From NCBI RefSeq assembly GCF_026240905.1, contig NZ_JAPEVI010000003.1:2976001-3040000 (forward strand): 64,000 nt of DNA, written 5' to 3'. A program made the translations under genes and the position numbers. This DNA comes from Roseibium salinum. Its GTDB lineage: Bacteria; Pseudomonadota; Alphaproteobacteria; Rhizobiales; Stappiaceae. Below, in pieces: positions 1-64,000 of the stretch. The first letter of the stretch is position 1. Every line of letters starts with the position of its first letter. The notes under the pieces were generated by a model. That model made no database searches and had not been told where the DNA came from. It saw only the letters and a list, made by a program, of their open reading frames with translations.

Positions 1-45
1 TGCCTGCCCGGGTAGTGCTTGGGCGGTGCTCATGCCTGCATGCTG

Positions 46-528
46 TTACTCAGAGGACACGGCTTTTTCCGCTATCGACCGGAAAACGAGGTCCAGCTCC
101 TCGGCAAGTTCGACAAGGGCGACGCCACCTTCTTCCATGTAGGGTTCGAAGACGAAGCTCGGGGTCTTCCAGGAAAGCGTCGCGGTGCCGTCGGTATTTT
201 CCGTCACATAGAAGCGGATCGGCGCCTCGATGCCGGCGGCGACCGAAGCCTCCAGCATGCGCACCGCATAGTCGTTCCGGTAGACGCCGATGATGCGGTT
301 TCCGGGAATTGTCAGTCCCCTGCTGCGGGCGCCCGCGGACGCACTCGCCTGGGACACCAGCAGCATGCCTTCCTCCTTGACCGCAGCCTGCAGCTCTTCG
401 ACCAGCCTGTCGTAGGCAAGAGACGTGTGCATGACCTGCCAGCCTTCCCGTTCGGACAGGCTGCCGGCGGCAAGCGAGGCGGAGGAAAAGAGTGTCAGCA
501 CATAGAAGACGGAGACGATCAGGCGCAT
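46..528 (-). CDS. DUF302 domain secreted protein
   Basis: A 160-residue protein with an N-terminal signal peptide (residues 1-21, cleavage near SLA/AG) followed by a DUF302-type domain: the amphipathic first half ends in a conserved segment around IPGNRIIGVYRNDYAVRM, and the C-terminal half is beta-rich. DUF302 proteins are small alpha/beta proteins of unclear biochemical role, often found beside sulfur or redox genes. The ATG at 528 has a GGAG about 8 bases upstream. It lies 71 bp downstream of, and on the same strand as, the YeeE/YedE transporter, so the two are probably one transcript and the protein may be a periplasmic partner in sulfur handling (inference). Confidence 0.85.
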   Translation of the reverse strand: MRLIVSVFYVLTLFSSASLAAGSLSEREGWQVMHTSLAYDRLVEELQAAVKEEGMLLVSQASASAGARSRGLTIPGNRIIGVYRNDYAVRMLEASVAAGIEAPIRFYVTENTDGTATLSWKTPSFVFEPYMEEGGVALVELAEELDLVFRSIAEKAVSSE

Positions 529-599
529 CGGTCAAACTCCCGTGTTTGGTTTCAAGGTCGGCGGCAGTCCAGGGTACGGACTGAGCGGCCGAAATCAGC

Positions 600-1769
600 T
601 CACGATCCGGTGTTCCGCCCGTCCATCCCAAGCGTGAGGCGCAGGCGCGTTCCGGCAAGGCTTCCCAGAAAGCCGAAGACGAGCCACAGCCAGCCGTGCA
701 GGGATCCCGACACCAGTCCGCCGAGATAGGCGCCGATGTTGCAGCCGTAGGCAAGGCGCGCGCCATAGCCCATCAGCAGGCCGCCGGCCACGGCGGTGAG
801 AATGTCCCGCAAGCCCAGGTGCCAGATGGGAACGAACCGGCCCGCCAGGGCGGCCGCGCCCATCGCGCCGAGCATGATGCCGAAATCCATCACCGACGTC
901 GTGTCCCGGAACACGGAGCCTTCCAGGGCTCCGCGCTGCCAGGTCCAGTAGGGCCAGGTATCGACGGGGACACCGAGGACGTGAAAGACCTTGGCGCCCC
1001 ACAGGGCAAAGGCCGACGTGATGCCCCACGGCCTGCCGACGACAACGAAGGTGGCAATCCCCACCACCGCCAGCATCACCGCGCCCGCCATTGGCGACCA
1101 GGGGCCGGTCATGAACGACACCGTGCGGGCGGGCGGGGCAACATTGCCATGCGCCCGCCTTTCGATGCGGATCGTTGCCAGGGCCAGGGCGCCAAGCACC
1201 AGCGCGGTTAGCAGGAAGGCGCCATGCGGGCCGAATTCCCCGATCAGCGACACCGGCGGCAGCTTCGGCAGGCGGTTCCACAGGTGCAGATGCGCGGTTG
1301 CCGCCACGGACCCGAGAATGAAGGCCGCCAGGGTGATCATCATCCGGGTGGAACCGCCCCCGGCGGTATAGAGCGTGCCGGAGCCGCAGCCGCCGCCGAG
1401 CTGCATGCCGACCCCGAACAGGAACGCGCCAAGGGCCGCGGCAATGCCGAAAGGAAACACGTAGCCTATTGCCGGCCAGCCGAGGACATGTCCCCAGGCG
1501 ATCAGCGGAAACGACACGGCACTGGTCAGCAGAATGAGAACGAACTGAGCGCGCAGCCCGGCACCGCGCCTTTGCGTGACGATGTACCGCCAGGCCGACG
1601 TGAAGCCGAAAGCGGCATGATAGAGCGACAATCCCGCCAGGCCGCCGATCAGCACCGCAGCGGCCTGCCGCGGTCCGGCCGCGCCATAGGCCGCCAGCGC
1701 AACCAGCACCAGCGCGCTGCCTGCAAGGGCCGCGATTCCCCCTTGTGACCTGGGGACGGTCAAAGCCAT
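600..1769 (-). CDS. YeeE/YedE family inner-membrane transporter (thiosulfate/sulfur-type)
   Basis: A 389-residue, very hydrophobic protein with about ten predicted membrane segments and the internal two-fold repeat of YeeE/YedE (TsuA-like) proteins. Each half carries the family glycine-cysteine motif: GGGCGSG with Cys128, and YGCNIG with Cys343. In characterised TsuA members such cysteines line the path that relays thiosulfate; the substrate here is not proven. The ATG at 1769 has a GGAG 8 bases upstream. It is the first gene of a pair with the DUF302 protein downstream. The 250-bp gap to the divergent TPR gene presumably holds both promoters. Confidence 0.85.
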   Translation of the reverse strand: MALTVPRSQGGIAALAGSALVLVALAAYGAAGPRQAAAVLIGGLAGLSLYHAAFGFTSAWRYIVTQRRGAGLRAQFVLILLTSAVSFPLIAWGHVLGWPAIGYVFPFGIAAALGAFLFGVGMQLGGGCGSGTLYTAGGGSTRMMITLAAFILGSVAATAHLHLWNRLPKLPPVSLIGEFGPHGAFLLTALVLGALALATIRIERRAHGNVAPPARTVSFMTGPWSPMAGAVMLAVVGIATFVVVGRPWGITSAFALWGAKVFHVLGVPVDTWPYWTWQRGALEGSVFRDTTSVMDFGIMLGAMGAAALAGRFVPIWHLGLRDILTAVAGGLLMGYGARLAYGCNIGAYLGGLVSGSLHGWLWLVFGFLGSLAGTRLRLTLGMDGRNTGS

Positions 1770-2018
1770 GAAACGAGCTCCCGTGCCTGCGGTCCGCCGC
1801 GATGACGGCGGACGGTGTCATGCTTGCATCGACAGCCGCTATTTCACAACAAGACCGGCTTTGTCCCGTCTACACATCGCCAACACCTTTTTGTGTTTTG
1901 CAGTTCATGGCGCGCCTGTCGATTTTTAGCGGAGGCTGCGCCCTGCCCGGCGCGCCGCCGCCATAGTCCGTGGCCCCCGTTTCGGAGGAGCCGGCACGAG
2001 AAACGATAAAGGCCCGTC

Positions 2019-3404
2019 ATGCGTCTCACCGATCAATTTGGCTATGAGCTCACCCTTTCCGACAAGGATGCCCTTGCTGCCTGGAACGCGAGCGTGCAGG
2101 CCTTTCTCGCGCACGGGAAATCGACGCCGGCGCATCTGGAAACCTGCCTGAGCCTGGCGCCGGATTTCGCGCTCGCCCACGCGGCGCGCGGATTGTTCTG
2201 CCTGCTGCTCGGCCGCGCGGAAATGTGCGCCGCCGCCCGTGAAGCGCTGGGGCTTGCCCGCGCTTCGGCCCGGCACACGCCACTGACGGAGCGGGAAACC
2301 GCGGTCGTCAACGCCTTGGCGGCCTGGCTGGACGGATTTCCCACCCGCTCCGCCGACATTCTGGACGCGGCGCTGGTGAAGGTTCCCGAGGACGCCCTCA
2401 TGATGAAGCTGGTGCATGCCATCCGCTTCGTCCTGGGCGATTCCATCGGCATGCGGCAGTCGATCGAGCGCGTGTTCTCCGCTTATGGCGAAAGCCATCC
2501 CGCCTATGGCTATCTGCTCGGCTGCCGGGCGTTTTCCCTGGAAGAGACCGGAGACTACCGGCTGGCGGAGGCAACGGGCCGCAGGGGCCTGGAATTTGCC
2601 GGCGACGATGCCTGGGGTCTTCATGCGGTGGCCCATGTCCACGACATGACCGGCCGGTCCGAAGAAGGCACGCGCTGGCTGGAGAACCATCCGGGCGGCT
2701 GGGCCCACTGCAACAATTTCGGCTATCACGTCTGGTGGCATCTGGCGCTCATGCATCTCGACCAGGGCCGGGCGGACAAGGCGCTTGCGCTCTATGACGC
2801 GGATATCCGCAAGGACAAGACGGACGACTACCGGGACATTTCCAATGCCGCCTCGCTGCTGGTCCGCCTGGAACTGGAGGGGGTCGATGTCGGCCCCCGC
2901 TGGGACGAACTGGCCCTTCTTTCCGACAAGCGCGCCGAGGACGGCTGCAACGTCTTTGCGGACCTGCACTATCTGCTGGCGCTCCTGAACGGCGGCCGCC
3001 GCATGGGGGCCGACAGGCTGCTGGACGGCCTGAAGACGCGCGCCCGGAGCGAGACCGATAACGGGCGCATTGCCACGGAGGCCGGGCTGCCGACCGGCCT
3101 TGGCCTGGAACAGTACCGGAAGGGAAACTACGCTTCCGCCTTTTCGCTGCTGACATCGGGCAGGGACAATCTTCACCTGGTCGGCGGCTCGCACGCCCAG
3201 CGCGATGTCTTCGAGCGGATCACCATCGATGCGGCCCTGCGTGCAGGTTTCTCGACAGAAGCGGAGAAACTGATTAAAAGCCGCGCGCACAAGCGTGGTG
3301 CGCTTGACCGGTTTGCCGAACAGCGTCTCGAAATCTGCGATAAAATGCTTCGGGCGCAACGGGTGATGGAAAACAATAAACTGAGGGCTGCGGGCCGCGT
3401 GTGA
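2019..3404 (+). CDS. Tetratricopeptide repeat protein, TTC38-like family
   Basis: A 461-residue soluble all-helical protein with no signal peptide or membrane segment. Its layout matches the TPR protein-38 family: an N-terminal helical pair (LTDQFGYELTLSD, then LSLAPDFALAHAARG), a central conserved stretch WGLHAVAHVHDMTGRSEEG, and HVWWHLALMHLDQG with its conserved His and Trp residues. The biochemical role of this family is unknown in bacteria. The ATG at 2019 follows a purine-rich AAAGG. It ends 31 bp before opgC on the same strand, suggesting co-transcription. Confidence 0.8.
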   Translation: MRLTDQFGYELTLSDKDALAAWNASVQAFLAHGKSTPAHLETCLSLAPDFALAHAARGLFCLLLGRAEMCAAAREALGLARASARHTPLTERETAVVNALAAWLDGFPTRSADILDAALVKVPEDALMMKLVHAIRFVLGDSIGMRQSIERVFSAYGESHPAYGYLLGCRAFSLEETGDYRLAEATGRRGLEFAGDDAWGLHAVAHVHDMTGRSEEGTRWLENHPGGWAHCNNFGYHVWWHLALMHLDQGRADKALALYDADIRKDKTDDYRDISNAASLLVRLELEGVDVGPRWDELALLSDKRAEDGCNVFADLHYLLALLNGGRRMGADRLLDGLKTRARSETDNGRIATEAGLPTGLGLEQYRKGNYASAFSLLTSGRDNLHLVGGSHAQRDVFERITIDAALRAGFSTEAEKLIKSRAHKRGALDRFAEQRLEICDKMLRAQRVMENNKLRAAGRV

Positions 3405-3435
3405 GACCCCTGCCCGGACAGGACCAGAGTTTAAA

Positions 3436-4707
3436 GTGAACGCTCTTTCTCAAGCGAAACGTCCCCGCGATCCGCGGCTCGACTTCTTCCGCGGCCTCGG
3501 CATGTTCATCATTTACGTTGCCCATGTGCCCTGGAACTGGTGGACCCTCTGGATCCCTGCCCGGTTCGGGTTTTCCGACGCCACCGAAATCTTCGTCTTC
3601 TGCTCCGGCATGGCCTCGGCGATCGCCTTCGGCAAGATCTTCGACGTTCACGGCTGGGCCATGGGCGCGGCGCGGATCCTGCACCGGATGTGGCAGGTCT
3701 ACTGGGCCCATATCGGCCAGTTTCTGGTGATTGCCGTCGGCCTGGCCATCGTGCAGGAAAGCGGCTTCCTGAACCGGTGCTGCAATCTCACCGAGGACTA
3801 TGTCGGATCGCTGAACCTGCTGCACCTTTACGACAATACCGCAGTCGCCCTGCCGGGCATCCTGACATTGACATGGGTGCCCAACTATTTCGACATCCTG
3901 CCGATGTATGTGGTGATCCTGTCGCTGATCCCGCTGATGATGCTGGTTGCCCGGTACTCGGTCATGTCGGCGCTCGCCCTGTCCGTCGGCCTTTGGTTTG
4001 CTGCCCAGTTCGATCTGCTCAGCCTGCCGGCCGAGCCCTGGTCGGACCGGGAATGGTTCTTCAATCCCTTTGCCTGGCAAATGCTGTTCTTCACCGGCTT
4101 TGCCTTCATGCGCGGCTGGATCCCCGCGCCCCCGGTCAACAGGAAGCTGGTGGCGCTGTGCGCCTTCATCGTGCTGGTCACGGTGCCCTTCGCCTATTTC
4201 CGCGTCCACACGAATGTCGAGTGGGTCCAGGCCATCCGTGACGCGATCCGGCCGCTCTGGATCAAGACGGAATTCGGCCTCTTCCGCCACATCCACTTCC
4301 TCGCGCTCGCCTATCTTGCCTGGATCGCGGCGGGCGAACACGGCAAGCACCTTCTGGGGCACGGCGCCCTGTGGGGCCGGTTCGTGCGGGTGGTGCAGAA
4401 GGTCGGCCAGCAGTCGCTTCCCGTCTTCATGGCCAGCCTCGTGATCGCCCAGGCGGCCGGCCTGCTGCGCGACATGGTGTGGGGGCGCGGCGAATGGATC
4501 CCGCAAATCCTGTCCAACCTCGGCGGTTTCCTGGCACTGATCGCGGTCGCCTACATAGCCGGCTGGTACAAGAGCCAGCCCTGGCGCAAACCGCCCAGGA
4601 CGTCTTCGGGGGGATCGCCCGATCATCCCGGCTCCGCTTCGCGCGGGGGCACGGAGACACACGCAAGGACGTCTTCGCAGGCGCGGGAACCGGTTCGGGC
4701 GGGTTAG
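3436..4707 (+). CDS. opgC: OpgC family membrane protein (periplasmic glucan succinylation-type acyltransferase)
   Basis: 423 residues with about ten membrane segments. The first helix carries the hallmark RLDFFRGLGMFIIYVAHVPW, followed by the conserved EIFVFCSGMASAIAFGK, both typical of OpgC, an acyltransferase-3-related protein that substitutes osmoregulated periplasmic glucans in the inner membrane. Translation begins at GTG 3436. From about residue 375 the protein ends in a low-complexity Pro/Ser/Arg-rich tail that looks like read-through into non-conserved DNA rather than a domain. No glucan synthase gene lies in the window, so the acceptor is inferred from the family. Confidence 0.85.
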   Translation: MNALSQAKRPRDPRLDFFRGLGMFIIYVAHVPWNWWTLWIPARFGFSDATEIFVFCSGMASAIAFGKIFDVHGWAMGAARILHRMWQVYWAHIGQFLVIAVGLAIVQESGFLNRCCNLTEDYVGSLNLLHLYDNTAVALPGILTLTWVPNYFDILPMYVVILSLIPLMMLVARYSVMSALALSVGLWFAAQFDLLSLPAEPWSDREWFFNPFAWQMLFFTGFAFMRGWIPAPPVNRKLVALCAFIVLVTVPFAYFRVHTNVEWVQAIRDAIRPLWIKTEFGLFRHIHFLALAYLAWIAAGEHGKHLLGHGALWGRFVRVVQKVGQQSLPVFMASLVIAQAAGLLRDMVWGRGEWIPQILSNLGGFLALIAVAYIAGWYKSQPWRKPPRTSSGGSPDHPGSASRGGTETHARTSSQAREPVRAG

Positions 4708-5084
4708 AGGGTTTTCGGAGAAGGTCGCCGGGGGATGGCGGCGACAGGGGTAGCTTTACGGGCTGAGCGCGCGGGCGATTGGCTAATGACGTGTTTGGGC
4801 CGGGAGGGCCTGCGCAGCTACCGAAGCCGACATTTACATTGATCGGGTTCGACGTGGATTTCGGCCCTAACCGGTCATTCACTCGCTGATACGCTGCTGC
4901 GGCGCAGTACGCCGAAGCCGTCATTCATTGCATCTGCGAAGACGGTTGGCCGCCAGATGCCGGCAATGCAGACCTTGCCGCCGTTTATTAGACGCCCGCG
5001 ATTTGAAACATGCGCAACTCTTCCAAGTTACAACTTGACCGTTTAGGGTGTCGAAATTCGTTGCCCTCAAATGGAGCTCAAGAC
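4708..5084. other. Gene-free stretch with a repeat copy
   Basis: No convincing coding frame was found in these 377 bases. The middle part (4859-4910) resembles sequence at 5730-5784, see the repeat entries. Base composition drifts from GC-rich at the opgC end to AT-richer toward the next gene. Confidence 0.5.
4859..4910 (+). repeat. Diverged repeat, copy A
   Basis: This copy and 5730-5784 share a TCGGCCC-AA-C-GGTCATTC block followed by GCTGC-G-GCGCAGT, in the same orientation. The two copies bracket the small secreted-protein gene at 5085-5612. They look like remnants of an old duplicated or mobile segment. Confidence 0.5.
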
Positions 5085-5612
5085 GTGCTTAGAATACTCT
5101 TCGTCATACTATGGTTACTCTCGTTGGCTACGACTGCACTCGCACAAATTCAGCCGAGCGACCAGACAACGCAATTGGTCGCACGTGTTTCCGAGGCTTT
5201 TTTTGATCAACTTGTAAAAGAGGATTTTGAGACGGAACGGGCCTTTATGTCGGATAGAATGGCAAACATTTCATCGGTGACTTCCTGGCGACAGGCCCGC
5301 CAAGAAATAATTGACATCGCTGGAAAAACACAACGATATTCCGCACATGGCCTGACGTATTACCAAGAAGAACACCTACTGGCTGCGGTCGATTTCTCAG
5401 GGCGGGCTGAGGTACCGGACAACTTGATTTGTGGCTACATGTTGTGGGAACTGCCAGCATCCAATGTCGCCGGACTCGTTCGGTTTGAGCAGAACGTCGT
5501 CTCAGTGGATACCTTACGGACGATGCCAGTTCAGAAGGCCGCGCAGACCATGGTCAATTGGCGGTGCCCCACCAAAATGATTGAAGACGTGCTGGGCGTA
5601 ACAACAAACTAG
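5085..5612 (+). CDS. Hypothetical secreted protein
   Basis: 175 residues when started at GTG 5085, which has GGAG 8 bases upstream and puts a clean signal peptide at the N-terminus (LRILFVILWLLSLATTALA). The frame stays open upstream to an ATG at 5010, but that would place 25 polar residues before the signal sequence. The mature part is a small alpha/beta protein with two late cysteines (LICGYMLWELP and VNWRCP). I do not recognise the family; a remote resemblance to DUF4019-like proteins is possible but unproven. Its composition is AT-richer than the neighbours and repeat copies flank it, so it is probably accessory. Confidence 0.6.
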   Translation: MLRILFVILWLLSLATTALAQIQPSDQTTQLVARVSEAFFDQLVKEDFETERAFMSDRMANISSVTSWRQARQEIIDIAGKTQRYSAHGLTYYQEEHLLAAVDFSGRAEVPDNLICGYMLWELPASNVAGLVRFEQNVVSVDTLRTMPVQKAAQTMVNWRCPTKMIEDVLGVTTN

Positions 5613-6095
5613 GCTCCTCTGTAGTTTTCGGCCTATCGCAACACCAATACAAATGTCAACTTCGGGCTCGGAGTAGCCATGCGGCGGCGCGGCAGACCTC
5701 CCGTATCCGATCGACTTCGCTGACGTCGCTTCTCGGCCCCAACTGGTCATTCGACCGAAGGTCAAATTGCTGCGATGCGCAGTGAAAAGCGGACGATTGG
5801 TGGCAGGTGCAATTTGGTCCGACCAAGACGCAAACCCGGGCGTTCGCGGCTTTCAAAGTCGAGAGGGGTAGCCGTGAGGGTGAACCAGCTCTTGGGATCT
5901 GGGACTATGCTAACAGATAACGTCAGACGAGCCATCCGAAAAGGCTGTTAAACGGACAGCCCGCCTGTCGCCAAACGTCGTGGGTGTGTGGTCCCACCCC
6001 GCGACGCCCTCTTCATGTGCAACACCACGGGTCAACGTTTTGCGCGTCAACGTACGTGTATTGTTTCACACAAGAGTCGGTATTTGGAACTGGGC
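5613..6095. other. Gene-free stretch
   Basis: 483 bases between two small convergent accessory genes. Apart from repeat copy B (5730-5784) nothing codes convincingly. A hypothetical frame opposite (5656-5856) has no ribosome binding site or recognisable composition. Confidence 0.45.
5730..5784 (+). repeat. Diverged repeat, copy B
   Basis: Partner of 4859-4910, same orientation, with the shared CGGCCC-AACTGGTCATTC block and TTGCTGCGATGCGCAGTG. Identity is only moderate, indicating an old duplication. Confidence 0.5.
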
Positions 6096-6392
6096 CTAGT
6101 TTAAAAAGCCGAATGTGTCCTTCTCGTCGTTCTCCGACACCTCCCCTATGTATTCTCCCTGCCTTACAGCGTTTGTGACGATGTCCTCGCAGGTTTTTCC
6201 CGGGCAGTCGCTTTCGAACCTTATATCAAGATCTGATGCAATCCCCGATCTGAATGCGAATGTGTCGTATTCTTCTTCTCCGGTAGTTCCACCGACATAG
6301 GATGGCTGCAGGAGTTCGCTGTTGTCTTCCGCGGCGCCTATTGTGACTCCACCAAGTATTAGCACGCCGGTGATTAATAATAAGGGTTTCAT
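6096..6392 (-). CDS. Small acidic secreted hypothetical protein
   Basis: 98 residues from ATG 6392, chosen because GGAG lies 8 bases upstream and the signal peptide (MKPLLLITGVLILGGVTIGA) then begins at residue 1. An in-frame ATG at 6458 is possible but adds a basic leader. The mature chain is strongly acidic with a single CPGKTC cysteine pair, which suggests an exported protein with one disulfide. No family recognised. It lies in an AT-rich stretch unlike the surrounding chromosome. Confidence 0.6.
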   Translation of the reverse strand: MKPLLLITGVLILGGVTIGAAEDNSELLQPSYVGGTTGEEEYDTFAFRSGIASDLDIRFESDCPGKTCEDIVTNAVRQGEYIGEVSENDEKDTFGFLN

Positions 6393-6940
6393 GGAGTTAA
6401 CTCCAATTGGCTTCTGATTCTTTCGAATGATGTAAATAAAGATAGGATTATCCATCACTGAATAGTCCGATATCTCTATGAGAGGAATGTAAATCTATTT
6501 ACGACTTACATTTTTTGACTGGATAACGTTACGTTAAATTGGCAATAATTGATAGTAATTTTTAATTTTATTTTGGGTGCCGAAAGGACCTGATAGGAAC
6601 CGAGGTGCAATTGCCTGCGCAATCACAGCCGAATGCTGGCCGCCCTATTAGCCGGAAATGGCATAAAGTTCCGGTTGACTCGTAGGATCAGTACGTCGGC
6701 CTCCGGAAAATCAACCGTTCAATTCGTGCCCGCAGCGGAAGACCGCTCTCCGCCCGTTCCAGCTCTTCAATCTGATTGCATCGTATGGCTGCTTTGCCGA
6801 TTAGACAGAAACCAGCGAACGAAGGCGGCCATGCGCGACTGAAGGCAGAGCGACGACGATCGGGACCTTGCGGCCCTGATATAGGTCCATCCGCCGATTT
6901 GTGGTATCCGGTTCGTCTGACAGGCGAAGGAGTACAAAGC
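6393..6940. other. AT-rich then GC-rich non-coding stretch
   Basis: The first 200 bases (to about 6580) are strikingly AT-rich and probably contain the promoter of the leftward small secreted gene. The remainder has short overlapping frames but none with a start signal or family match. An upstream extension of the 6941 gene is open from 6776 but looks non-coding. Confidence 0.45.
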
Positions 6941-7171
6941 GTGAGCGTGCCGACCGTGACCGAAGCAATCGACAACATTTATGCATCGCTCCAATCGGAC
7001 AATACCGACATCGATGAACATATCGCGACCCTCAAGCAGGCAATGGCCCGGGAGGGTGCCAAAGAAGCGGTTTTCGATCCGGCCAGGCTGGCCCAGAACA
7101 ACCGGTCCGGACGCAAGATGATGCAGGCCTATTTTCGGCAGCGCGGCGTGCGCGTGAAGTTCTCGACGTAA
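6941..7171 (+). CDS. Small conserved-looking hypothetical protein
   Basis: 76 residues from GTG 6941, which has AAGGAG 8 bases upstream. The sequence is soluble and helical, beginning VSVPTVTEAIDNIYASLQ and ending in a basic segment (SGRKMMQAYFRQRGVRVKFS). There are no cysteines and no membrane segment. No family recognised. The good ribosome binding site and regular amphipathic helices argue that it is real. Confidence 0.6.
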   Translation: MSVPTVTEAIDNIYASLQSDNTDIDEHIATLKQAMAREGAKEAVFDPARLAQNNRSGRKMMQAYFRQRGVRVKFST

Positions 7172-7341
7172 GGTATGGCCCCACCCACTGTGTTTGAGCG
7201 TCTTGCCGCGGATCCACGTTGTGGGTTCTGCGGTCGGGCTCATCTCGGAGCCCGAACGGACCGATGCTGCGTCGTGACCTAAAGGCGGCCGCGGCATCAA
7301 ATGCGAGGGCGGAACAAAAGCGCGCCGCCCCGTTCGGCCGG

Positions 7342-7740
7342 TCAAGCGGCTTGCGCGTCCGGGCGGCTGAAGTTCACTTCGCGGGTGACCTGCCAGCGCC
7401 CGTCCTCGAAAACGAAGTCGATGCTCAGGTCGATCATCATGTTCGGACCGCCAACCGGGATCTTCCGCGAAATCAGAACATGCCCACGGTCGCCGGAAAC
7501 GGTGACACTGTGGATCTTGGCCCACATGTGATCGTCCGGATTTTTGCCCTGGAAGGTTTGCTCCAGCATGGCCATGAAGTCCTTCTTTTTCAAAGTCATC
7601 AACCGTCCGTCGATGCTCAGGTCCATCACCACGATGTCGTCGTGGTAGATGCTGTCCAGCTTCTCCATGTCGGCGCTGACGCCGGCTTTCATCAATTCGC
7701 CGATCCTGTCGCGCAGCGCGGCTTCTGTTCTTTCGCTCAT
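7342..7740 (-). CDS. NTF2-like / SnoaL-type small protein
   Basis: 132 residues forming the cone-shaped alpha+beta fold of the NTF2-like superfamily: N-terminal helices (RDRIGELMKAGVSADMEKL), the YHDDIVVMDLSIDG strand pair, then RWQVTREVNF as the closing strand. Such proteins bind small hydrophobic ligands or act as minor hydrolases or isomerases; no specific activity can be assigned. ATG 7740 is preferred over an ATG at 7764 because AGGAG lies immediately upstream. It starts one base after the peroxiredoxin-like gene ends, so the two are translationally linked and controlled by the divergent TetR gene. Confidence 0.8.
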   Translation of the reverse strand: MSERTEAALRDRIGELMKAGVSADMEKLDSIYHDDIVVMDLSIDGRLMTLKKKDFMAMLEQTFQGKNPDDHMWAKIHSVTVSGDRGHVLISRKIPVGGPNMMIDLSIDFVFEDGRWQVTREVNFSRPDAQAA

Positions 7741-7741
7741 G

Positions 7742-8290
7742 TTATCTCCTCTGGGTTCTGGCATAGGTGCCGTTGATCGGGGCGTCTTTCATCGGCCCGC
7801 GCCGGAAGCCGATGCCCTTGGCAATCCACTCCAGGCTGGGCCGTGAAAACGGGACGTTCGAGATGTCGACGATTTGCAGCGCGCCGGTTTCATCGATGAC
7901 AAACAGGCCCGGTTCCGCGAAGGGGGCGTCAACGTCCATGCCGTTGCGCGGGTCGGAAATGTAGAGGCCCAGTTCCTGCATCTGCGGGATCGTCAGGCCG
8001 CAGGCCACGTCGAACCTCGGCGATACCTCTTCCATCTGGGCGGCGGCGCGGGCTTCGCTGTCGGCGGATACGGCGATCACATCGACGCCGAGAGCGTTCA
8101 GATCCGCCAGGGCCGCATTGAGCTCGCGCAGGTATGTCGTGCAGAGCGGACAGTGCTTGCCGCGATAGACAACCACGAGCATCCAGTCGAGCCCGTCACG
8201 GGGCCGGGATATGTCGCGCCGGCCTCCGCCAAGCACAGGAAGACTGATCGCCGGAAACACCGATCCGGCGGCGAGTTTTTTGCTAGTCAT
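7742..8290 (-). CDS. Peroxiredoxin-like (AhpC/TSA, redoxin) protein
   Basis: 182 residues with the thioredoxin fold. The active-site region reads VVYRGKHCPLCTTYLREL, a CPLC pair at the N-terminus of the first helix in place of the usual peroxiredoxin T-x-x-C, which is typical of the AhpC/TSA subfamily often annotated as redoxin-domain or peroxiredoxin-like. Later strands (VDVIAVSADS, GLFVIDETGALQIVDISN) fit the fold. Expected role: thiol-dependent peroxide or thiol reduction in the cytoplasm. First gene of a two-gene operon, divergent from tetR with 68 bp between the start codons. Confidence 0.85.
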   Translation of the reverse strand: MTSKKLAAGSVFPAISLPVLGGGRRDISRPRDGLDWMLVVVYRGKHCPLCTTYLRELNAALADLNALGVDVIAVSADSEARAAAQMEEVSPRFDVACGLTIPQMQELGLYISDPRNGMDVDAPFAEPGLFVIDETGALQIVDISNVPFSRPSLEWIAKGIGFRRGPMKDAPINGTYARTQRR

Positions 8291-8370
8291 CTGGTGCGAT
8301 TCCTTATATAATAATCGTTACATAAAGAGAAAAACCCAAGAGCGTCAAGAGATATATATTGAGCGTTACA
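8291..8370. promoter_or_regulatory. Divergent promoter/operator region of the TetR regulator and redoxin operon
   Basis: AT-rich 68-bp gap with a TATATAATAAT stretch. The heptamer CGTTACA occurs at 8316-8322 and again at 8364-8370, the second copy just inside the regulator gene. Repeated half-sites at both ends of a shared promoter fit autoregulation and repression by the divergent TetR protein (inference). Confidence 0.5.
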
Positions 8371-8967
8371 AAAAAATTAGGCCGGCCCCGGAATTTCGAT
8401 TACGACGAGGCTCTGTTGCAGGCGATGTCGGTCTTCTGGGTGAAGGGGTATGACGGCGCATCCATGCGCGACCTGACCAGCGCCATGGGGATCACTGGCC
8501 CAAGTCTCTATGCCGCCTTCGGCGACAAGCACGACCTCTATCTGAAAACGATCGACCATTATTGCGAGGCGGATGCCTGCGCGCCGCTGGTCGCCCTGGA
8601 AAGCGAAGAAGACATCGAAAAGGCGCTTCACGCCTTCCTGTCGGAGGTTATTCGCTCCGCGACAGAGCACGAAAGCGGCGCAAAGGGCTGCTTCATCGCA
8701 TCAAGCGTCGTGGCGTCCGTTGGCCAGGTCGAAGGGGTCGCGGAACGCGTGGAAGCTGTCATCGCCGAGGCGGAGAAGAGACTGGCCGCTCGTTTCGACC
8801 GCGAAATCGAAAAGGGCACCTTGCCGCCGACGTTCCCCTCGCGGGAACGGGCCGCCCTGCTCTTCGATCTCCGGCAGGGCTACATGTTTCGCGGCCGTGC
8901 GGGCTGGTCCAGCGATCGCATGCGGGAGCAGATCCCCGAGCGGGTCGCCATGCTGCTGGCGCACTGA
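8359..8967 (+). CDS. TetR/AcrR family transcriptional regulator
   Basis: 202 residues. Residues 8-55 form the TetR helix-turn-helix: RPRNFDYDEALLQAMSVFW, then GASMRDLTSAMGITGPSLYAAFGDKHDLYLK, whose second half is the signature recognition helix. The C-terminal ligand domain contains GCFIASSV, typical of the YxaF/ComR-like subgroup that senses small reactive or hydrophobic compounds. Translation appears to start at TTG 8359. It is divergent from the redoxin/NTF2 pair and is very likely its local repressor. Confidence 0.88.
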   Translation: MSVTKKLGRPRNFDYDEALLQAMSVFWVKGYDGASMRDLTSAMGITGPSLYAAFGDKHDLYLKTIDHYCEADACAPLVALESEEDIEKALHAFLSEVIRSATEHESGAKGCFIASSVVASVGQVEGVAERVEAVIAEAEKRLAARFDREIEKGTLPPTFPSRERAALLFDLRQGYMFRGRAGWSSDRMREQIPERVAMLLAH

Positions 8968-9028
8968 TCCGGTTCGAAGGAAGGTCGGCACCGACGCCGT
9001 CTCGCCGCGCGGTAGCGCCCTGCTGACG

Positions 9029-9071
9029 TTAAAAACAGATGTGGCCCGCGGAGCAGAGCTCGGCGGGCCAC
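9029..9071 (-). terminator. Rho-independent terminator of the hsp20 operon
   Basis: On the minus strand a 9-bp stem GTGGCCCGC/GCGGGCCAC is followed by ATCTGTTTTTAA, just beyond the stop codon of the DUF1150 gene. Confidence 0.6.
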
Positions 9072-9108
9072 GATCTATCAGGGCCTGGAGGCCGGCATGC
9101 GTTACTGA

Positions 9109-9393
9109 TCAGTGCAGCGATGCCATTTCCAGGTCTGCCTCGAAGGCATTGGCAATTGCAGCTTCACGGCTGTCTGCCAGCAGGATCGGCGTACCGTCCG
9201 CGTTCAGCAGCGCGTAAAGCGTCATGTTGTCATGCAAGGGCGGCACATCCGGGAACATTTCCTTCAGGTCGCGCGCCTTGATCTGTTTGATGTAGGCAAT
9301 ATCGCCCGTGCCGAGCTCGCTCAGCTCGTCAACGGACATGAATTCGGACAAACGTGTGCGGTCCGTCCATTCCGGGGTCTTGGTATCGTGCAT
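9109..9393 (-). CDS. DUF1150 family protein
   Basis: 94 residues matching the DUF1150 family, an Alphaproteobacteria-restricted group of short soluble proteins: the core LGTGDIAYIKQIKA is followed by LYALLNADGTPILLADSREAA. Function unknown. In many Rhizobiales the gene sits immediately downstream of hsp20, as here (32 bp apart), so it is presumably heat-induced with it and may assist small heat-shock protein function (inference). Confidence 0.85.
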   Translation of the reverse strand: MHDTKTPEWTDRTRLSEFMSVDELSELGTGDIAYIKQIKARDLKEMFPDVPPLHDNMTLYALLNADGTPILLADSREAAIANAFEADLEMASLH

Positions 9394-9425
9394 CAGTCTT
9401 TCTCCACATGCTAGCCAACGAGGGT

Positions 9426-9854
9426 CTATTCGCCGCTGGAGATTTCTATTTTTCTTATGACACGTTCCGGTTCAGGACGTGCCAGGTCGATGGACAGCAA
9501 TCCATCCTTGAGGTCGGCTCCGAGGATTTCGATCCCCTCGGCCAAGACAAAGGCCCGCTGGAACTGCCGGGCCGCAATGCCCCGATGCAGATACTGCCGG
9601 GATTTGTCATCCACCTGCCGACCGCGGATCACCAACTGGCTCTCCTCCACGGAGACATCGAGCTGATCCCTGGTAAACCCGGCGACAGCCAATGTGATCC
9701 GGATAATATCGCCCTGGCCTTCCGTTCTCGGCAGCCTTTCTATGTTATAGGGCGGATACCCGTCATTGGCAGCCTTGGAAACGCGATCAAGCACACGTTC
9801 GATATCGTCGAACCCGAGCATAAACGGGCTGGAAAACGCTGACATGCGTGACAT
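9426..9854 (-). CDS. hsp20: Hsp20 family small heat-shock protein
   Basis: 142 residues: a short N-terminal arm (MSAFSSPFMLGFDDIERVLDR), then the alpha-crystallin domain from about residue 40, with NIERLPRTEGQGDIIRITLAVAG and the closing DGLLSIDLARPEPE. It is an ATP-independent holdase that keeps unfolding proteins soluble. The ATG at 9854 is chosen over in-frame starts at 9908 and 9845 because AAGGA lies 8 bases upstream and is the part sequestered by the thermometer hairpin. First gene of an operon with DUF1150. Confidence 0.9.
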   Translation of the reverse strand: MSRMSAFSSPFMLGFDDIERVLDRVSKAANDGYPPYNIERLPRTEGQGDIIRITLAVAGFTRDQLDVSVEESQLVIRGRQVDDKSRQYLHRGIAARQFQRAFVLAEGIEILGADLKDGLLSIDLARPEPERVIRKIEISSGE

Positions 9855-9857
9855 CCT

Positions 9858-9882
9858 CAAAGTCCTTGTTGAAGCGACCTTG
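9858..9882 (-). promoter_or_regulatory. ROSE-type RNA thermometer in the hsp20 leader
   Basis: On the transcript, CAAGGUCGCUU pairs with AAGGACUUUG around a CAAC loop. The pairing is continuous apart from one bulged G in UCGCU. This is the ROSE signature: a U-Y-G-C-U element opposite the AGGA Shine-Dalgarno sequence with a bulged G. It ends 3 bases before the start codon at 9854. Heat would melt the hairpin and free the ribosome binding site. Confidence 0.75.
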
Positions 9883-9942
9883 CGCCCGGACCCTTTCTCC
9901 TTAGGCATCCGGACTGGGACCTACGGCCCCTTTCATGATTAA

Positions 9943-9971
9943 ATATGGCGCTTCGTTAAAATTGATTCAAG
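9943..9971 (-). promoter_or_regulatory. RpoH (sigma-32) type heat-shock promoter for hsp20
   Basis: Reading on the minus strand, CTTGAA is separated by exactly 17 bases from CCATAT (then TTA), matching the Alphaproteobacterial RpoH consensus CTTGAA-N16-18-CC-TAT-T. The implied transcript leader is about 80 bases long and contains the ROSE hairpin. Confidence 0.65.
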
Positions 9972-10038
9972 GACAAGAGTTTTTTCCTTTTCCGCACGCT
10001 TTATTCTGCCTGTCAAAATCATCGCCAGCGCGAACTCT

Positions 10039-10899
10039 TCACACACCAGAAGATAGAAGCGGATTTTGTTTCAACATCTTGGCGAGTGCCGAAACCGCGT
10101 GGCGGACCGCCGGCTCGTGTCGCTCGTCCTGATGCATGACCAGCCACCTCTCGGTTTGCAGGCTGTCGATGGGCGCGGTTATGCGCACCAGGTCCTGACA
10201 GGCATCGCCGACAAAAAGCGGCAGCAGCATGCGAACCTGCCCCTGGCGTACCAGGGAAAGGGACAGGGAAGTCTTGTTCAAGGTGATCACCGCCTCGTCG
10301 CCGTGGTTTTCCTTCAGCCAGAGGCCGGTCAGCGAATGGGCGTCGTCTTCGACCAGGCCGATCCAGCCGAGTTCCGTGCCGGCCGGAACATCTCTTGCCT
10401 GGTAGGCGGCATACTGGACCGTCCCGACCTTCTGGCCGGCCAGCCAGGCCTGTTTGGGCCGGCTGTTGCGCACACCGATGTCGATCTGGCGCCTGGCGAC
10501 GTCCCGGTGGCGCAGATCGGCAAGAAACTCCGGCTCCCAGTCGGAATCCGGGGTCCAGAAGCCGCTGATGTTGTCGATCAGGAGCCGCGTTGTCCATTCC
10601 CCGGCTGAAATGCGGATCCGGCGGCGCACCGGGCGGCCCTCCCGCCAGTCCGCGATGGCCTTTGCGGCCTGGTCCATGCCCTCCAGATGCCGGACCAGGT
10701 CCCGTCCGGCCGCCGTCAGGCGGTAGCCGCGGGCCTCGCGTTCCACCAGACGCACGTTGAGGCTTCTTTCCAGGGAGGAGACGCGCCGCCCGAGCGTTGC
10801 CGCGCTGACCCCCGTCTTGTCGGCCGCGCCGGCCAGCCCCTCTGCCTCGGCGACGGCAAGGAACAGCCGCAAATCCTCCCAATCCAGGTTTCGTTTCAT
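10039..10899 (-). CDS. LysR family transcriptional regulator
   Basis: 286 residues. The N-terminal winged helix-turn-helix (NLDWEDLRLFLAVAEAEGLA, then GVSAATLGRRVSSLERSLNVRL) is the LysR signature. The remainder is the substrate-binding-like effector domain, rather short and divergent, with conserved DIGVRN. No effector can be read. The gene is divergent from a short hypothetical gene starting at 11004, which is the position expected of a target gene. Confidence 0.88.
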   Translation of the reverse strand: MKRNLDWEDLRLFLAVAEAEGLAGAADKTGVSAATLGRRVSSLERSLNVRLVEREARGYRLTAAGRDLVRHLEGMDQAAKAIADWREGRPVRRRIRISAGEWTTRLLIDNISGFWTPDSDWEPEFLADLRHRDVARRQIDIGVRNSRPKQAWLAGQKVGTVQYAAYQARDVPAGTELGWIGLVEDDAHSLTGLWLKENHGDEAVITLNKTSLSLSLVRQGQVRMLLPLFVGDACQDLVRITAPIDSLQTERWLVMHQDERHEPAVRHAVSALAKMLKQNPLLSSGV

Positions 10900-11003
10900 T
10901 TTTGAAATCTCGATTTCAGTTAGAATACATGCCGATAGATCTCATCCGTGAGATTATCCGCATACACCCTCCAGAAACAACCAGATTTGAAGAGGAGCTC
11001 CGT

Positions 11004-11327
11004 ATGCTCGTTCCTTATCCGTTGCCCTTGCGAAGAAAGCTTTTGAAAGACGGGCGGCCCGCCTGGGACGATCCCGTCAGGATGCTTTATCCGAATCACG
11101 AGGAATTCTGGCCCGAGCCTGTTCCCGAGCACGTCTTGCTGCAGCAAAAGAGCCGCGAGCTTGCCCGCCGGCTGCGCAGGCGCCGGCTCAGGAAGCTTTT
11201 GAGGCTGGTCTTCAATCTGCGCGGCCGTGAAAAGCCGGGCGAAAAGGACTGCCAAGAGGTGTGCCAACAAGAGGTATGCCAGGCCGAAGACGCTCAGCTT
11301 GCGACCCGGCATGATCGCGCCGCCTGA
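11004..11327 (+). CDS. Hypothetical basic protein divergent from LysR
   Basis: 107 residues from ATG 11004, chosen for GAGGAG 6 bases upstream; the frame is open back to a TTG at 10902. The start region is proline-rich (MLVPYPLPLRRKLLKDGRP, then DDPVRMLYPNHEEFWPEPVPEH), followed by a dense run of arginines and a Cys-containing tail of low complexity. There is an open frame on the opposite strand too, so coding direction is uncertain. I do not recognise a family; position suggests possible control by the divergent LysR protein. Confidence 0.45.
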   Translation: MLVPYPLPLRRKLLKDGRPAWDDPVRMLYPNHEEFWPEPVPEHVLLQQKSRELARRLRRRRLRKLLRLVFNLRGREKPGEKDCQEVCQQEVCQAEDAQLATRHDRAA

Positions 11328-11495
11328 TTGCCGGCTTTCATTACACAACCGCACATTCCGAAGACAAGATCCGGCCACGCATCAAAAAAGAGCGGGGCCG
11401 GATCTTGCCCGTGCGATGGCGCTTGCGCGATCCGGCCCGACGCGCCACTCTCCTGGTCCCACCTTCGCAATCCTTTTTGAGCCAAGAGTTTTCAC

Positions 11496-11855
11496 ATGAC
11501 CCGCGACGAATTCGACGCCTTCTGCAAGCAGTTGCCTGCCACGACACATGTGATTCAGTGGGGCAATGCATCCGTGTGGAAGGTGGGCGGCAAGATCTTC
11601 GCGATCTGTTCGGGGTGGGGTGAAGGCGACGGCCCCAAGATCAGCTTCAAATGCTCTGACATTTCCTATTCGCTGCTGACCCAGCAGGAGGGTCTGATCC
11701 CGGCGCCTTATCTCGCACGCGCCAAATGGGTGCAGGTTGAAGACCAGGACGCGCTTTCAGGCGACGACCTGAAGGCCTATATCGAAGCCGCCCACAGGAT
11801 CATTGCCGGCAAGCTTCCGAAAAAGGTCCGGACGGAGCTTGGCCTTGCCGTCTGA
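11496..11855 (+). CDS. MmcQ/YjbR family DNA-binding-like protein
   Basis: 119 residues with the full YjbR/MmcQ layout: N-terminal MTRDEFDAFCKQLPATTH, VIQWGNASVWKVGGKIFAIC, KISFKCSDISYSLL, and the conserved YLARAKWVQVE near the C-terminus. The fold is CyaY-like; family members have been suggested to bind DNA but function is not established. Its last 11 bases overlap the start of the MFS gene, so the two genes are translationally coupled. Confidence 0.88.
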   Translation: MTRDEFDAFCKQLPATTHVIQWGNASVWKVGGKIFAICSGWGEGDGPKISFKCSDISYSLLTQQEGLIPAPYLARAKWVQVEDQDALSGDDLKAYIEAAHRIIAGKLPKKVRTELGLAV

Positions 11856-13044
11856 CTTTTCCGGAAAATGGCGCGCGCTGTGCCTGCTGGTCCTCGCCGA
11901 AATCGCCGGGATGAGCCTCTGGTTCATGTCCGCGGCGATCCTGCCGGATCTTACGCGCGAGTTCGAGATTTCGCCGTTCAGCCAGGCCGCTCTTTCCAGC
12001 GCCGTCCAGATCGGCTTCGTCGCCGGGGCCGTTCTCTCCGCGATCCTGGGGCTGGCGGACCGGATCGATCCGCGGCGGCTGTTTGCCGCTTGCGCGATCG
12101 TCGCCGCGCTTTTCAATGCCGGCCTGCTGGTCGTCGAGCCGGGAGGCGCCCTGTCGATCATCGCGCGCTTTGCCACCGGCGCCCTTCTGGCCGGCGTCTA
12201 TCCGGTCGGCATGAAAATCGTCGTCGGCTGGGGGCAGAAAGACCGCGGCTTCCTTGTCGGGACGCTTGTCGGCGCGTTGACATTCGGTTCCGCCGCGCCC
12301 CATCTCCTCGCCCTGCTGGGCGGTTCGGACTGGCGCTGGAGCCTGAGCGTTGCTTCGCTCGCGGCCGCCGCGGGCGGCGTCCTGTGCCTTTTCACCACTC
12401 TCGGACCGTTTCACGCCAAGGCCCCGCGGATGCGGATCGGCGCGATCCTGACCGCCTGGACCAACCCGAAGATCCGCTATGCCTATGCCGGCTATCTCGG
12501 TCATATGTGGGAACTCTACGCCATGTGGGCCTGGATCGGCATCGCGCTGGCCGCCTCGTTTTCCGCGCAGATGCCGTCCGATGCCGCCATATCGCTGTCC
12601 CGGCTCATAGCGTTTCTGGCCATAGCGGCAGGGGGTGCCGCGTGCATCGCGGCCGGCGTTCTGGCCGACAGGGTGGGCAAGGCGAACATCGCCATTGCGG
12701 CCATGGCAGTCAGCGCCAGCGCGGCTGTCGCCTCGGCGCTGACCTTCGGCGGCCCCGTCTGGCTGACCATCTTGTGCGTGCTGATCTGGGGCGCCGCGAT
12801 CCTGCCGGATTCCGCACAGTTTTCCGCGCTTGTCGCCGATTTCGCACCGCCCGACCAGGCGGGCAGCCTGATGAGCCTTCAGACCGCGCTCGGCTTCGCC
12901 CTTACCTTCTTCACGGTGCAACTGACGCCTCTCGCGGCCGATTTCGTCGGCTGGCCGGGCGTCTTCACGATCATGGCGATCGGCCCGGCCCTCGGAATCG
13001 CCGGCATGTTGCGGTTGAAGCGATATCAGCTCGGTCCGCAATAG
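11845..13044 (+). CDS. MFS transporter
   Basis: 399 residues from TTG 11845, preferred because GGAG lies 7 bases upstream and the first membrane helix then begins near residue 9; an ATG at 11803 is in frame but gives a polar leader. Twelve predicted helices. The first helix pair (LAEIAGMSLWFMSAAILPDL, AALSSAVQIGFVAGAVLSAI) and loop GLADRIDPRRLF carry the MFS motif-A region. The pattern resembles nitrate/nitrite or cyanate-type MFS members (NarK/CynX-like), but no substrate-determining residue can be assigned. Overlaps the YjbR gene. Confidence 0.85.
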   Translation: MPSDFSGKWRALCLLVLAEIAGMSLWFMSAAILPDLTREFEISPFSQAALSSAVQIGFVAGAVLSAILGLADRIDPRRLFAACAIVAALFNAGLLVVEPGGALSIIARFATGALLAGVYPVGMKIVVGWGQKDRGFLVGTLVGALTFGSAAPHLLALLGGSDWRWSLSVASLAAAAGGVLCLFTTLGPFHAKAPRMRIGAILTAWTNPKIRYAYAGYLGHMWELYAMWAWIGIALAASFSAQMPSDAAISLSRLIAFLAIAAGGAACIAAGVLADRVGKANIAIAAMAVSASAAVASALTFGGPVWLTILCVLIWGAAILPDSAQFSALVADFAPPDQAGSLMSLQTALGFALTFFTVQLTPLAADFVGWPGVFTIMAIGPALGIAGMLRLKRYQLGPQ

Positions 13045-13123
13045 GCCGCGGCCGCAAACCATTTCGGGTGCGATGGCCCAACCGGGGCCAGCCAAACCTG
13101 TTGTCAGACACTTCAGCGCACAA

Positions 13124-14260
13124 CTACCCCATCGGCATGCGCAGTTGGAACTCCGAATAGCCGTAGTCCTGACCGTTGATGCGCAGGCTGACCGCCTGCG
13201 TGCCGCCGTAGTAGACGCGTGTCGTGATCGGGCGGATGGTATGCTCGCGGGAAAGCGAGATCGTTTCGCCGGGGGCAAGCCGCAGCTTTTTCCATTTGAA
13301 AACCTTCGGCGCCATGGAGCCGTTGGCCTTCCTGAAATGAATGAGGTAGTCGAGCACGAGGTCCTGCGGCGCCACGCAGGTCGAGGTGAGATCCACCTTG
13401 AAGGCGACGGCATCCCCATAGCGGATCTCCGTCACATCGACCGCCGGCCCCAGAACGGCGATCTTCGGAGGATTGAGACCGAGAGCCTTCAGCGTGCCTT
13501 CATGGCCATGCTTGACGAGAGACCGGCAGGCATGGCGGACGAGCTTTTCGCGATTGGCGTCGGCACCCTTCAGCCAGCGGGCGGCGATCTCCGCCACAAG
13601 GTCCGGATGGTCCTTGGCAATATCATTGAGGTGATTGGCGACGGACCGCCGCACATAGTCTTCCGGATCGTCCTTCAGCGCTTCCAGAAGCGGCAGCGTG
13701 GGCGCCGGGTCCTCGATCAACCGCTTCAGCCGCATGCCCCAGGGCAGGCGCGGCCGCGTACCCTCCGAAACCAGGCGGCGGACATGGACGCTTGGGTCGT
13801 TTACCCATGGCGCCATGATCGCAAGGGCACGCTCTTGATCCCGGGCCAGGAACGGGCGGACATCGAATTCCGCCGTCGCCCGCTTGGTCATTTCCTTCAG
13901 GAGCGCGAAGGAGCTTTCGAAGTCGTCCAGACCGCAATCGGCAACGATCATGCCGAGCGGCATCATGCCCCAGCCGCGAATGCCCTTGCCGTCGCTCCCA
14001 CGGTCGAAGCCGACCTCCGTCATCGGATGGAGAATGGCTTCCAGGACGGCAAAGCGCTCGCCAAGGTCCCCCGGCAGATGCCTTGCCGTCACATCCGCAA
14101 TCAGCCTCGCGCGCTCCTTGAGTTCCAGATGGTCCAGCTGCGCCAGGATCTCAGTCTTGTAGGAGGCCTTGTCGAAGGGCTCGACATGCCTGGAAAGATG
14201 ATCCGCAAGACAGATCACCAGGTCCGGCGACAAATTGTTCTTGAAAGGCTCCATCGGCAA
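13124..14260 (-). CDS. DNA alkylation repair protein, HEAT-repeat (AlkD-like) family
   Basis: 378 residues. Residues about 1-250 are consecutive helical HEAT-like repeats, including MAPWVNDPSVHVRRLVSEGTR and DDPEDYVRRSVANHLNDIAKDHP, the arrangement found in AlkD-type DNA glycosylase relatives. The C-terminal ~120 residues switch to a beta-rich domain (IRYGDAVAFKVDLTSTC ... RVYYGGTQAVSLRING) common in this subgroup. Related proteins excise or recognise alkylated bases without base flipping. Whether this member keeps glycosylase activity cannot be told from sequence alone. It converges with the MFS gene. Confidence 0.85.
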   Translation of the reverse strand: MPMEPFKNNLSPDLVICLADHLSRHVEPFDKASYKTEILAQLDHLELKERARLIADVTARHLPGDLGERFAVLEAILHPMTEVGFDRGSDGKGIRGWGMMPLGMIVADCGLDDFESSFALLKEMTKRATAEFDVRPFLARDQERALAIMAPWVNDPSVHVRRLVSEGTRPRLPWGMRLKRLIEDPAPTLPLLEALKDDPEDYVRRSVANHLNDIAKDHPDLVAEIAARWLKGADANREKLVRHACRSLVKHGHEGTLKALGLNPPKIAVLGPAVDVTEIRYGDAVAFKVDLTSTCVAPQDLVLDYLIHFRKANGSMAPKVFKWKKLRLAPGETISLSREHTIRPITTRVYYGGTQAVSLRINGQDYGYSEFQLRMPMG

Positions 14261-14363
14261 ATCTCTATCCGCAAATTGTTCTGCGGCTGATGTGCCAGAG
14301 GGACCGGGAACATCCTAGCCCCAGCGGTCGTCGCTCCTGACACAGCGTGTCAGGAGATGTCAT

Positions 14364-14633
14364 CTAGGGTATGGCCCCATAAAATTGAACGCACTGGCGT
14401 CAAAACGGCAATGAGCAGGGAGGAAGAGACCGCAGGTCGATGCTTGTGCATCGGCCAAGGGCTTTGACGCTGCTGCTCGAAGCCGTTTTGGCGTCCGTCG
14501 GATCACTCTGGAGCGGACCGTCTCCTCCGTTGCAAAGACTTGAAAACCGGCCGGGTTTCCTGCGCCTTCGCGCCTTGGATACGGTCCGCTCCAGAGAGAC
14601 CAGTGCATTCAATTTTATGGGGCCATACCCTAG
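14364..14633. repeat. 270-bp element with 34-bp terminal inverted repeats
   Basis: The left end (14364-14397) and right end (14600-14633) are reverse complements over 34 bases with one mismatch; both contain TATGGCCCCATAAAATTGAA. Inside there is a second inverted pair, GGAGCGGACCGT at 14510-14521 and ACGGTCCGCTCC near 14581-14592. No open frame fits a transposase. The end sequence recurs at 54554-54582. This looks like a non-autonomous, MITE-like repeat in the 455-bp gap between the alkylation-repair and ugpC genes. Confidence 0.75.
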
Positions 14634-14715
14634 GCGGCAGGGGGAGCAGCTTGCCTTGTTGGAGGCAGAGCATCCGGATGGGGCCGGCTCGTCTGGCGCC
14701 GGCCCTGCCCGGATA

Positions 14716-15792
14716 TCAGTCGACCCGTTTTCCCGTGTCGGGGTCGAAGAAATGGACATAGTCCGGGGCGGCTCTCAGGTGGAGTCTTTCGCCGACATGG
14801 TGGACGGCGTGGCTGGAGACCCGCACGACGATTTCCGGTCCGCCCTCATCAAAACTCGCATAGATGTAGGTTTCCGCCCCGACCGGCTCCAGAACGTCGA
14901 CGGTGACCTCCAGGGCGACGCCGTCGCCCGATGCCGGGCCATCGACCACTTCCAGGTGCTCCGGGCGAACGCCGAGGACGTAGCTGTCCTTGCCCTTGGC
15001 GTTGGCGCCGGAAAGACCGTTGCCGCTCGCCAGGGCCAGGCCTCTGCCGTTCGACTTGACGTCCAGGAGGTTCATGGCCGGAGAGCCGATGAAGCTTGCC
15101 ACGAAGGTGGAGGATGGGTTGTCATAGACGTCGATCGGCGCGCCGATCTGCTCGATGTTTCCGCCGTTCAGAACAACGAGCCGGTCGGCCAGGGTCATGG
15201 CCTCCAGCTGGTCGTGGGTGACGTAGACGCTGGTGGTGCCCAAGGCGCGCTGCAGGCGCTTGATTTCAACGCGCATCTGGACGCGCAGCTTGGCGTCGAG
15301 ATTTGACAGCGGTTCGTCGAACAGGAAGGCGGCCGGCTCGCGCACAATGGCGCGGCCCATGGCGACGCGCTGGCGCTGGCCGCCGGAAAGCGCGCGGGGC
15401 CTGCGGTCGAGGTAATCGCCGATTTCCAGGATGCGCGCGGCTTCCTTCACGCGGCGGTCGATCTCCTGCTTGTCCATGCCCCGGTTTTTGAGCCCGTATG
15501 CCAGGTTGTTGTAGACCGTCATATGCGGATAGAGCGCATAGTTCTGGAACACCATGGCGATGTCCCGGTCCGCGGGGTCGATCCTGTTGACCACACGGTC
15601 GCGGATCCTGATCTCGCCGGTGGTGATGTCTTCAAGGCCAGCAATCATCCGCAGCAATGTCGACTTGCCGCAGCCGGACGGCCCCACAAGCACGATGAGC
15701 TCACCGTCCGCAATATCGATGGAAACGCCTTTGACCGCTTCCACATTTCCCGCATAGACCTTCCGGACCGTGTCGAGACTAATCGTTGCCAT
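14716..15792 (-). CDS. ugpC: sn-glycerol-3-phosphate ABC transporter ATP-binding protein UgpC
   Basis: 358 residues, the usual length. Walker [10 protein letters not shown] at residues 37-45, Q-loop near [11 protein letters not shown], signature LSGGQRQR at 135-142, Walker [14 protein letters not shown] at 156-168, switch His193 in VTHDQLEAM. The C-terminal 110 residues form the MalK-type OB-fold regulatory domain ([11 protein letters not shown]). It powers import through UgpA/UgpE and ends the ugpB-A-E-C operon, separated from ugpE by 9 bp. Confidence 0.93.
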
Positions 15793-15801
15793 TTAAAGTC
15801 C

Positions 15802-16644
15802 TCACTTGTCGCTCTCGACGAGCCCTTTGACAAACCAGCTTTGGAAGATCACCACGACGAGCACCGGCGGAATGATCGCCAGGATTGTCAGCGCCATTGC
15901 CTGGTTGAAAGCCGGAATCTGCGCACCGACCCAGACCTGCAGGATCTGCTTGATGCCGCGCACCAGGGTGAACAGGGATTCGTCGGTGGTGATCAGGGTC
16001 GGCCAGAGATACTGGTTCCAACCGTAGACGAACATGATGATGAAGATCGCCGCGATCATCGTCTTCGACAGCGGCAGCAGGATATCCTTGAAGAATTTCC
16101 AGGGGCCGGCCCCGTCGATCCGCGCCGCCTCCAGAAGTTCGTCCGGCACGGACATGAAGAACTGCCGGAAGAAGAACGTGCCGGTGGCCGAGGCGATCAG
16201 CGGGACGATGAGCCCGGAATAGGTGTTCACCATGCCGAGCGACTGGACGATTTCGTAGGACGGCAGGATCTGCACCTCGAGCGGCAGCAAAAGCGTGGAG
16301 AAAATCAGCCAGAAACACAAGGAGGCCATCGGAAAGCGGAAATAGACGATCGCATAGGCCGCCAGCATGGAAATGACGATCTTGCCGATCGCAAAGCCCA
16401 GGCCAAGGATCATCGAGTTCTTCAGCATCACCAGGCCATTGACCTTCTTGGTGAAACCGCCTGCCTGGAACAGGACGGTTTCGTAGTTCTCCAGGAACTT
16501 GTCGCCCGGCACGAACTGGATGCCGTTCTTGTAGATGGTGATCGCGTCATGCGTGCTGGTCAGGAAGGCAAGCACGACGGGCGTTACCATGAAGAAGACC
16601 CCGAGAAGCAGGATCACATGGTCGGTTATATGGACTTTCTTCAT
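15802..16644 (-). CDS. ugpE: sn-glycerol-3-phosphate ABC transporter permease UgpE
   Basis: 280 residues, six predicted membrane helices. The cytoplasmic EAA loop reads EAARIDGAGPWKFFKDILLP, the coupling helix contacting UgpC. N-terminal MKKVHITDHVILLLGVFFM and VPGDKFLENYETVLF are typical of UgpE rather than generic sugar permeases. It lies 10 bp downstream of ugpA. Confidence 0.92.
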   Translation of the reverse strand: MKKVHITDHVILLLGVFFMVTPVVLAFLTSTHDAITIYKNGIQFVPGDKFLENYETVLFQAGGFTKKVNGLVMLKNSMILGLGFAIGKIVISMLAAYAIVYFRFPMASLCFWLIFSTLLLPLEVQILPSYEIVQSLGMVNTYSGLIVPLIASATGTFFFRQFFMSVPDELLEAARIDGAGPWKFFKDILLPLSKTMIAAIFIIMFVYGWNQYLWPTLITTDESLFTLVRGIKQILQVWVGAQIPAFNQAMALTILAIIPPVLVVVIFQSWFVKGLVESDK

Positions 16645-16654
16645 CGCCGTCCCC

Positions 16655-17536
16655 TTACGTGTAGTGCACGCGCCGCTCGATCAGGCGGAACTGGATAATT
16701 GTCAGGACGAACACCATCGCCATCAGAATAACGGACTGGGCGGAGGAACCGCCGAGGTCGTTACCGCGGAAGCCGTCCAGATAGACCTTGTAGACGAGTG
16801 TCACCGGGTTGTTCCCCGGCTCGTTCTTCACGATCACGTCGATGATGCCGAACGTGTCGAAGAAGGCGTAGGTGATGTTGATGATCAGCAGGAAGAAGCC
16901 GGTCGGCGCCAGCAGCGGGAAGGTGACCGTCCAGAACCGGCGGAAGCCCGAGCGGCAGTCGATGCTGGCGGCTTCCTGAACCGACTTGGAAATGCCCTGA
17001 AGCCCAGAGAGGAAGAAGATGAAATTGACCGGTATCTGCTTCCAGACGGCGGTCACGATCATGGCGAAACTGGTGTCGAATGCGTCCACGCCGATCTGCA
17101 TTGGCCAGCCGAACATGGCGAAGAAGTCGACCATCGGACCGACATGCTGATCGAAGAGCAGAACACCGATCAGGCCGGCAACGGGCGGCGCCACGGCGTA
17201 GACCCACATGAGCAGGGTCTTGTAGGTCGACGCGCCCCTGAGCACCTTGTCGGCCTTCACCGCCAGCAGCAGCGCGATGCCGAGCGACAGAAAGGTGACG
17301 AAGAAGGTGAAGAGGGCGGTGAACCGCGCCACCCGGCCATAGTCGGTGGATGTCAGCGTATCGATGAAATTGTCGAAGCCGACGAAAGTCGAGCTGAAGC
17401 CGAAGGGGTCTTCCAGATAGAAAGACGACCGGACCGCTTCCGCCGCAGGCCACAGGAAGAAAATCGTCACGATGGAAAGCTGCGGTAGAAGCAGCAGATA
17501 CGGCATCCACCGGGACTGAAACTGCACTTTTTTCAT
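16655..17536 (-). CDS. ugpA: sn-glycerol-3-phosphate ABC transporter permease UgpA
   Basis: 293 residues from ATG 17536, which gives the standard UgpA N-terminus (MKKVQFQSRWMPYLLLLPQL); an in-frame ATG at 17581 would add 15 atypical residues. Six membrane helices; EAA-type loop QEAASIDCRSGFRRFWTVTF. The motif MWVYAVAPPVAGLIGVLLF is characteristic of UgpA. Together with UgpE it forms the translocation pore. It follows ugpB after about 100 bp containing a strong stem-loop. Confidence 0.92.
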   Translation of the reverse strand: MKKVQFQSRWMPYLLLLPQLSIVTIFFLWPAAEAVRSSFYLEDPFGFSSTFVGFDNFIDTLTSTDYGRVARFTALFTFFVTFLSLGIALLLAVKADKVLRGASTYKTLLMWVYAVAPPVAGLIGVLLFDQHVGPMVDFFAMFGWPMQIGVDAFDTSFAMIVTAVWKQIPVNFIFFLSGLQGISKSVQEAASIDCRSGFRRFWTVTFPLLAPTGFFLLIINITYAFFDTFGIIDVIVKNEPGNNPVTLVYKVYLDGFRGNDLGGSSAQSVILMAMVFVLTIIQFRLIERRVHYT

Positions 17537-17600
17537 TACGCCACCGGACCGGGAGAGCAGGCCGCCTTGGTCACCGTCCAACCCGCTCGCGTCTTAAGGA

Positions 17601-17623
17601 ATGGGGGCGCAGTGCGCCCCCAT
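17601..17623 (-). promoter_or_regulatory. Stem-loop between ugpB and ugpA
   Basis: ATGGGGGCGCA is directly opposed by its reverse complement with one base between, giving an 11-bp perfect stem in the ugpB-ugpA gap. There is no T-tract after it, so it more likely stabilises the upstream ugpB message or attenuates downstream expression than ends transcription. Such hairpins are common after binding-protein genes. Confidence 0.5.
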
Positions 17624-17637
17624 GAGGATAAGCCAGC

Positions 17638-18948
17638 TCAGTTGCCGGTGGTTTTCGCGAAACGCTCCAGAAGCTGGTTGCCATCTGCCTCGATGGTCGC
17701 GAAAGCATCGTCAACCGAGGTCTCGCCGGAAAAGATCTTCCCGAATTCGCGGTTCATGATGTCGCGGATCTGGACGTAGAAACCCATCCGGTAGCCCTTG
17801 GTCCACTCGCCGCCCGGCAGGGTAAGCTGCTTGATGCCGATTTCGGCGGCCGGCGTACGGTCGTAGTGACCGTCCTTCTTGGCCAGTTCATAGGCGGCAT
17901 TGGTGATCGGCACGTAACCGGTCTCCTTGTGCCACATGTACTGGACTTCCGGAGAGGTCAGATATTCAAAGAAGGAACCGACGCACTTGTTTTCCTCATC
18001 CGGCTGGCCGGACATTGCGAACAGTGCGGCGCCGCCGATGAACGTGGCCGTGCCGGCGCCGTCAATGGATTCCCAGTAAGGCAGGTAAGTTGCCGAGAAC
18101 GGGAATTCGACAGTGTCGGCGATGCCGCCGAAGGAGCCGGAAGACCCGAGCCACATGGCAATCTTGCCTTCGTTGAACGGGGTCTGGTTGTCGCCCCAGC
18201 CGGTGCCGTAGTAGCCGAACAGTCCCTCATCCAGCCAGCCCTTGACGGCCTTGAAATGGTCCTTGATCGGGTCGCCGAATACCAGCTGAGTGCCTTCCGC
18301 GCCGTCGTAACCGTTGTTGTTGGTGGCGAACTGCAGGTTATGACGGGACTTGAAGTTCTCGGTGAAGATCCACGGCAGGTGAGACTGAGCAAGCGGCACG
18401 TAGCCGGCTTCCTTCAGTTTCGGTGCGATTTCCTCGAACTCTTCCCAGGTCTTGGGAGCTTCGACACCGGCCTTCTGCAGGGCTTCCTCGTTGGTGTAGA
18501 GGATCGGGGTGGAGGAGTTGAACGGCATGCCGATCATCTTGCCGTCGGAATCGGCGTAGAAGTAGCGCACCCCGTCGATATAGTCTTCGATATTGAACTC
18601 AACGCCGGCACCTTCCAGGATATCCTGCGCCGGGATCACGGCGCCCGTGGCACCGATGATGGTCGCTGCGCCCGCGTCGAATACCTGAAGGATGTTGGGC
18701 TGTTCACCGGCGCGGAAAGCCGCGATGCCGGCGGTCAGGGCCTCTTCGTAAGTGCCCTTGAACACAGGCGTAATCTGGCAAGCGTCCTGATGTTCGTTAT
18801 AGCCGTTCGAAATTTCGATGACGACTTCGCCCAGCTTGCCTCCCATGGCATGCCACCAGGTGATTTCGGTCGCCGCATAGGATGCGGAGGATGTGCCCAA
18901 AAGGGCAGTTGCAGCCACAAGGCTGGCAACAGTCTTACGATAAGCCAT
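17638..18948 (-). CDS. ugpB: sn-glycerol-3-phosphate ABC transporter substrate-binding protein UgpB
   Basis: 436 residues: signal peptide 1-25 (cleavage after ASYA), then a type-I extracellular solute-binding fold. The mature start TEITWWHAMGGKLGEVV and later HLPWIFTENFKSRHNLQFATNNNGYDG and KCVGSFFEYLTSPEVQYMWH match UgpB, including aromatic residues that cradle the glycerol phosphate. It is the first gene of ugpBAEC and captures glycerol-3-phosphate or glycerophosphodiesters in the periplasm as a phosphorus source. Three PhoB half-sites lie 116-148 bp upstream. Confidence 0.93.
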   Translation of the reverse strand: MAYRKTVASLVAATALLGTSSASYAATEITWWHAMGGKLGEVVIEISNGYNEHQDACQITPVFKGTYEEALTAGIAAFRAGEQPNILQVFDAGAATIIGATGAVIPAQDILEGAGVEFNIEDYIDGVRYFYADSDGKMIGMPFNSSTPILYTNEEALQKAGVEAPKTWEEFEEIAPKLKEAGYVPLAQSHLPWIFTENFKSRHNLQFATNNNGYDGAEGTQLVFGDPIKDHFKAVKGWLDEGLFGYYGTGWGDNQTPFNEGKIAMWLGSSGSFGGIADTVEFPFSATYLPYWESIDGAGTATFIGGAALFAMSGQPDEENKCVGSFFEYLTSPEVQYMWHKETGYVPITNAAYELAKKDGHYDRTPAAEIGIKQLTLPGGEWTKGYRMGFYVQIRDIMNREFGKIFSGETSVDDAFATIEADGNQLLERFAKTTGN

Positions 18949-19063
18949 AGTCGTGCTCCCATCTAGCAGGGCTTTTGCGCCCCGGTCAGCAGTTGGTCAT
19001 TTTCACGATGCCGAAATGGCTTTGCCAGCACCGGAAGGATAACGCCTGCGTTTCGTATTGTTT

Positions 19064-19096
19064 TCATATGAACGTTGTATGACGTTCATATGAACA
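19064..19096 (-). promoter_or_regulatory. PhoB box (three tandem 11-bp half-sites) upstream of ugpB
   Basis: Reading toward ugpB, three 11-base units follow each other without gaps: TGTTCATATGA, ACGTCATACAA and CGTTCATATGA. Each carries the TGTCAT-like core in the same register, the defining PhoB box geometry. This predicts induction of ugpBAEC under phosphate starvation. Confidence 0.7.
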
Positions 19097-19405
19097 TTAA
19101 AAGACGCCCCACCCGCTCTGCAAGAGGAAAGGCACGAAAATATGCAATTACCCCCTCCCCGCAGACGACGCCGGGTGTTTTTGCAGCATAGCATGTTGAA
19201 TTATCCGGACAAATCATTTGCACGGGCTTGCCGGAAAAATGAGAAGGTCCGCCGGTTTTCCGCCCGGCCGGGAGATGAGCCGGCGTATCACGGATTAGCC
19301 GGCTCATATGAAACTCAAAACTGGCCAGTCACCGAACAGCGGGGGGTATGGCCCGAGGGCCGGACCTTGCGCAGATTCACAGCATTCTGCGTCCGGAAGA
19401 ATGAT

Positions 19406-19701
19406 CTAGAGCATTTCTCGACAATATTGGATCATTTCATGAGACAATGCGGCTCGCTCGGCTAGGCGCGTCGCGCAGCGCGATGCGGTGCATCGGGCAA
19501 GCGGCGGAACGACGCCGATGGACCGGATTGCCTCACCCTGGAAAGGCACGAGGCATTGAAAAACAAAGGTGAAATGGGCCGGGCAATTTTGCCCTCTGGC
19601 GTCGTTGGTTCGCCGTTGTGGTGGGGCACACCACGGCGGGCAAATCGCCTAGCCAGAGGGCAAAATCGCCGCGGTCAAATGATCGTCGAGAAATGCTCTA
19701 G
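19406..19701. repeat. 296-bp palindromic element with 17-bp inverted ends
   Basis: CTAGAGCATTTCTCGAC at 19406-19422 is perfectly inverted at 19685-19701. Within it a second inverted pair, ATTTTGCCCTCTGGC near 19586-19600 and its complement near 19652-19666, could fold a long hairpin. No transposase-like frame is present. The short frame across 19142-19465 lacks any start signal. Together with the PhoB box this accounts for the 769-bp gap upstream of ugpB; the rest of that gap shows nothing. Confidence 0.65.
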
Positions 19702-19717
19702 GCGCTGGCTCGTGTGA

Positions 19718-20404
19718 TCACTTGCCGTAGATCCTGCGTTTCGTGCTTCCGGAGGAATGCAGGATCTTGTTGAACAGATAGTGTTTGGTTCGTTTTTCCA
19801 GAAAACGGAGCGCGTATTCCAGCTTGCCCTTCAGGCTCCTTTTCGCACGGGGCCCCGGGGTCAGGTGTTTTGCAATCCGCCCTTCGCCGCAAAGCTGTTC
19901 GATCCAATGCCGTTCCGCATCCCAGTCATGGGTGGACTGGGCGCCCTGATGGGTGAAGCCGAACAAATGGATCTCCGCGCATGGAAACCTGTCCAGAAAC
20001 TCGGCGATGATGGAAGCGCCCGACGTCGGTTTGCTGGTAGCGAATGCATCGAACTTCTTGAGGTGCTCGCGCGCTTTGGTGACAGGACCGAAGCCCAGAT
20101 AGTACGGCTTGCATTCCCTTTCGAACAGCCAGTCCACCTGACCGTTTTCCCGGATGTCGTTCACCCAGACCTCGGACGCACGGTGCAGGGCCACGGGATT
20201 GATCCTCTTGCTCATATAGACCCGTGCCCGGTTGAGCATCAGAACATCGATCCTCTGGCCGGCGGCTCCGCAGGAAGATGCTCCGTTGAAACGCAGCACG
20301 AGATCAGCCTTGTCGATATGCGCCGCATCGGCCTGCGAGACAGGCCCGTTGCCAACGATGGAAATCGTCCTGATCCGCCGGTTTTCCAGAATGCTGCTTG
20401 TCAT
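19718..20404 (-). CDS. GT29 (sialyltransferase-fold) glycosyltransferase-like protein
   Basis: 228 residues from ATG 20404; a longer open frame upstream (to 20614) is Cys/Arg-rich and unlikely to be translated. All three sialylmotif regions can be seen: motif L as RTISIVGNGPVSQADAAHID then ADLVLRFNGA; motif S as KPTSGASIIAEFL then CAEIHLFGF; and motif VS as His-x4-Glu in HDWDAERHW. There is no signal peptide, so it probably acts on a cytoplasmic acceptor. Bacterial homologues are sometimes labelled urease operon accessory protein without evidence. A glycan-modifying transferase is the best guess; donor and acceptor are unknown. The C-terminus is strongly basic. Confidence 0.7.
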   Translation of the reverse strand: MTSSILENRRIRTISIVGNGPVSQADAAHIDKADLVLRFNGASSCGAAGQRIDVLMLNRARVYMSKRINPVALHRASEVWVNDIRENGQVDWLFERECKPYYLGFGPVTKAREHLKKFDAFATSKPTSGASIIAEFLDRFPCAEIHLFGFTHQGAQSTHDWDAERHWIEQLCGEGRIAKHLTPGPRAKRSLKGKLEYALRFLEKRTKHYLFNKILHSSGSTKRRIYGK

Positions 20405-20612
20405 CAATTGCCCCCGATTGCCCCGCCGGGCCGTATAGCAATCCGGACTTGCTCCCGCAATCGCTCTTTGCCGGAGGTTGCAGGAACACGCGGCCTCTTC
20501 TGCCCGTTCCTTTTCTCCTTGCGGACACGAGCAGGCAAAAGCCGGTTCCTCTCTCAGGAACCATCGGTTAGGGTCGGAGCGTAGCTGGTGTTCCGTCTCA
20601 CTCTTGCGCCTC

Positions 20613-21212
20613 ATGTCCGTGAAGTTTTCATCCGTCTATCCGCTCAGGCAAAACCGCGCCCATGAAGTCTGCGGCGAAGGGGCGCTGGTGTTTGCCGCGA
20701 TTGCTGCCGGGCAGGCGGAGGGGATGGTCGTGTGGGTGTCGGAGCGCTGGCGGCCGGTGATCAACCCGGAAGGGCTGACCCCCTATTGCGATCCGGGCAA
20801 GCTGCTGGTGACCCGGGCGGACAGCCAGCTGGACGTGCTGGCCAGCATGGAGACGGCCCTGCGCTCCAGGGCCGCAGGCATGGTGGTGGGCGAACTGACC
20901 GGTTCCATCGGCCTGACGGAGGGCCGGCGCCTGCAGCTGGCGGCGGAAGCCGGGCACACGAGGGCCCTGATCATCATTCCGGAAGGAACGGGAAGCAATG
21001 CGGCGGAAACCCGCTGGCGCTGCACGGGCGTTGCGTCCGGCCCGGACGGCGATGGCCCCCCTCGTCAAAACCGCCCTCCTCAAAATGACCACGACTCGAC
21101 TCGCTGGCGGTGGTCTCTTATAAAGAACAAAATAGGAACATTGTCGGAATGGGTGGTGCATTGGGATGCAGCGGCGCATCGTGTCATTGTGGTTTCCGAG
21201 GCTGGCGGCTGA
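20613..21212 (+). CDS. imuA: ImuA family mutasome protein
   Basis: 199 residues of the ImuA/SulA-like family: EVCGEGALVFAAIAAGQAEG, then VVWVSERWRPVINPEGL, and the C-terminal RWRWSLIKNKIGTLSEWVVHWD conserved in Rhizobiales ImuA. It is RecA-related but lacks a usable Walker A motif. It acts with ImuB and DnaE2 in damage-induced translesion synthesis. The start ATG 20613 matches the family N-terminus though its ribosome site is weak. It overlaps imuB by 47 bp. Confidence 0.85.
   Translation: MSVKFSSVYPLRQNRAHEVCGEGALVFAAIAAGQAEGMVVWVSERWRPVINPEGLTPYCDPGKLLVTRADSQLDVLASMETALRSRAAGMVVGELTGSIGLTEGRRLQLAAEAGHTRALIIIPEGTGSNAAETRWRCTGVASGPDGDGPPRQNRPPQNDHDSTRWRWSLIKNKIGTLSEWVVHWDAAAHRVIVVSEAGG
21125..21139. 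promoter_or_regulatory. Candidate LexA (SOS) box before imuB
   Basis: GAAC, seven AT-rich bases, GAAC: the direct-repeat SOS box of Alphaproteobacteria. It sits 26 bp before the imuB start and just after a TATAAA. It lies inside the conserved 3' end of imuA, so chance occurrence is possible; no equivalent repeat was seen upstream of imuA itself. Confidence 0.4.
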
Positions 21213-22671
21213 GCGGTCCCTGCGCGCCAATCCCGTGGACGCGCCCTTTGCGCTGACCCTGTTCGACCGGAATTCGGAGCGGATCCACGACCTGTGCCCG
21301 CACGCGGAAAGCTTCGGCCTGCAGCGCGGCATGTCGCTGGTTCATGCCCGCAGCTTCTGCCCCGGGCTGCTGACCCGGCCGGCGAACCCGGAAGCCGACC
21401 AGCAGTTCCTGCGCCTGCTGGCCAGATGGGCGACGCGCTATTGCCCCTGGGTGGGACTGGACGGGCGGGACGGCCTTTATCTCGACATTACCGGCTCGGC
21501 CCATCTTCTGGGCGGCGAGGAACCGCTTCTGGAGGATATGCGCGCGCGGCTTGCCCGGGCGGGACTTTCCGCCCGTCTCGGCCTTGCAGGCACGCCGGGC
21601 ACGGCCTGGGCACTCTCCCATTTTGCCGAAGGCATCGCCGGCCCGGGCGAGAACCTGGCCCGGATCACCCCCCTGCCGCTTGCCGCCCTGCGCCTGCCCG
21701 ACCAGACCTGCACCAGCCTGGAGCGGCTCGGCATCGTTACCGTTTGCGATCTTTACAACCTGCCCCGGGCGACCGTCGCCCGGCGCTACGAGCCGGACGT
21801 GCTGCGCCGGCTCGACCAGGCGCTCGGCAGCCTTCCGGAACAGATCTCGCCGCTCAAGGACACGCCGAGCTTTGCCGTGCGCCTGACCCTGCCGGATCCG
21901 ATCGGGCTTCTGGACGATGTGATGGCGGGCGCCCGGCGCCTGATCGAGCATCTGTGCGCCGAGCTGGACGCCGCGCAAAAAGGCGCGTGCATGCTGCGGC
22001 TGACCTTCCGCCGGGTGGACCAGGAAAGCCAGGCGGTGGAGCTGAAGCTTGCCCGACCGATGCGCGATGCGGAGCGCATCCTGGCCCTGTTCGAGCGCGG
22101 CGCCGCTTCGGTTGATGCCGGCTACGGCATCGACATGATGCGCCTGGAAGCCACCCGGACCGAAGACCTCGGCATGCGCCAGCTCAGCCCGGCAAGCGGG
22201 TGGGAACGGAACGGCTGGGAAAAAGGCGGGGTGGAAAAGGACGGTATCGACGACCTGATCACCCAGCTCGGCAACCGGGTGGGGCTGGAGAACATCCTGC
22301 GCTTCCAGCCGGTCGACAGCCATATTCCCGAGCGCAGCTTCCGCCTGGTGCCGGCCGCCTACAGCAATCCGGTTTCCTCCTGGCCCCACCAGCGCCCGCG
22401 CCCCATCCGGCTGTTCCCGCCCGAGCCGATCGACATTTCCGGCAGCGCCGGCTTCGAGCCCCCTTCCCGGTTCCGCTGGCGGGGCCGCTCGCTGACCACC
22501 GTGGAGGCCGAGGGGCCGGAGCGGATCACCCCGGCCTGGTGGGAGAACGACGACAACTGGGGCACGGGCCTCAGGGACTACTGGCGCGTCGGCACGGGCC
22601 AGGGCCAGCGCCTGTGGCTGTTCCACACGCCGCAGAACCCGCGCTGGTTCGTGCAAGGAGAGTTCGGATGA
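21166..22671 (+). CDS. imuB: ImuB, Y-family DNA polymerase-like mutasome subunit
   Basis: 501 residues. N-terminal RIVSLWFPRLAAERSLRA replaces the acidic metal-binding motif of active Y-family polymerases, so, as in other ImuB proteins, catalysis is probably lost and the protein serves as the hub linking DnaE2 to the sliding clamp. Helix-hairpin-helix region around RLGIVTVCDLYNLPRATVARRY. The C-terminal section (PIRLFPPEPIDI, and the final DYWRVGTGQGQRLWLFHTP) matches the family. Overlaps imuA. Confidence 0.9.
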   Translation: MQRRIVSLWFPRLAAERSLRANPVDAPFALTLFDRNSERIHDLCPHAESFGLQRGMSLVHARSFCPGLLTRPANPEADQQFLRLLARWATRYCPWVGLDGRDGLYLDITGSAHLLGGEEPLLEDMRARLARAGLSARLGLAGTPGTAWALSHFAEGIAGPGENLARITPLPLAALRLPDQTCTSLERLGIVTVCDLYNLPRATVARRYEPDVLRRLDQALGSLPEQISPLKDTPSFAVRLTLPDPIGLLDDVMAGARRLIEHLCAELDAAQKGACMLRLTFRRVDQESQAVELKLARPMRDAERILALFERGAASVDAGYGIDMMRLEATRTEDLGMRQLSPASGWERNGWEKGGVEKDGIDDLITQLGNRVGLENILRFQPVDSHIPERSFRLVPAAYSNPVSSWPHQRPRPIRLFPPEPIDISGSAGFEPPSRFRWRGRSLTTVEAEGPERITPAWWENDDNWGTGLRDYWRVGTGQGQRLWLFHTPQNPRWFVQGEFG

Positions 22672-22740
22672 TGGGTTTTCCTGGAGAACCGGCCTCTCTC
22701 CCCCGCGGTTTTCGAAGATCAGAGAATCTTCCGGCAAACA

Positions 22741-22890
22741 CCCCTCTCCCCCTTGCGGGGGAGATGGCAGCGCAAGCTGACAGAGGGGGTGAAGCGGCAC
22801 CGCGACTGCGGAGACGCCGCCTTTGCCGAGGGGCCGATACCCCCCTCTGTCTCCTGACGGAGACATCTCCCCCGCAAGGGGGAGAGGGAG
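22741..22890. repeat. Palindromic repeat, copy 1 (imuB-dnaE2 gap)
   Basis: A near-palindromic unit of about 150 bp: begins CCTCTCCCCCTTGCGGGGGA, ends with the complementary ATCTCCCCCGCAAGGGGGAG, with internal CAGAGGGGGTGAAG opposed by CCCCCCTCTGTC. A second copy in the same orientation is at 23110-23258. Non-coding; typical of Rhizobiales extragenic palindromes. Confidence 0.75.
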
Positions 22891-23109
22891 TGCCGAGCGG
22901 CCAGGTTTCGGCTCACCGATCCCGGGTCCTGCTTCACTCGTCCGGGGGAACACGGGCAGCGCACAGGCACCATCCGGCTTGTCATCCCGGTTTGACGCGG
23001 CAGCGGCAAGGCCGAGATCCAGTATTTCGTGGAACTGGAGATTGGAAGATCCCTTCAGTTTCAACTGGTCACAGGACAAATCACTCTGGGAAAAGCCTTC
23101 CGGCAGGCT

Positions 23110-23258
23110 CCCTCTCCCCCTTGCGGGGGAGATGTCGGCGAGAGCCGACAGAGGGGGTGAAGCGGCGCCGCGACTGCGGAAGCGCCGTCTTTGCCGAGGG
23201 GCCGGTACCCCCCTCTGTCTCCTGACGGAGACATCTCCCCCGCAAGGGGGGAGAGGGC
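23110..23258. repeat. Palindromic repeat, copy 2 (imuB-dnaE2 gap)
   Basis: Same unit and orientation as 22741-22890, about 90% alike by eye, including the internal GCGACTGCGGA-GCGCCG and CTGTCTCCTGACGGAGAC sections. Confidence 0.75.
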
Positions 23259-23346
23259 GTGCCGGGCGGACAGGTATCGGCTCACCGGTCCCGGGTCCCG
23301 CAGCGTTCGGGAGAACGGCTTTCAGGCATGGTGAGCGAACCAAAGA

Positions 23347-23453
23347 CCTCATCCTGAGGAAGCGCATAGCGCTGTCTCGAAGGATGGGCCGCTCGCTCTT
23401 GAGTATGCCGCCTATCCTTCGAGACGGACCTGAAGGTCCTCCTCAGGATGAGG
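23347..23453. repeat. Palindromic repeat of the CCTCATCCTGAGG family
   Basis: CCTCATCCTGAGGA at the left is opposed by TCCTCAGGATGAGG at the right, with an inner pair CTCGAAGGAT / ATCCTTCGAG. A shorter relative lies at 55306-55345. With the two preceding repeats it fills most of the 858-bp gap between imuB and dnaE2. Confidence 0.7.
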
Positions 23454-23529
23454 TAAGAGGAAGAAAAGGATCAAAGAACAAAGCACACCTACCTGCGTCC
23501 CCCCTGCCAAGCGCAAGCGGGGGTCCGCA

Positions 23530-26500
23530 ATGACGCCCGCGCTTTGCCCGGACGAGGAGCCGCCCCGCTATGCGGAGCTGTGCGTGACCTCGAATTTCTC
23601 GTTCCTGCGCGGCGCCTCGCATCCGGAGGAGCTGATGACGCGGGCGGCCTCGCTGGGGCTGGAGGCGGTGGCGATTACCGACCGCAATTCGCTGGCCGGC
23701 GTGGTGCGGGCCTATTCGGCGCTGAAGGAGATGAAGCGGATGGCGGCCGAGGAGGGAATTGCCGTGCGCTCGCAGTCGCAGACCGACCCCTCCTCCCGGG
23801 AGACAACCTGCGGCCCGCCGCTGGCCCGGCCGCAGGGGCTGAAGCTGCCGCGGCTGATCGTCGGCGCGCGGCTGTGCCTGACGGACAGTCCCGCCCACTG
23901 GGTGGCCCTGCCGACCGACCGCGCCGCCTATGAACGGCTGAGCCGGCTTCTGACCAAAGGCAAACGAAGGGCGGAAAAGGGCGCGTGCCGGCTGGAATTC
24001 GCCGACCTCCTGGAGGCGTGCAAGGGCCTGGTCCTGATTGCCCTGCCGCAGGTCCTGAGCGCGCGGGACGGGATTTGTGAGGCGGCTAAGGATCATATCC
24101 GGCGCCTGCGCCAGGAAGCGCCGGGCCATGTGTTCCTGGGCGCCGCGCCGCGCTATGACGGCTCCGACCAGGCCTGGTTCCGCACCTGCGCGCAGGCCGC
24201 CCACAGTCTGGCCGCGCCCATGGTGGCGGTGGGCGATGTTCTGATGCACCGCGCGGACCGGCGGCGGCTGGCGGACGTGCTGACCTGCATCCGCGAAGGC
24301 TGCACCATCGATGCGATCGGCACCCGCGCGCTTCCCAATGGCGAGCGGCGGCTGAAATCGGCGAACGACATGGCAAGGCTCTACCGCCACCATCCGGCGG
24401 CCCTCAGGCGCAGCCTGGACATCGCCACCCGCTGCAGCTTCGATCTCTCCGAACTCTCTTACGAATATCCGGACGAGATCTCGGACGGCATCGGCCCGCA
24501 GGAGCGGCTGGAGCGGCTGACCCGGGAGGGGCTCGACAGCCGCTATCCGCACGGGGTGCCGGAGAAGGTGCAGAAAATGGCGGAGAAGGAACTGGCCCTG
24601 ATCGCCAAGCTCAACTTCGCCGCCTATTTCCTCACCGTTCACGACATCATCACGTTTGCCCGGGGCGAAGGCATCCTGTGCCAGGGGCGCGGCTCGGCCG
24701 CCAATTCAATCATCTGCTATGCGCTCAGGATCACTGATGTCGGGCCGGATGTCATCACCATGGTGTCCGAGCGCTTCATCTCCGAGCACCGGGGCGAACC
24801 GCCCGATATCGATGTCGATTTCGAGCATGAACGCCGGGAAGAGGTGATCCAGCATATCTATGAGAAATACGGCCGCGAGCGGGCCGGGCTGTGCGCCACC
24901 GTCATCCATTTCCGCACCCGCGCCGCCATCCGCGAAGTGGGCAAGGTGATGGGGCTGAATGCGGATGTCACCGCCGCGCTGTCCGGGCAGATCTGGGGCA
25001 GCTCCGGCAAGGGGCCGGAGGATGCCCGGGTGAAGGAGCTGGGGTTGGATCTTTCCAGCCCGCGGGTGGCCCAGACCGTCGCCCTGATCCGCGAGATCAT
25101 CGGCTTTCCGAGGCATCTCAGCCAGCATGTCGGCGGTTTCGTGATCACCCAGGGGCGGCTCGACGCGCTCTGCCCGATCGAGAATGCGGCGATGGAAAAC
25201 CGCACGGTGATCGAATGGGACAAGGACGATATCGACGCGCTCGGCATCCTGAAGGTGGATCTTCTCAGCCTCGGCATGCTGACCTGCATCCGCAAGTGCT
25301 TCCAGCTGATCGACAGCCACCACGGCAGGGCGCTGACCCTGCCGAGCGTGCCCCAGGAGGACAAGCCCACCTATGACATGCTGTGCAAGGCGGATGCGGT
25401 CGGCGTCTTCCAGGTGGAAAGCCGCGCGCAGATGAACTTTCTGCCGCGCATGCGCCCAAGAAAATTCTACGACCTGGTCATCGAGGTGGCGATCGTGCGC
25501 CCCGGGCCGATCCAGGGCGGCATGGTGCACCCTTACATCAACCGCCGGCAGGGCAAGGAACCGGTCACCTATCCTTCACGGGAACTGGAAGAGGTGCTGG
25601 GCAAGACCCTCGGCGTGCCGCTGTTCCAGGAACAGGCGATGCAGATCGCCGTGGTCGCCGCCGGCTTCACCCCCTCGGAGGCCGACAAGCTGCGCCGCTC
25701 CATGGCGACCTTCCGGCGCATGGGCACGATCAGCCAGCTCAAGGACAAGTTCCTCGCCGGCATGCTGGAGCGCGGCTATGAGCGGGAGTTTGCCGAAAGC
25801 TGTTTCGGCCAGATCGAGGGCTTCGGCGAATACGGCTTTCCGGAAAGCCACGCGGCGGCCTTTGCCATGCTTGCCTATGTCTCGGCCTATCTCAAATGCC
25901 ACTTCCCGGCCGAGTTCGCCTGCGCGCTTCTGAACTCCCAGCCGATGGGCTTTTACGCCCCGGCGCAGATCGTCCGCGACGTGCGCGAGCACCGGGTGGA
26001 GGTGCGCCCCATCTGCGTCAATGCCAGCTCCTGGGACAACACGCTGGAGCGGCGCAGCGACGGGGCGCTGGCCCTCAGGCTCGGCTTCCGCCAGGTCAAG
26101 GGCATGCGCCAGGAGGATGCGGACTGGATCAGCGCGGCGCGCGGCAACGGCTATCCGGACCCGGAAAGCCTGTGGCTGAGAACCGGCGTGCCGCCGGCGA
26201 CGCTGGTGCGGCTGGCCGAAGCCGATGCCTTTGCCGGCATGGGCCTCAGCCGGCGCGCCGCGCTGTGGCAGGTGAAGACCATCCGCAGCCCCAAGCCGCT
26301 GCCGCTCTTCAACGATCCGATCGACGGCGAGGCGGTCTTCGAGCCTGAGGTTCACCTGCCGGCAATGCATCTGGGCCAGGAGGTGGTGGAGGATTATATC
26401 TCGACGCGCCTGACCCTGCGCGCCCATCCGATGGAACTGCTGCGCCCGCATATTCCCGGCCTCACCCCGCATGACCAGCTCCCCCGCCTGCCGGACCGGC

Positions 26501-26907
26501 AGACCCGGCGCGTCACCGTCTGCGGCCTGGTCATCACCCGCCAGCGCCCGGGCACGGCCTCCGGCGTCATCTTCCTGACGCTGGAGGACGAGACCGGCGT
26601 CAGCAACGTGGTCGTGTGGCGGAAAATGTACGAAAAACACCGCGGCGCCGTCATCGGCGGGCGGCTTTTAAAGGTCACCGGCCGGCTGGAGCGGGAGGGC
26701 ATCGTCGTGCACCTGATCGCCGAAGATATCGAGGACTGCTCCCACACCCTCACCCTCCTCGGTCATCCGGACGACAGCGCCCTCGGCCAGATGGCGCCCA
26801 AGGCGGACGACATGCCGCAACACCTCAGGCCGAAATCACCGGGCCCGCGCGTCCATCATCCCCGCGAGCAGGCGAAGAAGCTGTTTCCGAGCCGGGATTT
26901 CCATTGA
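23530..26907 (+). CDS. dnaE2: Error-prone DNA polymerase III alpha subunit DnaE2
   Basis: 1125 residues. N-terminal PHP domain (ELCVTSNFSFLRGASHPEEL, where the metal-binding His pattern is degenerate as is usual in DnaE2), followed by the C-family polymerase palm. Catalytic aspartates are in PPDIDVDFEHER near residues 427-437 and in LKVDLLSLGML near 575. After the thumb and fingers (FQVESRAQMNFLPRMRP) come the helix-hairpin-helix region and a C-terminal OB fold (VTVCGLVITRQRPGTASGV). It synthesises past lesions together with ImuA/ImuB. About 26 residues around positions 78-103 (SQTDPSSRETTCGPPLARP) look like a lineage-specific insertion in the PHP domain. Confidence 0.93.
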   Translation: MTPALCPDEEPPRYAELCVTSNFSFLRGASHPEELMTRAASLGLEAVAITDRNSLAGVVRAYSALKEMKRMAAEEGIAVRSQSQTDPSSRETTCGPPLARPQGLKLPRLIVGARLCLTDSPAHWVALPTDRAAYERLSRLLTKGKRRAEKGACRLEFADLLEACKGLVLIALPQVLSARDGICEAAKDHIRRLRQEAPGHVFLGAAPRYDGSDQAWFRTCAQAAHSLAAPMVAVGDVLMHRADRRRLADVLTCIREGCTIDAIGTRALPNGERRLKSANDMARLYRHHPAALRRSLDIATRCSFDLSELSYEYPDEISDGIGPQERLERLTREGLDSRYPHGVPEKVQKMAEKELALIAKLNFAAYFLTVHDIITFARGEGILCQGRGSAANSIICYALRITDVGPDVITMVSERFISEHRGEPPDIDVDFEHERREEVIQHIYEKYGRERAGLCATVIHFRTRAAIREVGKVMGLNADVTAALSGQIWGSSGKGPEDARVKELGLDLSSPRVAQTVALIREIIGFPRHLSQHVGGFVITQGRLDALCPIENAAMENRTVIEWDKDDIDALGILKVDLLSLGMLTCIRKCFQLIDSHHGRALTLPSVPQEDKPTYDMLCKADAVGVFQVESRAQMNFLPRMRPRKFYDLVIEVAIVRPGPIQGGMVHPYINRRQGKEPVTYPSRELEEVLGKTLGVPLFQEQAMQIAVVAAGFTPSEADKLRRSMATFRRMGTISQLKDKFLAGMLERGYEREFAESCFGQIEGFGEYGFPESHAAAFAMLAYVSAYLKCHFPAEFACALLNSQPMGFYAPAQIVRDVREHRVEVRPICVNASSWDNTLERRSDGALALRLGFRQVKGMRQEDADWISAARGNGYPDPESLWLRTGVPPATLVRLAEADAFAGMGLSRRAALWQVKTIRSPKPLPLFNDPIDGEAVFEPEVHLPAMHLGQEVVEDYISTRLTLRAHPMELLRPHIPGLTPHDQLPRLPDRQTRRVTVCGLVITRQRPGTASGVIFLTLEDETGVSNVVVWRKMYEKHRGAVIGGRLLKVTGRLEREGIVVHLIAEDIEDCSHTLTLLGHPDDSALGQMAPKADDMPQHLRPKSPGPRVHHPREQAKKLFPSRDFH

Positions 26908-26933
26908 GGCCCAGGCAGGGAGCCCCGACAGGG

Positions 26934-28013
26934 TTAATCCGGGAACGGCCAGGGATCGGCGGACGGGTCCGCCTGGCTGCCGAAACCGTCCGGCGGCGCG
27001 ATGCTGCCGTCGGAGCGGGCGGCCACCAGCCATTTGAACCCGTCGGCATCGAACTTCACGTCCACATCCGCATCGAGCGCCGCCGCCACCATGTCGACGA
27101 TGACGACATGTCCGAAGCCCTTCCGGCTCGGCGGCGAGACGCCGGACAGCCCGCTTTCCACCCAACTGAGCGTGAACCCGGGAGCCGAAGATGCCGGATG
27201 GCGCTGCCAGGTGAGATCCACCCGGCCCGTCTCGACGGCCAGGGCGCCGTATTTCAGGCTGTTCGTCGACAGTTCGTGCAGCGCCATGCCCAGGGTTTGC
27301 GCCGCCGACGCCGGTATCCAGAGCCTGGGTCCCTCCAGGATGATGCGCACGCCGATCAGGTCCCTGATATAGGCCAGCTGCGCCCGCACGAGGTCGTCGA
27401 ACGCAACCCCCTTCCAGTCGTTGCGAACCAGGATATCGTTGTTGGCCGCCAGGCCGCGCAGCCGGTCGTCGAAAGCGCGCGAGAACTCCTCGGGCGTGAC
27501 ATGGCGGGCCGTCTGGCGCGCCACCGCCTGGACGATCGACAGAATGTTCTTGGTGCGGTGGTTGAGCTCGCCCATCAGGATGCGCATGCGCTCCTCGGCG
27601 AACAGCTTTTCGGTGATGTCGATATTGACCCCGGACATGCCCAGGAACCTTTGCCGGCGATCGAAGCGGGGCCTCGCCTGCGTGAGCAGCGTCCGGTACA
27701 CACCGTCGGCGCGCCGGTAGCGCGCCTCGACGGTGAAGGGAACCTGTTCCGCCATCGCCTTTGCGAAGGGGCCGCGAAGCTTTTCCAGATCGTCCGGATG
27801 GACGGTCGAGCCCCAGTCGAATGTCGACAGGTCCTCCGGATCGACGCCCCAGAAATCCCGCAGCGCCTGGTTGAGGAAGACGCATTTGCCGTTCTCGTCC
27901 CCCATCCACAGCATGGCGGGGGACTCCTCGGCAACCGCGCGGCAAAGTTCCTCGCGCGTTTCGAGATCGTTGATTATCGCCCGGGCGTCCGGACAATCTT
28001 CCAGTGTTTCCAT
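26934..28013 (-). CDS. PAS-domain sensor histidine kinase, HWE family
   Basis: 359 residues, no membrane segment. Residues about 22-140 form a PAS domain (ESPAMLWMGDENGKCVFLNQ ... GVNIDITEKLFAEERM). The kinase part has the HWE-type H box MGELNHRTKN with phospho-accepting His152, and the N box ALHELSTNSLKYGAL with His246, Glu247 and Asn251; the FGHVVIVDMV segment replaces a classical G box. HWE kinases in this lineage often feed the general stress response or light/redox signalling. No response regulator gene adjoins it, so it is an orphan here. The PAS domain lacks the Cys motif of LOV sensors. Confidence 0.9.
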   Translation of the reverse strand: METLEDCPDARAIINDLETREELCRAVAEESPAMLWMGDENGKCVFLNQALRDFWGVDPEDLSTFDWGSTVHPDDLEKLRGPFAKAMAEQVPFTVEARYRRADGVYRTLLTQARPRFDRRQRFLGMSGVNIDITEKLFAEERMRILMGELNHRTKNILSIVQAVARQTARHVTPEEFSRAFDDRLRGLAANNDILVRNDWKGVAFDDLVRAQLAYIRDLIGVRIILEGPRLWIPASAAQTLGMALHELSTNSLKYGALAVETGRVDLTWQRHPASSAPGFTLSWVESGLSGVSPPSRKGFGHVVIVDMVAAALDADVDVKFDADGFKWLVAARSDGSIAPPDGFGSQADPSADPWPFPD

Positions 28014-28374
28014 CTGCCGTCCCGTTGTGTCCTCAAGTCATTCCCGGCCATCGCTGCCCCCGGACGAAGACCCGGACCCTTGTCTTTCAATACCCCCATC
28101 CGAAGCGCCCGTCACCCCAATCCGAAGCCCATCCCGTTTCCGGGCCTGCCCTGAAATGACCTCCGAATTCGAGCAGGTAACCGGCACGCTGATGTTTTCG
28201 TTGCGGTTTTCGAACCTGAAAAACGCGCCGATACCTGCCGTCCACCTGACGTGTAATTCAAATTTACCACACCAAAAGAAAGATGCACCTGTCCCGACCT
28301 TGCGCTACATCAACGCCCGGAACCGGCCGCCTGAATAATCTCGCGACACTCATTCGCGAACCAGGAGAGACAGA
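28014..28374. other. Divergent intergenic region
   Basis: 361 bases between the HWE kinase and the CMD gene, reading away from each other. AT-richer near 28250, where promoters are likely. No gene, repeat or clear operator was recognised. Confidence 0.4.
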
Positions 28375-28725
28375 ATGGCCATAACCGACTGGAATTCATT
28401 CGTAGGGCAGACAGACGAGCGCATGGCCGCCCTGCGCAAGGACGCGCCGGATGTCGCCAAGGCCTTCGGCGCCCTGGCGGGCGCGGCCATCAAGCCGGGC
28501 GCGCTGGATTCCAGGACCAAGGAACTGATCGCCCTGGCCATCGGCATCACCGCGCGCTGCGATGGCTGCCTGGCTTACCATGCCCGCGCCGCTGCCAAAT
28601 ACGGCGCCACCCGCGAGGAAGTCCTCGAGGTGATCGGCGTCGCCATCTACATGGGCGGCGGCCCGTCGATGATCTACGGGGCAGAGGCGCTGGCGGCGTT
28701 TGACGGGCTGTCGCAAGGCGATTGA
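28375..28725 (+). CDS. Carboxymuconolactone decarboxylase (AhpD-like) family protein
   Basis: 116 residues, all-helical. The redox motif CDGCLAYHARAA provides Cys62, Cys65 and His69 as in AhpD, pointing to a thiol-disulfide or alkylhydroperoxidase activity rather than true decarboxylation. ATG 28375 follows AGGAGAGACAGA. It precedes the methanethiol oxidase gene by 173 bp on the same strand, and a shared role in detoxifying H2O2 or thiols released there is conceivable (inference). Confidence 0.88.
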   Translation: MAITDWNSFVGQTDERMAALRKDAPDVAKAFGALAGAAIKPGALDSRTKELIALAIGITARCDGCLAYHARAAAKYGATREEVLEVIGVAIYMGGGPSMIYGAEALAAFDGLSQGD

Positions 28726-28898
28726 GAAGGGGCTTCCGGCGATGGCGACGCCGGCAGCCACGGGAATGCAGGTCAGGCAATGAGTTCGGATCCATTGCGT
28801 GTTATGGTGCCGGCGTTACGCTTCCTGCAGGATGGCACCCAGGAATTCTCTCATCAACGGTCTCACCCAGGATGCGTTGCGAAAACGGGAGGAAGACC

Positions 28899-30299
28899 AT
28901 GACTGTAAGACCTGACCCGACATTCCATGCCTCACCGAAACTGGCCATGCAGGCGCCGGTCGAGACCTTCGCCTACGTGTTGCTGCTCAGTCCCGATTTC
29001 TCGCAGCCCGACGGTGTCGGCGTCGTCGACGTCAATCCCACGTCGGCGGACTACGGCAAGATCGTGCACAAGGTGATGATGCCGAACAAGGGCGATGAAT
29101 TTCATCATTTCGGATGGAATGCCTGTTCGTCGGCGCTCTCGCCCCTCACGGGCCACGCCTTTCTCGAGCGGCGCTATCTCATCGTTCCGGGAATACGCTC
29201 GTCGCGCATCTACATAATCGACACCAAGCCGCACCCGAGCGAGGCCAAGATCCACAAGATCATCGAGCCGGAAGAAGTCTTCGCCAAGACCGGCTATTCC
29301 CGGCCGCACACCATCCATTGCGGCCCGGAGGGGATCTACGTCTCCACGCTCGGCGGCGGCGGCAAGGACGGCACGGAGGGCGCGCCCGGCATCTTCATCA
29401 TGGATTGCGAGACGTTCGAGGTCATCGGACGCTATGAAATCGACCGCGGCTCCCAGGACAAGCAATACGATTTCTGGTGGAACCTGCCGCGCGACTACAT
29501 GGTGTCCAGCGAATGGGCGCTGCCGCCGCAATTCGAGAACGGCCTCGTGCCGGAAGACCTGTTGTCGAACAAATACGGGCACCGCCTGCATTTCTGGAAC
29601 CTGCGCGAGCGCCGCAACGTCCAGACGATCGATCTGGGCGAAAACCACCAGATGGCCCTCGAGGTCCGGCCGGCCCATGACCCGGTGAAGGAATACGGCT
29701 TCGTCGGCGTCGTGGTGGACACCACAAACCTGGAAGGCTCGATCTGGACCTGGTGGCGCGAGGACGGCAAGTTCCACTGCAAGAAGACGGCGACGATCCC
29801 GCCGGAGGCCGCCGCCAAGGACGACCTGCCGCCCCTGCTGCAGGGCTTCGAGGCGGTTCCGCCGCTGATCACCGATATCGACCTGTCGCTCGACGACCGG
29901 TTCCTCTACGTCTCCTGCTGGGGCACCGGCGAAATGCGCCAGTATGACGTGAGCGACCCGATGAACCCGGTGCTGGCCGGCTCGATCCATATCGGCGGCA
30001 TCACGCGCAGGACCGGCCATCCGGGCGGCGGCACCTACAGGGGCGGCCCGCAGATGGTGGAGATCAGCCGCGACGGCAAGCGCGTCTACTGGACCAACTC
30101 GCTCTATTCGACCTGGGACGACCAGTTCTATCCGGACGGCGTGCCGGCGGCCATGGTGAAGGCCGATGTCGGCGAGGACGGGTCCTTCGCGCTGGACAAG
30201 GATTTCTTCGTGGAATTTCCGGACGGCTACCGCTCGCACCAGATCCGGCTGGAGGGCGGTGACTGCTCGACGGATTCCTTCTGCTATCCGTCCGTCTGA
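28899..30299 (+). CDS. mtoX: Methanethiol oxidase, selenium-binding protein 56 (SBP56) family
   Basis: 466 residues from ATG 28899 (GGAGGAAG just upstream); the longer frame from 28722 is not conserved. Family hallmarks include DEFHHFGWNACSSAL, YLIVPGIRSSRIYIIDTKP, KTGYSRPHTIHCGPEGIYVS and TDIDLSLDDRFLYVSCWGTG, containing the His residues that bind copper in bacterial MtoX. The reaction is methanethiol + O2 + H2O to formaldehyde + H2S + H2O2. No signal peptide was seen, although bacterial MtoX can be periplasmic. It is followed after 2 bp by a membrane protein. Confidence 0.85.
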   Translation: MTVRPDPTFHASPKLAMQAPVETFAYVLLLSPDFSQPDGVGVVDVNPTSADYGKIVHKVMMPNKGDEFHHFGWNACSSALSPLTGHAFLERRYLIVPGIRSSRIYIIDTKPHPSEAKIHKIIEPEEVFAKTGYSRPHTIHCGPEGIYVSTLGGGGKDGTEGAPGIFIMDCETFEVIGRYEIDRGSQDKQYDFWWNLPRDYMVSSEWALPPQFENGLVPEDLLSNKYGHRLHFWNLRERRNVQTIDLGENHQMALEVRPAHDPVKEYGFVGVVVDTTNLEGSIWTWWREDGKFHCKKTATIPPEAAAKDDLPPLLQGFEAVPPLITDIDLSLDDRFLYVSCWGTGEMRQYDVSDPMNPVLAGSIHIGGITRRTGHPGGGTYRGGPQMVEISRDGKRVYWTNSLYSTWDDQFYPDGVPAAMVKADVGEDGSFALDKDFFVEFPDGYRSHQIRLEGGDCSTDSFCYPSV

Positions 30300-30301
30300 C
30301 C

Positions 30302-30961
30302 TTGGAACCCGGCTGGACGACGGCGGGCCTTTGGACCGCCGTCCTTGCAAGCGGCATCTATCATGGCATCAACCCGGGCATGGGATGGCCGCTGGCCGTT
30401 TCCGCCGGGTTGATGGGCAGGGGGCGCCGGGATCTCGCCCTCGCCCTCGGCCCGCTCGCCATCGGCCATTTCCTGGCCATGGCGGGCGTGCTGATGCCCT
30501 TTGCCGTGCTGACCCTGCTGGTCGACTGGGAACGCCCGATCCGCCTCGGCGCCGGAGTGCTGGTGACCGTCGCCGGCCTCGTCCTCCTCGTCCGGCGGCG
30601 GCACCCGCGTTTCATCGCCCGGATCCCGCCCACACGGCTGGTCTTCTGGTCCTTCGCCGTCGCCGTCGCCCATGGCGCCGGGCTGATGCTGGTGCCCATC
30701 TATCTGGGCCTGTGCAGCACGCAGGACACCGGCCACCAGGCCGCGTCGATCCTGATGGCAACCGGCTTCACCACCGCCCTCACCGTCTCCGCCGCCCACA
30801 CCCTGGCCATGATCGCCAGCGGCGGCCTCGCCGCCCTCGCCGTGCACGAATGGCTCGGCCTGCGGTTCATTTCCAGGAGCTGGTTTAATCTGGATGTGGT
30901 GTGGGCGGGGAGTTTGGTGCTGGTCGGGGTGGTGAGTGTGGGGTCGGTGGTGGTTGGGTAG
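30302..30961 (+). CDS. Polytopic membrane protein linked to methanethiol oxidase
   Basis: 219 residues from TTG 30302 with six predicted membrane helices. Conserved polar spots sit in two symmetry-related loops: SGIYHGINPGMGWPLAVSAG and VAHGAGLMLVPIYLGL, plus SAAHTLAMIASGG, suggesting a His-rich metal or small-molecule path. The gene starts two bases after mtoX ends, so it is certainly co-transcribed and probably translationally coupled. I do not recognise a characterised family. Part of its 3' end is duplicated at 31429-31570. Confidence 0.75.
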   Translation: MEPGWTTAGLWTAVLASGIYHGINPGMGWPLAVSAGLMGRGRRDLALALGPLAIGHFLAMAGVLMPFAVLTLLVDWERPIRLGAGVLVTVAGLVLLVRRRHPRFIARIPPTRLVFWSFAVAVAHGAGLMLVPIYLGLCSTQDTGHQAASILMATGFTTALTVSAAHTLAMIASGGLAALAVHEWLGLRFISRSWFNLDVVWAGSLVLVGVVSVGSVVVG

Positions 30962-31098
30962 GGGGTGGCGGAACATGCCTCATCGAGGTGAAGAAGGTGT
31001 ATTCCTCACGGGGATTTTCATTGAGAAATTGCAGATGTAAGAAAGAGGTGCTTGGCGTTGTGCGCCCGTGTCGAGACGCACTTCAAGAGGGGGAAAGC

Positions 31099-31461
31099 GT
31101 GTTCGGGCTATTTTCACGAAAAAAGAATATCGTCGATGACGATCAGGAGGACTGGATCCTTCAACAGTCCGCATGGCTGGATGAGCATATCGGTTTTCCG
31201 AACAAGCCAGTCCCGCTGATCACCCCGACCGAGCATTTTTTCTCACGTCCGCCGCCAACGGGGCATGAACGCGCGCTCCACGTATTCAACGAAGTAAAGC
31301 AGCTCATGGGGCTTCAGGAATGGCCGTGTGACGTAAAAGCTCAGGAAGACGACATCAATCCGCGCGTCAGTGACCTGGCAATCGTACAGAACCCGCCGCT
31401 GAGCCCGTCGGACGTCCACCGGGGAACGGCGATGATACCGGTTCAACACCGCCCTCACTGA
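31099..31461 (+). CDS. Hypothetical protein, probably 3'-truncated
   Basis: 120 residues from GTG 31099, preceded by GAGGGGGAAA. A short N-terminal FGLFSRKKN is followed by an acidic helix (DDDQEDWILQQSAWLDEHIG), then LITPTEHFFSRPPPTGHERA and a helical segment ending near DLAIVQN. The last codons (about 31429 onward) are not unique: they match the out-of-frame duplicate of the upstream membrane gene, so the natural C-terminus appears lost. No family recognised; the sequence looks cytosolic. Confidence 0.55.
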   Translation: MFGLFSRKKNIVDDDQEDWILQQSAWLDEHIGFPNKPVPLITPTEHFFSRPPPTGHERALHVFNEVKQLMGLQEWPCDVKAQEDDINPRVSDLAIVQNPPLSPSDVHRGTAMIPVQHRPH

Positions 31462-31570
31462 CCCACTCCGTGACCACGATCGCCAGCGGCGGCCGCCGCC
31501 CTTGCCGTGCACGAATGGCCAGCCTGCGGTTCATTTCCAAGAGTTGGTTTAATATGGAAACGGTTTGGAT
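31429..31570 (+). repeat. Partial duplicate of the 3' part of the mtoX-linked membrane gene
   Basis: Sequence here matches 30755-30906 with scattered substitutions and small deletions, for example GATCGCCAGCGGCGGC, then CGTGCACGAATGGC, CCTGCGGTTCATTTCCA and TGGTTTAAT. Frame is not kept. The duplicate marks the left edge of the AT-rich island. The following stretch to 31829 holds no gene. Confidence 0.8.
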
Positions 31571-31829
31571 GACAAAGATGAGACGCTGAGGGGGTATCTG
31601 GTGTGAGTACCGACTGGTACACGCAGGATCAAAATGTATCTCCAAAACAACGGAGAAATGAGCAAGAAGCATCAGAAGCACTCCGACAGCTTTGAAGCAC
31701 TCCATATCAGCTATAGAAATGTAGAAATCACTTGCAACACTAGGCTTTTGTGACAGTATATCATGACGAGAGAATCATTTATTTAGATCTGACGGAATTA
31801 CAATAAGCAGCTTATTTCTTGGGTGAACC

Positions 31830-32423
31830 ATGATTAAGTTTTCTCTGACCACCTTCATAAAAATCTGTCTTCTCGACACGGGAGGGAGAATCGCTGAACT
31901 TCAGAAGAGACTTTCAGGAAGTGGCGGCTACGACTACTAAAAACCCCTCCAGAATGCTGTTCGCCTTCACTGCAACGGCAAGAGCGATTTAGCGCTTGAG
32001 GTTCTGAAGAGACCAACCAACGAAGCCGAACGAAAATACAACCGGCAAGCTTATGACGGATTTCGCGCTAAATTTGGGACAATAGCTTCCTTGGCAGTGG
32101 TAGATAGTCCGAAGGCCATTCAATTCAAAGAAGCAGGAATTTCTGTAGTAACAGACCCTCTATTCGAATACTTGAAAGCAGGGAATCAAAGCACTTTCTC
32201 TTTATGGCCTACTCAAAAACCCCAGTTAACACAAAAATATGGGGCTGTAGCATGTCACTTGATGAGAACAGCATATGCGAATTCCGCACTTGGTAATCGC
32301 AAATTTTACTTCTTTGATTTGGTTAACAATAAGACCTACTCTGAAAAACAAATAAACAACAATACTAATTTAATCCTGTTATCTGATGTAAATAGCATTG
32401 GGGATTTGATAAAGAAGATCTAA
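31830..32423 (+). pseudogene. Hypothetical protein gene interrupted by one nonsense codon
   Basis: From ATG 31830 the frame reads MIKFSLTTFIKICLLDTGG and onward to residue 36, meets TAA at 31938-31940, and then continues open in the same frame to 32423 (198 codons in all). Both sides look coding: RIAELQKRLSGSGGYDY before the stop, then KPLQNAVRLHCNGKSDLAL after it. One substitution (TAA from TAT or TAC) would restore a 197-residue soluble protein. The distal part may still be translated from GTG 32097 or nearby. Family unknown; AT-rich island gene. Confidence 0.65.
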
Positions 32424-32592
32424 ACCCACTATCATTTTAGAACTATTAAGAATAATCTCTACAACGCCTGAAATTTCATTGCAAAGTAAACGGTAATTGG
32501 CTGTTGCGAAATTTCACCACGTTCGATCTACGCAGGCGTTACGCATATGCTCATCGATCAACTGAAACCTACCTCTACGGATTATTAGATTC

Positions 32593-33477
32593 ATGTCCCT
32601 GTCAGCTATTTTTGCATCCCGCTACCAGCGACGCACTTTCTTGCTACTGTCGATCCTAATTATTGCCTTTGCGTTAGCTACGCTCTGGGCGATTTACTAC
32701 TTTTTACCTGACATCCGCGCATGGAATCTAATCATCAGCCTACTTATCTCAGTAGTTGCGAGCGCCGTATTTGCACTTGTGTCCGCACTATTTATTTCTT
32801 ACTTCTTTGAAGATCCGACTGCGGCTGAATCGAAGGCGGTACTACTACCTCAAGATATTGGCCCGACGCTGCAAAATATGGCGAATAACGCTCACGATTA
32901 CAAAATCTATGTGCGAACGGGTCGGCATTTCCGATCCGAAATACTTCCACTTATAGCAAAAGCAGCAAGAAGAGAGCGTCGACCTGTGAACATTGAAGTT
33001 ATACTTTTAGATTTCCGAGACAACGCGATTTGCGAAAAATATGCTAACTATCGACGATCAGCTTCATTTGACTCCAAACTTTGGAGCAGAAAATATGTTC
33101 AGAAAGAAGTCTTATCCACAATTATTGCGCTTATCCAAACCGCAAACGAAAACACTACTTTCATCAACATCGAATTATATCTCAGTTCGCGCCTTTCTAC
33201 GTTCCGAATTGAAGGCTCCTCACAAGAAATTCTCGTTACTCGCGAAGACCCTAAAGATATTGCTGCGCGCTATCTCTCGTCACACCGCAACCATGCAGCT
33301 TTTGTGACTGAATTCACGTGGATCCGAGATGCTGCTTTATCGACCAACATGGGACGCAGACATTCCTTACCCGCCACCCTGGAGGACTTGTTTAAGGATA
33401 CCCCTACCCCTATCATTGCCGAACTAAAAGACGACGCAGTTAAAGCACTCGAGTCCCCGTCTCCCTATGCCCGCTAA
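32593..33477 (+). CDS. Two-helix membrane protein with large cytosolic domain (island gene)
   Basis: 294 residues. Two membrane helices (about 15-38 and 45-71) are followed by a roughly 220-residue cytosolic alpha/beta domain. Conserved-looking segments are HDYKIYVRTGRHFRSEILPL with RRPVNIEVILLDFRD, a beta-alpha-beta unit recalling the N-lobe of PLD-like folds, but no HxK(x4)D catalytic motif is present. The domain continues with NIELYLSSRLSTFRI. AT-rich codon use contrasts with the host. The last 11 bases overlap the next gene. Topology (two helices plus a sensor/effector domain) resembles effectors of phage-defence modules, but this is only an architectural analogy. Confidence 0.7.
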   Translation: MSLSAIFASRYQRRTFLLLSILIIAFALATLWAIYYFLPDIRAWNLIISLLISVVASAVFALVSALFISYFFEDPTAAESKAVLLPQDIGPTLQNMANNAHDYKIYVRTGRHFRSEILPLIAKAARRERRPVNIEVILLDFRDNAICEKYANYRRSASFDSKLWSRKYVQKEVLSTIIALIQTANENTTFINIELYLSSRLSTFRIEGSSQEILVTREDPKDIAARYLSSHRNHAAFVTEFTWIRDAALSTNMGRRHSLPATLEDLFKDTPTPIIAELKDDAVKALESPSPYAR

Positions 33478-34105
33478 ATTTACTTTACCCCTTTCGATTG
33501 AATATGTTCACACAACCCCAGTGGTTTCTCTCCTTGGTCAAATCAAGAGTTGGCTTATTGACCAGAATCCAAAATGCTTACTTCACCCTCACGGATTCTA
33601 CGTGGTCCGATTACATCAAACTGAAACAGAAGATTGGAGATTTCATCTGTGGCCGGCAGGACCCAAGACAATTACGGGCATGCCCGCCTTTATTCACACA
33701 CACGACCGTCACGTTGAGAGCCGCATTCTAATGGGGGAACTGACCAACATTGACTACGATATAATAACGTCTGAGACGGCAGGAAGGCCGCTTTATAGCG
33801 TAAGATATGAAGGTGACCGCTACATTTCATCGACAGCAAACGTTCTATATAGAACCGCGACACGCGCTGTAGCGCACATCCGCTCGCAAAGGACGTTGCA
33901 AAAGGGAGAAATGTATCGGGTCAAACGTCACATGTATCATGAAGCCGTGGTTTCCGAAGAATTCACAACCGCAACACTGGTGTGTATGCATAGTCAGCTA
34001 CCAGGACCAGTGAGCGTCGTCGGCTGCGATGGATATCCGCCAAACATTGAATTTAAGCGTTCTGAAATTCGGGCGCGTACATTCACTGATCTTCTCACGG
34101 GCTAG
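33467..34105 (+). CDS. Cupin-like putative metal-binding protein (island gene)
   Basis: 212 residues, soluble. The centre shows a cupin-style motif IHTHDRHVESRILMGEL (His77, His79, then Ser-Arg and Gly), and later GEMYRVKRHMYHEAVV with His155, His158 and Glu159, the spacing expected of the two metal-binding motifs of small-molecule dioxygenases and related cupins. No exact family recognised. ATG 33467 overlaps the preceding gene by 11 bp, so the two proteins are made together and likely act together. AT-rich. Confidence 0.65.
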   Translation: MPAKFTLPLSIEYVHTTPVVSLLGQIKSWLIDQNPKCLLHPHGFYVVRLHQTETEDWRFHLWPAGPKTITGMPAFIHTHDRHVESRILMGELTNIDYDIITSETAGRPLYSVRYEGDRYISSTANVLYRTATRAVAHIRSQRTLQKGEMYRVKRHMYHEAVVSEEFTTATLVCMHSQLPGPVSVVGCDGYPPNIEFKRSEIRARTFTDLLTG

Positions 34106-34498
34106 TAAGCTGTTAACGTCGCGCTCGACTTGGATGATCATGAAATGACCAAGCTGGACAGTCAATATACGGTTTACGAGCGTCAATTCTGGTCAACCTA
34201 TCGGCCATCGGAGCCAACGCGGCACTCGCCGTACAATGAGCTTTTTGTTGCACTATTATTCTATGGTACCCGTCGGGATAGCGCCGTTCGGACCATTGCC
34301 AGGTTGCATATTCACAATTTCGGCAACTCTGCTCTGGGTATCTAGACATAATCGATGACCTCCCATCGCGCGCTACAATAGCTCTCGAATTGCAGCACTT
34401 CTGCCTTGATAACACAAGTGTATCTGGCATCTGGATTGTGAATGTTTGAATCTAGGACGCCGTAGCTGGAGGCCCGAGAATCGCCAGAAGTTCTCCCC
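34106..34498. other. Right flank of the island, no convincing gene
   Basis: Short frames exist on both strands (34130-34345 plus, 34113-34430 minus) but neither has a ribosome binding site or conserved-looking composition. AT content falls back to the host level near 34500. Confidence 0.4.
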
Positions 34499-35410
34499 TC
34501 ACCCATACCGCACAAACGCAAACCGTTTCCCGTCCGGCGCCCAGGACGGCACGTTGAGGGTGCCCTGGCCGCCGAACAGTTTCGTGAGCACGCGCGGGGA
34601 GCCGCCTTCGGAGGGGAGAAGGCGGAGCTGGACGGTTTTTTCCGCCGGGTGGCCCTTGGTGCCGGCTTCATAGGCGAGATAGACGATGTGGCGGCCATCG
34701 GAGCATCCTGCGTTCACGCAGGATGTTCCGTCACTTTCAGATCGATCAACTTTTCCGCCTTCAGGCGGTTCCGCCTCAAGGCGGGTTGATCCGGGCGACG
34801 GGTGCGGGAACCAGTTGACGCGCTCGTCCGCCGTCATCTGCTGCAGGTCGCTGCCGTCGGGGCGTATGCGCCAGAGCTGGACGGAGCCGGCGCGCTCGCC
34901 GTTGAACCAGATCCACTTTCCGTCCGGCGTATAGTCCGGGCCGTCGCAATGGTCGAAGTCCTCGGTGAGCTGAATTTCCGCGCCGCCTTCGGCCGGGCAA
35001 GTGAACACCTGGAACGCGCCGGTTCTCCGGCCCACATAGGCCAGCGTTTGCCCGTCCGGCGACCAGCCGTGCCAGTAGGACGGGATGGCCTGCGTGATCC
35101 GCTCCGGCGTGCCGCCACCGAGCGGCAGCGTATAGATGCAGCTTTCCCGCGTCACCGACGCATCGCTGATGACCAGCATCGTCCCGTCCGGGGAAATGCC
35201 GTGGTCGTTGTTGCAGCTGTCGGCAAAGCCGGTGTCGATCTCCTCAAGGGCCGGTTCTGCCAGCGGCAGCCGGTAGAGGCGGCCGCCGCCATTGACGATC
35301 AGCGCCGCCCCGTCGGGCGTCCAGTTCGGCGCTTCCAGGTGGCGATCCGTTTCGAAAAGGACGGTCTCCTCGCCGGTCTCGATATCGAATGCCGCGACAA
35401 TGCTCTTCAT
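34499..35410 (-). CDS. TolB-like beta-propeller (WD40-like PD40 repeat) protein with palindromic insertion
   Basis: 303 residues with no signal peptide. At least five blades each carry the PD40 signature: APNWTPDGAALIV, DHGISPDGTMLVIS, WHGWSPDGQTLAYV, CDGPDYTPDGKWIWFNG, and SWAPDGKRFAFV at the end. One further blade is split: PHPSP and DGRHIVYLAYEAG are separated by 31 foreign residues (encoded by 34700-34792). Removing these restores a continuous blade. Propellers of this type bind proteins or sugars; function unknown. It stands alone between the island and a repeat region. Confidence 0.85.
   Translation of the reverse strand: MKSIVAAFDIETGEETVLFETDRHLEAPNWTPDGAALIVNGGGRLYRLPLAEPALEEIDTGFADSCNNDHGISPDGTMLVISDASVTRESCIYTLPLGGGTPERITQAIPSYWHGWSPDGQTLAYVGRRTGAFQVFTCPAEGGAEIQLTEDFDHCDGPDYTPDGKWIWFNGERAGSVQLWRIRPDGSDLQQMTADERVNWFPHPSPGSTRLEAEPPEGGKVDRSESDGTSCVNAGCSDGRHIVYLAYEAGTKGHPAEKTVQLRLLPSEGGSPRVLTKLFGGQGTLNVPSWAPDGKRFAFVRYG
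34700..34792 (-). repeat. 93-bp in-frame palindromic insertion inside the beta-propeller gene
   Basis: Exactly 31 codons long. It holds two hairpins: GCATCCTGCG/CGCAGGATG around TTCA (34703-34725), and GATCAAC (34744-34750) paired with GTTGATC (34785-34791) enclosing CCGCCTT/AAGGCGG-type repeats. The inserted peptide (GSTRLEAEPPEGGKVDRS ...) is unrelated to the propeller. It behaves like protein-embedded palindromic elements known from Rickettsia. Confidence 0.7.
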
Positions 35411-35600
35411 GAAAGACGTCTCCCGATTGCTGCCTGCGGGCCAGATGTTCCGGGTCAGGATGCACGAGCGTAGACCGGTTGCACAGTCTCATGGTGGAGT
35501 TGCGCGCGCTCGGTGCATCCCGCAGTGATGCGTTCGCGTCCACCGCCGGGGCGCACTGGCATGGCCGTCAACCATGTCCCTGAACACGGGAGTGTGGCGC

Positions 35601-35934
35601 ACGCCGGTTTTCGGGCGCGGGCGCTCTGGAAATGAGTGGGTCCCCGATCAAGTCGGGGATGACACCGGTGGGGAGGAGAGGCGGTGCCATGAGCGGGGGC
35701 CGTGGGCGTCGGCCGTGGCGCAGGCATGGGGGTTCGGGAGGACGAGTGTGTCGCGAGGTGTGTCGCGGGCGGCGGACACCGGTTTTCGGGCGCCGCCGCT
35801 CTGGAAACGATTGGGTCCCCGATCAAGTTGGGGATGACTCCGGTGGGGAGGCGAGGCAGTGGCATGAGCGGAGGCCATGGTGCGGGCGCGAGGGTTCGGG
35901 AGGACGGCGCGGCCCGTGTCGCGGGCGGTGGTGG
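35601..35934. repeat. Tandem ~175-bp imperfect repeat with palindromic cores
   Basis: Two consecutive copies, offset by about 175 bp, share CCGGTTTTCGGGCGC, GCGCTCTGGAAA-like sequence, GGGTCCCCGATCAAG-TGGGGATGAC hairpins (35639-35664 and 35814-35840) and GGTTCGGGAGGACG. Non-coding; belongs to the same GTCATCCCC palindrome family seen elsewhere in the window. Confidence 0.65.
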
Positions 35935-36307
35935 GAAGGTTTGCCGGCAAACGGGGCCGGCGGGCGCAAATCGTTAACCGGCCGGTGGTTATAAAAATCC
36001 GGGTTATCCGGCCCGAAACCGGCCGAAAGCAGGGTTTTCCGGCTCAACCTGACGCAGTTGCAAGTCGCGCCCACACGCGAAAATCGCTCGTCAGAACCCG
36101 CAATTGCAATCATGGCTAGTATTTCCAAGGGCTCGCACTCGGTATTTCCGCCAAGACTCCCGCTAGGTAAGGTTGTATATATGGGTGCTTATGCAAGTCT
36201 AAAACAGAACTAATTTTAATCAAAAATCTAAATATCCGGTTTTATCTGTCGTAACACTTTGTTGCTAGGGTCCGTAACCAATCAGTCACCTTGAGGCAAG
36301 AAACACG
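35935..36307. other. Intergenic region before the Tad-like genes
   Basis: 373 bases. The last 150 (about 36150-36300) turn AT-rich, with TAAAACAGAACTAATTTT and ATCTAAATATCCGG, and are the probable promoter area for the pilus-like genes. No gene recognised. Confidence 0.45.
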
Positions 36308-37552
36308 ATGATACGGCTACTCTCGCGCGCTTTCGCTGCGGACCGGAAAGGAACGATCGCCACGATGACGGCGATCGTCATGCCGGTCGTGATCGGCGGT
36401 TTCGGACTGGGGGCCGAGGCGACCTACTGGTATTTCACGCAGCGCAAGCTGCAGAACTCGGCCGACGTGGCCGCCTATGCCGGTGCCTCGCAACTGCGGC
36501 TCAACAAGACCCAGCAGGCGATTGCCGACGCGGCGACGGCCGCGGCGGTGAAAACCGGCTACCGGGCGTCGATCGGCACGATCACCGCCAGCTGGCCTGC
36601 GGTGAACGGCACCTATGCGGGCGATGCCAAGGCGGTGGAGATCACCGTCCAGGAAGACCTGCCGCGGATGCTGACATCGATCTTTCTGAACGGCACGGTG
36701 CCGATTTCCGGCCGCGCGGTGGCCCGGCTGAAACAGGGCTTCCCGACCTGCATCCTGTCGCTCGACCCGAATGCCGCCGGGGCGGTCACCTTCACCGGCT
36801 CGGCCGACGCGACGCTGGAGGGCTGCAACGTTCACGCAAACTCGCTGGCGGGCGACGCGGTGACCGTTTCGGGCAGCGGCAAGGCGCGCACGCCCTGCGT
36901 TTCCTCCGTGGGCCAGGTTTCGGCGACCGCCGGGCTCGCCATGTCGGAATGCTCGGCGCCGATCGAATATGCCGACCCGATCGAGGATCCCTTTGCCGGC
37001 GTACCGGCGCCCTCGACGACCGGCGCGTGCGAGCCGACGAACGTGTTCGCCGGGCCGCAGTCCGCCACCTACACGATTTCGCCCGGCCGCTATTGCGGCG
37101 GCTTGTCGATCAAGCGCACCGTGACCATGAACGAGGGCGTCTATGTGGTCGACGGCGGCACGCTCACGATCGAATCGAGCGCCACCGTCGCCGGAAGCGG
37201 CGTGACGCTCTACCTGACCAACGGCGCCTCGGTGAGCGTCGCCGGCACGGCGAACGTCACCCTGAGCGCGCCGACAGCCGGCGACTACAAGGGCGTGCTG
37301 ATCTTCGTCGACCGGAATGCGGCGAACGCCACGCATATCCTGAACGGCAGTTCGTCCTCCTACCTGCACGGGGCGATCTACTCGCCCACCGGCCATGTGG
37401 AATTTGCCGGAACGAGCTCGATCGGCGGCGGCTGCACGCAGATCGTCGCCAACACGATCGAGATCACCGGCACGGCCGGGATCGGCAGCGACTGCACGAC
37501 AATGGGTTTCAACGACATCAAGAACGAGCAACTGGTGCAGCTCGTCGAATGA
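36308..37552 (+). CDS. Tad/TadG-like pilus assembly protein
   Basis: 414 residues. The N-terminus is the classical TadG/TadE leader: a basic stretch (AADRKGTIATMTAI), one membrane helix, then ATYWYFTQRKLQNSADVAAYAGA, the Tad-domain hallmark. Behind it lies a long extracellular region rich in Thr/Ser/Gly beta strands with paired cysteines (PTCILSLDP, EGCNVHAN, RYCGGLSI, GGGCTQIV, GSDCTTM), resembling a collagen-binding or right-handed-helix passenger. Expected at the inner membrane or cell surface with Flp-type pili. Its stop codon overlaps the next start (ATGA). Confidence 0.85.
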   Translation: MIRLLSRAFAADRKGTIATMTAIVMPVVIGGFGLGAEATYWYFTQRKLQNSADVAAYAGASQLRLNKTQQAIADAATAAAVKTGYRASIGTITASWPAVNGTYAGDAKAVEITVQEDLPRMLTSIFLNGTVPISGRAVARLKQGFPTCILSLDPNAAGAVTFTGSADATLEGCNVHANSLAGDAVTVSGSGKARTPCVSSVGQVSATAGLAMSECSAPIEYADPIEDPFAGVPAPSTTGACEPTNVFAGPQSATYTISPGRYCGGLSIKRTVTMNEGVYVVDGGTLTIESSATVAGSGVTLYLTNGASVSVAGTANVTLSAPTAGDYKGVLIFVDRNAANATHILNGSSSSYLHGAIYSPTGHVEFAGTSSIGGGCTQIVANTIEITGTAGIGSDCTTMGFNDIKNEQLVQLVE

Positions 37553-38016
37553 GTGCTGGACGTTTCAAGAAGCAATCCGGCGCAAAGCCGGCTGGCTGGG
37601 GTAAACACATGAGATTTTTCCGTGACGACCGCGGCGTGGCCGCAGTCGAAATGGCGCTGGTGGCACCGTTCCTCATCCTGGGGCTGCTGCTGATGCTGGA
37701 TGTCGGCATTGCCGTTAAGGAGCGGATGGACCTGGACCACAGCACCCGCAGCGGGGCCCAGGCGGCCATGGCCAACGTCAACGAGGCACAGCAGATCGCC
37801 GACCTCGTCACCGCTTCCACCAACGGCGCGCCGGGGGTCACCGTCTCGGTGGTGAAGACCTGTTCCTGCGGCAGCGTGGCGGTGCAGTGCACCTCATGGT
37901 GCTCGGCAAAGGTTCCCCCCTCGGTTTTCCTCGATATCAGCGCGAGCAAGCCGCATGCAGGCTTCCTGCTGCCGGTCTTCACCCTGGAGTCTGAGACCCA
38001 TGTTCAAATCCGCTGA
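37549..38016 (+). CDS. TadE-like pseudopilin protein
   Basis: 155 residues from ATG 37549, overlapping the stop of the TadG-like gene; ATG 37609 is an alternative that starts directly at MRFFRDDRGVAAVEMALVAP. The segment RDDRGVAAVEMAL with the invariant Glu five residues into the hydrophobic helix is the TadE signature recognised by prepilin-type processing. A short extracellular domain with several cysteines (KTCSCGSVAVQCTSWC) follows. Minor pilin-like component. Confidence 0.85.
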   Translation: MSAGRFKKQSGAKPAGWGKHMRFFRDDRGVAAVEMALVAPFLILGLLLMLDVGIAVKERMDLDHSTRSGAQAAMANVNEAQQIADLVTASTNGAPGVTVSVVKTCSCGSVAVQCTSWCSAKVPPSVFLDISASKPHAGFLLPVFTLESETHVQIR

Positions 38017-38109
38017 TCCCGGCAGCGCCGGAACGGCACATCCCCCGCGGCCCGGGCGCGCAGGCCCGCCCGGCCCGGCTTTTTCCGCGACAGGAGCGGC
38101 CTTGCGGCC

Positions 38110-38466
38110 GTGGAAATGGCGCTGGTGCTTCCTGTCTTCCTGATGATCATTTTCGGCATCGTCGAATTCGGGCGCGCGCTGAAGACCTGGAACGAGGTGG
38201 ACCACGCGCTCGGCCGGGCCGTCAGGCTGATCAACCTGGACGCCAAGACGACGCCCCAGCAGATCGTGACGGCGATGGAGGCCTATCTCGACGACATCAA
38301 CACCGAAAGTCTATCCGTCGTCGCGACGCCGACCAACATCTCCGGGACCGACTATATCAAGATCTCCGTCGGTTTCCCCTTCGAACTCATCCTGCCGTTT
38401 TCCAGTATTTCGACAGTGAACATCAATGTCGACAGGATCGCACCGATACTCAGTGCAACGAAATAG
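38110..38466 (+). CDS. Second TadE-like protein, 5' end apparently frameshifted
   Basis: 118 residues from ATG 38110. The helix MEMALVLPVFLMIIFGIVEFGRAL is TadE-like, but the expected upstream leader FFRDRSGLAAVEMA is present in the same frame from 38080 with no start codon before an upstream stop. The natural start is probably ATG 38000 (overlapping the previous stop), which is in another frame. A one-base change within the very GC-rich 38040-38080 would join them. So this is either a frameshifted gene, a sequencing error, or a truncated protein lacking its leader. Confidence 0.7.
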   Translation: MEMALVLPVFLMIIFGIVEFGRALKTWNEVDHALGRAVRLINLDAKTTPQQIVTAMEAYLDDINTESLSVVATPTNISGTDYIKISVGFPFELILPFSSISTVNINVDRIAPILSATK

Positions 38467-38510
38467 CAGGAATTTACTGATATGGAACCGATCTCACGGA
38501 GGCGGGAAGC

Positions 38511-38864
38511 ATGCTGAAACGAGTAGAAACAGAAGAAGCCGTCGCCTTTTGGAAGGACATCGACCCGGCTGCGACCGAGGGTCTGAGCGACTTCCAAAGG
38601 GAGGCGATCTTCGAGGTGGTCAAGCAGCGGGGCAGCGACCAGCACAAGGCCGATGTCAGGCTGAGTGCGTTCGGATACTTCCTCGTCATCCTGTTCGGCA
38701 AGGAACGCAGGAACCGCGACCGGCTGAAGGATGAGCGGCGCAAAAAACCGGTGCTGACCTTCAATAACCTGGTGCTGATCCTGGTCCTTTGGGGCTCGCT
38801 CATCTACACGCTCTACTCCCTTCTGCCACGCGCTCTCGAGCTGCTGCTGAAGGCCGTGCTCTGA
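38511..38864 (+). CDS. Hypothetical tail-anchored membrane protein
   Basis: 117 residues. A cytosolic helical part (VETEEAVAFWKDIDPAATEG, then SDQHKADVRLSAFGYFLVIL) and a C-terminal membrane helix (NNLVLILVLWGSLIYTLYSLL). A basic RRNRDRLKDERRKK stretch lies between. ATG 38511 has GGAGGCGGGAAG upstream. It follows the TadE genes by 44 bp and may belong to the same transcript. Not recognised. Confidence 0.7.
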   Translation: MLKRVETEEAVAFWKDIDPAATEGLSDFQREAIFEVVKQRGSDQHKADVRLSAFGYFLVILFGKERRNRDRLKDERRKKPVLTFNNLVLILVLWGSLIYTLYSLLPRALELLLKAVL

Positions 38865-38977
38865 GCACACTGTTTCGGAAGGCCCCCATGAGGCAGGGGG
38901 CGCGGCCGGGCCGGGCAGGGAAACCTGTCCGGCCTGCTCGCTTTGCCGGACGGCCCCAGCGACACCCCTCCCCTGGG

Positions 38978-39019
38978 GTCATCCCCGGCTTGACCGGGGA
39001 TCCAATCATTTCCAGAGAA
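38978..39019. repeat. GTCATCCCCGG-type extragenic hairpin
   Basis: ATCCCCGGCTTGACCGGGGAT (38981-39001) folds into a stem of eight pairs and is followed by CCAATCATTTCCAGAGAA, a tail shared with copies at 35.6, 48.0 and 63.8-64.0 kb. Lies in the 458-bp gap before the BKACE gene. Confidence 0.7.
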
Positions 39020-39094
39020 TTTTCTTTTGAAACAGTCACTTGCCGCACGTGCGGCGACCTGTCCAGACGTCCTGCAGACTGGACAAGCCAATAG

Positions 39095-39115
39095 ATCCCG
39101 GATCAGGTCCGGGAT
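39095..39115. repeat. Second hairpin of the same repeat family
   Basis: ATCCCGGATC opposes its complement around a short loop; a further hairpin GTCCAG...CTGGAC lies at 39061-39084. Together with 38978-39019 it forms an inverted repeat pair. Confidence 0.6.
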
Positions 39116-39322
39116 GACTCACGGAGCGGGAGGCGTGCCGTGCCCTTTCCGTCGTTGTTCGGGACGCCGCGGCTGAGATTCAGGAACGAGAAGCAGCCTG
39201 CAACCGCGCTAAACTCCTTTTTCTCCAATCCTGCACGATTTTCTTCCAAAACCGCATAGATCCACCCTGCGCTTTCCGCCATTCTTTCCCGAAAGAAGCC
39301 AGTGACCGGAAGGACAGCCGCC

Positions 39323-40234
39323 ATGCCGCTTGCCATGAACCGCGACGTTTTCATCACCTGCGCCGTCACCGGCGCGGGCGGCACGCAGGAGCGTTCGCCC
39401 CATGTGCCGCGCAGCCCGGAAGAGATCGCCCGCAGCGCCATCGACGCGGCCAAGGCGGGGGCGGCCGTCGTGCATTGCCATGTCCGCGACCCGGAGACGG
39501 GCGCCCCGTCCCGCCGGCTCGACCTCTACCGAGAGGTGACCGAGCGCATCCGCGCGGCGGATGTGGATGTGGTGCTGAACCTGACGGCGGGAATGGGCGG
39601 CGACATCGTCTTCGGCTCCACCGAGGCGCCGCTGCCGGTCAATCAAACCGGCACCGACATGATCGGCGCCCGCGAGCGTATCGCCCATATCGCCCAGTGC
39701 CTGCCGGAAATCTGCACGCTCGACTGTGGCACGATGAACTTTGCCGAGGCCGACTACGTGATGACCAACACGCCCGGCATGCTGCGCGCCATGGGCGCGA
39801 TGATGACGGAGCTCGGCGTGCGGCCGGAGATCGAGGCCTTCGACACCGGCCACCTGTGGTTCGCGAAGCAACTGGTCGCCGAGGGCGTTCTGGCGTCTCC
39901 CGCGCTGGTGCAGCTGTGCATGGGCGTGCCCTGGGGCGCGCCGAACGACCTCAACACCTTCATGGCCATGGTCAACGCCGTCCCGCGCGACTGGACATGG
40001 TCCGCCTTCAGCCTCGGCCGGGACCAGATGCCCTATGCGGCCGCCGCCGTGCTGGCGGGCGGCAATGTGCGTGTCGGGCTGGAGGACAACCTGTTCCTGG
40101 AAAAGGGCGTTCTGGCGACCAATGCCCAGCTGGTGGAAAAGGCCGTGCGGGTGATCGAGGGCATGGGCGCCCGGATCATCGGGCCGCAGGATGTACGCGC
40201 CCGGCTCGGGCTATCGAAGAGGGCACCGAAATGA
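39323..40234 (+). CDS. Beta-keto acid cleavage enzyme (BKACE, DUF849), probable dehydrocarnitine cleavage
   Basis: 303 residues from ATG 39323 (GGAAGGA upstream; GTG 39302 is in frame but further). TIM-barrel DUF849 family: FITCAVTGAGGTQERSPHVP, AVVHCHVRDPETGAPSRRL with the zinc-binding His pair, LNLTAGMGG, and GVPWGAPNDLNTFMAM. BKACE enzymes condense a beta-keto acid with acetyl-CoA, releasing acetoacetate and a CoA thioester. Next to a carnitine dehydrogenase-thioesterase, the expected substrate is 3-dehydrocarnitine, yielding betainyl-CoA. Overlaps the next gene by 4 bp. Confidence 0.88.
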   Translation: MPLAMNRDVFITCAVTGAGGTQERSPHVPRSPEEIARSAIDAAKAGAAVVHCHVRDPETGAPSRRLDLYREVTERIRAADVDVVLNLTAGMGGDIVFGSTEAPLPVNQTGTDMIGARERIAHIAQCLPEICTLDCGTMNFAEADYVMTNTPGMLRAMGAMMTELGVRPEIEAFDTGHLWFAKQLVAEGVLASPALVQLCMGVPWGAPNDLNTFMAMVNAVPRDWTWSAFSLGRDQMPYAAAAVLAGGNVRVGLEDNLFLEKGVLATNAQLVEKAVRVIEGMGARIIGPQDVRARLGLSKRAPK

Positions 40235-41649
40235 AGGCGGCGATTGTCGGCGGCGGCGTGATCGGCGGCGGGTGGGCCGCACGGTTTCTGCTCAACGGCT
40301 GGGATGTCTCGGTTTTCGATCCGGACCCGGAAGCGCAGCGCAGGATCGGCGAAGTGATCGCCAATGCCAGGCGCAGCCTGCCCGCGCTCTACGACCGGGC
40401 GCTGCCGGACGAAGGCCGCCTGACCTTTCACGCCGACCTTGCGGAGGCCGTCCGCGGTGCCGGCTGGGTCCAGGAAAGCACGCCGGAGCGGCTGGAGCTG
40501 AAACACGATGTGCTGGCAAGCCTTTCCTCTCTCGCGCCGGAAAAGGCGGTCATCGGTTCCTCCACCTCCGGCTTCAAGCCCTCCGACCTCAATGCGGGCG
40601 GGGCACGCGCGATCGTCGCCCATCCGTTCAACCCGGTCTATCTGCTGCCGCTGGTGGAACTCGTGGGCGCGCGCGAAGAGACGGAGCGGGCCGCCGGGAT
40701 CCTGCGCTCGCTCGGCATGTTCCCGCTCATCGTGCGCAAGGAAATCGACGCCCATATCGCCGACCGCCTGCTGGAGGCAGTCTGGCGGGAAAGCCTGTGG
40801 CTGGTCAGGGACGGCATCGCGACGACGGAGGAGATCGACGAGGCCATCCGCATGGGCTTCGGCCTCAGATGGGCGCAGATGGGCCTGTTCGAGACCTACC
40901 GCATCGCCGGCGGCGAAGCCGGCATGAAGCACTTCCTGTCCCAGTTCGGACCGGCGCTGAAATGGCCCTGGACGAAGCTCACCAACGTGCCGGAATTCGA
41001 CGACGCGCTGGTGGAGCTCGTTGCCGGGCAGTCGGACGCGCAATCCGGCCAGCTGTCCGTGCGTGTGCTGGAGCGGCTGCGGGACGACAATCTCGTCGGC
41101 ATGCTGCGGGCGCTGAAAAAAAGCGGCAGCGGCGCGGGCGGCGTCCTCAACCGGCACGAAGCGCTGCTGCGCCGGCCGGAAACGGACGGCCTGCCCGTCA
41201 CCGCCGACCGGCAGATCCCCCAGGGCTGGACGGACTACAACGGCCACATGAACGAGGCCTGCTACCTGGAGGCCTCCGCGGCGGCGAGCGACCGGTTCAT
41301 GGAAATGATCGGCGCCGACGCGGATTACATCGCCGGCGGCAAGAGCTATTTCACGGTGGAAAACCACCTGCGCTACCTGAAGGAGCTCCACGCCGGTGAG
41401 CGCCTGACCATCACCACGCAGGTGCTGAAGGCGGAAGGCCGCAAGATGCACCTCTTCCATTTCCTCAAGGGCGGCGACGGCAGCCTGGCGGCAACCGCCG
41501 AGACCCTGCTCTTCCACGTCGACCTCACCACCCGCAGAAGCTGCCCGCCGGCCCCGGCCATCGCCGCAAGACTGACCGCCCTCGCCGAAGCACATGCCGC
41601 ACTGCCGGTGCCGGAAGGCGCGGGACGGCATGTGGGCCAGCGCGGTTGA
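40231..41649 (+). CDS. lcdH: L-carnitine 3-dehydrogenase fused to a hot-dog thioesterase (betainyl-CoA thioesterase)
   Basis: 472 residues. Residues 1-315 are a 3-hydroxyacyl-CoA-dehydrogenase-type enzyme: Rossmann motif VGGGVIGGGWAARFLLNGWD, then SSTSGFKPSDL and IVAHPFNPVYLLPLVELV. Residues about 330-450 form a 4HBT hot-dog domain (GWTDYNGHMNEACYLEASA) with the catalytic Asp/Asn-His cluster. The fusion oxidises L-carnitine to 3-dehydrocarnitine and hydrolyses the betainyl-CoA produced by BKACE to glycine betaine. Translationally coupled to the BKACE gene (ATGA overlap). Confidence 0.9.
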   Translation: MKAAIVGGGVIGGGWAARFLLNGWDVSVFDPDPEAQRRIGEVIANARRSLPALYDRALPDEGRLTFHADLAEAVRGAGWVQESTPERLELKHDVLASLSSLAPEKAVIGSSTSGFKPSDLNAGGARAIVAHPFNPVYLLPLVELVGAREETERAAGILRSLGMFPLIVRKEIDAHIADRLLEAVWRESLWLVRDGIATTEEIDEAIRMGFGLRWAQMGLFETYRIAGGEAGMKHFLSQFGPALKWPWTKLTNVPEFDDALVELVAGQSDAQSGQLSVRVLERLRDDNLVGMLRALKKSGSGAGGVLNRHEALLRRPETDGLPVTADRQIPQGWTDYNGHMNEACYLEASAAASDRFMEMIGADADYIAGGKSYFTVENHLRYLKELHAGERLTITTQVLKAEGRKMHLFHFLKGGDGSLAATAETLLFHVDLTTRRSCPPAPAIAARLTALAEAHAALPVPEGAGRHVGQRG

Positions 41650-41777
41650 GTGGTATGGCACCGGGCCGCAACTGCATTGCGCCCGAAGCTTGCCTTCGCC
41701 GCTGACGAACAGTCAGCCGCGGAACGGCATGCCTGCGGGTTGCAGGCGGACGCAGATTTTTCGAGGAACTTGGAGGA

Positions 41778-41853
<76 letters not shown>

Positions 41854-42003
41854 TAATTCCATATGTGGCCGGTCTGGGTCTCCGGCGCTGATGGAGGCGG
41901 AACATAGTCACACCGCCTCGCAAGATCAAGCAGAAAGTGGAAGGAATTTTTCCGCCAGGTGTGGATAAGCCCGGGCAGGGAAAAGCCCTGCCCGGTCATG
42001 GGT

Positions 42004-42396
42004 TTACCGGTCCGGATCTTCGTCGATTTCGACGCGGATGCCCGGAACGGAATCCTCGTCCTCGTCTTCATCGTCGATGAAAACGTCGTCGTCGCCGCTG
42101 TCGTCATCGGCGAGATCGACTTCCGCCTCGGCCAGGTCCGGCACGTCGTCGTCGCCGCCCTCGGCTTCCGCGTCCGCCTCTTCCAGGGTCACCAGCTCCG
42201 GAGCCGCCGTGTCCTCTTCTTCTTCGTCGTCTTCCGGTGCCTGCTGGACCTTGGCCGCCTTGGCCGCGCGCGAGGTCATCACAGCTTCGAAAACGGTGCC
42301 GCATTTGGGGCACGTGATCGGAGTGCGGTTCAGATCGTAATATTTGGCGCCGCAGCTCGGGCACAGCCGCTTTGTGCCTAGTTCAGGTTTTGCCAC
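42004..42396 (-). CDS. TIGR02300 / FYDLN acidic zinc-ribbon-like protein
   Basis: 130 residues from GTG 42396, which gives the family start VAKPELGTKRLCPSCGAKYY; GTG 42405 is possible three codons earlier. Two CxxC pairs (CPSCG and CPKCG) form a probable zinc ribbon around the FYDLN-like KYYDLNRTPI. The C-terminal 80 residues are extremely acidic (long Asp/Glu runs). Restricted to Alphaproteobacteria and usually next to aroA, as here. Function unknown; an RNA- or protein-binding role is plausible (inference). Confidence 0.9.
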   Translation of the reverse strand: MAKPELGTKRLCPSCGAKYYDLNRTPITCPKCGTVFEAVMTSRAAKAAKVQQAPEDDEEEEDTAAPELVTLEEADAEAEGGDDDVPDLAEAEVDLADDDSGDDDVFIDDEDEDEDSVPGIRVEIDEDPDR

Positions 42397-44690
<2,294 letters not shown>

Positions 44691-44964
44691 GATGGACGTG
44701 GGGCTCACCCTGGGTGTGCCCCTGTTTGCGCATCCGGAACTCTGGCGGCCGACAGGCTGCATGTTCCTTTGGAACGACAATGATATTCGGCAGGGCGCCT
44801 GAATTTTCAGCGGCCTGTGACGAGACCGGATTTTCCGTCTCCCGCCCCCGCCGGCCCGCTCATTGAGTGGCAGGATCTTGCGGAAACCGCGATCCCGGGA
44901 AACGGACAGTCCGGAGTGCAACACAAACCCGCCGGCGGCGCGCCAAATGGCGCCAGGAGAATAA

Positions 44965-46665
44965 ATGACTGATTTCAATCCCTCCACCGAGGATTTTGCG
45001 ACTCTTCTCGAAGAGTCTTTCGTCGATCACGACCTGTATGAAGGTGCCGTTGTCAAAGGCACCGTTATCGCCATCGAAAAGGACCTCGCCGTCATCGACG
45101 TCGGCCTGAAGGTCGAAGGCCGCGTGCCGCTGAAGGAATTCGGCGCCAAAGGCCGTGACGGCGAAATGAAGGTCGGCGACGAAGTTGAAGTTTACCTGGA
45201 GCGTGTCGAGAACGCTCTCGGGGAAGCTGTTCTGTCGCGCGAAAAAGCCCGCCGCGAAGAAAGCTGGGTCCGCCTGGAAGTCGCGTTCGAAGCCGGCGAA
45301 AAGGTCACCGGCCAGATCTTCAACCAGGTCAAGGGCGGCTTCACCGTCGATCTGGACGGCGCCGTTGCCTTCCTGCCGCGTTCCCAGGTCGACATCCGTC
45401 CGGTTCGCGACGTGACCCCGCTGATGCACACCCCGCAGCCGTTCCAGATCCTGAAGATGGACAAGCGCCGCGGCAACATCGTCGTGTCCCGCCGTGTCGT
45501 TCTGGAAGAAACCCGCGCGGAGCAGCGTTCCGAACTGGTCCAGAGCCTGGAAGAAGGTCATACCGTGGAAGGTGTGGTCAAGAACATCACCGACTACGGT
45601 GCGTTCGTCGACCTCGGCGGCATCGATGGCCTGCTGCACGTCACCGACATCGCGTGGCGCCGCATCAACCATCCGTCGGAAGTTCTCACCATCGGCCAGA
45701 CCGTCAAGGTGCAGATCATCCGCGTCAACCAGGAGACGCACCGCATCTCCCTGGGCATGAAGCAGCTTGAAACCGATCCGTGGGACGGCATCGAAGCCAA
45801 ATACCCGATCGACGCCAAGTTCACCGGCCGCGTGACCAACATCACCGACTACGGCGCATTCGTGGAACTGGAGCCGGGCATCGAAGGCCTGATCCACGTT
45901 TCCGAAATGTCCTGGACGAAGAAGAACGTCCATCCGGGCAAGATCGTTTCCACCTCTCAGGAAGTGGAAGTGATGATCCTGGAAGTCGACCCGGTCAAGC
46001 GCCGCATCTCCCTGGGCCTCAAGCAGACCCTGCAGAACCCGTGGGATGCGTTTGCCGAGCAGTTCCCGGTCGGCACCGTCGTCGAGGGCGAGGTCAAGAA
46101 CAAGACCGAGTTCGGTCTGTTCATCGGTCTGGAAGGCGACGTGGACGGCATGGTCCACCTCTCCGACCTCGACTGGAACCGTCCGGGCGAGCAGGTCATC
46201 GAGGAGTTCAAGAAGGGCGACACGGTCAAGGCCGTCGTTCTGGACGTCGACGTGGAGAAAGAGCGTATCTCCCTCGGCATCAAGCAGCTCAGCGGCGACC
46301 CGATGGAATCCGGCGCTGCCGGCGAGATCCGCAAGAACTCCATCGTGACTTGTGAAGTCATCGAGGTGAAGGACAGCGGCCTGGAAGTGAAGATCGCCGA
46401 CAGCGACCTGACCGCCTTCGTCCGCCGTGCGGATCTGTCCCGCGACCGCGACGAACAGAAGCCGGAGAGATTCTCCGTCGGCGACAAGTTCGATGCCCGC
46501 ATCACCCAGTTCGACAAGAAGACCCGCAAGGTCTCCGCGTCGATCAAGGCCCTCGAAATCGCCGAAGAGAAGGAAGCCGTCGCTCAGTACGGTTCTTCCG
46601 ACAGCGGCGCATCGCTCGGGGACATCCTGGGTGCGGCCCTGAAGCAGGCGACCGACGACGACTAG
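44965..46665 (+). CDS. rpsA: 30S ribosomal protein S1
   Basis: 566 residues with six S1 (OB-fold) repeats, clearest at EGVVKNITDYGAFVDLGGID, TGRVTNITDYGAFVELEPG and VEGEVKNKTEFGLFIGLEGD. It bridges mRNA to the 30S subunit during initiation. The N-terminus (MTDFNPSTEDFATLLEESF) is the 30S-docking peptide. ATG 44965 follows CAGGAG. Strong codon bias marks high expression. The 274-bp leader after cmk is unusually long and may carry autoregulatory structure. A strong terminator follows. Confidence 0.97.
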   Translation: MTDFNPSTEDFATLLEESFVDHDLYEGAVVKGTVIAIEKDLAVIDVGLKVEGRVPLKEFGAKGRDGEMKVGDEVEVYLERVENALGEAVLSREKARREESWVRLEVAFEAGEKVTGQIFNQVKGGFTVDLDGAVAFLPRSQVDIRPVRDVTPLMHTPQPFQILKMDKRRGNIVVSRRVVLEETRAEQRSELVQSLEEGHTVEGVVKNITDYGAFVDLGGIDGLLHVTDIAWRRINHPSEVLTIGQTVKVQIIRVNQETHRISLGMKQLETDPWDGIEAKYPIDAKFTGRVTNITDYGAFVELEPGIEGLIHVSEMSWTKKNVHPGKIVSTSQEVEVMILEVDPVKRRISLGLKQTLQNPWDAFAEQFPVGTVVEGEVKNKTEFGLFIGLEGDVDGMVHLSDLDWNRPGEQVIEEFKKGDTVKAVVLDVDVEKERISLGIKQLSGDPMESGAAGEIRKNSIVTCEVIEVKDSGLEVKIADSDLTAFVRRADLSRDRDEQKPERFSVGDKFDARITQFDKKTRKVSASIKALEIAEEKEAVAQYGSSDSGASLGDILGAALKQATDDD

Positions 46666-46703
46666 GATTTTCCGGCTCTTTGCGAAGACCCGAAAACGAG
46701 AAA

Positions 46704-46729
46704 GCCCGGCAGCGATGCCGGGCTTTTTT
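46704..46729 (+). terminator. Rho-independent terminator after rpsA
   Basis: GCCCGGC, loop AGCGAT, GCCGGGC, then TTTTTT: a textbook GC stem with a six-T tract, 39 bp beyond the rpsA stop. Confidence 0.93.
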
Positions 46730-46934
46730 CGTCAGGTCCCGCGCGTGGGAATGACCCGGGCGGCGGGCCTCAAGGACGAGCCGCCTGATGCACATATCGG
46801 TCCCTCCCCGGCCCCAGAAAAGGCGCCCGCAGCCGCTGCAGCCGGTGCTTGCCGCAACAGGCGACAAATCAGGTATTTCGGTGTATCATCTGAAGTTGCA
46901 GGTCGTGGCCTCGCGTTGAGACATTTGCGTCCGG

Positions 46935-47026
46935 GCAGCTTGTGTTCGTGCAAGCGCAGACAAGCTGCTCTAACGTCTTATGATCATTCAAATTTCCGTT
47001 TTGCATGCGAGACCGCATGAAAACGG
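46935..47026 (+). other. Two hairpins in the leader of the DUF2189 gene
   Basis: GCAGCTTGT (46935-46943) pairs with ACAAGCTGC (46960-46968). CCGTTTTGCATGCG (46996-47009) pairs with CGCATGAAAACGG (47014-47026) apart from one bulge. They lie 60-150 bases before the DUF2189 start and may form a structured leader or small RNA. The rest of the 421-bp gap after rpsA shows only the terminator. Confidence 0.4.
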
Positions 47027-47086
47027 GCCGATCCAAGCGGCAGCGCCCGAGCCGCGACCCGTCCGACTGGTGTTGGAGGGACAGTT

Positions 47087-47890
47087 ATGGCTCATTTTCA
47101 TGTGTTTACCGACGTTCACGATACTGCCGAGGGTCTCAGGATCCGGCATGTGAACGTCCAGGATGTACTCGATGCCTTGCGGCTCGGCTTTGCCGATTTC
47201 TGGGAAAAGCCGTCTCACATCGTGTTTCTCTGTCTGATTTATCCGATTGCCGGCTTCATTCTGTTCAAATGGGCTTTCGGCCAGAACTACCTGCAACTGA
47301 TCTATCCGCTGATAACCGGCTTTGCGCTGGTTGGCCCGTTCGCCGCGTTGGGCCTTTACGAAATCAGCCGCAGACGCGAGTCCGGGCTCGACACGTCCTG
47401 GATCCATGCGCTGAAGGTCTGGCGTTCACCCGCCGTTCCGGCGATCGCCGTGGTCGGCGGCATACTGGTCGCCCTGTTCCTGGCCTGGGTCTTCACGGCG
47501 CAGATGCTTTACGCCACGATCTACAGCCCGACACCACCGGACGCCCTGCTGCCCTTCCTCGTGGACGTCCTGACCACGACGAAAGGCTGGACACTCATCA
47601 TCGTCGGCAACCTGGTCGGCTTCTTCTTCGCCCTGGCGGCCCTGGTGGTCTCGGCGATTTCCCTGCCGCTGCTGCTTGACCGCGACGTCGGCGCCGTTCC
47701 GGCCATCAAGACTTCGATCGCGGCCTTCGTGCGCAACCCGGGGCCGATCCTCCTGTGGGGGTTCATCGTCGCCGCGGGGCTGGTCCTCGGCAGTCTGCCG
47801 TTCCTGGTCGGGCTCGCCCTTGTGCTGCCCATACTGGCGCACGCGACCTGGCATCTCTATCGCAAGGTAGTGGATGCCCCCGCGGTGTGA
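47087..47890 (+). CDS. DUF2189 family integral membrane protein
   Basis: 267 residues with six membrane helices. Family marks: VNVQDVLDALRLGFADFWEKPSH at the N-terminus, LITGFALVGPFAALGLYEISRRRE, and AIKTSIAAFVRNPGPILLWG. DUF2189 proteins are poorly characterised; some neighbours link them to cytochrome oxidase assembly, and here a cytochrome oxidase operon lies 470 bp downstream on the opposite strand. GGAGGGACAGTT precedes ATG 47087. Confidence 0.88.
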   Translation: MAHFHVFTDVHDTAEGLRIRHVNVQDVLDALRLGFADFWEKPSHIVFLCLIYPIAGFILFKWAFGQNYLQLIYPLITGFALVGPFAALGLYEISRRRESGLDTSWIHALKVWRSPAVPAIAVVGGILVALFLAWVFTAQMLYATIYSPTPPDALLPFLVDVLTTTKGWTLIIVGNLVGFFFALAALVVSAISLPLLLDRDVGAVPAIKTSIAAFVRNPGPILLWGFIVAAGLVLGSLPFLVGLALVLPILAHATWHLYRKVVDAPAV

Positions 47891-48011
47891 AGGCGACAGC
47901 GATCGGGTGATTACCGACCCGGTCGCTGCGTCATCCGGCGATTTCTCCAGCAGATGCGCGGCGGCATTGCCGCAACTGTCATCCCTGTCTATCGGAGCGC
48001 AGGGTCATCCC

Positions 48012-48051
48012 GGGCGAACGGAGTGAGACCCGGGACCCACTCGTTTCCAGA
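48012..48051 (+). repeat. Extragenic repeat, copy 1
   Basis: GGGCGAACGGAGTGAGACCC, then GGGACCCACTCGTTTCCAGA; a near copy is at 48181-48219. Both share the TTTCCAGA tail of the GTCATCCC family. They lie in the 467-bp gap between the convergent DUF2189 and oxidase genes, which holds no gene. Confidence 0.7.
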
Positions 48052-48180
48052 GTGCCGGTAGTATGAAAAGACTGCCCGGCAGCATGTCCGTCATGCGCTT
48101 TTCCGAGCAGACCAGCGAGTAGGCCCCGGATCTGCGCTGGCGCTTGTCCGGGTGACGCCCGGGGCGATGGCACGGCTGCT

Positions 48181-48219
48181 GGGCGAACGCAGTGAGGCCC
48201 GGGCCTACTCGTTTCCAGA
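48181..48219 (+). repeat. Extragenic repeat, copy 2
   Basis: Direct repeat of 48012-48051 with four differences; the copies are 169 bp apart. Confidence 0.7.
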
Positions 48220-48357
48220 ACGCTTGTGAGCGGAGCGGAGAACTACCTGTCATATGCTTTGGCAAGCACGGCGCTCTCATAGATAGGGATGACACGGTTA
48301 TATTCCGACAGGTACGGGCTCGCTCTTCTGGCGAGCATCGATGCCTCCCCTCCCCAT

Positions 48358-48741
48358 TCAGCCGCCCGAATTCAGAAACATGACGCGGGTCAGGAACGTG
48401 TAGTCGGATTCGAGCGCCATGAGCACCATGAAGACCACGACCGCGAGCGGCGGGAGCAGAATGGCGTAGGCGAGCGCAAGACGTTCCCAGACCATATGCA
48501 TGAAGACGGCCACGATCAGGCCGGCTTTCAGAAACATGAACAGCAGGATCAGCGTCCAGCGGAGATAGCCCTCCAGGCCCGCGTAGTCGACCATGTAGGA
48601 CGCCGCGCTCAGGACGAACAGCCAGCCCCATACGACGAAGTAGACCTTGAGCGGATGCTGCTGATGGGCCTCGGCCTTTCCGGCAGCCTTCTGCGTCCCG
48701 TGGCTCGGGCCTTGGTGTGCCTCGATTTCAGCCTGTGTCAT
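48358..48741 (-). CDS. Cytochrome c oxidase subunit IV-type protein
   Basis: 127 residues. A polar, His-containing N-terminal tail is followed by three membrane helices, with LKVYFVVWGWLFVLSAASYM and TLILLFMFLKAGLIVAVFMHM as in the bacterial COX IV / CyoD-CtaF type. It stabilises the oxidase core. Last gene of the five-gene oxidase operon, 9 bp after subunit III. Confidence 0.88.
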   Translation of the reverse strand: MTQAEIEAHQGPSHGTQKAAGKAEAHQQHPLKVYFVVWGWLFVLSAASYMVDYAGLEGYLRWTLILLFMFLKAGLIVAVFMHMVWERLALAYAILLPPLAVVVFMVLMALESDYTFLTRVMFLNSGG

Positions 48742-48750
48742 GTATCCTCC

Positions 48751-49473
48751 CTACCAGAGATAGAAGAATGCAAAGATGAAGACCCATACCAGGTCGACGA
48801 AGTGCCAGTAGAGACCCATGATCTCGACGCATTCCCAGCGCCCCTGCCGGCTGGTGAAAAAGCCCCGGCGGCCGTTGTCATAGTCGCCGCGTATGACCTT
48901 GCGCGCCACGATCAAGAGGAAGATCACGCCGATCGTGACGTGGGTGCCGTGAAATCCCGTGATCATGAAGAAAGTCGAGCCGAATTGCGCCGCGCCCCAG
49001 GGATTGCCCCATGGCCGCACGCCTTCGGAGATCAGTTTCGACCATTCGAAGACCTGCATGCCGACGAAAGCCGCGCCCAGCACGGCGGTGGCCAGCAGGA
49101 GGATCGCGGTCATCTTGCGGTTGCGTCGATAGCCGTAATTCACGGCCATGGCCATGGTGCCGCTGCTGGAGATCAGCACGAAGGTCATGATCGCGATCAG
49201 CAGAAGCGGAAAGTTCGTCTCGCCGATATGAAGCGCGAAGACTTCACTGGCATTGGGCCAGGGAACCGCCGTCGACATTCTCGCCGTCATATAGGCGACC
49301 AGGAAGCAGCCGAAGACGAACGTGTCGCTGACGAGAAAGATCCACATCATGGCCTTTCCCCACGAGACGTTCTTGAACGCGCGCTGGTCGGACGACCAGT
49401 CGGCCGCAACGCCGCGCAGACCCGGCGCTGCGGGCTGAACCGTTCCCATGGCCGTATGCGATGCTTCACTCAT
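48751..49473 (-). CDS. Cytochrome c oxidase subunit III
   Basis: 240 residues from ATG 49473 (AAGGAGCGAGAC upstream). A polar N-terminal extension of about 40 residues precedes seven-helix-type COX III features, here five clear helices: KAMMWIFLVSDTFVFGCFLVAY, FFMITGFHGTHVTIGVIFLL and CVEIMGLYWHFVDLVWVFIF, including the invariant GFHG and YWHFVD motifs. Downstream of a second subunit-III homologue, so the two probably assemble together or alternatively. Confidence 0.92.
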   Translation of the reverse strand: MSEASHTAMGTVQPAAPGLRGVAADWSSDQRAFKNVSWGKAMMWIFLVSDTFVFGCFLVAYMTARMSTAVPWPNASEVFALHIGETNFPLLLIAIMTFVLISSSGTMAMAVNYGYRRNRKMTAILLLATAVLGAAFVGMQVFEWSKLISEGVRPWGNPWGAAQFGSTFFMITGFHGTHVTIGVIFLLIVARKVIRGDYDNGRRGFFTSRQGRWECVEIMGLYWHFVDLVWVFIFAFFYLW

Positions 49474-49484
49474 GTCTCGCTCCT

Positions 49485-50195
49485 TCAGCTCAGGAGTTGG
49501 CTGCATGTGGCGATGATCTCGTCCGCCCAGCCCGTCAGCACAAGGACGATGACGAGCCAGAGACCCAGAAGAAAATGCCAGTACGTGGTGCACAGTTCCA
49601 GCCGCAGCAGGAACCGGCTGCGGCCGCTTTCACCCTGTCTCCAGGCGCCGGGCATGCTGCTCGCAAGCGCGACCAGGCCGCCTAGAATGTGCAGGCCGTG
49701 CAGGCCCGTCAGCAGATAGAAGAAGGTGATGGCGGGACCGGAGGCAACGACCAGTCCGCCGCTTACCAGTTGCAGCCAGACCCACAGCTGACCGGCCAGG
49801 AAGGCAAGGCCGGAAAGCGCCGCGACCACGAGACCCCGGCGGGCCTGTGCCATCGCTCCGCCGCGGGCGTCCACCAGGGCGCATTGCAGGGCCACGCTGC
49901 CGGCGATCAGCATTCCGGTGTTGACCCATAGCAGCCGGGGCAGCGGGAAGGAGCGCCAGTCCGGCAGCCCCATGCGTTCGAAATAGGCGCTGGCGAACAT
50001 GGCAAACAGCGCGCCGATAACCGCAAGGAAAACGCCGAGACCGATCCTGGCGGTCCGCCTGCCCTGGCCCTGCGGATCGGCCATTGCGGCCGGGGCGCCC
50101 TGTTCCAGCCAGGGCTTGGACATGATGCCCTGGCGCGACAGCCACCAACCGGAGATGCAAAGCACGATCAGCAGGAAACCGAGAATGACACTCAT
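49485..50195 (-). CDS. Second cytochrome c oxidase subunit III-like protein
   Basis: 236 residues from ATG 50195, which overlaps the subunit I stop codon by one base (ATGA). Begins with one membrane helix (VILGFLLIVLCISGWWLSRQ), then COX III-like helices: LLWVNTGMLIAGSVALQCAL, TFFYLLTGLHGLHILGGLVAL and ELCTTYWHFLLGLWLVIVLV, with GLHG and YWHFLLG replacing GFHG and YWHFVD. Its sequence is clearly diverged from the neighbouring subunit III. Paired subunit III genes occur in some non-mitochondrial-type A-family oxidases. Confidence 0.85.
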   Translation of the reverse strand: MSVILGFLLIVLCISGWWLSRQGIMSKPWLEQGAPAAMADPQGQGRRTARIGLGVFLAVIGALFAMFASAYFERMGLPDWRSFPLPRLLWVNTGMLIAGSVALQCALVDARGGAMAQARRGLVVAALSGLAFLAGQLWVWLQLVSGGLVVASGPAITFFYLLTGLHGLHILGGLVALASSMPGAWRQGESGRSRFLLRLELCTTYWHFLLGLWLVIVLVLTGWADEIIATCSQLLS

Positions 50196-51967
50196 CACCC
50201 GGCTCCCACGGGCCGCTCGGGCCACGGATCGTTCTGGGCGATGAAATCCTCCTTGGCGCCCGGTACGCTGTAGTCATAGGCCCAGCGATAGACCACCGGC
50301 AGTTCGTCGCCCCAGTTGCCGTGCGGCGGCGGCGTGGTGGGCGTATGCCACTCCAGGGACGTGGCACGCCACGGATTGCCGCCGGCATCGCGCCCGAAGC
50401 GCCAGCTCCACAGCAGGTTGAACAGGAAGAGGATCTGTGCCGCGCCGACGATCAGCGCCGCCACGGTGATGAAGGCGTTGAGCGTGTCGACAGGCGCGGT
50501 GATGAAGGCGGGGTCGCCGATTTCCGGATAGCGCCGCGGCACGCCCACGAGGCCGACATAATGCATCGGGAAGAAGATCGCGTAGGCGCCGATGAAGGTG
50601 ACCCAGAAATGGATCTGCCCCAGCGTTTCGTTGAGCATCCTGCCCGACGCCTTCGGATACCAGTGATAGATCGCCCCGAAGATCACCATGATCGGCGCCA
50701 CCCCCATGACCATGTGGAAATGGGCGACGACGAACATCGTGTCCGACAGCGGCACGTCGACAACCACGTTGCCGAGGAACAGCCCGCTCAGCCCGCCATT
50801 GAGGAAGGTGACGATGAAGGCCAGCGCGAACAGCATCGGCACGGTGAAGTGGATGTCTCCGCGCCAGAGAGTAAGCACCCAGTTATAGACCTTGATCGCG
50901 GTCGGAACGGCGATGATAAGCGTGGTGGTGGCAAAGAAGAAGCCGAACCACGGGTTCATGCCGCTCACATACATGTGGTGTGCCCACACGACAAAGCTGA
51001 GCGCACCGATGCCGACGATCGCCCAGACCATCATGCGGTAGCCGAAGATGTTCTTGCGCGCATGGGTGCTGATGAGATCGGAGACGATGCCGAACGCCGG
51101 CAGGGCGACGATATAGACTTCCGGATGGCCGAAGAACCAGAACAGGTGCTGGAACAGGATCGGGCTGCCGCCGCCGTATTCGAGCTGCTCTCCCAGTTCA
51201 ACGAGCGTCGGCATGAAGAAGCTGGTGCCCAGAACCCGGTCGAACAGCATCATGACGCCGGCGACGAACAGGGCGGGAAAGGCAAAGAGCGCCATCACCG
51301 TGGCGGTGAAGATGCCCCAGATCGTCAGCGGCATGCGCATCAGCGTCATGCCGCGCGCGCGGCATTGCAGCACGGTCACCGCATAGTTGAGCCCGCCCAT
51401 GGTGAAGCCGACGATGAACAGGAGCAGCGACACCAGCATGATGATGATGCCCCAGTCCTGCCCGCCCGGCGTGCCGGAGAGGATCGCCTGCGGCGGATAG
51501 AGCGTCCAGCCGGCACCGGTCGGGCCGCCCGGAACGAAAAAGCTTGCCGCCAGCACGATGACGGCCAGCAGGTAGATCCAGTAGCTGAGCATGTTGACAT
51601 AGGGAAAGGCCATGTCCCGCGCGCCGATCATCAGCGGGATCAGGTAGTTGCCGAATCCGCCCAGAAACAGCGCGGTCAGCAGATAGATCACCATGATCAT
51701 GCCGTGCATGGTGATGAACTGGTAATAGGCTTCGGGCGTGATGAAGGAGAATGTGTCCGGGAAACCGAGTTGGAGCCGCATCAGCCAGGAGAGCACCAGG
51801 GCAACCATGCCGATCGCCAGCGCGGTGCCGGAATACTGAATGGCGATGATCTTCGCATCCTGCGAGAAGACGTAGTGCGTCCACCAGCTCTTGGGATGGT
51901 ACAGTTCAACGTCCTCAACTTCCGCGGGCGGAACGCTGCCTGCCGTCTGAGTGGTGAAGTCGACCAT
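50195..51967 (-). CDS. ctaD: Cytochrome c oxidase subunit I (A-type haem-copper oxidase)
   Basis: 590 residues, twelve membrane helices plus N- and C-terminal extensions. Active-site residues are complete: heme-a/a3 ligands in MHGMIMVIYLLTAL and VVAHFHMVMGVAP, CuB-Tyr site FWFFGHPEVYIVALP with the D-channel Glu, WAHHMYVSGM for the other CuB histidines, and the K-channel Lys in AVPTAIKVYNW. It reduces O2 to water with proton pumping. Second gene of the operon, 112 bp after ctaC. Confidence 0.97.
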   Translation of the reverse strand: MVDFTTQTAGSVPPAEVEDVELYHPKSWWTHYVFSQDAKIIAIQYSGTALAIGMVALVLSWLMRLQLGFPDTFSFITPEAYYQFITMHGMIMVIYLLTALFLGGFGNYLIPLMIGARDMAFPYVNMLSYWIYLLAVIVLAASFFVPGGPTGAGWTLYPPQAILSGTPGGQDWGIIIMLVSLLLFIVGFTMGGLNYAVTVLQCRARGMTLMRMPLTIWGIFTATVMALFAFPALFVAGVMMLFDRVLGTSFFMPTLVELGEQLEYGGGSPILFQHLFWFFGHPEVYIVALPAFGIVSDLISTHARKNIFGYRMMVWAIVGIGALSFVVWAHHMYVSGMNPWFGFFFATTTLIIAVPTAIKVYNWVLTLWRGDIHFTVPMLFALAFIVTFLNGGLSGLFLGNVVVDVPLSDTMFVVAHFHMVMGVAPIMVIFGAIYHWYPKASGRMLNETLGQIHFWVTFIGAYAIFFPMHYVGLVGVPRRYPEIGDPAFITAPVDTLNAFITVAALIVGAAQILFLFNLLWSWRFGRDAGGNPWRATSLEWHTPTTPPPHGNWGDELPVVYRWAYDYSVPGAKEDFIAQNDPWPERPVGAG

Positions 51968-52079
51968 CTGCTTGAACTCCTCCCTTCGCCCGTTTCAGAT
52001 CATGAGGCCGGCCGGCAGGTGGCGACCTTGCCGCCTCACTCCCTCAACGCCGTTTCCCCGTATTCCATTACCCGCATCA

Positions 52080-52907
52080 TCATGGCCGCGTACTGGCAAC
52101 CTTCCGGGCCGGCTTGCCGCCCGCCAGTTCGGCAAATGTCGACTGTTCCTGGAGCCAGGCGTCGTAATCCTCCTGGGTATCGACCATCACGATGCCGCGC
52201 ATGAACCCGTGGCCCGTGCCGCAGAGCTCGGCGCACAGAACCTCGAACGTGCCCGTACGCGTCGGTGTCATCCAGAAATAGGTCACGCTCCCGGGAATGA
52301 GGTCCATTTTCGCCCGGAATTCCGGAACGTAGAAATCGTGCAGAACGTCGACCGACCGCATCAGAACCTTGACCGGCCTGTCGATCGGGAGGTGCAGATC
52401 GGCGGCCTCGACGACCACATCGTCGGCGCCGGCGGGATCATCCGGATTGACGCCCAAGGGGTTTTCGAAGGTTACCAAGCTGTTGTCCGCGCTGCCCAGC
52501 TGGCCATCCTCGCCCGGAAGGCGATAGCTCCATTGCCACTGCTGGCCGACGACCTCGACCTCGGTCGCGTCGTCGGGAACGGTGACGAACTGGGCCCAGA
52601 CATAAAGCCCCGGAGTAAGCAAGGCCACCACGCCGATCGTCGTGACGATTGTCAGCCAGATTTCGAGCCGCTTGCTTTCCGGCTCATACACCGCCTTCGA
52701 GCCTTCCTTGTGCCGGTACCGGATGAGGCAATAGGCCATGAACAGGCAGATCGCGACAAAGACCGCCCCGGTAATCCAGAACGTGATCCCGAGGGTCGCG
52801 TCGATAAAGCCCCAGTTGGAGGCAATGGGCGTCATCCACCACGGGCTGAGCAGGTGGAACAGCACCGAGCCCACGACAACCACGATAAGTATAACAGCGA
52901 AAACCAC
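52080..52907 (-). CDS. ctaC: Cytochrome c oxidase subunit II (CuA subunit)
   Basis: 275 residues when started at GTG 52907, preceded by GGGGGAGGAG; a TTG at 52964 would add 19 polar residues with no ribosome site. Two or three N-terminal membrane helices (VVFAVILIVVVVGSVLFHLL, FWITGAVFVAICLFMAYCLI), then the cupredoxin domain with VVGQQWQWSYRLPGEDG, SVDVLHDFYVPEFR and the CuA loop CAELCGTGHGFMRG. There is no CxxCH, so it is an aa3- rather than caa3-type subunit. First gene of the operon. Confidence 0.92.
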   Translation of the reverse strand: MVFAVILIVVVVGSVLFHLLSPWWMTPIASNWGFIDATLGITFWITGAVFVAICLFMAYCLIRYRHKEGSKAVYEPESKRLEIWLTIVTTIGVVALLTPGLYVWAQFVTVPDDATEVEVVGQQWQWSYRLPGEDGQLGSADNSLVTFENPLGVNPDDPAGADDVVVEAADLHLPIDRPVKVLMRSVDVLHDFYVPEFRAKMDLIPGSVTYFWMTPTRTGTFEVLCAELCGTGHGFMRGIVMVDTQEDYDAWLQEQSTFAELAGGKPARKVASTRP

Positions 52908-53050
52908 TTTCTCCTCCCCCAAGGGAATAATCGATAGTAGCGCAGAATCTTTTCCGAATTTCAAGGAAGTCGCTCAAAGACCTGTCAGAATTTACACCTG
53001 ACCAGCTGATAACTTTCTCCGGCCGCGCTGTAAGTGACGCTGATGATTAC

Positions 53051-53063
53051 ATAATCCGATTAT
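53051..53063. promoter_or_regulatory. Short palindrome upstream of ctaC
   Basis: ATAATCCGATTAT, a perfect 6-1-6 palindrome 144 bp upstream of the ctaC start in an AT-rich patch. Could be an operator; no known regulator consensus is matched. The remaining 380-bp gap (52908-53287) shows no gene. Confidence 0.3.
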
Positions 53064-53287
53064 CAACCGGCCGGGAAAAACGGTCTCCGGTTGCATTGCA
53101 CACAAGGGCCCGATAAGCGTGTGTCGGCGCGGGATTCGAAGGGACCCGCCCGACAAGGCATGGGCTGCATGGTCTCCGGCGGCCGCCGCTCTTTCACGCG
53201 CTCAGCCCGCCCGGAACACACGCAAATCCGGGCGGTGCAGGACGCCTGCTTGTTCGCTTTGCCGCCATGGCAGATACAGCCGGGCCG

Positions 53288-53641
53288 TTACTCCAGCGGC
53301 AGATTGTGCATCTTAAGGAACGAGAGCTTGTCCCAGTAGCCGCGCTGGAACTTGATGTGCCCGTCGCGAACCGTGAAGAAACCGCATCCGCGCAGGCCAA
53401 GCGGGTCGCGCCATTCAAGAGCCGCAACATCACCGGCTTCATGGACGGCCTCTATGAGGCAGACCATCTCGGCATTCGCGAACTCCCGCTCAAACATCGT
53501 CTGGATCGCGTTGCGGCCCTCAACGGGCTCCTGCGTCACCTGATGGTTGATCGCATCCTCATGGTAAAGCTCGGCAAGTGCCGCCGCATCGCCCGCATTA
53601 AAGCGTTCTACCCAGGTTTCCACGACTTGCTTCGGCGTCAT
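53288..53641 (-). CDS. SnoaL/NTF2-like small protein
   Basis: 117 residues from ATG 53641. SnoaL-like fold: MTPKQVVETWVERFNAGDAA, LAELYHEDAINHQVTQEPVEG, and the closing strands GCGFFTVRDGHIKFQRGYWD. Proteins of this group act on small molecules or regulate; the YHEDAINHQ histidines are usual in the polyketide-cyclase-like subgroup. It stands alone, 380 bp upstream of the oxidase operon on the same strand. Confidence 0.85.
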   Translation of the reverse strand: MTPKQVVETWVERFNAGDAAALAELYHEDAINHQVTQEPVEGRNAIQTMFEREFANAEMVCLIEAVHEAGDVAALEWRDPLGLRGCGFFTVRDGHIKFQRGYWDKLSFLKMHNLPLE

Positions 53642-53747
53642 TTCTGATCCTTGTTGCACGGTGACGATCCGCCCGAGAGATTAGGATACCCGGCAGGCGC
53701 TGTTAAGGATCGCGTTCGAATGCATTACGGAAGCGTTCCTTAAGCCG

Positions 53748-54509
53748 TCAGGCAATGCCCTCGCCCGAACGGAAGCGCGCCGCCCAGTCCCGATTTGTCT
53801 CGTCGGCGAGTTTGGCGACGCCCGGTGAAACGCCGTCCGCGGCTGCGGGATTGACGCCCAGGCGGGCGAGAATTTCGCGCAGCGCGCCCGAAGAATCAGA
53901 GGCAAGCGCTTCGTAGGTGATCCGGAGCGGTTCAATTGCCTGGGTTTCGAACCAGCTTCTCCACTCCTGATCAAAGGCCGTGAACCTGTCGTAGCAGACC
54001 CTGAGTTCTTCGCGATCGTAGACGGGCTCCTGCGGGGGCGCCAGGCGTTCCAGTTCGGTTCCGTCGGGCGCCAGGTGCCACAAACCGGTCTGCTCGGCCT
54101 TCACGCAGGAAACCGCCTGGCCGACCTTGTCCTGCCGGGTCAGATGGATGAACAGGGTGCGTCCGAAGGCGGTTTCGAACCGTTGCCGGTCGCTTGTCTG
54201 GTGCGGGTGCAGAACCGCAAGCTTGCGAATGAAGAATTCGAAGCTGTGCCTTTGCAGTCTCAGCCCGAAGATCCCGGTACTGCCGCTGCCTTTGGCGATT
54301 GCCGCCCGAAAGACATCCGCCAGGATTTCAGGTTCTCGGCGAGACGGCTCGAAACTCAGATCAAAGTGATCCAGCCAGCTTTGCAGGGATGGCTCGTGGA
54401 AGTGGGATCCCGGTTTTCCGGCAATGCCGGTCGCCGCCAGAAGCTTGCACAGCAGCGTGCTGCCGCTGCGCGGCGAAGTGCAGATCACGTAGGAATCGAA
54501 TGCGGGCAT
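53748..54509 (-). CDS. Stf0 family sulfotransferase
   Basis: 253 residues from ATG 54509, the family start (MPAFDSYVICTSPRSGSTLL); an ATG at 54548 is in frame. The 5'-phosphosulfate loop TSPRSGSTLLCKLL binds PAPS. Later IFGLRLQRHSFEFF and FIHLTRQDKVGQAVSCVKAEQTGLW are conserved in Stf0 proteins, best known for trehalose 2-sulfation in mycobacteria. Here the acceptor is unknown; a polysaccharide or lipid glycan is likely. No signal peptide. A repeat end lies just upstream. Confidence 0.9.
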   Translation of the reverse strand: MPAFDSYVICTSPRSGSTLLCKLLAATGIAGKPGSHFHEPSLQSWLDHFDLSFEPSRREPEILADVFRAAIAKGSGSTGIFGLRLQRHSFEFFIRKLAVLHPHQTSDRQRFETAFGRTLFIHLTRQDKVGQAVSCVKAEQTGLWHLAPDGTELERLAPPQEPVYDREELRVCYDRFTAFDQEWRSWFETQAIEPLRITYEALASDSSGALREILARLGVNPAAADGVSPGVAKLADETNRDWAARFRSGEGIA

Positions 54510-54553
54510 TGTCTTGTATTTCGAGACGAGAGGCGGGCGTCGCATCACTTAGC

Positions 54554-54582
54554 GTATGGCCCCATAAAATGGAACGCACTGG
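54554..54582. repeat. Solo copy of the 14.36-kb element end
   Basis: GTATGGCCCCATAAAATGG then AACGCACTGG: identical to the left terminal repeat at 14364-14397 except for one base over 29. No inverted partner is seen nearby. Confidence 0.7.
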
Positions 54583-54776
54583 CTGTAGAAATCATGTCAA
54601 CGGGACACGGGTCTTCTATGGCAGAAAAGTCGTGGACCGCTCTCCAACGGTCTCACACAGTTTCCCGCCCAACCCTTTACTTTTTACCCCTGATCCTTAG
54701 GCTTGGTCTCACGACGAGCACCCGCGGAAACACGCGGCCTCAAAACTCACCACAAGACAGAATTGCGATATTCACC

Positions 54777-55205
54777 ATGAGCGAAGCCAAGACTGGCGAC
54801 ACGGTTCGCCTTCACTACAAGGGTACCCTGAACGACGGGTCTGTCTTTGACAGTTCGGAAGGGCGCGAACCGCTGGAATTCACGGTCGGCGCCGGCCAGA
54901 TCATCGAGGGTCTCGACAAGGCCATTCCGGGAATGAAAGTCGGCGAGGAAAAAACCGTCACTGTCGAGGCGGAAGAAGCCTACGGGCCCCATAATCCGGC
55001 AGCCAAGCAGGCCGTTCCCCGCACGCATATTCCCGAGACCATTCCGCTGGAGGTCGGCCTGCAGCTTCAGGCCCAGACCGAAAACGGCCAGGTGATGAAC
55101 GTCAGGGTCATCGACTTCTCCGAAGAAGAAGTCGTTTTGGATGCCAACCACCCGCTGGCCGGCAAGGACCTGACTTTCGATATCCAGCTCGCCGATATCA
55201 AATGA
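54777..55205 (+). CDS. FKBP-type peptidyl-prolyl cis-trans isomerase (SlyD-like)
   Basis: 142 residues from ATG 54777. FKBP strand DTVRLHYKGTLNDGSVFDSS, then FTVGAGQIIEGLDKAIPGMK (the V-G-x-G-Q-I-x-E-x-x-x-A-I-x-G-M hallmark), and an insert-in-flap domain (EEAYGPHNPAAKQAVPR to VLDANHPLAGKDLTFDIQL) as in SlyD-type proteins. The His-rich metal tail of E. coli SlyD is absent. Cytoplasmic folding helper. The open frame upstream to 54075 is not coding. Confidence 0.92.
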   Translation: MSEAKTGDTVRLHYKGTLNDGSVFDSSEGREPLEFTVGAGQIIEGLDKAIPGMKVGEEKTVTVEAEEAYGPHNPAAKQAVPRTHIPETIPLEVGLQLQAQTENGQVMNVRVIDFSEEEVVLDANHPLAGKDLTFDIQLADIK

Positions 55206-55305
55206 GGGCGAGGCTCCCGGTTTTCCGCGGAGCCTCCCGTAGTTGTGAGCCGTCAGAAGGTTATTTGACCGGATCGCCGCATCCTGGCGAAAACCGGATA
55301 CTTGC

Positions 55306-55345
55306 CCTCATCCTGAAGAGCGCTGCGCGCTTGTTCAGGATGAGG
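55306..55345. repeat. CCTCATCCTGA-type palindrome
   Basis: CCTCATCCTGAA is opposed by TTCAGGATGAGG around GAGCGCTGCGCGCTTG. Shorter relative of the repeat at 23347-23453. It may terminate both convergent neighbouring genes. Confidence 0.65.
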
Positions 55346-55422
55346 TGTTTCTTCTAGGGCCAGACGTTCGTTTGCGGCCCCGCAGCGCCTGCGGGGCTCT
55401 CCCTCACCGTCCTTGTCCGGCG

Positions 55423-56469
55423 TCACTTCATATAGACGCTGTCATTCGCCTTGCTGACTTCCGCCTTGAAGGCGGCCAGCAACTCGTTCGCCTTGGCGTC
55501 GAGATTTTCGGCGACATGGGTCTCGAAGGCCGGCTGGGCCGCGGCCGCCATGGCGGCGCGCTGCTCCCCGGTCAGCGCGGTGACCTCCATCTTGTCGACC
55601 AGGCCGGGAAGGCCACGGTCGGACGCTTCGATGATGCGGGACAGGCCCCGGCTTGCGGCCACGCAGGATTCAGCCGCATAGCGCAACGTGTTCTGCTGTG
55701 CCTCCGTGAGGCCTTCGAAGAAGTCGCGGTTGACCATGAAGGTGTAAGGCGAGAACAGGTGATTGGTGAGCGTCATGTATTTCTGCACTTCAGCGAAGTT
55801 CGCGAAGGAGATGATCGGCACCGGGTTCATCTGGCCGTCGATCACGCCGGTCTGCAGACCGGAATAGACCTCGCCCCAGGAAAGCGGATAGGCCTGCGCG
55901 CCGAGCGACTGGACGATGGTCTGGTGGGAGGGCAGTGTCATCGTGCGGATGCGGATGCCGTCGAAGTCCTCCAGCGAGGCGATCGGGTGCTTGGAGTTGG
56001 TCACTGCGAAGAACCCGCCCGTGTCCGGGAACCCCAGCACCACAACATCGCCAAGGCTCGCTTCGATATCCGCTGCAAGCGCCTTGCCGAAATCTCCGTC
56101 GAACACTGAGTAGGTCGCCGCATTGTCGGCAAAGGCGAAGGGCAGGTTCAGGACGTCGACGCGCGGATAGTAGCTGGCCAGGGCGCCAGTGGAAGTGAGC
56201 GTCGCCTGCAGGACGCCGTCGCGGACGTGCTGAACGTGTTCGGCCGCAGACCCGAGCTGGTTGGAGCCGAAGACCTCCACCTCCACGGCGCCGTTGGTGT
56301 CGGCTTCCACGATGCTCGAGAACACCGCCGTGCAGGCGTGGGCGGGGTTTTCGAACGGGTCGGTCTTGTTGTCATGCCCGAATTTCAGGACCTTGCCCTC
56401 GCCCAGCGCGCTGCCCGTCATAAGCGCGACGGCAAGACCCGCTGCCAGTCCCTTTACGATAGCTTTCAT
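55423..56469 (-). CDS. TRAP transporter substrate-binding protein (DctP family)
   Basis: 348 residues: signal peptide 1-23 (MKAIVKGLAAGLAVALMTGS), then a DctP/TAXI-type fold. Typical spots: LKFGHDNKTDPFENPAHAC, the ligand Arg region GIRIRTMTLPSHQTIVQSLG, and SGLQTGVIDGQMNPVPIISF. It delivers a carboxylate-type solute to DctQM. Closest in layout to C4-dicarboxylate or sialic/uronic acid TRAP proteins; the ligand cannot be fixed. Operon with dctM and dctQ, divergent from an RpiR regulator that suggests a sugar-acid ligand. Confidence 0.92.
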   Translation of the reverse strand: MKAIVKGLAAGLAVALMTGSALGEGKVLKFGHDNKTDPFENPAHACTAVFSSIVEADTNGAVEVEVFGSNQLGSAAEHVQHVRDGVLQATLTSTGALASYYPRVDVLNLPFAFADNAATYSVFDGDFGKALAADIEASLGDVVVLGFPDTGGFFAVTNSKHPIASLEDFDGIRIRTMTLPSHQTIVQSLGAQAYPLSWGEVYSGLQTGVIDGQMNPVPIISFANFAEVQKYMTLTNHLFSPYTFMVNRDFFEGLTEAQQNTLRYAAESCVAASRGLSRIIEASDRGLPGLVDKMEVTALTGEQRAAMAAAAQPAFETHVAENLDAKANELLAAFKAEVSKANDSVYMK

Positions 56470-56505
56470 GATTATCTCCTCTTCCTCTGTCAGGTTGCTT
56501 GGTTG

Positions 56506-57789
56506 TTATTGAGCAAATCCGAAGGCGCGCGGCAGAAGCATTGCTGCGCCTTCCCAGAAGGCGAACACGAACAGGACGCCCACTTCCGCAATCAGGAACG
56601 GCGCCAGCTTCACCGCAATCCGTTCCAGCTTCTCGCCCGTCACCGATGAGAGAACGAACAGGCACGCGCCGACGGGCGGCGTCATCAGCGAGATGTTGAG
56701 AGCCAGGACGAAGACGATCCCGGCATGGATCGGCTCCAGCCCCACCTGCGCAGTGAGCGGCACGAGGACCGGCGCGAGGATGATCAGGATGGCGGTGATG
56801 TCCATGACCATGCCGACCACGAGCAGAAGGCAGATGATGATCGCGATCACCACGGCGCGGCTGTCGGCGAGCCCGAGAATGGTTTCGGCGAGCAATTGCG
56901 GCACGCGCTCGAAGCTCATCCACCAGCCGAGGATGCCGGCAAAGGCAATAATCACGAAGATCACGCCGGTGATCCGGGCCGTGCGCACGAGCATCCGATA
57001 GAGCGCGGAAAGTGTCAGCGTCCGGTAGACGAAGGCGCCGATGAAAAGCGCATAGGCAACCGCGATCGAGGCCGCTTCCGTCGGCGTGACAATGCCCCCG
57101 AGAATGCCGCCCAGGATGATGACCGGCATCAGGAGCGCCGTGATCGAGGAAAGGAAGACCTGCCGGATCTCCTTCAGGTTGGCGCGGCGCACCGCCTTGG
57201 GCAGGTCGTTTCTGGCCGCTCCGAACGCAATCACCGCCATGCACACGGCACAGATGACCAGGCCCGGCAGGATGCCCGCCGCAAAGAGCCCGCCGATGGA
57301 CACGCCCATCAGGGATCCGTAGACCACCATCAGGCCGGAGGGCGGGATGGTCGGGCCGATGATCGACCCGGCGGCGGTGACCGCGCAGGCATAGTCGCGC
57401 CGGTAGCCTTCCTTGACCATGGCCGGCACCAGCGTGCGCCCGAAGGCGGCCGCATCGGCCGTCGCAGAGCCGGTGAGGCCGGCAAAGAACACCGAGGCCA
57501 GCATGTTGGTATGCGCCAGGCCGCCCCGCAAATGGCCGACAAGAACCTGGGCGAGTTTCACCAGACGGTCGGTGATGCCGGTGTGGTTCATGATCTCGCC
57601 GGCCAGGATGAAAAACGGCATCGCTAGGAACGGGAATATGTTGAGGCCGTTGAAAATGCGGCTCGGCCCGACGGCGAGGAACTGCGCCCCGCCCATGTCG
57701 ATCAGACCGACGACGCCGGCCGCGCCGATCGCAAAGCCGATCGGCATGCCGAGAAGGATAAGCCCGATGAAGACGGCCGCGACGATCAT
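56506..57789 (-). CDS. TRAP transporter large permease (DctM family)
   Basis: 427 residues, about twelve membrane helices. Family marks: FVAAVFIGLILLGMPIGFA-like start (MIVAAVFIGLILLGMPIGFA), PFLAMPFFILAGEIMN, FFAGLTGSATADAAAFG, and GIVTPTEAASIAVAYALF. Drives solute uptake with a Na+ or H+ gradient together with DctQ. ATG 57789 overlaps the dctQ stop (ATGA). Confidence 0.93.
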   Translation of the reverse strand: MIVAAVFIGLILLGMPIGFAIGAAGVVGLIDMGGAQFLAVGPSRIFNGLNIFPFLAMPFFILAGEIMNHTGITDRLVKLAQVLVGHLRGGLAHTNMLASVFFAGLTGSATADAAAFGRTLVPAMVKEGYRRDYACAVTAAGSIIGPTIPPSGLMVVYGSLMGVSIGGLFAAGILPGLVICAVCMAVIAFGAARNDLPKAVRRANLKEIRQVFLSSITALLMPVIILGGILGGIVTPTEAASIAVAYALFIGAFVYRTLTLSALYRMLVRTARITGVIFVIIAFAGILGWWMSFERVPQLLAETILGLADSRAVVIAIIICLLLVVGMVMDITAILIILAPVLVPLTAQVGLEPIHAGIVFVLALNISLMTPPVGACLFVLSSVTGEKLERIAVKLAPFLIAEVGVLFVFAFWEGAAMLLPRAFGFAQ

Positions 57790-58295
57790 ACCGAAGCCTC
57801 CGCGAAGGGCGGCAGGTCCAGATGCGTGCCGCTGTCCCGGATCATCACCAGAACCGTCTGCACGCAGGCCAGTGCAGAGGCAGCGGGAATGGCGGCATGG
57901 AAGGGCTGCAGGCTGACGCCGAAGATCATCGCCTGGCGGGTGGCGCCGCTTTCGGCAAAACCGAGCCCGTACCAGAAGACATACAGGAACAGCGCCAGCG
58001 TGCAGAGATCGATAACGACCAGCACGGCCCGGCGCAGCGGCGCGGGAATGCGCATGATGGCGGCGGTCAGGCCGATGTGGTCCCGCCGGGCGATGCCGGA
58101 GGACACCGCGAGCATCGCCGCCCAGATCATCAGGTAGCGGGCGAGGATTTCCGGCCACGGCAACTGCCAGTGAAAGAAATAGCGGTCGACGACGCCCAGC
58201 CAGACATCCAGCACCAGCAGCGCCATCAGGATGGCTATGATCGCCTCGACGCCGAAATTCAGCGCCGCGCTGGCTTTTGCAGCCCGTTCCCGCAT
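57786..58295 (-). CDS. TRAP transporter small permease (DctQ family)
   Basis: 169 residues from ATG 58295 (GGGGGAG upstream; an ATG at 58358 is in frame but lacks one). Four membrane helices. Signature WPEILARYLMIWAAMLAVSSGIARRDHIGL. Couples to DctM. First gene of the operon dctQ-dctM-dctP. Confidence 0.9.
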   Translation of the reverse strand: MRERAAKASAALNFGVEAIIAILMALLVLDVWLGVVDRYFFHWQLPWPEILARYLMIWAAMLAVSSGIARRDHIGLTAAIMRIPAPLRRAVLVVIDLCTLALFLYVFWYGLGFAESGATRQAMIFGVSLQPFHAAIPAASALACVQTVLVMIRDSGTHLDLPPFAEASV

Positions 58296-58428
58296 TTGCT
58301 CCCCCGTCCCAATATGTACCTTAATTACATTTTTTGACGGGATATGCGGTTTCGTCAAGCCAATTTTGTCTTTTAGTTACATTCTTGCGACCGAATGGGC
58401 TGGATTTGCGTCTGGATTGATGGTTTTC

Positions 58429-58443
58429 TGTAATCCAATTACA
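58429..58443. promoter_or_regulatory. Operator palindrome between TRAP operon and RpiR gene
   Basis: TGTAATCCAATTACA, a perfect 6-3-6 palindrome 28 bp before the RpiR gene. Two further half-sites, AATTACAT near 58323-58330 and GTTACAT near 58376-58382, lie closer to the TRAP start. Spacing around the shared promoter fits control of both directions by the RpiR protein. Confidence 0.55.
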
Positions 58444-58470
58444 AGACGGCGGTGATCCGGGGAGAACCAT

Positions 58471-59394
58471 GTGCAGGCCAAGATAAAGACCCCTTCCGGC
58501 GAGGGCGCGAGCGGCCACGCCGCCATCGACCTGATCTCGGCCCTTCGGGAACACACAGGACGGTTTCCCTCCCGCGAACAGAAGGTCGCCGACTATGTTC
58601 AGCAGCACCTGTCGGAGATTTCGGACATGACGATCGCGCAACTGGCGAGGGCCTGCGACGTGAGCACGCCGACCGTGGTCCGCTTCTGCCGGACGCTGGG
58701 ATGTGACGGGTTCCGGGAGTTCAAGCTGCGCCTTGCTCAGAACCTTGCCGTCAGCCTGCAATACATCTCCGCACCGGCGGCCAGCGACCAGGTGACCAGC
58801 GACACGGCCATCGACCGGGTTCTCGGCGCGCTCTATGCGAGCGCCAACGTGATGCGCAGCCAGGTGGACCCGCAAGCCATAGATCAGGCCGTGAAAGTAA
58901 TTTCCGGCAGCCGTCAGCTTCTGGCCGCAGGCATCGGCGGCGGCTCCTCCATGGTCGCCCAGGAGGCCGCCAACCGGTTTTTCCGCCTCGGCATCCCCTC
59001 GCTCGCGCTCAATGACAGCTATCTCCTGCAGATGAGGGCGGCGACGCTCGGGCCCGAGGACGTGCTCTTCTGCATTTCGGCCAGCGGCGAGGCCGATGAA
59101 GTGGTCAGTGCGGCCGAAATCGCCGGAGGCTACGGCGCCACGACGATTGCCGTAGCCCCGAAGGCCTCCCGTCTGGCGCAGATCTCGAAAATCGCCATCA
59201 TGGTCGATCTGCCGGAGGACCCGGACATCTACAAGCCGACCGCGTCCCGCTATGCCCATCTCGTCATCGTGGACGCGATCGCCATGACGGTCGCCCAGGC
59301 AAGGGCGGCAAAGACCAATGAAAATCTTCGCCGCATCCGGGCCTCGCTCACCGCCTTTCACGGCAGAACCGGTCCCCAGCCACTCGGTGACTGA
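58471..59394 (+). CDS. MurR/RpiR family transcriptional regulator
   Basis: 307 residues from GTG 58471 (GGGGAGAACCAT upstream). Residues about 20-95 are the RpiR helix-turn-helix (TGRFPSREQKVADYVQQHL, SEISDMTIAQLARACDVSTP, TVVRFCRTLGCDGFREFKL). Residues about 130-275 form an SIS sugar-phosphate domain (SRQLLAAGIGGGSSMVAQEA, VLFCISASGEADEVVSAAE). Such regulators sense phosphorylated sugars; here it presumably controls the divergent TRAP operon. Confidence 0.92.
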   Translation: MQAKIKTPSGEGASGHAAIDLISALREHTGRFPSREQKVADYVQQHLSEISDMTIAQLARACDVSTPTVVRFCRTLGCDGFREFKLRLAQNLAVSLQYISAPAASDQVTSDTAIDRVLGALYASANVMRSQVDPQAIDQAVKVISGSRQLLAAGIGGGSSMVAQEAANRFFRLGIPSLALNDSYLLQMRAATLGPEDVLFCISASGEADEVVSAAEIAGGYGATTIAVAPKASRLAQISKIAIMVDLPEDPDIYKPTASRYAHLVIVDAIAMTVAQARAAKTNENLRRIRASLTAFHGRTGPQPLGD

Positions 59395-59579
59395 GTTATC
59401 ACGAAGTTGTGATCGCAACCGGGAGACGCCCCCCGCGGGCGGGCGCACCGTGGCGCGCCACGCGGCCCGACCGCAGAAACGCCATTTTTTTCAATGAGAT
59501 TAACATAGACGTTTGCAATTTCGGGCAGACCTCCTATCAAGTCTGTGGTTCAATCACTTTTTTCAGGAGCCCCGCTTCC

Positions 59580-60567
59580 ATGTCCGTGGATATTGACGCT
59601 TTGGTTGATCGCAGACGCCTTCGGCGCAAGGTTACCTTCTGGCGGGTCGCGACATTCGTGGTGCTTGCCGCCACCCTGATCGGCGGCTTCGTCTACCTGT
59701 CCAATGCCGGCGGTCTGTCCAAACGCTCAGCCCACATCGCCAGGATCCCGATCGAAGGGGTTATCTTCGAGGATCGCAAAACGCTGAAGATGATCGAAAG
59801 AGATCGCCGAGTCCGATGCGGTCAAGGGCGTGGTGGTTTCGATCAACTCCCCGGGCGGCAGCACGACCGGGGGCGAAGCCCTTTACGGGGCGCTGCGGGA
59901 ACTGTCGGAAAAGAAGCCGGTCGTCGCGGAAATCCGCACGCTCGGCACGTCCGCAGGCTATATGGTCGCGCTCGCATCCGACCATATCGTTGCCCGGTAC
60001 AACACGATTACCGGCTCGATCGGCGTCCTGTTTCAATTCGGCAATGTGCAGAAGCTCCTGGAAACGGTCGGCGTCGAAATGAACGCCGTCAAGAGCGCCC
60101 CCCTGAAAGCCGAACCCGATTTCTATTCCGAAACGACTCCTGAAGTCCGGGCCATGCTGGAGACGCTGGTGAACGATTCCTACGAATGGTTTGTCAGCCT
60201 CGTCGTCGAGCGCCGGGCGCTCGAGCCCGCCAGGGCGCGCGAGCTCTCGGACGGCCGCATTCTCATCGGCCAACGGGCGCTTGACGCGAAGCTGGTCGAC
60301 GCGATCGGCGGAGAGGACGAGGCGATTGCCTGGCTGGAAAGCGAGAAGGGCGTTGCGAAGGACCTGCCTGTCGTGACGTGGCGCATTTCGGAGGGCCTTG
60401 ACGAGCTTCCGTTCTCCTCGCGCATCTCGCGAGAGTTCGGAAAAGGGATCGGATTGGCTATCCTAGATCCTATTGATGAGGCTAAGGGGCTGATTCCACG
60501 AGGTCTTACGCTTGACGGGCTCGTGTCTGTTTGGCAGGCTTCCGACGCGGCAGCCAATAATCAGTAA
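59580..60567 (+). pseudogene. sppA: Signal peptide peptidase SppA, frameshifted as read
   Basis: From ATG 59580 the frame encodes MSVDIDALVDRRRLRRKVTF, a membrane helix and HIARIPIEGVIFEDRKTLKM, then leaves the family frame. The rest (from before 59830, VVVSINSPGGSTTGGEALYG) is in the next frame and runs normally to 60567, with the catalytic Ser in GTSAGYMVALASD and a plausible Lys in KSAPLKAEPD. Deleting one A of the AAA at 59797-59799 (GAAAGAG) rejoins MIEEIAESDAVKGVVVS perfectly. Intact, it would be a typical 36K-type SppA of about 328 residues. It precedes ihfB by 15 bp as in related genomes. Confidence 0.8.
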
Positions 60568-60582
60568 GCGAGGGGGCTCTTC

Positions 60583-60882
60583 ATGATCAAATCTGAGCTT
60601 GTTCAGCATATCGCCGAACAAAATCCGCATCTTTACCAGCGGGACGTTGAGAACATCGTCAACGCCATTCTGGATGAAGTCACCCAGGCTCTCATGCGCG
60701 GAGATCGTGTCGAGCTGCGCGGGTTCGGAGCGTTCTCGGTCAAGAACCGCCCCGCCCGTATCGGCCGCAATCCACGAACCGGCCAGAAGGTGGAAGTGGA
60801 CGAGAAGTTCGTTCCCTTCTTCAAGACCGGCAAGGAAATGCGGATGCGGCTGAACGATGGTGTGGACCACGGCGACGACTGA
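60583..60882 (+). CDS. ihfB: Integration host factor subunit beta
   Basis: 99 residues. HU/IHF fold: [20 protein letters not shown] and [18 protein letters not shown] helices, then the DNA-bending arm [20 protein letters not shown] with the intercalating Pro in RNPRTG and [18 protein letters not shown] 60583 follows GAGGGGG. Forms a heterodimer with IHF alpha. Lies between sppA and lapA, the conserved rhizobial order. Confidence 0.95.
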
Positions 60883-60948
60883 TCGCAGCCGTCTTGCACT
60901 CGCCCCGGGGCCCCGTCTAAACTCGAATTCTGACCCAGGGAGACTGCA

Positions 60949-61305
60949 GTGACCCGTTTCATCAGGAATCTGATCTTGCTCGCAATCGCGGTGGTTCTTG
61001 TTCCACTGTCGGTGGCCAACCGCCATGGGGTCTCGCTGTCTCTCAATCCGTTCGACCCTCAGGATCCCCGCCTGACCATTACCGACATTCCCTTGTTCTG
61101 GGTGATCTTTGCCAGCCTTGGCATCGGCATTATCGTCGGCGGGCTCGGCGCCTGGGCCAAGCAGGGCCGCTGGCGCAAGGAAGCGCGCGTCAAACGCCGC
61201 GAAGCCGCGAAGTGGCACAAGGAGGCCGACCAGCTGCGGGATATGACGAGCGCGGATTCCGGCGTGAAGGGCCTGACGGGACCGGGCAACCGCTCCGCCG
61301 CGTGA
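60949..61305 (+). CDS. lapA: LapA domain (DUF1049) inner-membrane protein
   Basis: 118 residues from GTG 60949 (CAGGGAGACTGCA upstream). Two membrane helices (LILLAIAVVLVPLSVAN and DIPLFWVIFASLGIGIIVGG) joined by a short loop (SLNPFDPQDP), then a basic cytosolic coil (RRKEARVKRREAAKWHKEAD). LapA helps LapB control LPS synthesis. Third gene of the sppA-ihfB-lapA cluster. Confidence 0.88.
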   Translation: MTRFIRNLILLAIAVVLVPLSVANRHGVSLSLNPFDPQDPRLTITDIPLFWVIFASLGIGIIVGGLGAWAKQGRWRKEARVKRREAAKWHKEADQLRDMTSADSGVKGLTGPGNRSAA

Positions 61306-61316
61306 CCTGCTGATCG

Positions 61317-62225
61317 ATGCGCATCATATCCAGCGATGAGATCGACGCCTGTCTCCAGGACAGGGACGTGCTTGAAACGTTGCGCAAGGCGTTCCGGTCC
61401 AACACCGTCACGCTGCGTCTTACGGATCTTGAAATCGGCAGGCCGGATCAGCTCTCCGGTCTGCTTTCCTTTCAGCCGGCCTGGACGGATTTCGCCGCCC
61501 AGAGAGACGTGACACGCGGCTATATCGGCTGTGCGATCAGCCTCGACCTTCCCGGTCAGCCCGGCCCGTCCTCAAGTCTCTATCTCCTGTTTTCCGGTTC
61601 GGCCGGCCAGCCGATCGCCCTTCTGGACGGCATGCGCCTCAATGTCTGGCGGTCCGCGGGGGTGCATGCCCTTGCCGCGAACTATCTCTCGCGCGAGGAC
61701 ACCGCCCGGCTCCTGGTGATCGGCGACGATCCCCGCCTGCCCCGGCTCGTTTCTGCCTATACCGCCGTGCGCAAGCTGACGTCCATATTGCTCGCCGGAA
61801 CCTCGGCGGAAACGCAGAAACGGATCGCCGGCCTGCCGTCGCTGAAAAACGTTCATGTCGGCACGACGGCGGCAATCCACGAGGCCCAGGAAGGGGCCGA
61901 CATCATCTGCATTGCAGGCCCTGAAAGCGGCAGCGGGACCTATCATGCGCTGACCTATCTGGATCCGCCGGCCGGCTGTCATATTGACGTTCTGGACCCT
62001 GCGGCGACGCTGCCGACCGATCTTCTGGAGGAAGCGCGGCTGTTTTCAACCGATCTGTCCGTTCCCCCCAGGGCGGAGCTGGAGTGGGCCGCCGACCTGA
62101 AGGACCTTGCTCAGGGGAACAGGGCCGGCCGGCGCTACTACGGGCAGCGGACATTGTTTCTGCCCGCCGCCCAGTCGGCACTCGCCGACTATGCCCTCGC
62201 GGCACACGTTTTTTTGAGAACGTAG
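61317..62225 (+). CDS. Ornithine cyclodeaminase / mu-crystallin family protein
   Basis: 302 residues. The N-terminal dimerisation part (RIISSDEIDACLQDRDVLET) and the Rossmann segment VWRSAGVHALAANYLSREDTARLLVIGDDP match the family, with the ligand-type Arg in NVWRSAG. The NAD motif is degenerate (IGDDPRLP in place of GxGxxG), and the distal region (HIDVLDPAATLPTDL) is divergent, so it may not be a true ornithine cyclodeaminase; ketimine reductase or related activities are possible. Starts 11 bp after lapA, hence the same transcript. Confidence 0.8.
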   Translation: MRIISSDEIDACLQDRDVLETLRKAFRSNTVTLRLTDLEIGRPDQLSGLLSFQPAWTDFAAQRDVTRGYIGCAISLDLPGQPGPSSSLYLLFSGSAGQPIALLDGMRLNVWRSAGVHALAANYLSREDTARLLVIGDDPRLPRLVSAYTAVRKLTSILLAGTSAETQKRIAGLPSLKNVHVGTTAAIHEAQEGADIICIAGPESGSGTYHALTYLDPPAGCHIDVLDPAATLPTDLLEEARLFSTDLSVPPRAELEWAADLKDLAQGNRAGRRYYGQRTLFLPAAQSALADYALAAHVFLRT

Positions 62226-62353
62226 ACTCTGGAATTCTGCGTAAGGAAACCTACATAGCTGCTCAGCAGTGGACAACTTAGAGGCGATTCCACGCAAGCC
62301 ATGCGCGTGATGACGTCCTGTGAGCCACCTGCAGGTATGCAAAGGAACAGGAT

Positions 62354-62446
62354 ATGCTGACGACCCTTGCCTATTCGGCAAGCCTCCCGGCGATCGCGCT
62401 CGGACTGATCGTGTATGTTTCAGTCGCGTGCGGGCTCGTCTACTAG
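62354..62446 (+). CDS. 30-residue single-helix membrane peptide
   Basis: ATG 62354 with AAAGGA 8 bases upstream opens a 30-codon frame: MLTTLAYSASLPAIALGLI, then VYVSVACGLVY. Nearly the whole peptide is one hydrophobic helix. It ends 87 bp before a strong terminator. The combination of ribosome site, helix and terminator argues for a genuine small protein; no family recognised. Confidence 0.45.
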   Translation: MLTTLAYSASLPAIALGLIVYVSVACGLVY

Positions 62447-62532
62447 ATCTGAGCTCCCAGGGGTTCTTACTCAATTCGGACGCGATCCGGTAACGCGCCA
62501 AGCTATGTTTCTTGCGCGTTCTCGGCGAAGGA

Positions 62533-62560
62533 AAGCCGGTTCACACGAACCGGCTTTTTT
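62533..62560 (+). terminator. Rho-independent terminator
   Basis: AAGCCGGTTC, loop ACAC, GAACCGGCTT followed by TTTT (six T in all with the stem end). Ends the sppA-to-small-peptide transcript. Confidence 0.88.
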
Positions 62561-62601
62561 GTGCGGCCTGAAACCTGTGGCGTTTCGATCCCGCGTCTTG
62601 C

Positions 62602-62997
62602 CTATTGGCCCGATGCATCGGTCATTTCCACCGGTGTCATCCATCCCTGAACGGCGCCGCCGGCATCCTTCAGAATTGCAATCCGGCCGATGCCCGGCAC
62701 GTCGAAGGGCTCGCGCACGATCTCGCCGCCATGGGCCCTTGCCAGTTTCAGGCGCTTGTCCACATCGTCAACGGCGATATAGGACATCCAGTGTTCAGGC
62801 ACGCCTTCAAATTCGGGTCCGGTCATCGGAAACAATCCACCGACCGGCTTGTCGCCGAGGTTTGCGAGGACGTAGGTGCCGGTCTCCATCGGCATCTCCG
62901 TGAAGGTCCAGCCCAGGGACTGGCCGTAGAAGGTTCTGGCTTTCTCCACGTCCCGGGTCATCAGTTCATTCCAATGGAATATTCCGTGTTCGACCAT
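62602..62997 (-). CDS. VOC family (glyoxalase/bleomycin resistance-type) protein
   Basis: 131 residues with two beta-alpha-beta-beta-beta modules: IFHWNELMTRDVEKARTFYG, then GWTFTEMPMETGTYVL, and WMSYIAVDDVDKRLKLARAH, then GRIAILKDAGGAVQGWMTP. Belongs to the lyase-like VOC subgroup (CFP30B-like). Metal ligands are likely His8 and Glu10 (FHWNE) and His69-type residues in PEHWMSY. Substrate unknown. Confidence 0.88.
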   Translation of the reverse strand: MVEHGIFHWNELMTRDVEKARTFYGQSLGWTFTEMPMETGTYVLANLGDKPVGGLFPMTGPEFEGVPEHWMSYIAVDDVDKRLKLARAHGGEIVREPFDVPGIGRIAILKDAGGAVQGWMTPVEMTDASGQ

Positions 62998-63060
62998 GCC
63001 TGGCCCTCCTTGTCCTTAGCGCACCCTAGCACCCCCGGCCGGCAAAACCATGACAATGCG

Positions 63061-63672
63061 CTACCGCCTGCCCTTGGCGCGGTAGCCGGGCAGGGACCAG
63101 CCGCGCAGGATCGCGCCGCCCCGCAGGAGAAGCGCCAAGGCGGCCGCAAGCGCGGCCGACACGGTTTGCGGAGCTCCCAGCTGCATCAGCACCACAAAAC
63201 TGCCGGCCCCGGCGAAGGCGGCGCTGACGTATATCTCCGGCTTGACGATGGAAGGCGGTTCGCGGGCGATCGTATCCCTCAGGATACCGCCGAAGGTCGC
63301 CGTCGAGACGCCCATGAGAACCGCGACGAGCACCGTATCGCCTACCGTCAAGGCCTTTGCGGCGCCCATCACGGAATAGGCCGAAATCCCGATCGCGTCG
63401 GCCCAACGCAGCGGCTTGCTGAACTGCTCGATCCGATAGGCGAAGAACCACAGGAAGATGCTGACGATCAGGCAGACCAGCAGATAGGCCTCGTTTTCCA
63501 CCCAGAAGACCGGCACGCCGAGCAGCAGGTCCCGCAAGGTTCCCCCGCCGATCCCCGTCAGGGTCGCGAAAAAGAGAAAGGCGATGAAGTCCAGCTGCTT
63601 GCGGGAGGCGATAATGCCGCCGGTAACGGCAAAGACCGCAACCCCCAGATAATCCAGCATCTGAAGCAGCAT
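63061..63672 (-). CDS. TRIC cation channel / YadS-YicG (UPF0126) family membrane protein
   Basis: 203 residues from ATG 63672 (CAGGAGAAACA upstream). Two tandem three-helix repeats plus a seventh helix: FAVTGGIIASRKQLDFIAFL, TGIGGGTLRDLLLGVPVFWV in repeat one and YSVMGAAKALTVGDTVLVAV, STATFGGILRDTIAREPPSI in repeat two, each with the glycine-rich GGGTLRD / GGILRDT signature. Prokaryotic members form trimeric cation channels; some bind amino acids. The longer upstream frame is not coding. Confidence 0.9.
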   Translation of the reverse strand: MLLQMLDYLGVAVFAVTGGIIASRKQLDFIAFLFFATLTGIGGGTLRDLLLGVPVFWVENEAYLLVCLIVSIFLWFFAYRIEQFSKPLRWADAIGISAYSVMGAAKALTVGDTVLVAVLMGVSTATFGGILRDTIAREPPSIVKPEIYVSAAFAGAGSFVVLMQLGAPQTVSAALAAALALLLRGGAILRGWSLPGYRAKGRR

Positions 63673-63837
63673 TGTTTCTCCTGGGCGTCTTGCGGGCGGG
63701 AGCCCGAAAGCTATCCGACGCCGGTGCCTGCCGCAAGGAAATGGCATCAAGCGGGGGATCAGCATGAGGGGCACGACTCTCTCCGGCTTGTCCTCAACTC
63801 TTTTCAGCGAATTGACCCCAAGCTCCTCCTCTCGGCG

Positions 63838-63980
63838 GTCATCCCCGGCTCGATCGGGGATCCATTGGCTTGTCTGGTTTTGCAAGAAGACTGGCATGGT
63901 TCACAGGATGTGCAGCACCCCCCTGCTTTCAAAGTCAGTTTCTCTGGAAATGATTGGATCCCCGATCAAGTCGGGGAAGA
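63838..63980. repeat. GTCATCCCC-family inverted repeat at the window end
   Basis: GTCATCCCCGGCTCGATCGGGGATCC (first 20 bases: GTCATCCCCGGCTCGATCGG) at the left is mirrored by TGATTGGATCCCCGATCAAG and TCGGGGAAGAC at the right, with TCTCTGGAAA between. Same family as 35.6, 39.0 and 48.0 kb. No gene is seen from 63673 to 64000. Confidence 0.65.
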
Positions 63981-64000
63981 CTCCAGGAGGTGACGCATTG

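Follow-up and report, generated by a model that had tools for sequence, protein, structure and literature searches.

A dispersed two-hairpin repeat read in frame within a TolB-like propeller gene of Roseibium salinum

How does a palindromic DNA repeat come to be read as part of a protein, and does the repeat in question belong to a kind that habitually enters genes? Both questions are raised by a propeller gene in the window, by which we mean the whole stretch of 64,000 nucleotides analysed here (Roseibium salinum, contig NZ_JAPEVI010000003.1, positions 2,976,001 to 3,040,000). We propose that 93 bp of this gene are a copy of a dispersed, RIME-like two-hairpin element of about 103 bp, which inserted in the gene and has been tolerated there, a reading that is in all likelihood correct. 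The stretch is a member of a repeat family, is missing from the other propellers compared, is open in the frame that the gene needs and has a length that is a multiple of three.

A 31-codon insertion and its host gene

The host gene and the parts of the inserted element lie in the window as follows.

34499..35410, minus strand: PD40 (TolB-like) propeller gene, host of the insertion, a single open frame of 303 codons
34699..34791 (equivalently 34700-34792), plus strand: two-hairpin element in the orientation of the family model; covariance match of 85 bits, E 1.4e-13 (81.8 bits in a second scoring)
34699..34730, plus strand: hairpin I, 32 nt, with 15-nt arms and a short loop
34731..34743, plus strand: single-stranded spacer, 13 nt, family consensus near CACTTTNAA
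34744..34791, plus strand: hairpin II, 48 nt, with a GATCAAC ... GTTGATC outer stem and a 4-nt TTTT bulge

The element is antisense to the host gene and is read as residues 207-237 of the 303-residue PD40 protein, the frame being open throughout the 93 bp. One ambiguous base allows two drawings of its limits, 34700-34792 or 34699-34791, both of 93 bp or 31 codons, and the family model fits the latter. The insertion falls inside a PD40 blade between the codons of Pro206 and the next Asp, where the initial annotation had placed it. The arms of hairpin I (34699-34713 and 34716-34730) are 93% complementary, and this hairpin is without the 4-nt 3' bulge and without part of the loop that full-length copies possess. 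Folding energy is -54.6 kcal/mol for the element as against -24.4 +/- 2.8 kcal/mol for 200 dinucleotide shuffles (z = -10.6), and the other strand gives z = -10.9 (200 shuffles). With this z and the open frame, an in-frame palindromic insert of exactly 31 codons and two hairpins, as first proposed from the letters of the sequence, is borne out, and the folding statistics together with the dispersed copies described below exclude a chance origin of the hairpins.

The 31 residues are missing from every other propeller with which the protein was compared. A search of 60 relatives at E<=1e-30 returned 17 matching proteins, 17/17 of them without the residues, and the same holds for 199/199 further rows, made up of 80 genome loci (the best 80 of 96 encoding a relative) and 119 database proteins (the best listed of 7857 hits, not counting the window protein), two sets that may overlap. 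Judged by this comparison, the 31-codon stretch is an insertion into the propeller gene. Orthologues without the residues, on which the claim of an insertion depended, were found in both sets compared, and since other copies of the element exist and other propellers are without the insert, the claim stands at both points at which it could have fallen.

The protein matches PF07676 at 9.3e-21, its best solved structure is 2ojh, a putative TolB of Agrobacterium (43% identity; TM 0.96 relative to the target length), and its closest named propellers come from Roseibium, Labrenzia and Stappia. AlphaFold (52 sequences) gave a mean pLDDT of 89.1 for the 303 residues, and the sole stretch below 50 was residues 210-236, between strands 198-204 and 241-247. 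In these models the propeller fold appears undisturbed and the insert would be a disordered loop between two strands of a blade, the 31 extra residues probably forming a floppy loop on the surface. Against ten orthologues, with the insert excluded, the window gene has dN of 0.16-0.22 and saturated dS of 1.0-2.5, like the other pairs shown; dN/dS is about 0.07-0.20 with dS saturated, a ratio that cannot separate constraint after the insertion from constraint before it. The codon score of the gene is 84 for 303 codons, which is below that of its neighbours per codon and still leaves it called as coding. The window protein clusters in the database with one other sequence (2 members in all), and the insert may therefore be present in a second strain.

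Copies of the element and their pairing

Further copies of the hairpins, whose existence the initial annotation had implied, are plentiful in the genome. BLAST with the element gave 43 matches at E<=10, itself included. A covariance model (R1) was built from an alignment of 17 own copies, cut at their matching ends, with 13 of the 30 fetched loci left out, and it gave 97 matches at E<=0.1; own copies match R1 by construction, the weakest matches may be chance, and at least 3 are the opposite strand of another match. Two of the family matches lie elsewhere in the window.

42601..42693, plus strand: family match, intergenic, E 9.8e-5
46931..47033, plus strand: family match of the full length of 103 bp, intergenic, E 2.4e-5

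The nearest other copy in the genome is only about 75% identical to the window copy, so the insertion need not be recent.

The family extends well beyond this genome. At E<=0.01 the family was matched in 22 of 37 genomes from a sample of relatives and in 19 of the 23 within the genus, our own being included in both counts, and numbers within the genus were very uneven, from 0 to 97. A sample of the order, searched with filters that lose weak matches, gave matches at E<=1e-4 in 38 of 219 genomes, spread over 17 families and counting our own, and many of the matches listed were exactly 103 bp. Plasmid pNGR234b of Sinorhizobium fredii has 10 matches at E<=0.01, two of which are one place on opposite strands. 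A plasmid search with an NGR234 copy gave 132 records at E<=1e-3, of which 100 are from Rhizobium, 13 from Ensifer, 10 from Sinorhizobium, 4 from Agrobacterium and the last five from other sources, and in 24 of the records the match covers 80% or more of the copy; with the window copy as the query, no plasmid match was obtained at E<=0.01.

The pairing of both hairpins is conserved while their sequences change. Among the 17 own copies 89% of cells were paired and 16 of 36 pairs had two-sided changes; on four of five measures this structure exceeded every one of 500 shuffles, and on the fifth, the number of pair types, 7/500 shuffles came up to it. An alignment of 22 copies from many families had two-sided changes in 29/36 pairs and was 90% paired. 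It comprised the window copy, one copy from pNGR234b and 20 from genomes across the order, our own among these genomes, with two other copies left out. Its covariation was 0.478, compared with 0.171 when shuffled and at most 0.122 when slid, and 0/500 shuffles reached it on any of the five measures; these copies were found with a model that bears the structure, which favours paired ones, and the alignment itself was made by sequence. The consensus has a 4-nt bulge in each hairpin, in the 3' arm for hairpin I and in the 5' arm for hairpin II. Read from sequence, the compensatory changes point to a function of the family at the level of the nucleic acid.

No Rfam family matched positions 33000-37000 of the window at E<=1. 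At the loci of six relatives, Rfam gave an unrelated sul1 RNA above threshold and one weak, below-threshold overlap with the element, namely RF02600 BASRCI27 (Brucella sRNA CI27), which at 38.1 of the 59.8 bits required covers a copy at L370:1491-1667. This hints that the two-hairpin repeat may be what has been reported, in some cases, as an alphaproteobacterial sRNA.

In a second element-rich genome (G021, taken as R. marinum), at least 7 copies stand head to tail in exactly 103-bp steps (contig C5, 75686-76507). Each joint of this tandem array has one YRG-type trinucleotide common to both copies, and the array could have arisen by slippage or by insertion next to an existing copy.

Gene context, ends and likeness to known repeats

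Where do the other copies lie? Genes were called by codon usage, trained on the window and the loci; such a caller misses foreign, A+T-rich genes, so that a few copies may have been called 'intergenic' in error, and it does not recognise as hosts any genes that the element has broken. Our own genome has 84 matches at E<=0.01 (13 more lie above that threshold and were left out), and 83 of them were classified after removal of one antisense overlap: 75/83 were intergenic (a class that includes overlap of a gene end by up to 15 nt), 7/83 overlapped a called gene by more than 15 nt and 1/83, the window copy, was inside a CDS. Of the 111 matches in G021 at E<=1e-3, 83 were classified, the remainder being 9 neighbours within arrays and 19 of lower score, and 0/83 were inside a CDS. 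Random 103-bp placements in the window fall inside a called gene 62% of the time, and relative to these the rarity of own-genome copies inside genes has a P of about 3e-33. With one copy in 83 inside a gene where 62% would be expected at random, the family either avoids genes or is purged from them. Among 40 plasmid matches listed, 27 were annotated, with no feature at 26 and a transposase gene overlapping by its last 3 nt at the remaining one, the plasmid gene tables being incomplete and the S. meliloti GR4 record carrying no annotation. The gene in question is an annotated IS481 transposase gene of Martelella, which ends 3 nt into the family match.

Flanking genes were oriented ++ in 40, -- in 25, -+ in 13 and +- in 4 cases in our own genome (with 1 copy inside), and 36, 27, 14 and 6 in G021, as compared with 21, 20, 8 and 8 for gene neighbours in the window, which is weak evidence for an orientation bias of the copies. 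In 5 own copies and 3 in G021 the first three bases of the element (TAG or TAA) are the stop codon of the upstream gene, the distance being -2 in the own copies, and the Martelella transposase gene is a similar case.

The length of the copies bears directly on how one of them could be translated. The commonest length is 103 bp (18/83 exactly), which leaves a remainder of 1 modulo 3, and 29/83 copies have a length divisible by three, 28/29 of these with at least one open frame. Over the whole set 79/83 have at least one stop-free frame of six. The window copy, at 93 bp, keeps the frame because it is 10 nt shorter than the 103-bp form, whose length would shift it, and a length of this kind does not set it apart from the other copies.

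The ends of the element are less readily interpreted. Its first three bases are YRG (CGG, TGG, TAG or CAG) in 57/83 own copies and 60/83 in G021, unfiltered. Of 163 copies, 105 had a YR(G/A) start together with a standard end and were retained, the other 58 being filtered out; C precedes the element in 77/105 of those retained, and the trinucleotide that follows it has Y at the first position in 97, R at the second in 86 and G at the third in 73. The starting and the following trinucleotide are identical in 19/105, where shuffling gives 12.7. With many offsets tried, this excess is modest and is weak evidence for a simple target duplication. The initial annotation had read a possible duplication of this kind from the flanks of the window copy. 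CGG does indeed stand at both of its ends; in most copies the left trinucleotide is base-paired with the last bases of hairpin I and is to that extent sequence of the element. By its sequence the CGG of the window copy is most simply a part of the element and constitutes weak evidence of target duplication.

A candidate mobiliser was sought in the Y1_Tnp family (PF01797), which gave 0 matches at E<=1e-5 in our own genome and none in two other element-rich genomes, G011 and G012; a match was present in 6/37 genomes, G021 included, where the frame holds a stop. Mobilisation by a RAYT was set aside for want of a Y1_Tnp match in our own genome.

Among known repeats, the closest likeness by description is to the Rhizobium-specific intergenic mosaic elements RIME1 and RIME2, reportedly described by Osteras, Stanley and Finan in 1995 (J Bacteriol 177:5485) and said to have been found first at the chvI two-component region. 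RIME1 is reportedly about 108 bp long with two large palindromes; the present family has 103 bp and two hairpins. RIMEs have dozens of intergenic copies in rhizobia, according to the accessible part of PMC2573895. The present family is likewise mostly intergenic (82/83 own and 83/83 G021 copies are not inside a called gene) and is present on plasmids of Sinorhizobium, Ensifer, Rhizobium and Agrobacterium. It occurs in both S. meliloti and R. leguminosarum, as RIME1 does: the GR4 plasmid of the former matches the NGR234 copy over 103/103 nt at 86%, and plasmid sequence of the latter matches it over about 56-62 nt, half an element. It differs in having one copy inside a reading frame and in its range, for whereas the name of RIME1 implies restriction to Rhizobium, the present family occurs in 17 families, Stappiaceae included, and for this reason we file it as RIME-like and not as RIME1. 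Anatomy, size, location and host range would all fit such a relationship, the likening being made by description and not by the RIME1 sequence. At the pckA loci, examined for a copy in the chvI region, of 30 of the 79 genomes with pckA (their family inferred as Rhizobiaceae, S. meliloti not identified among them), 1/30 had a strong match, with two copies downstream of pckA, and one had a weak match at E 0.022.

The initial annotation held that only Rickettsia elements and a few relatives are well known to colonise genes in this way, which is too narrow, as the accessible text of PMC3733652 reports REPs within genes from several species, REPs being mostly intergenic. The present family resembles the REPs in being palindromic, mostly intergenic and now and then intragenic. 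It differs from them, on the same partial text, in its two unequal hairpins and length of about 103 bp (REPs have 20-40 bp) and in its usual YRG ends (REPs have a GTAG or CGTC tag), and also in the absence of a Y1_Tnp match from our own genome; we rejected the REP/RAYT class on its architecture and on that absence. Br-REP1 and Br-REP2 of Bradyrhizobium are also intergenic palindromic repeats of rhizobia and are found in 3'-UTRs, and they are set apart by their description in the available part of PMC5082802, which prints another consensus and smaller palindromes. The rosR inverted repeats of R. leguminosarum were considered as a functional parallel and rejected, as the accessible part of PMC5748706 makes no link from them to RIMEs. 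Among the open-licence papers listed on RIMEs, on repeats in the genus and on in-frame palindromic elements in Rhizobiales, none describes the present case in its title or the start of its abstract.

How the insertion may be read

We favour the following account of the locus. The element would have arrived by whatever machinery spreads the family and inserted after the codon of Pro206 and before that of the next Asp. This copy may have survived in that position by being 10 nt shorter than the 103-bp form and stop-free in frame, and by falling between two blade strands, where it is modelled as a disordered loop. The intergenic copies are probably transcribed and act as two paired RNA hairpins beside the ends and starts of genes, as their compensatory changes and location suggest, and the copy in the propeller gene is most likely passive, tolerated baggage. 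Passive tolerance is the simplest reading because the frame is open at 93 bp, the loop is disordered in AlphaFold, dN is low and the copy is antisense.

Several other explanations take up parts of the same evidence. The initial annotation likened the insert to the Rickettsia palindromic elements (RPEs), and an element of that type, regularly adding in-frame peptides to proteins, would account for a palindromic repeat lying in frame within a protein gene, for two hairpins and a 31-residue peptide, and for the stop-free frame found in 79/83 copies. As far as the accessible part of PMC10969869 goes, nearly half of the first-described RPEs lay inside CDSs and RPEs enter genes often, in-frame fusions by intragenic MITEs being not unusual and RPEs exceptional in their frequency. 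The present family, in contrast, is inside a CDS in 1/166 classified copies (1/83 and 0/83 in the two genomes, against 62% at random), and its commonest length of 103 bp is not divisible by three; we therefore reject an RPE-like, gene-colonising class, which is scarcely credible here, and this part of the initial annotation did not hold. That the 31 residues have instead been domesticated as a selected loop with a new role in the propeller would agree with the kept, stop-free frame, with the low dN of the whole gene against its orthologues and with the two-member cluster that may place the insert in a second strain, and is nevertheless highly improbable given that the insert is predicted to be disordered and is common to none of the 199 other rows.

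A dying gene could carry the insertion as a neutral passenger, and it can be said for this explanation that the insertion is seen nowhere else among the rows compared, that the gene lies beside a patch of A+T-rich ORFs outside the codon-model calls, and that its score per codon is below that of its neighbours. A pseudogene is nonetheless quite improbable in the face of an intact frame of 303 codons that is still called coding, a dN/dS of about 0.07-0.20 (dS saturated) like that of intact orthologues and a confidently predicted fold. Also unlikely, to a lesser degree, is a role for the insert as a site of pausing, processing or decay in the mRNA or DNA of the propeller gene, with the peptide a by-product. 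Both strands fold far better than their shuffles and pairing in the family is kept by compensatory changes, as such a role would lead one to expect, but this copy is antisense to its host and inside a frame where ribosomes would presumably melt the hairpins.

Tentatively, and with more doubt than conviction, the preferred reading of a tolerated copy can be extended to the family as a whole. There may be one order-wide Rhizobiales element, known in part as the 'Rhizobium-specific' RIMEs, whose length of about 103 bp and pair of mirror-image bulged hairpins are maintained by selection for pairing and which spreads by something other than a RAYT. The window copy would then be an intergenic RNA or DNA element become protein, the loss of 10 nt from a hairpin having given a length divisible by three and hence a translated loop.

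The locus offers a clean case outside Rickettsia, in a marine bacterium, of a palindromic repeat that normally lies between genes and here has become protein sequence, and the copies around it provide a background rate for intragenic copies (1 of the 166 classified). The two-hairpin architecture reaches beyond Rhizobium with strong compensatory changes of base pairs, and the family is a candidate for curation, Rfam having no match at the window copy, and for a search for its mobiliser.

Two further features were seen in the surroundings of the propeller gene. A foreign-looking patch beside it, at 32593-34105, consists of two A+T-rich ORFs that overlap each other and go uncalled by the codon model, and an NCBIfam scan of these ORFs gave only insignificant matches (E 0.07-0.08). 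A different short palindromic repeat (GTCCCCGATCAAGTYGGGGATGAC) is present at 35640-35663, 35815-35838 and 63958-63981, where a mean of 0.00 copies is expected from 100 shuffles, and the first two of these lie just beyond the start of the propeller gene.
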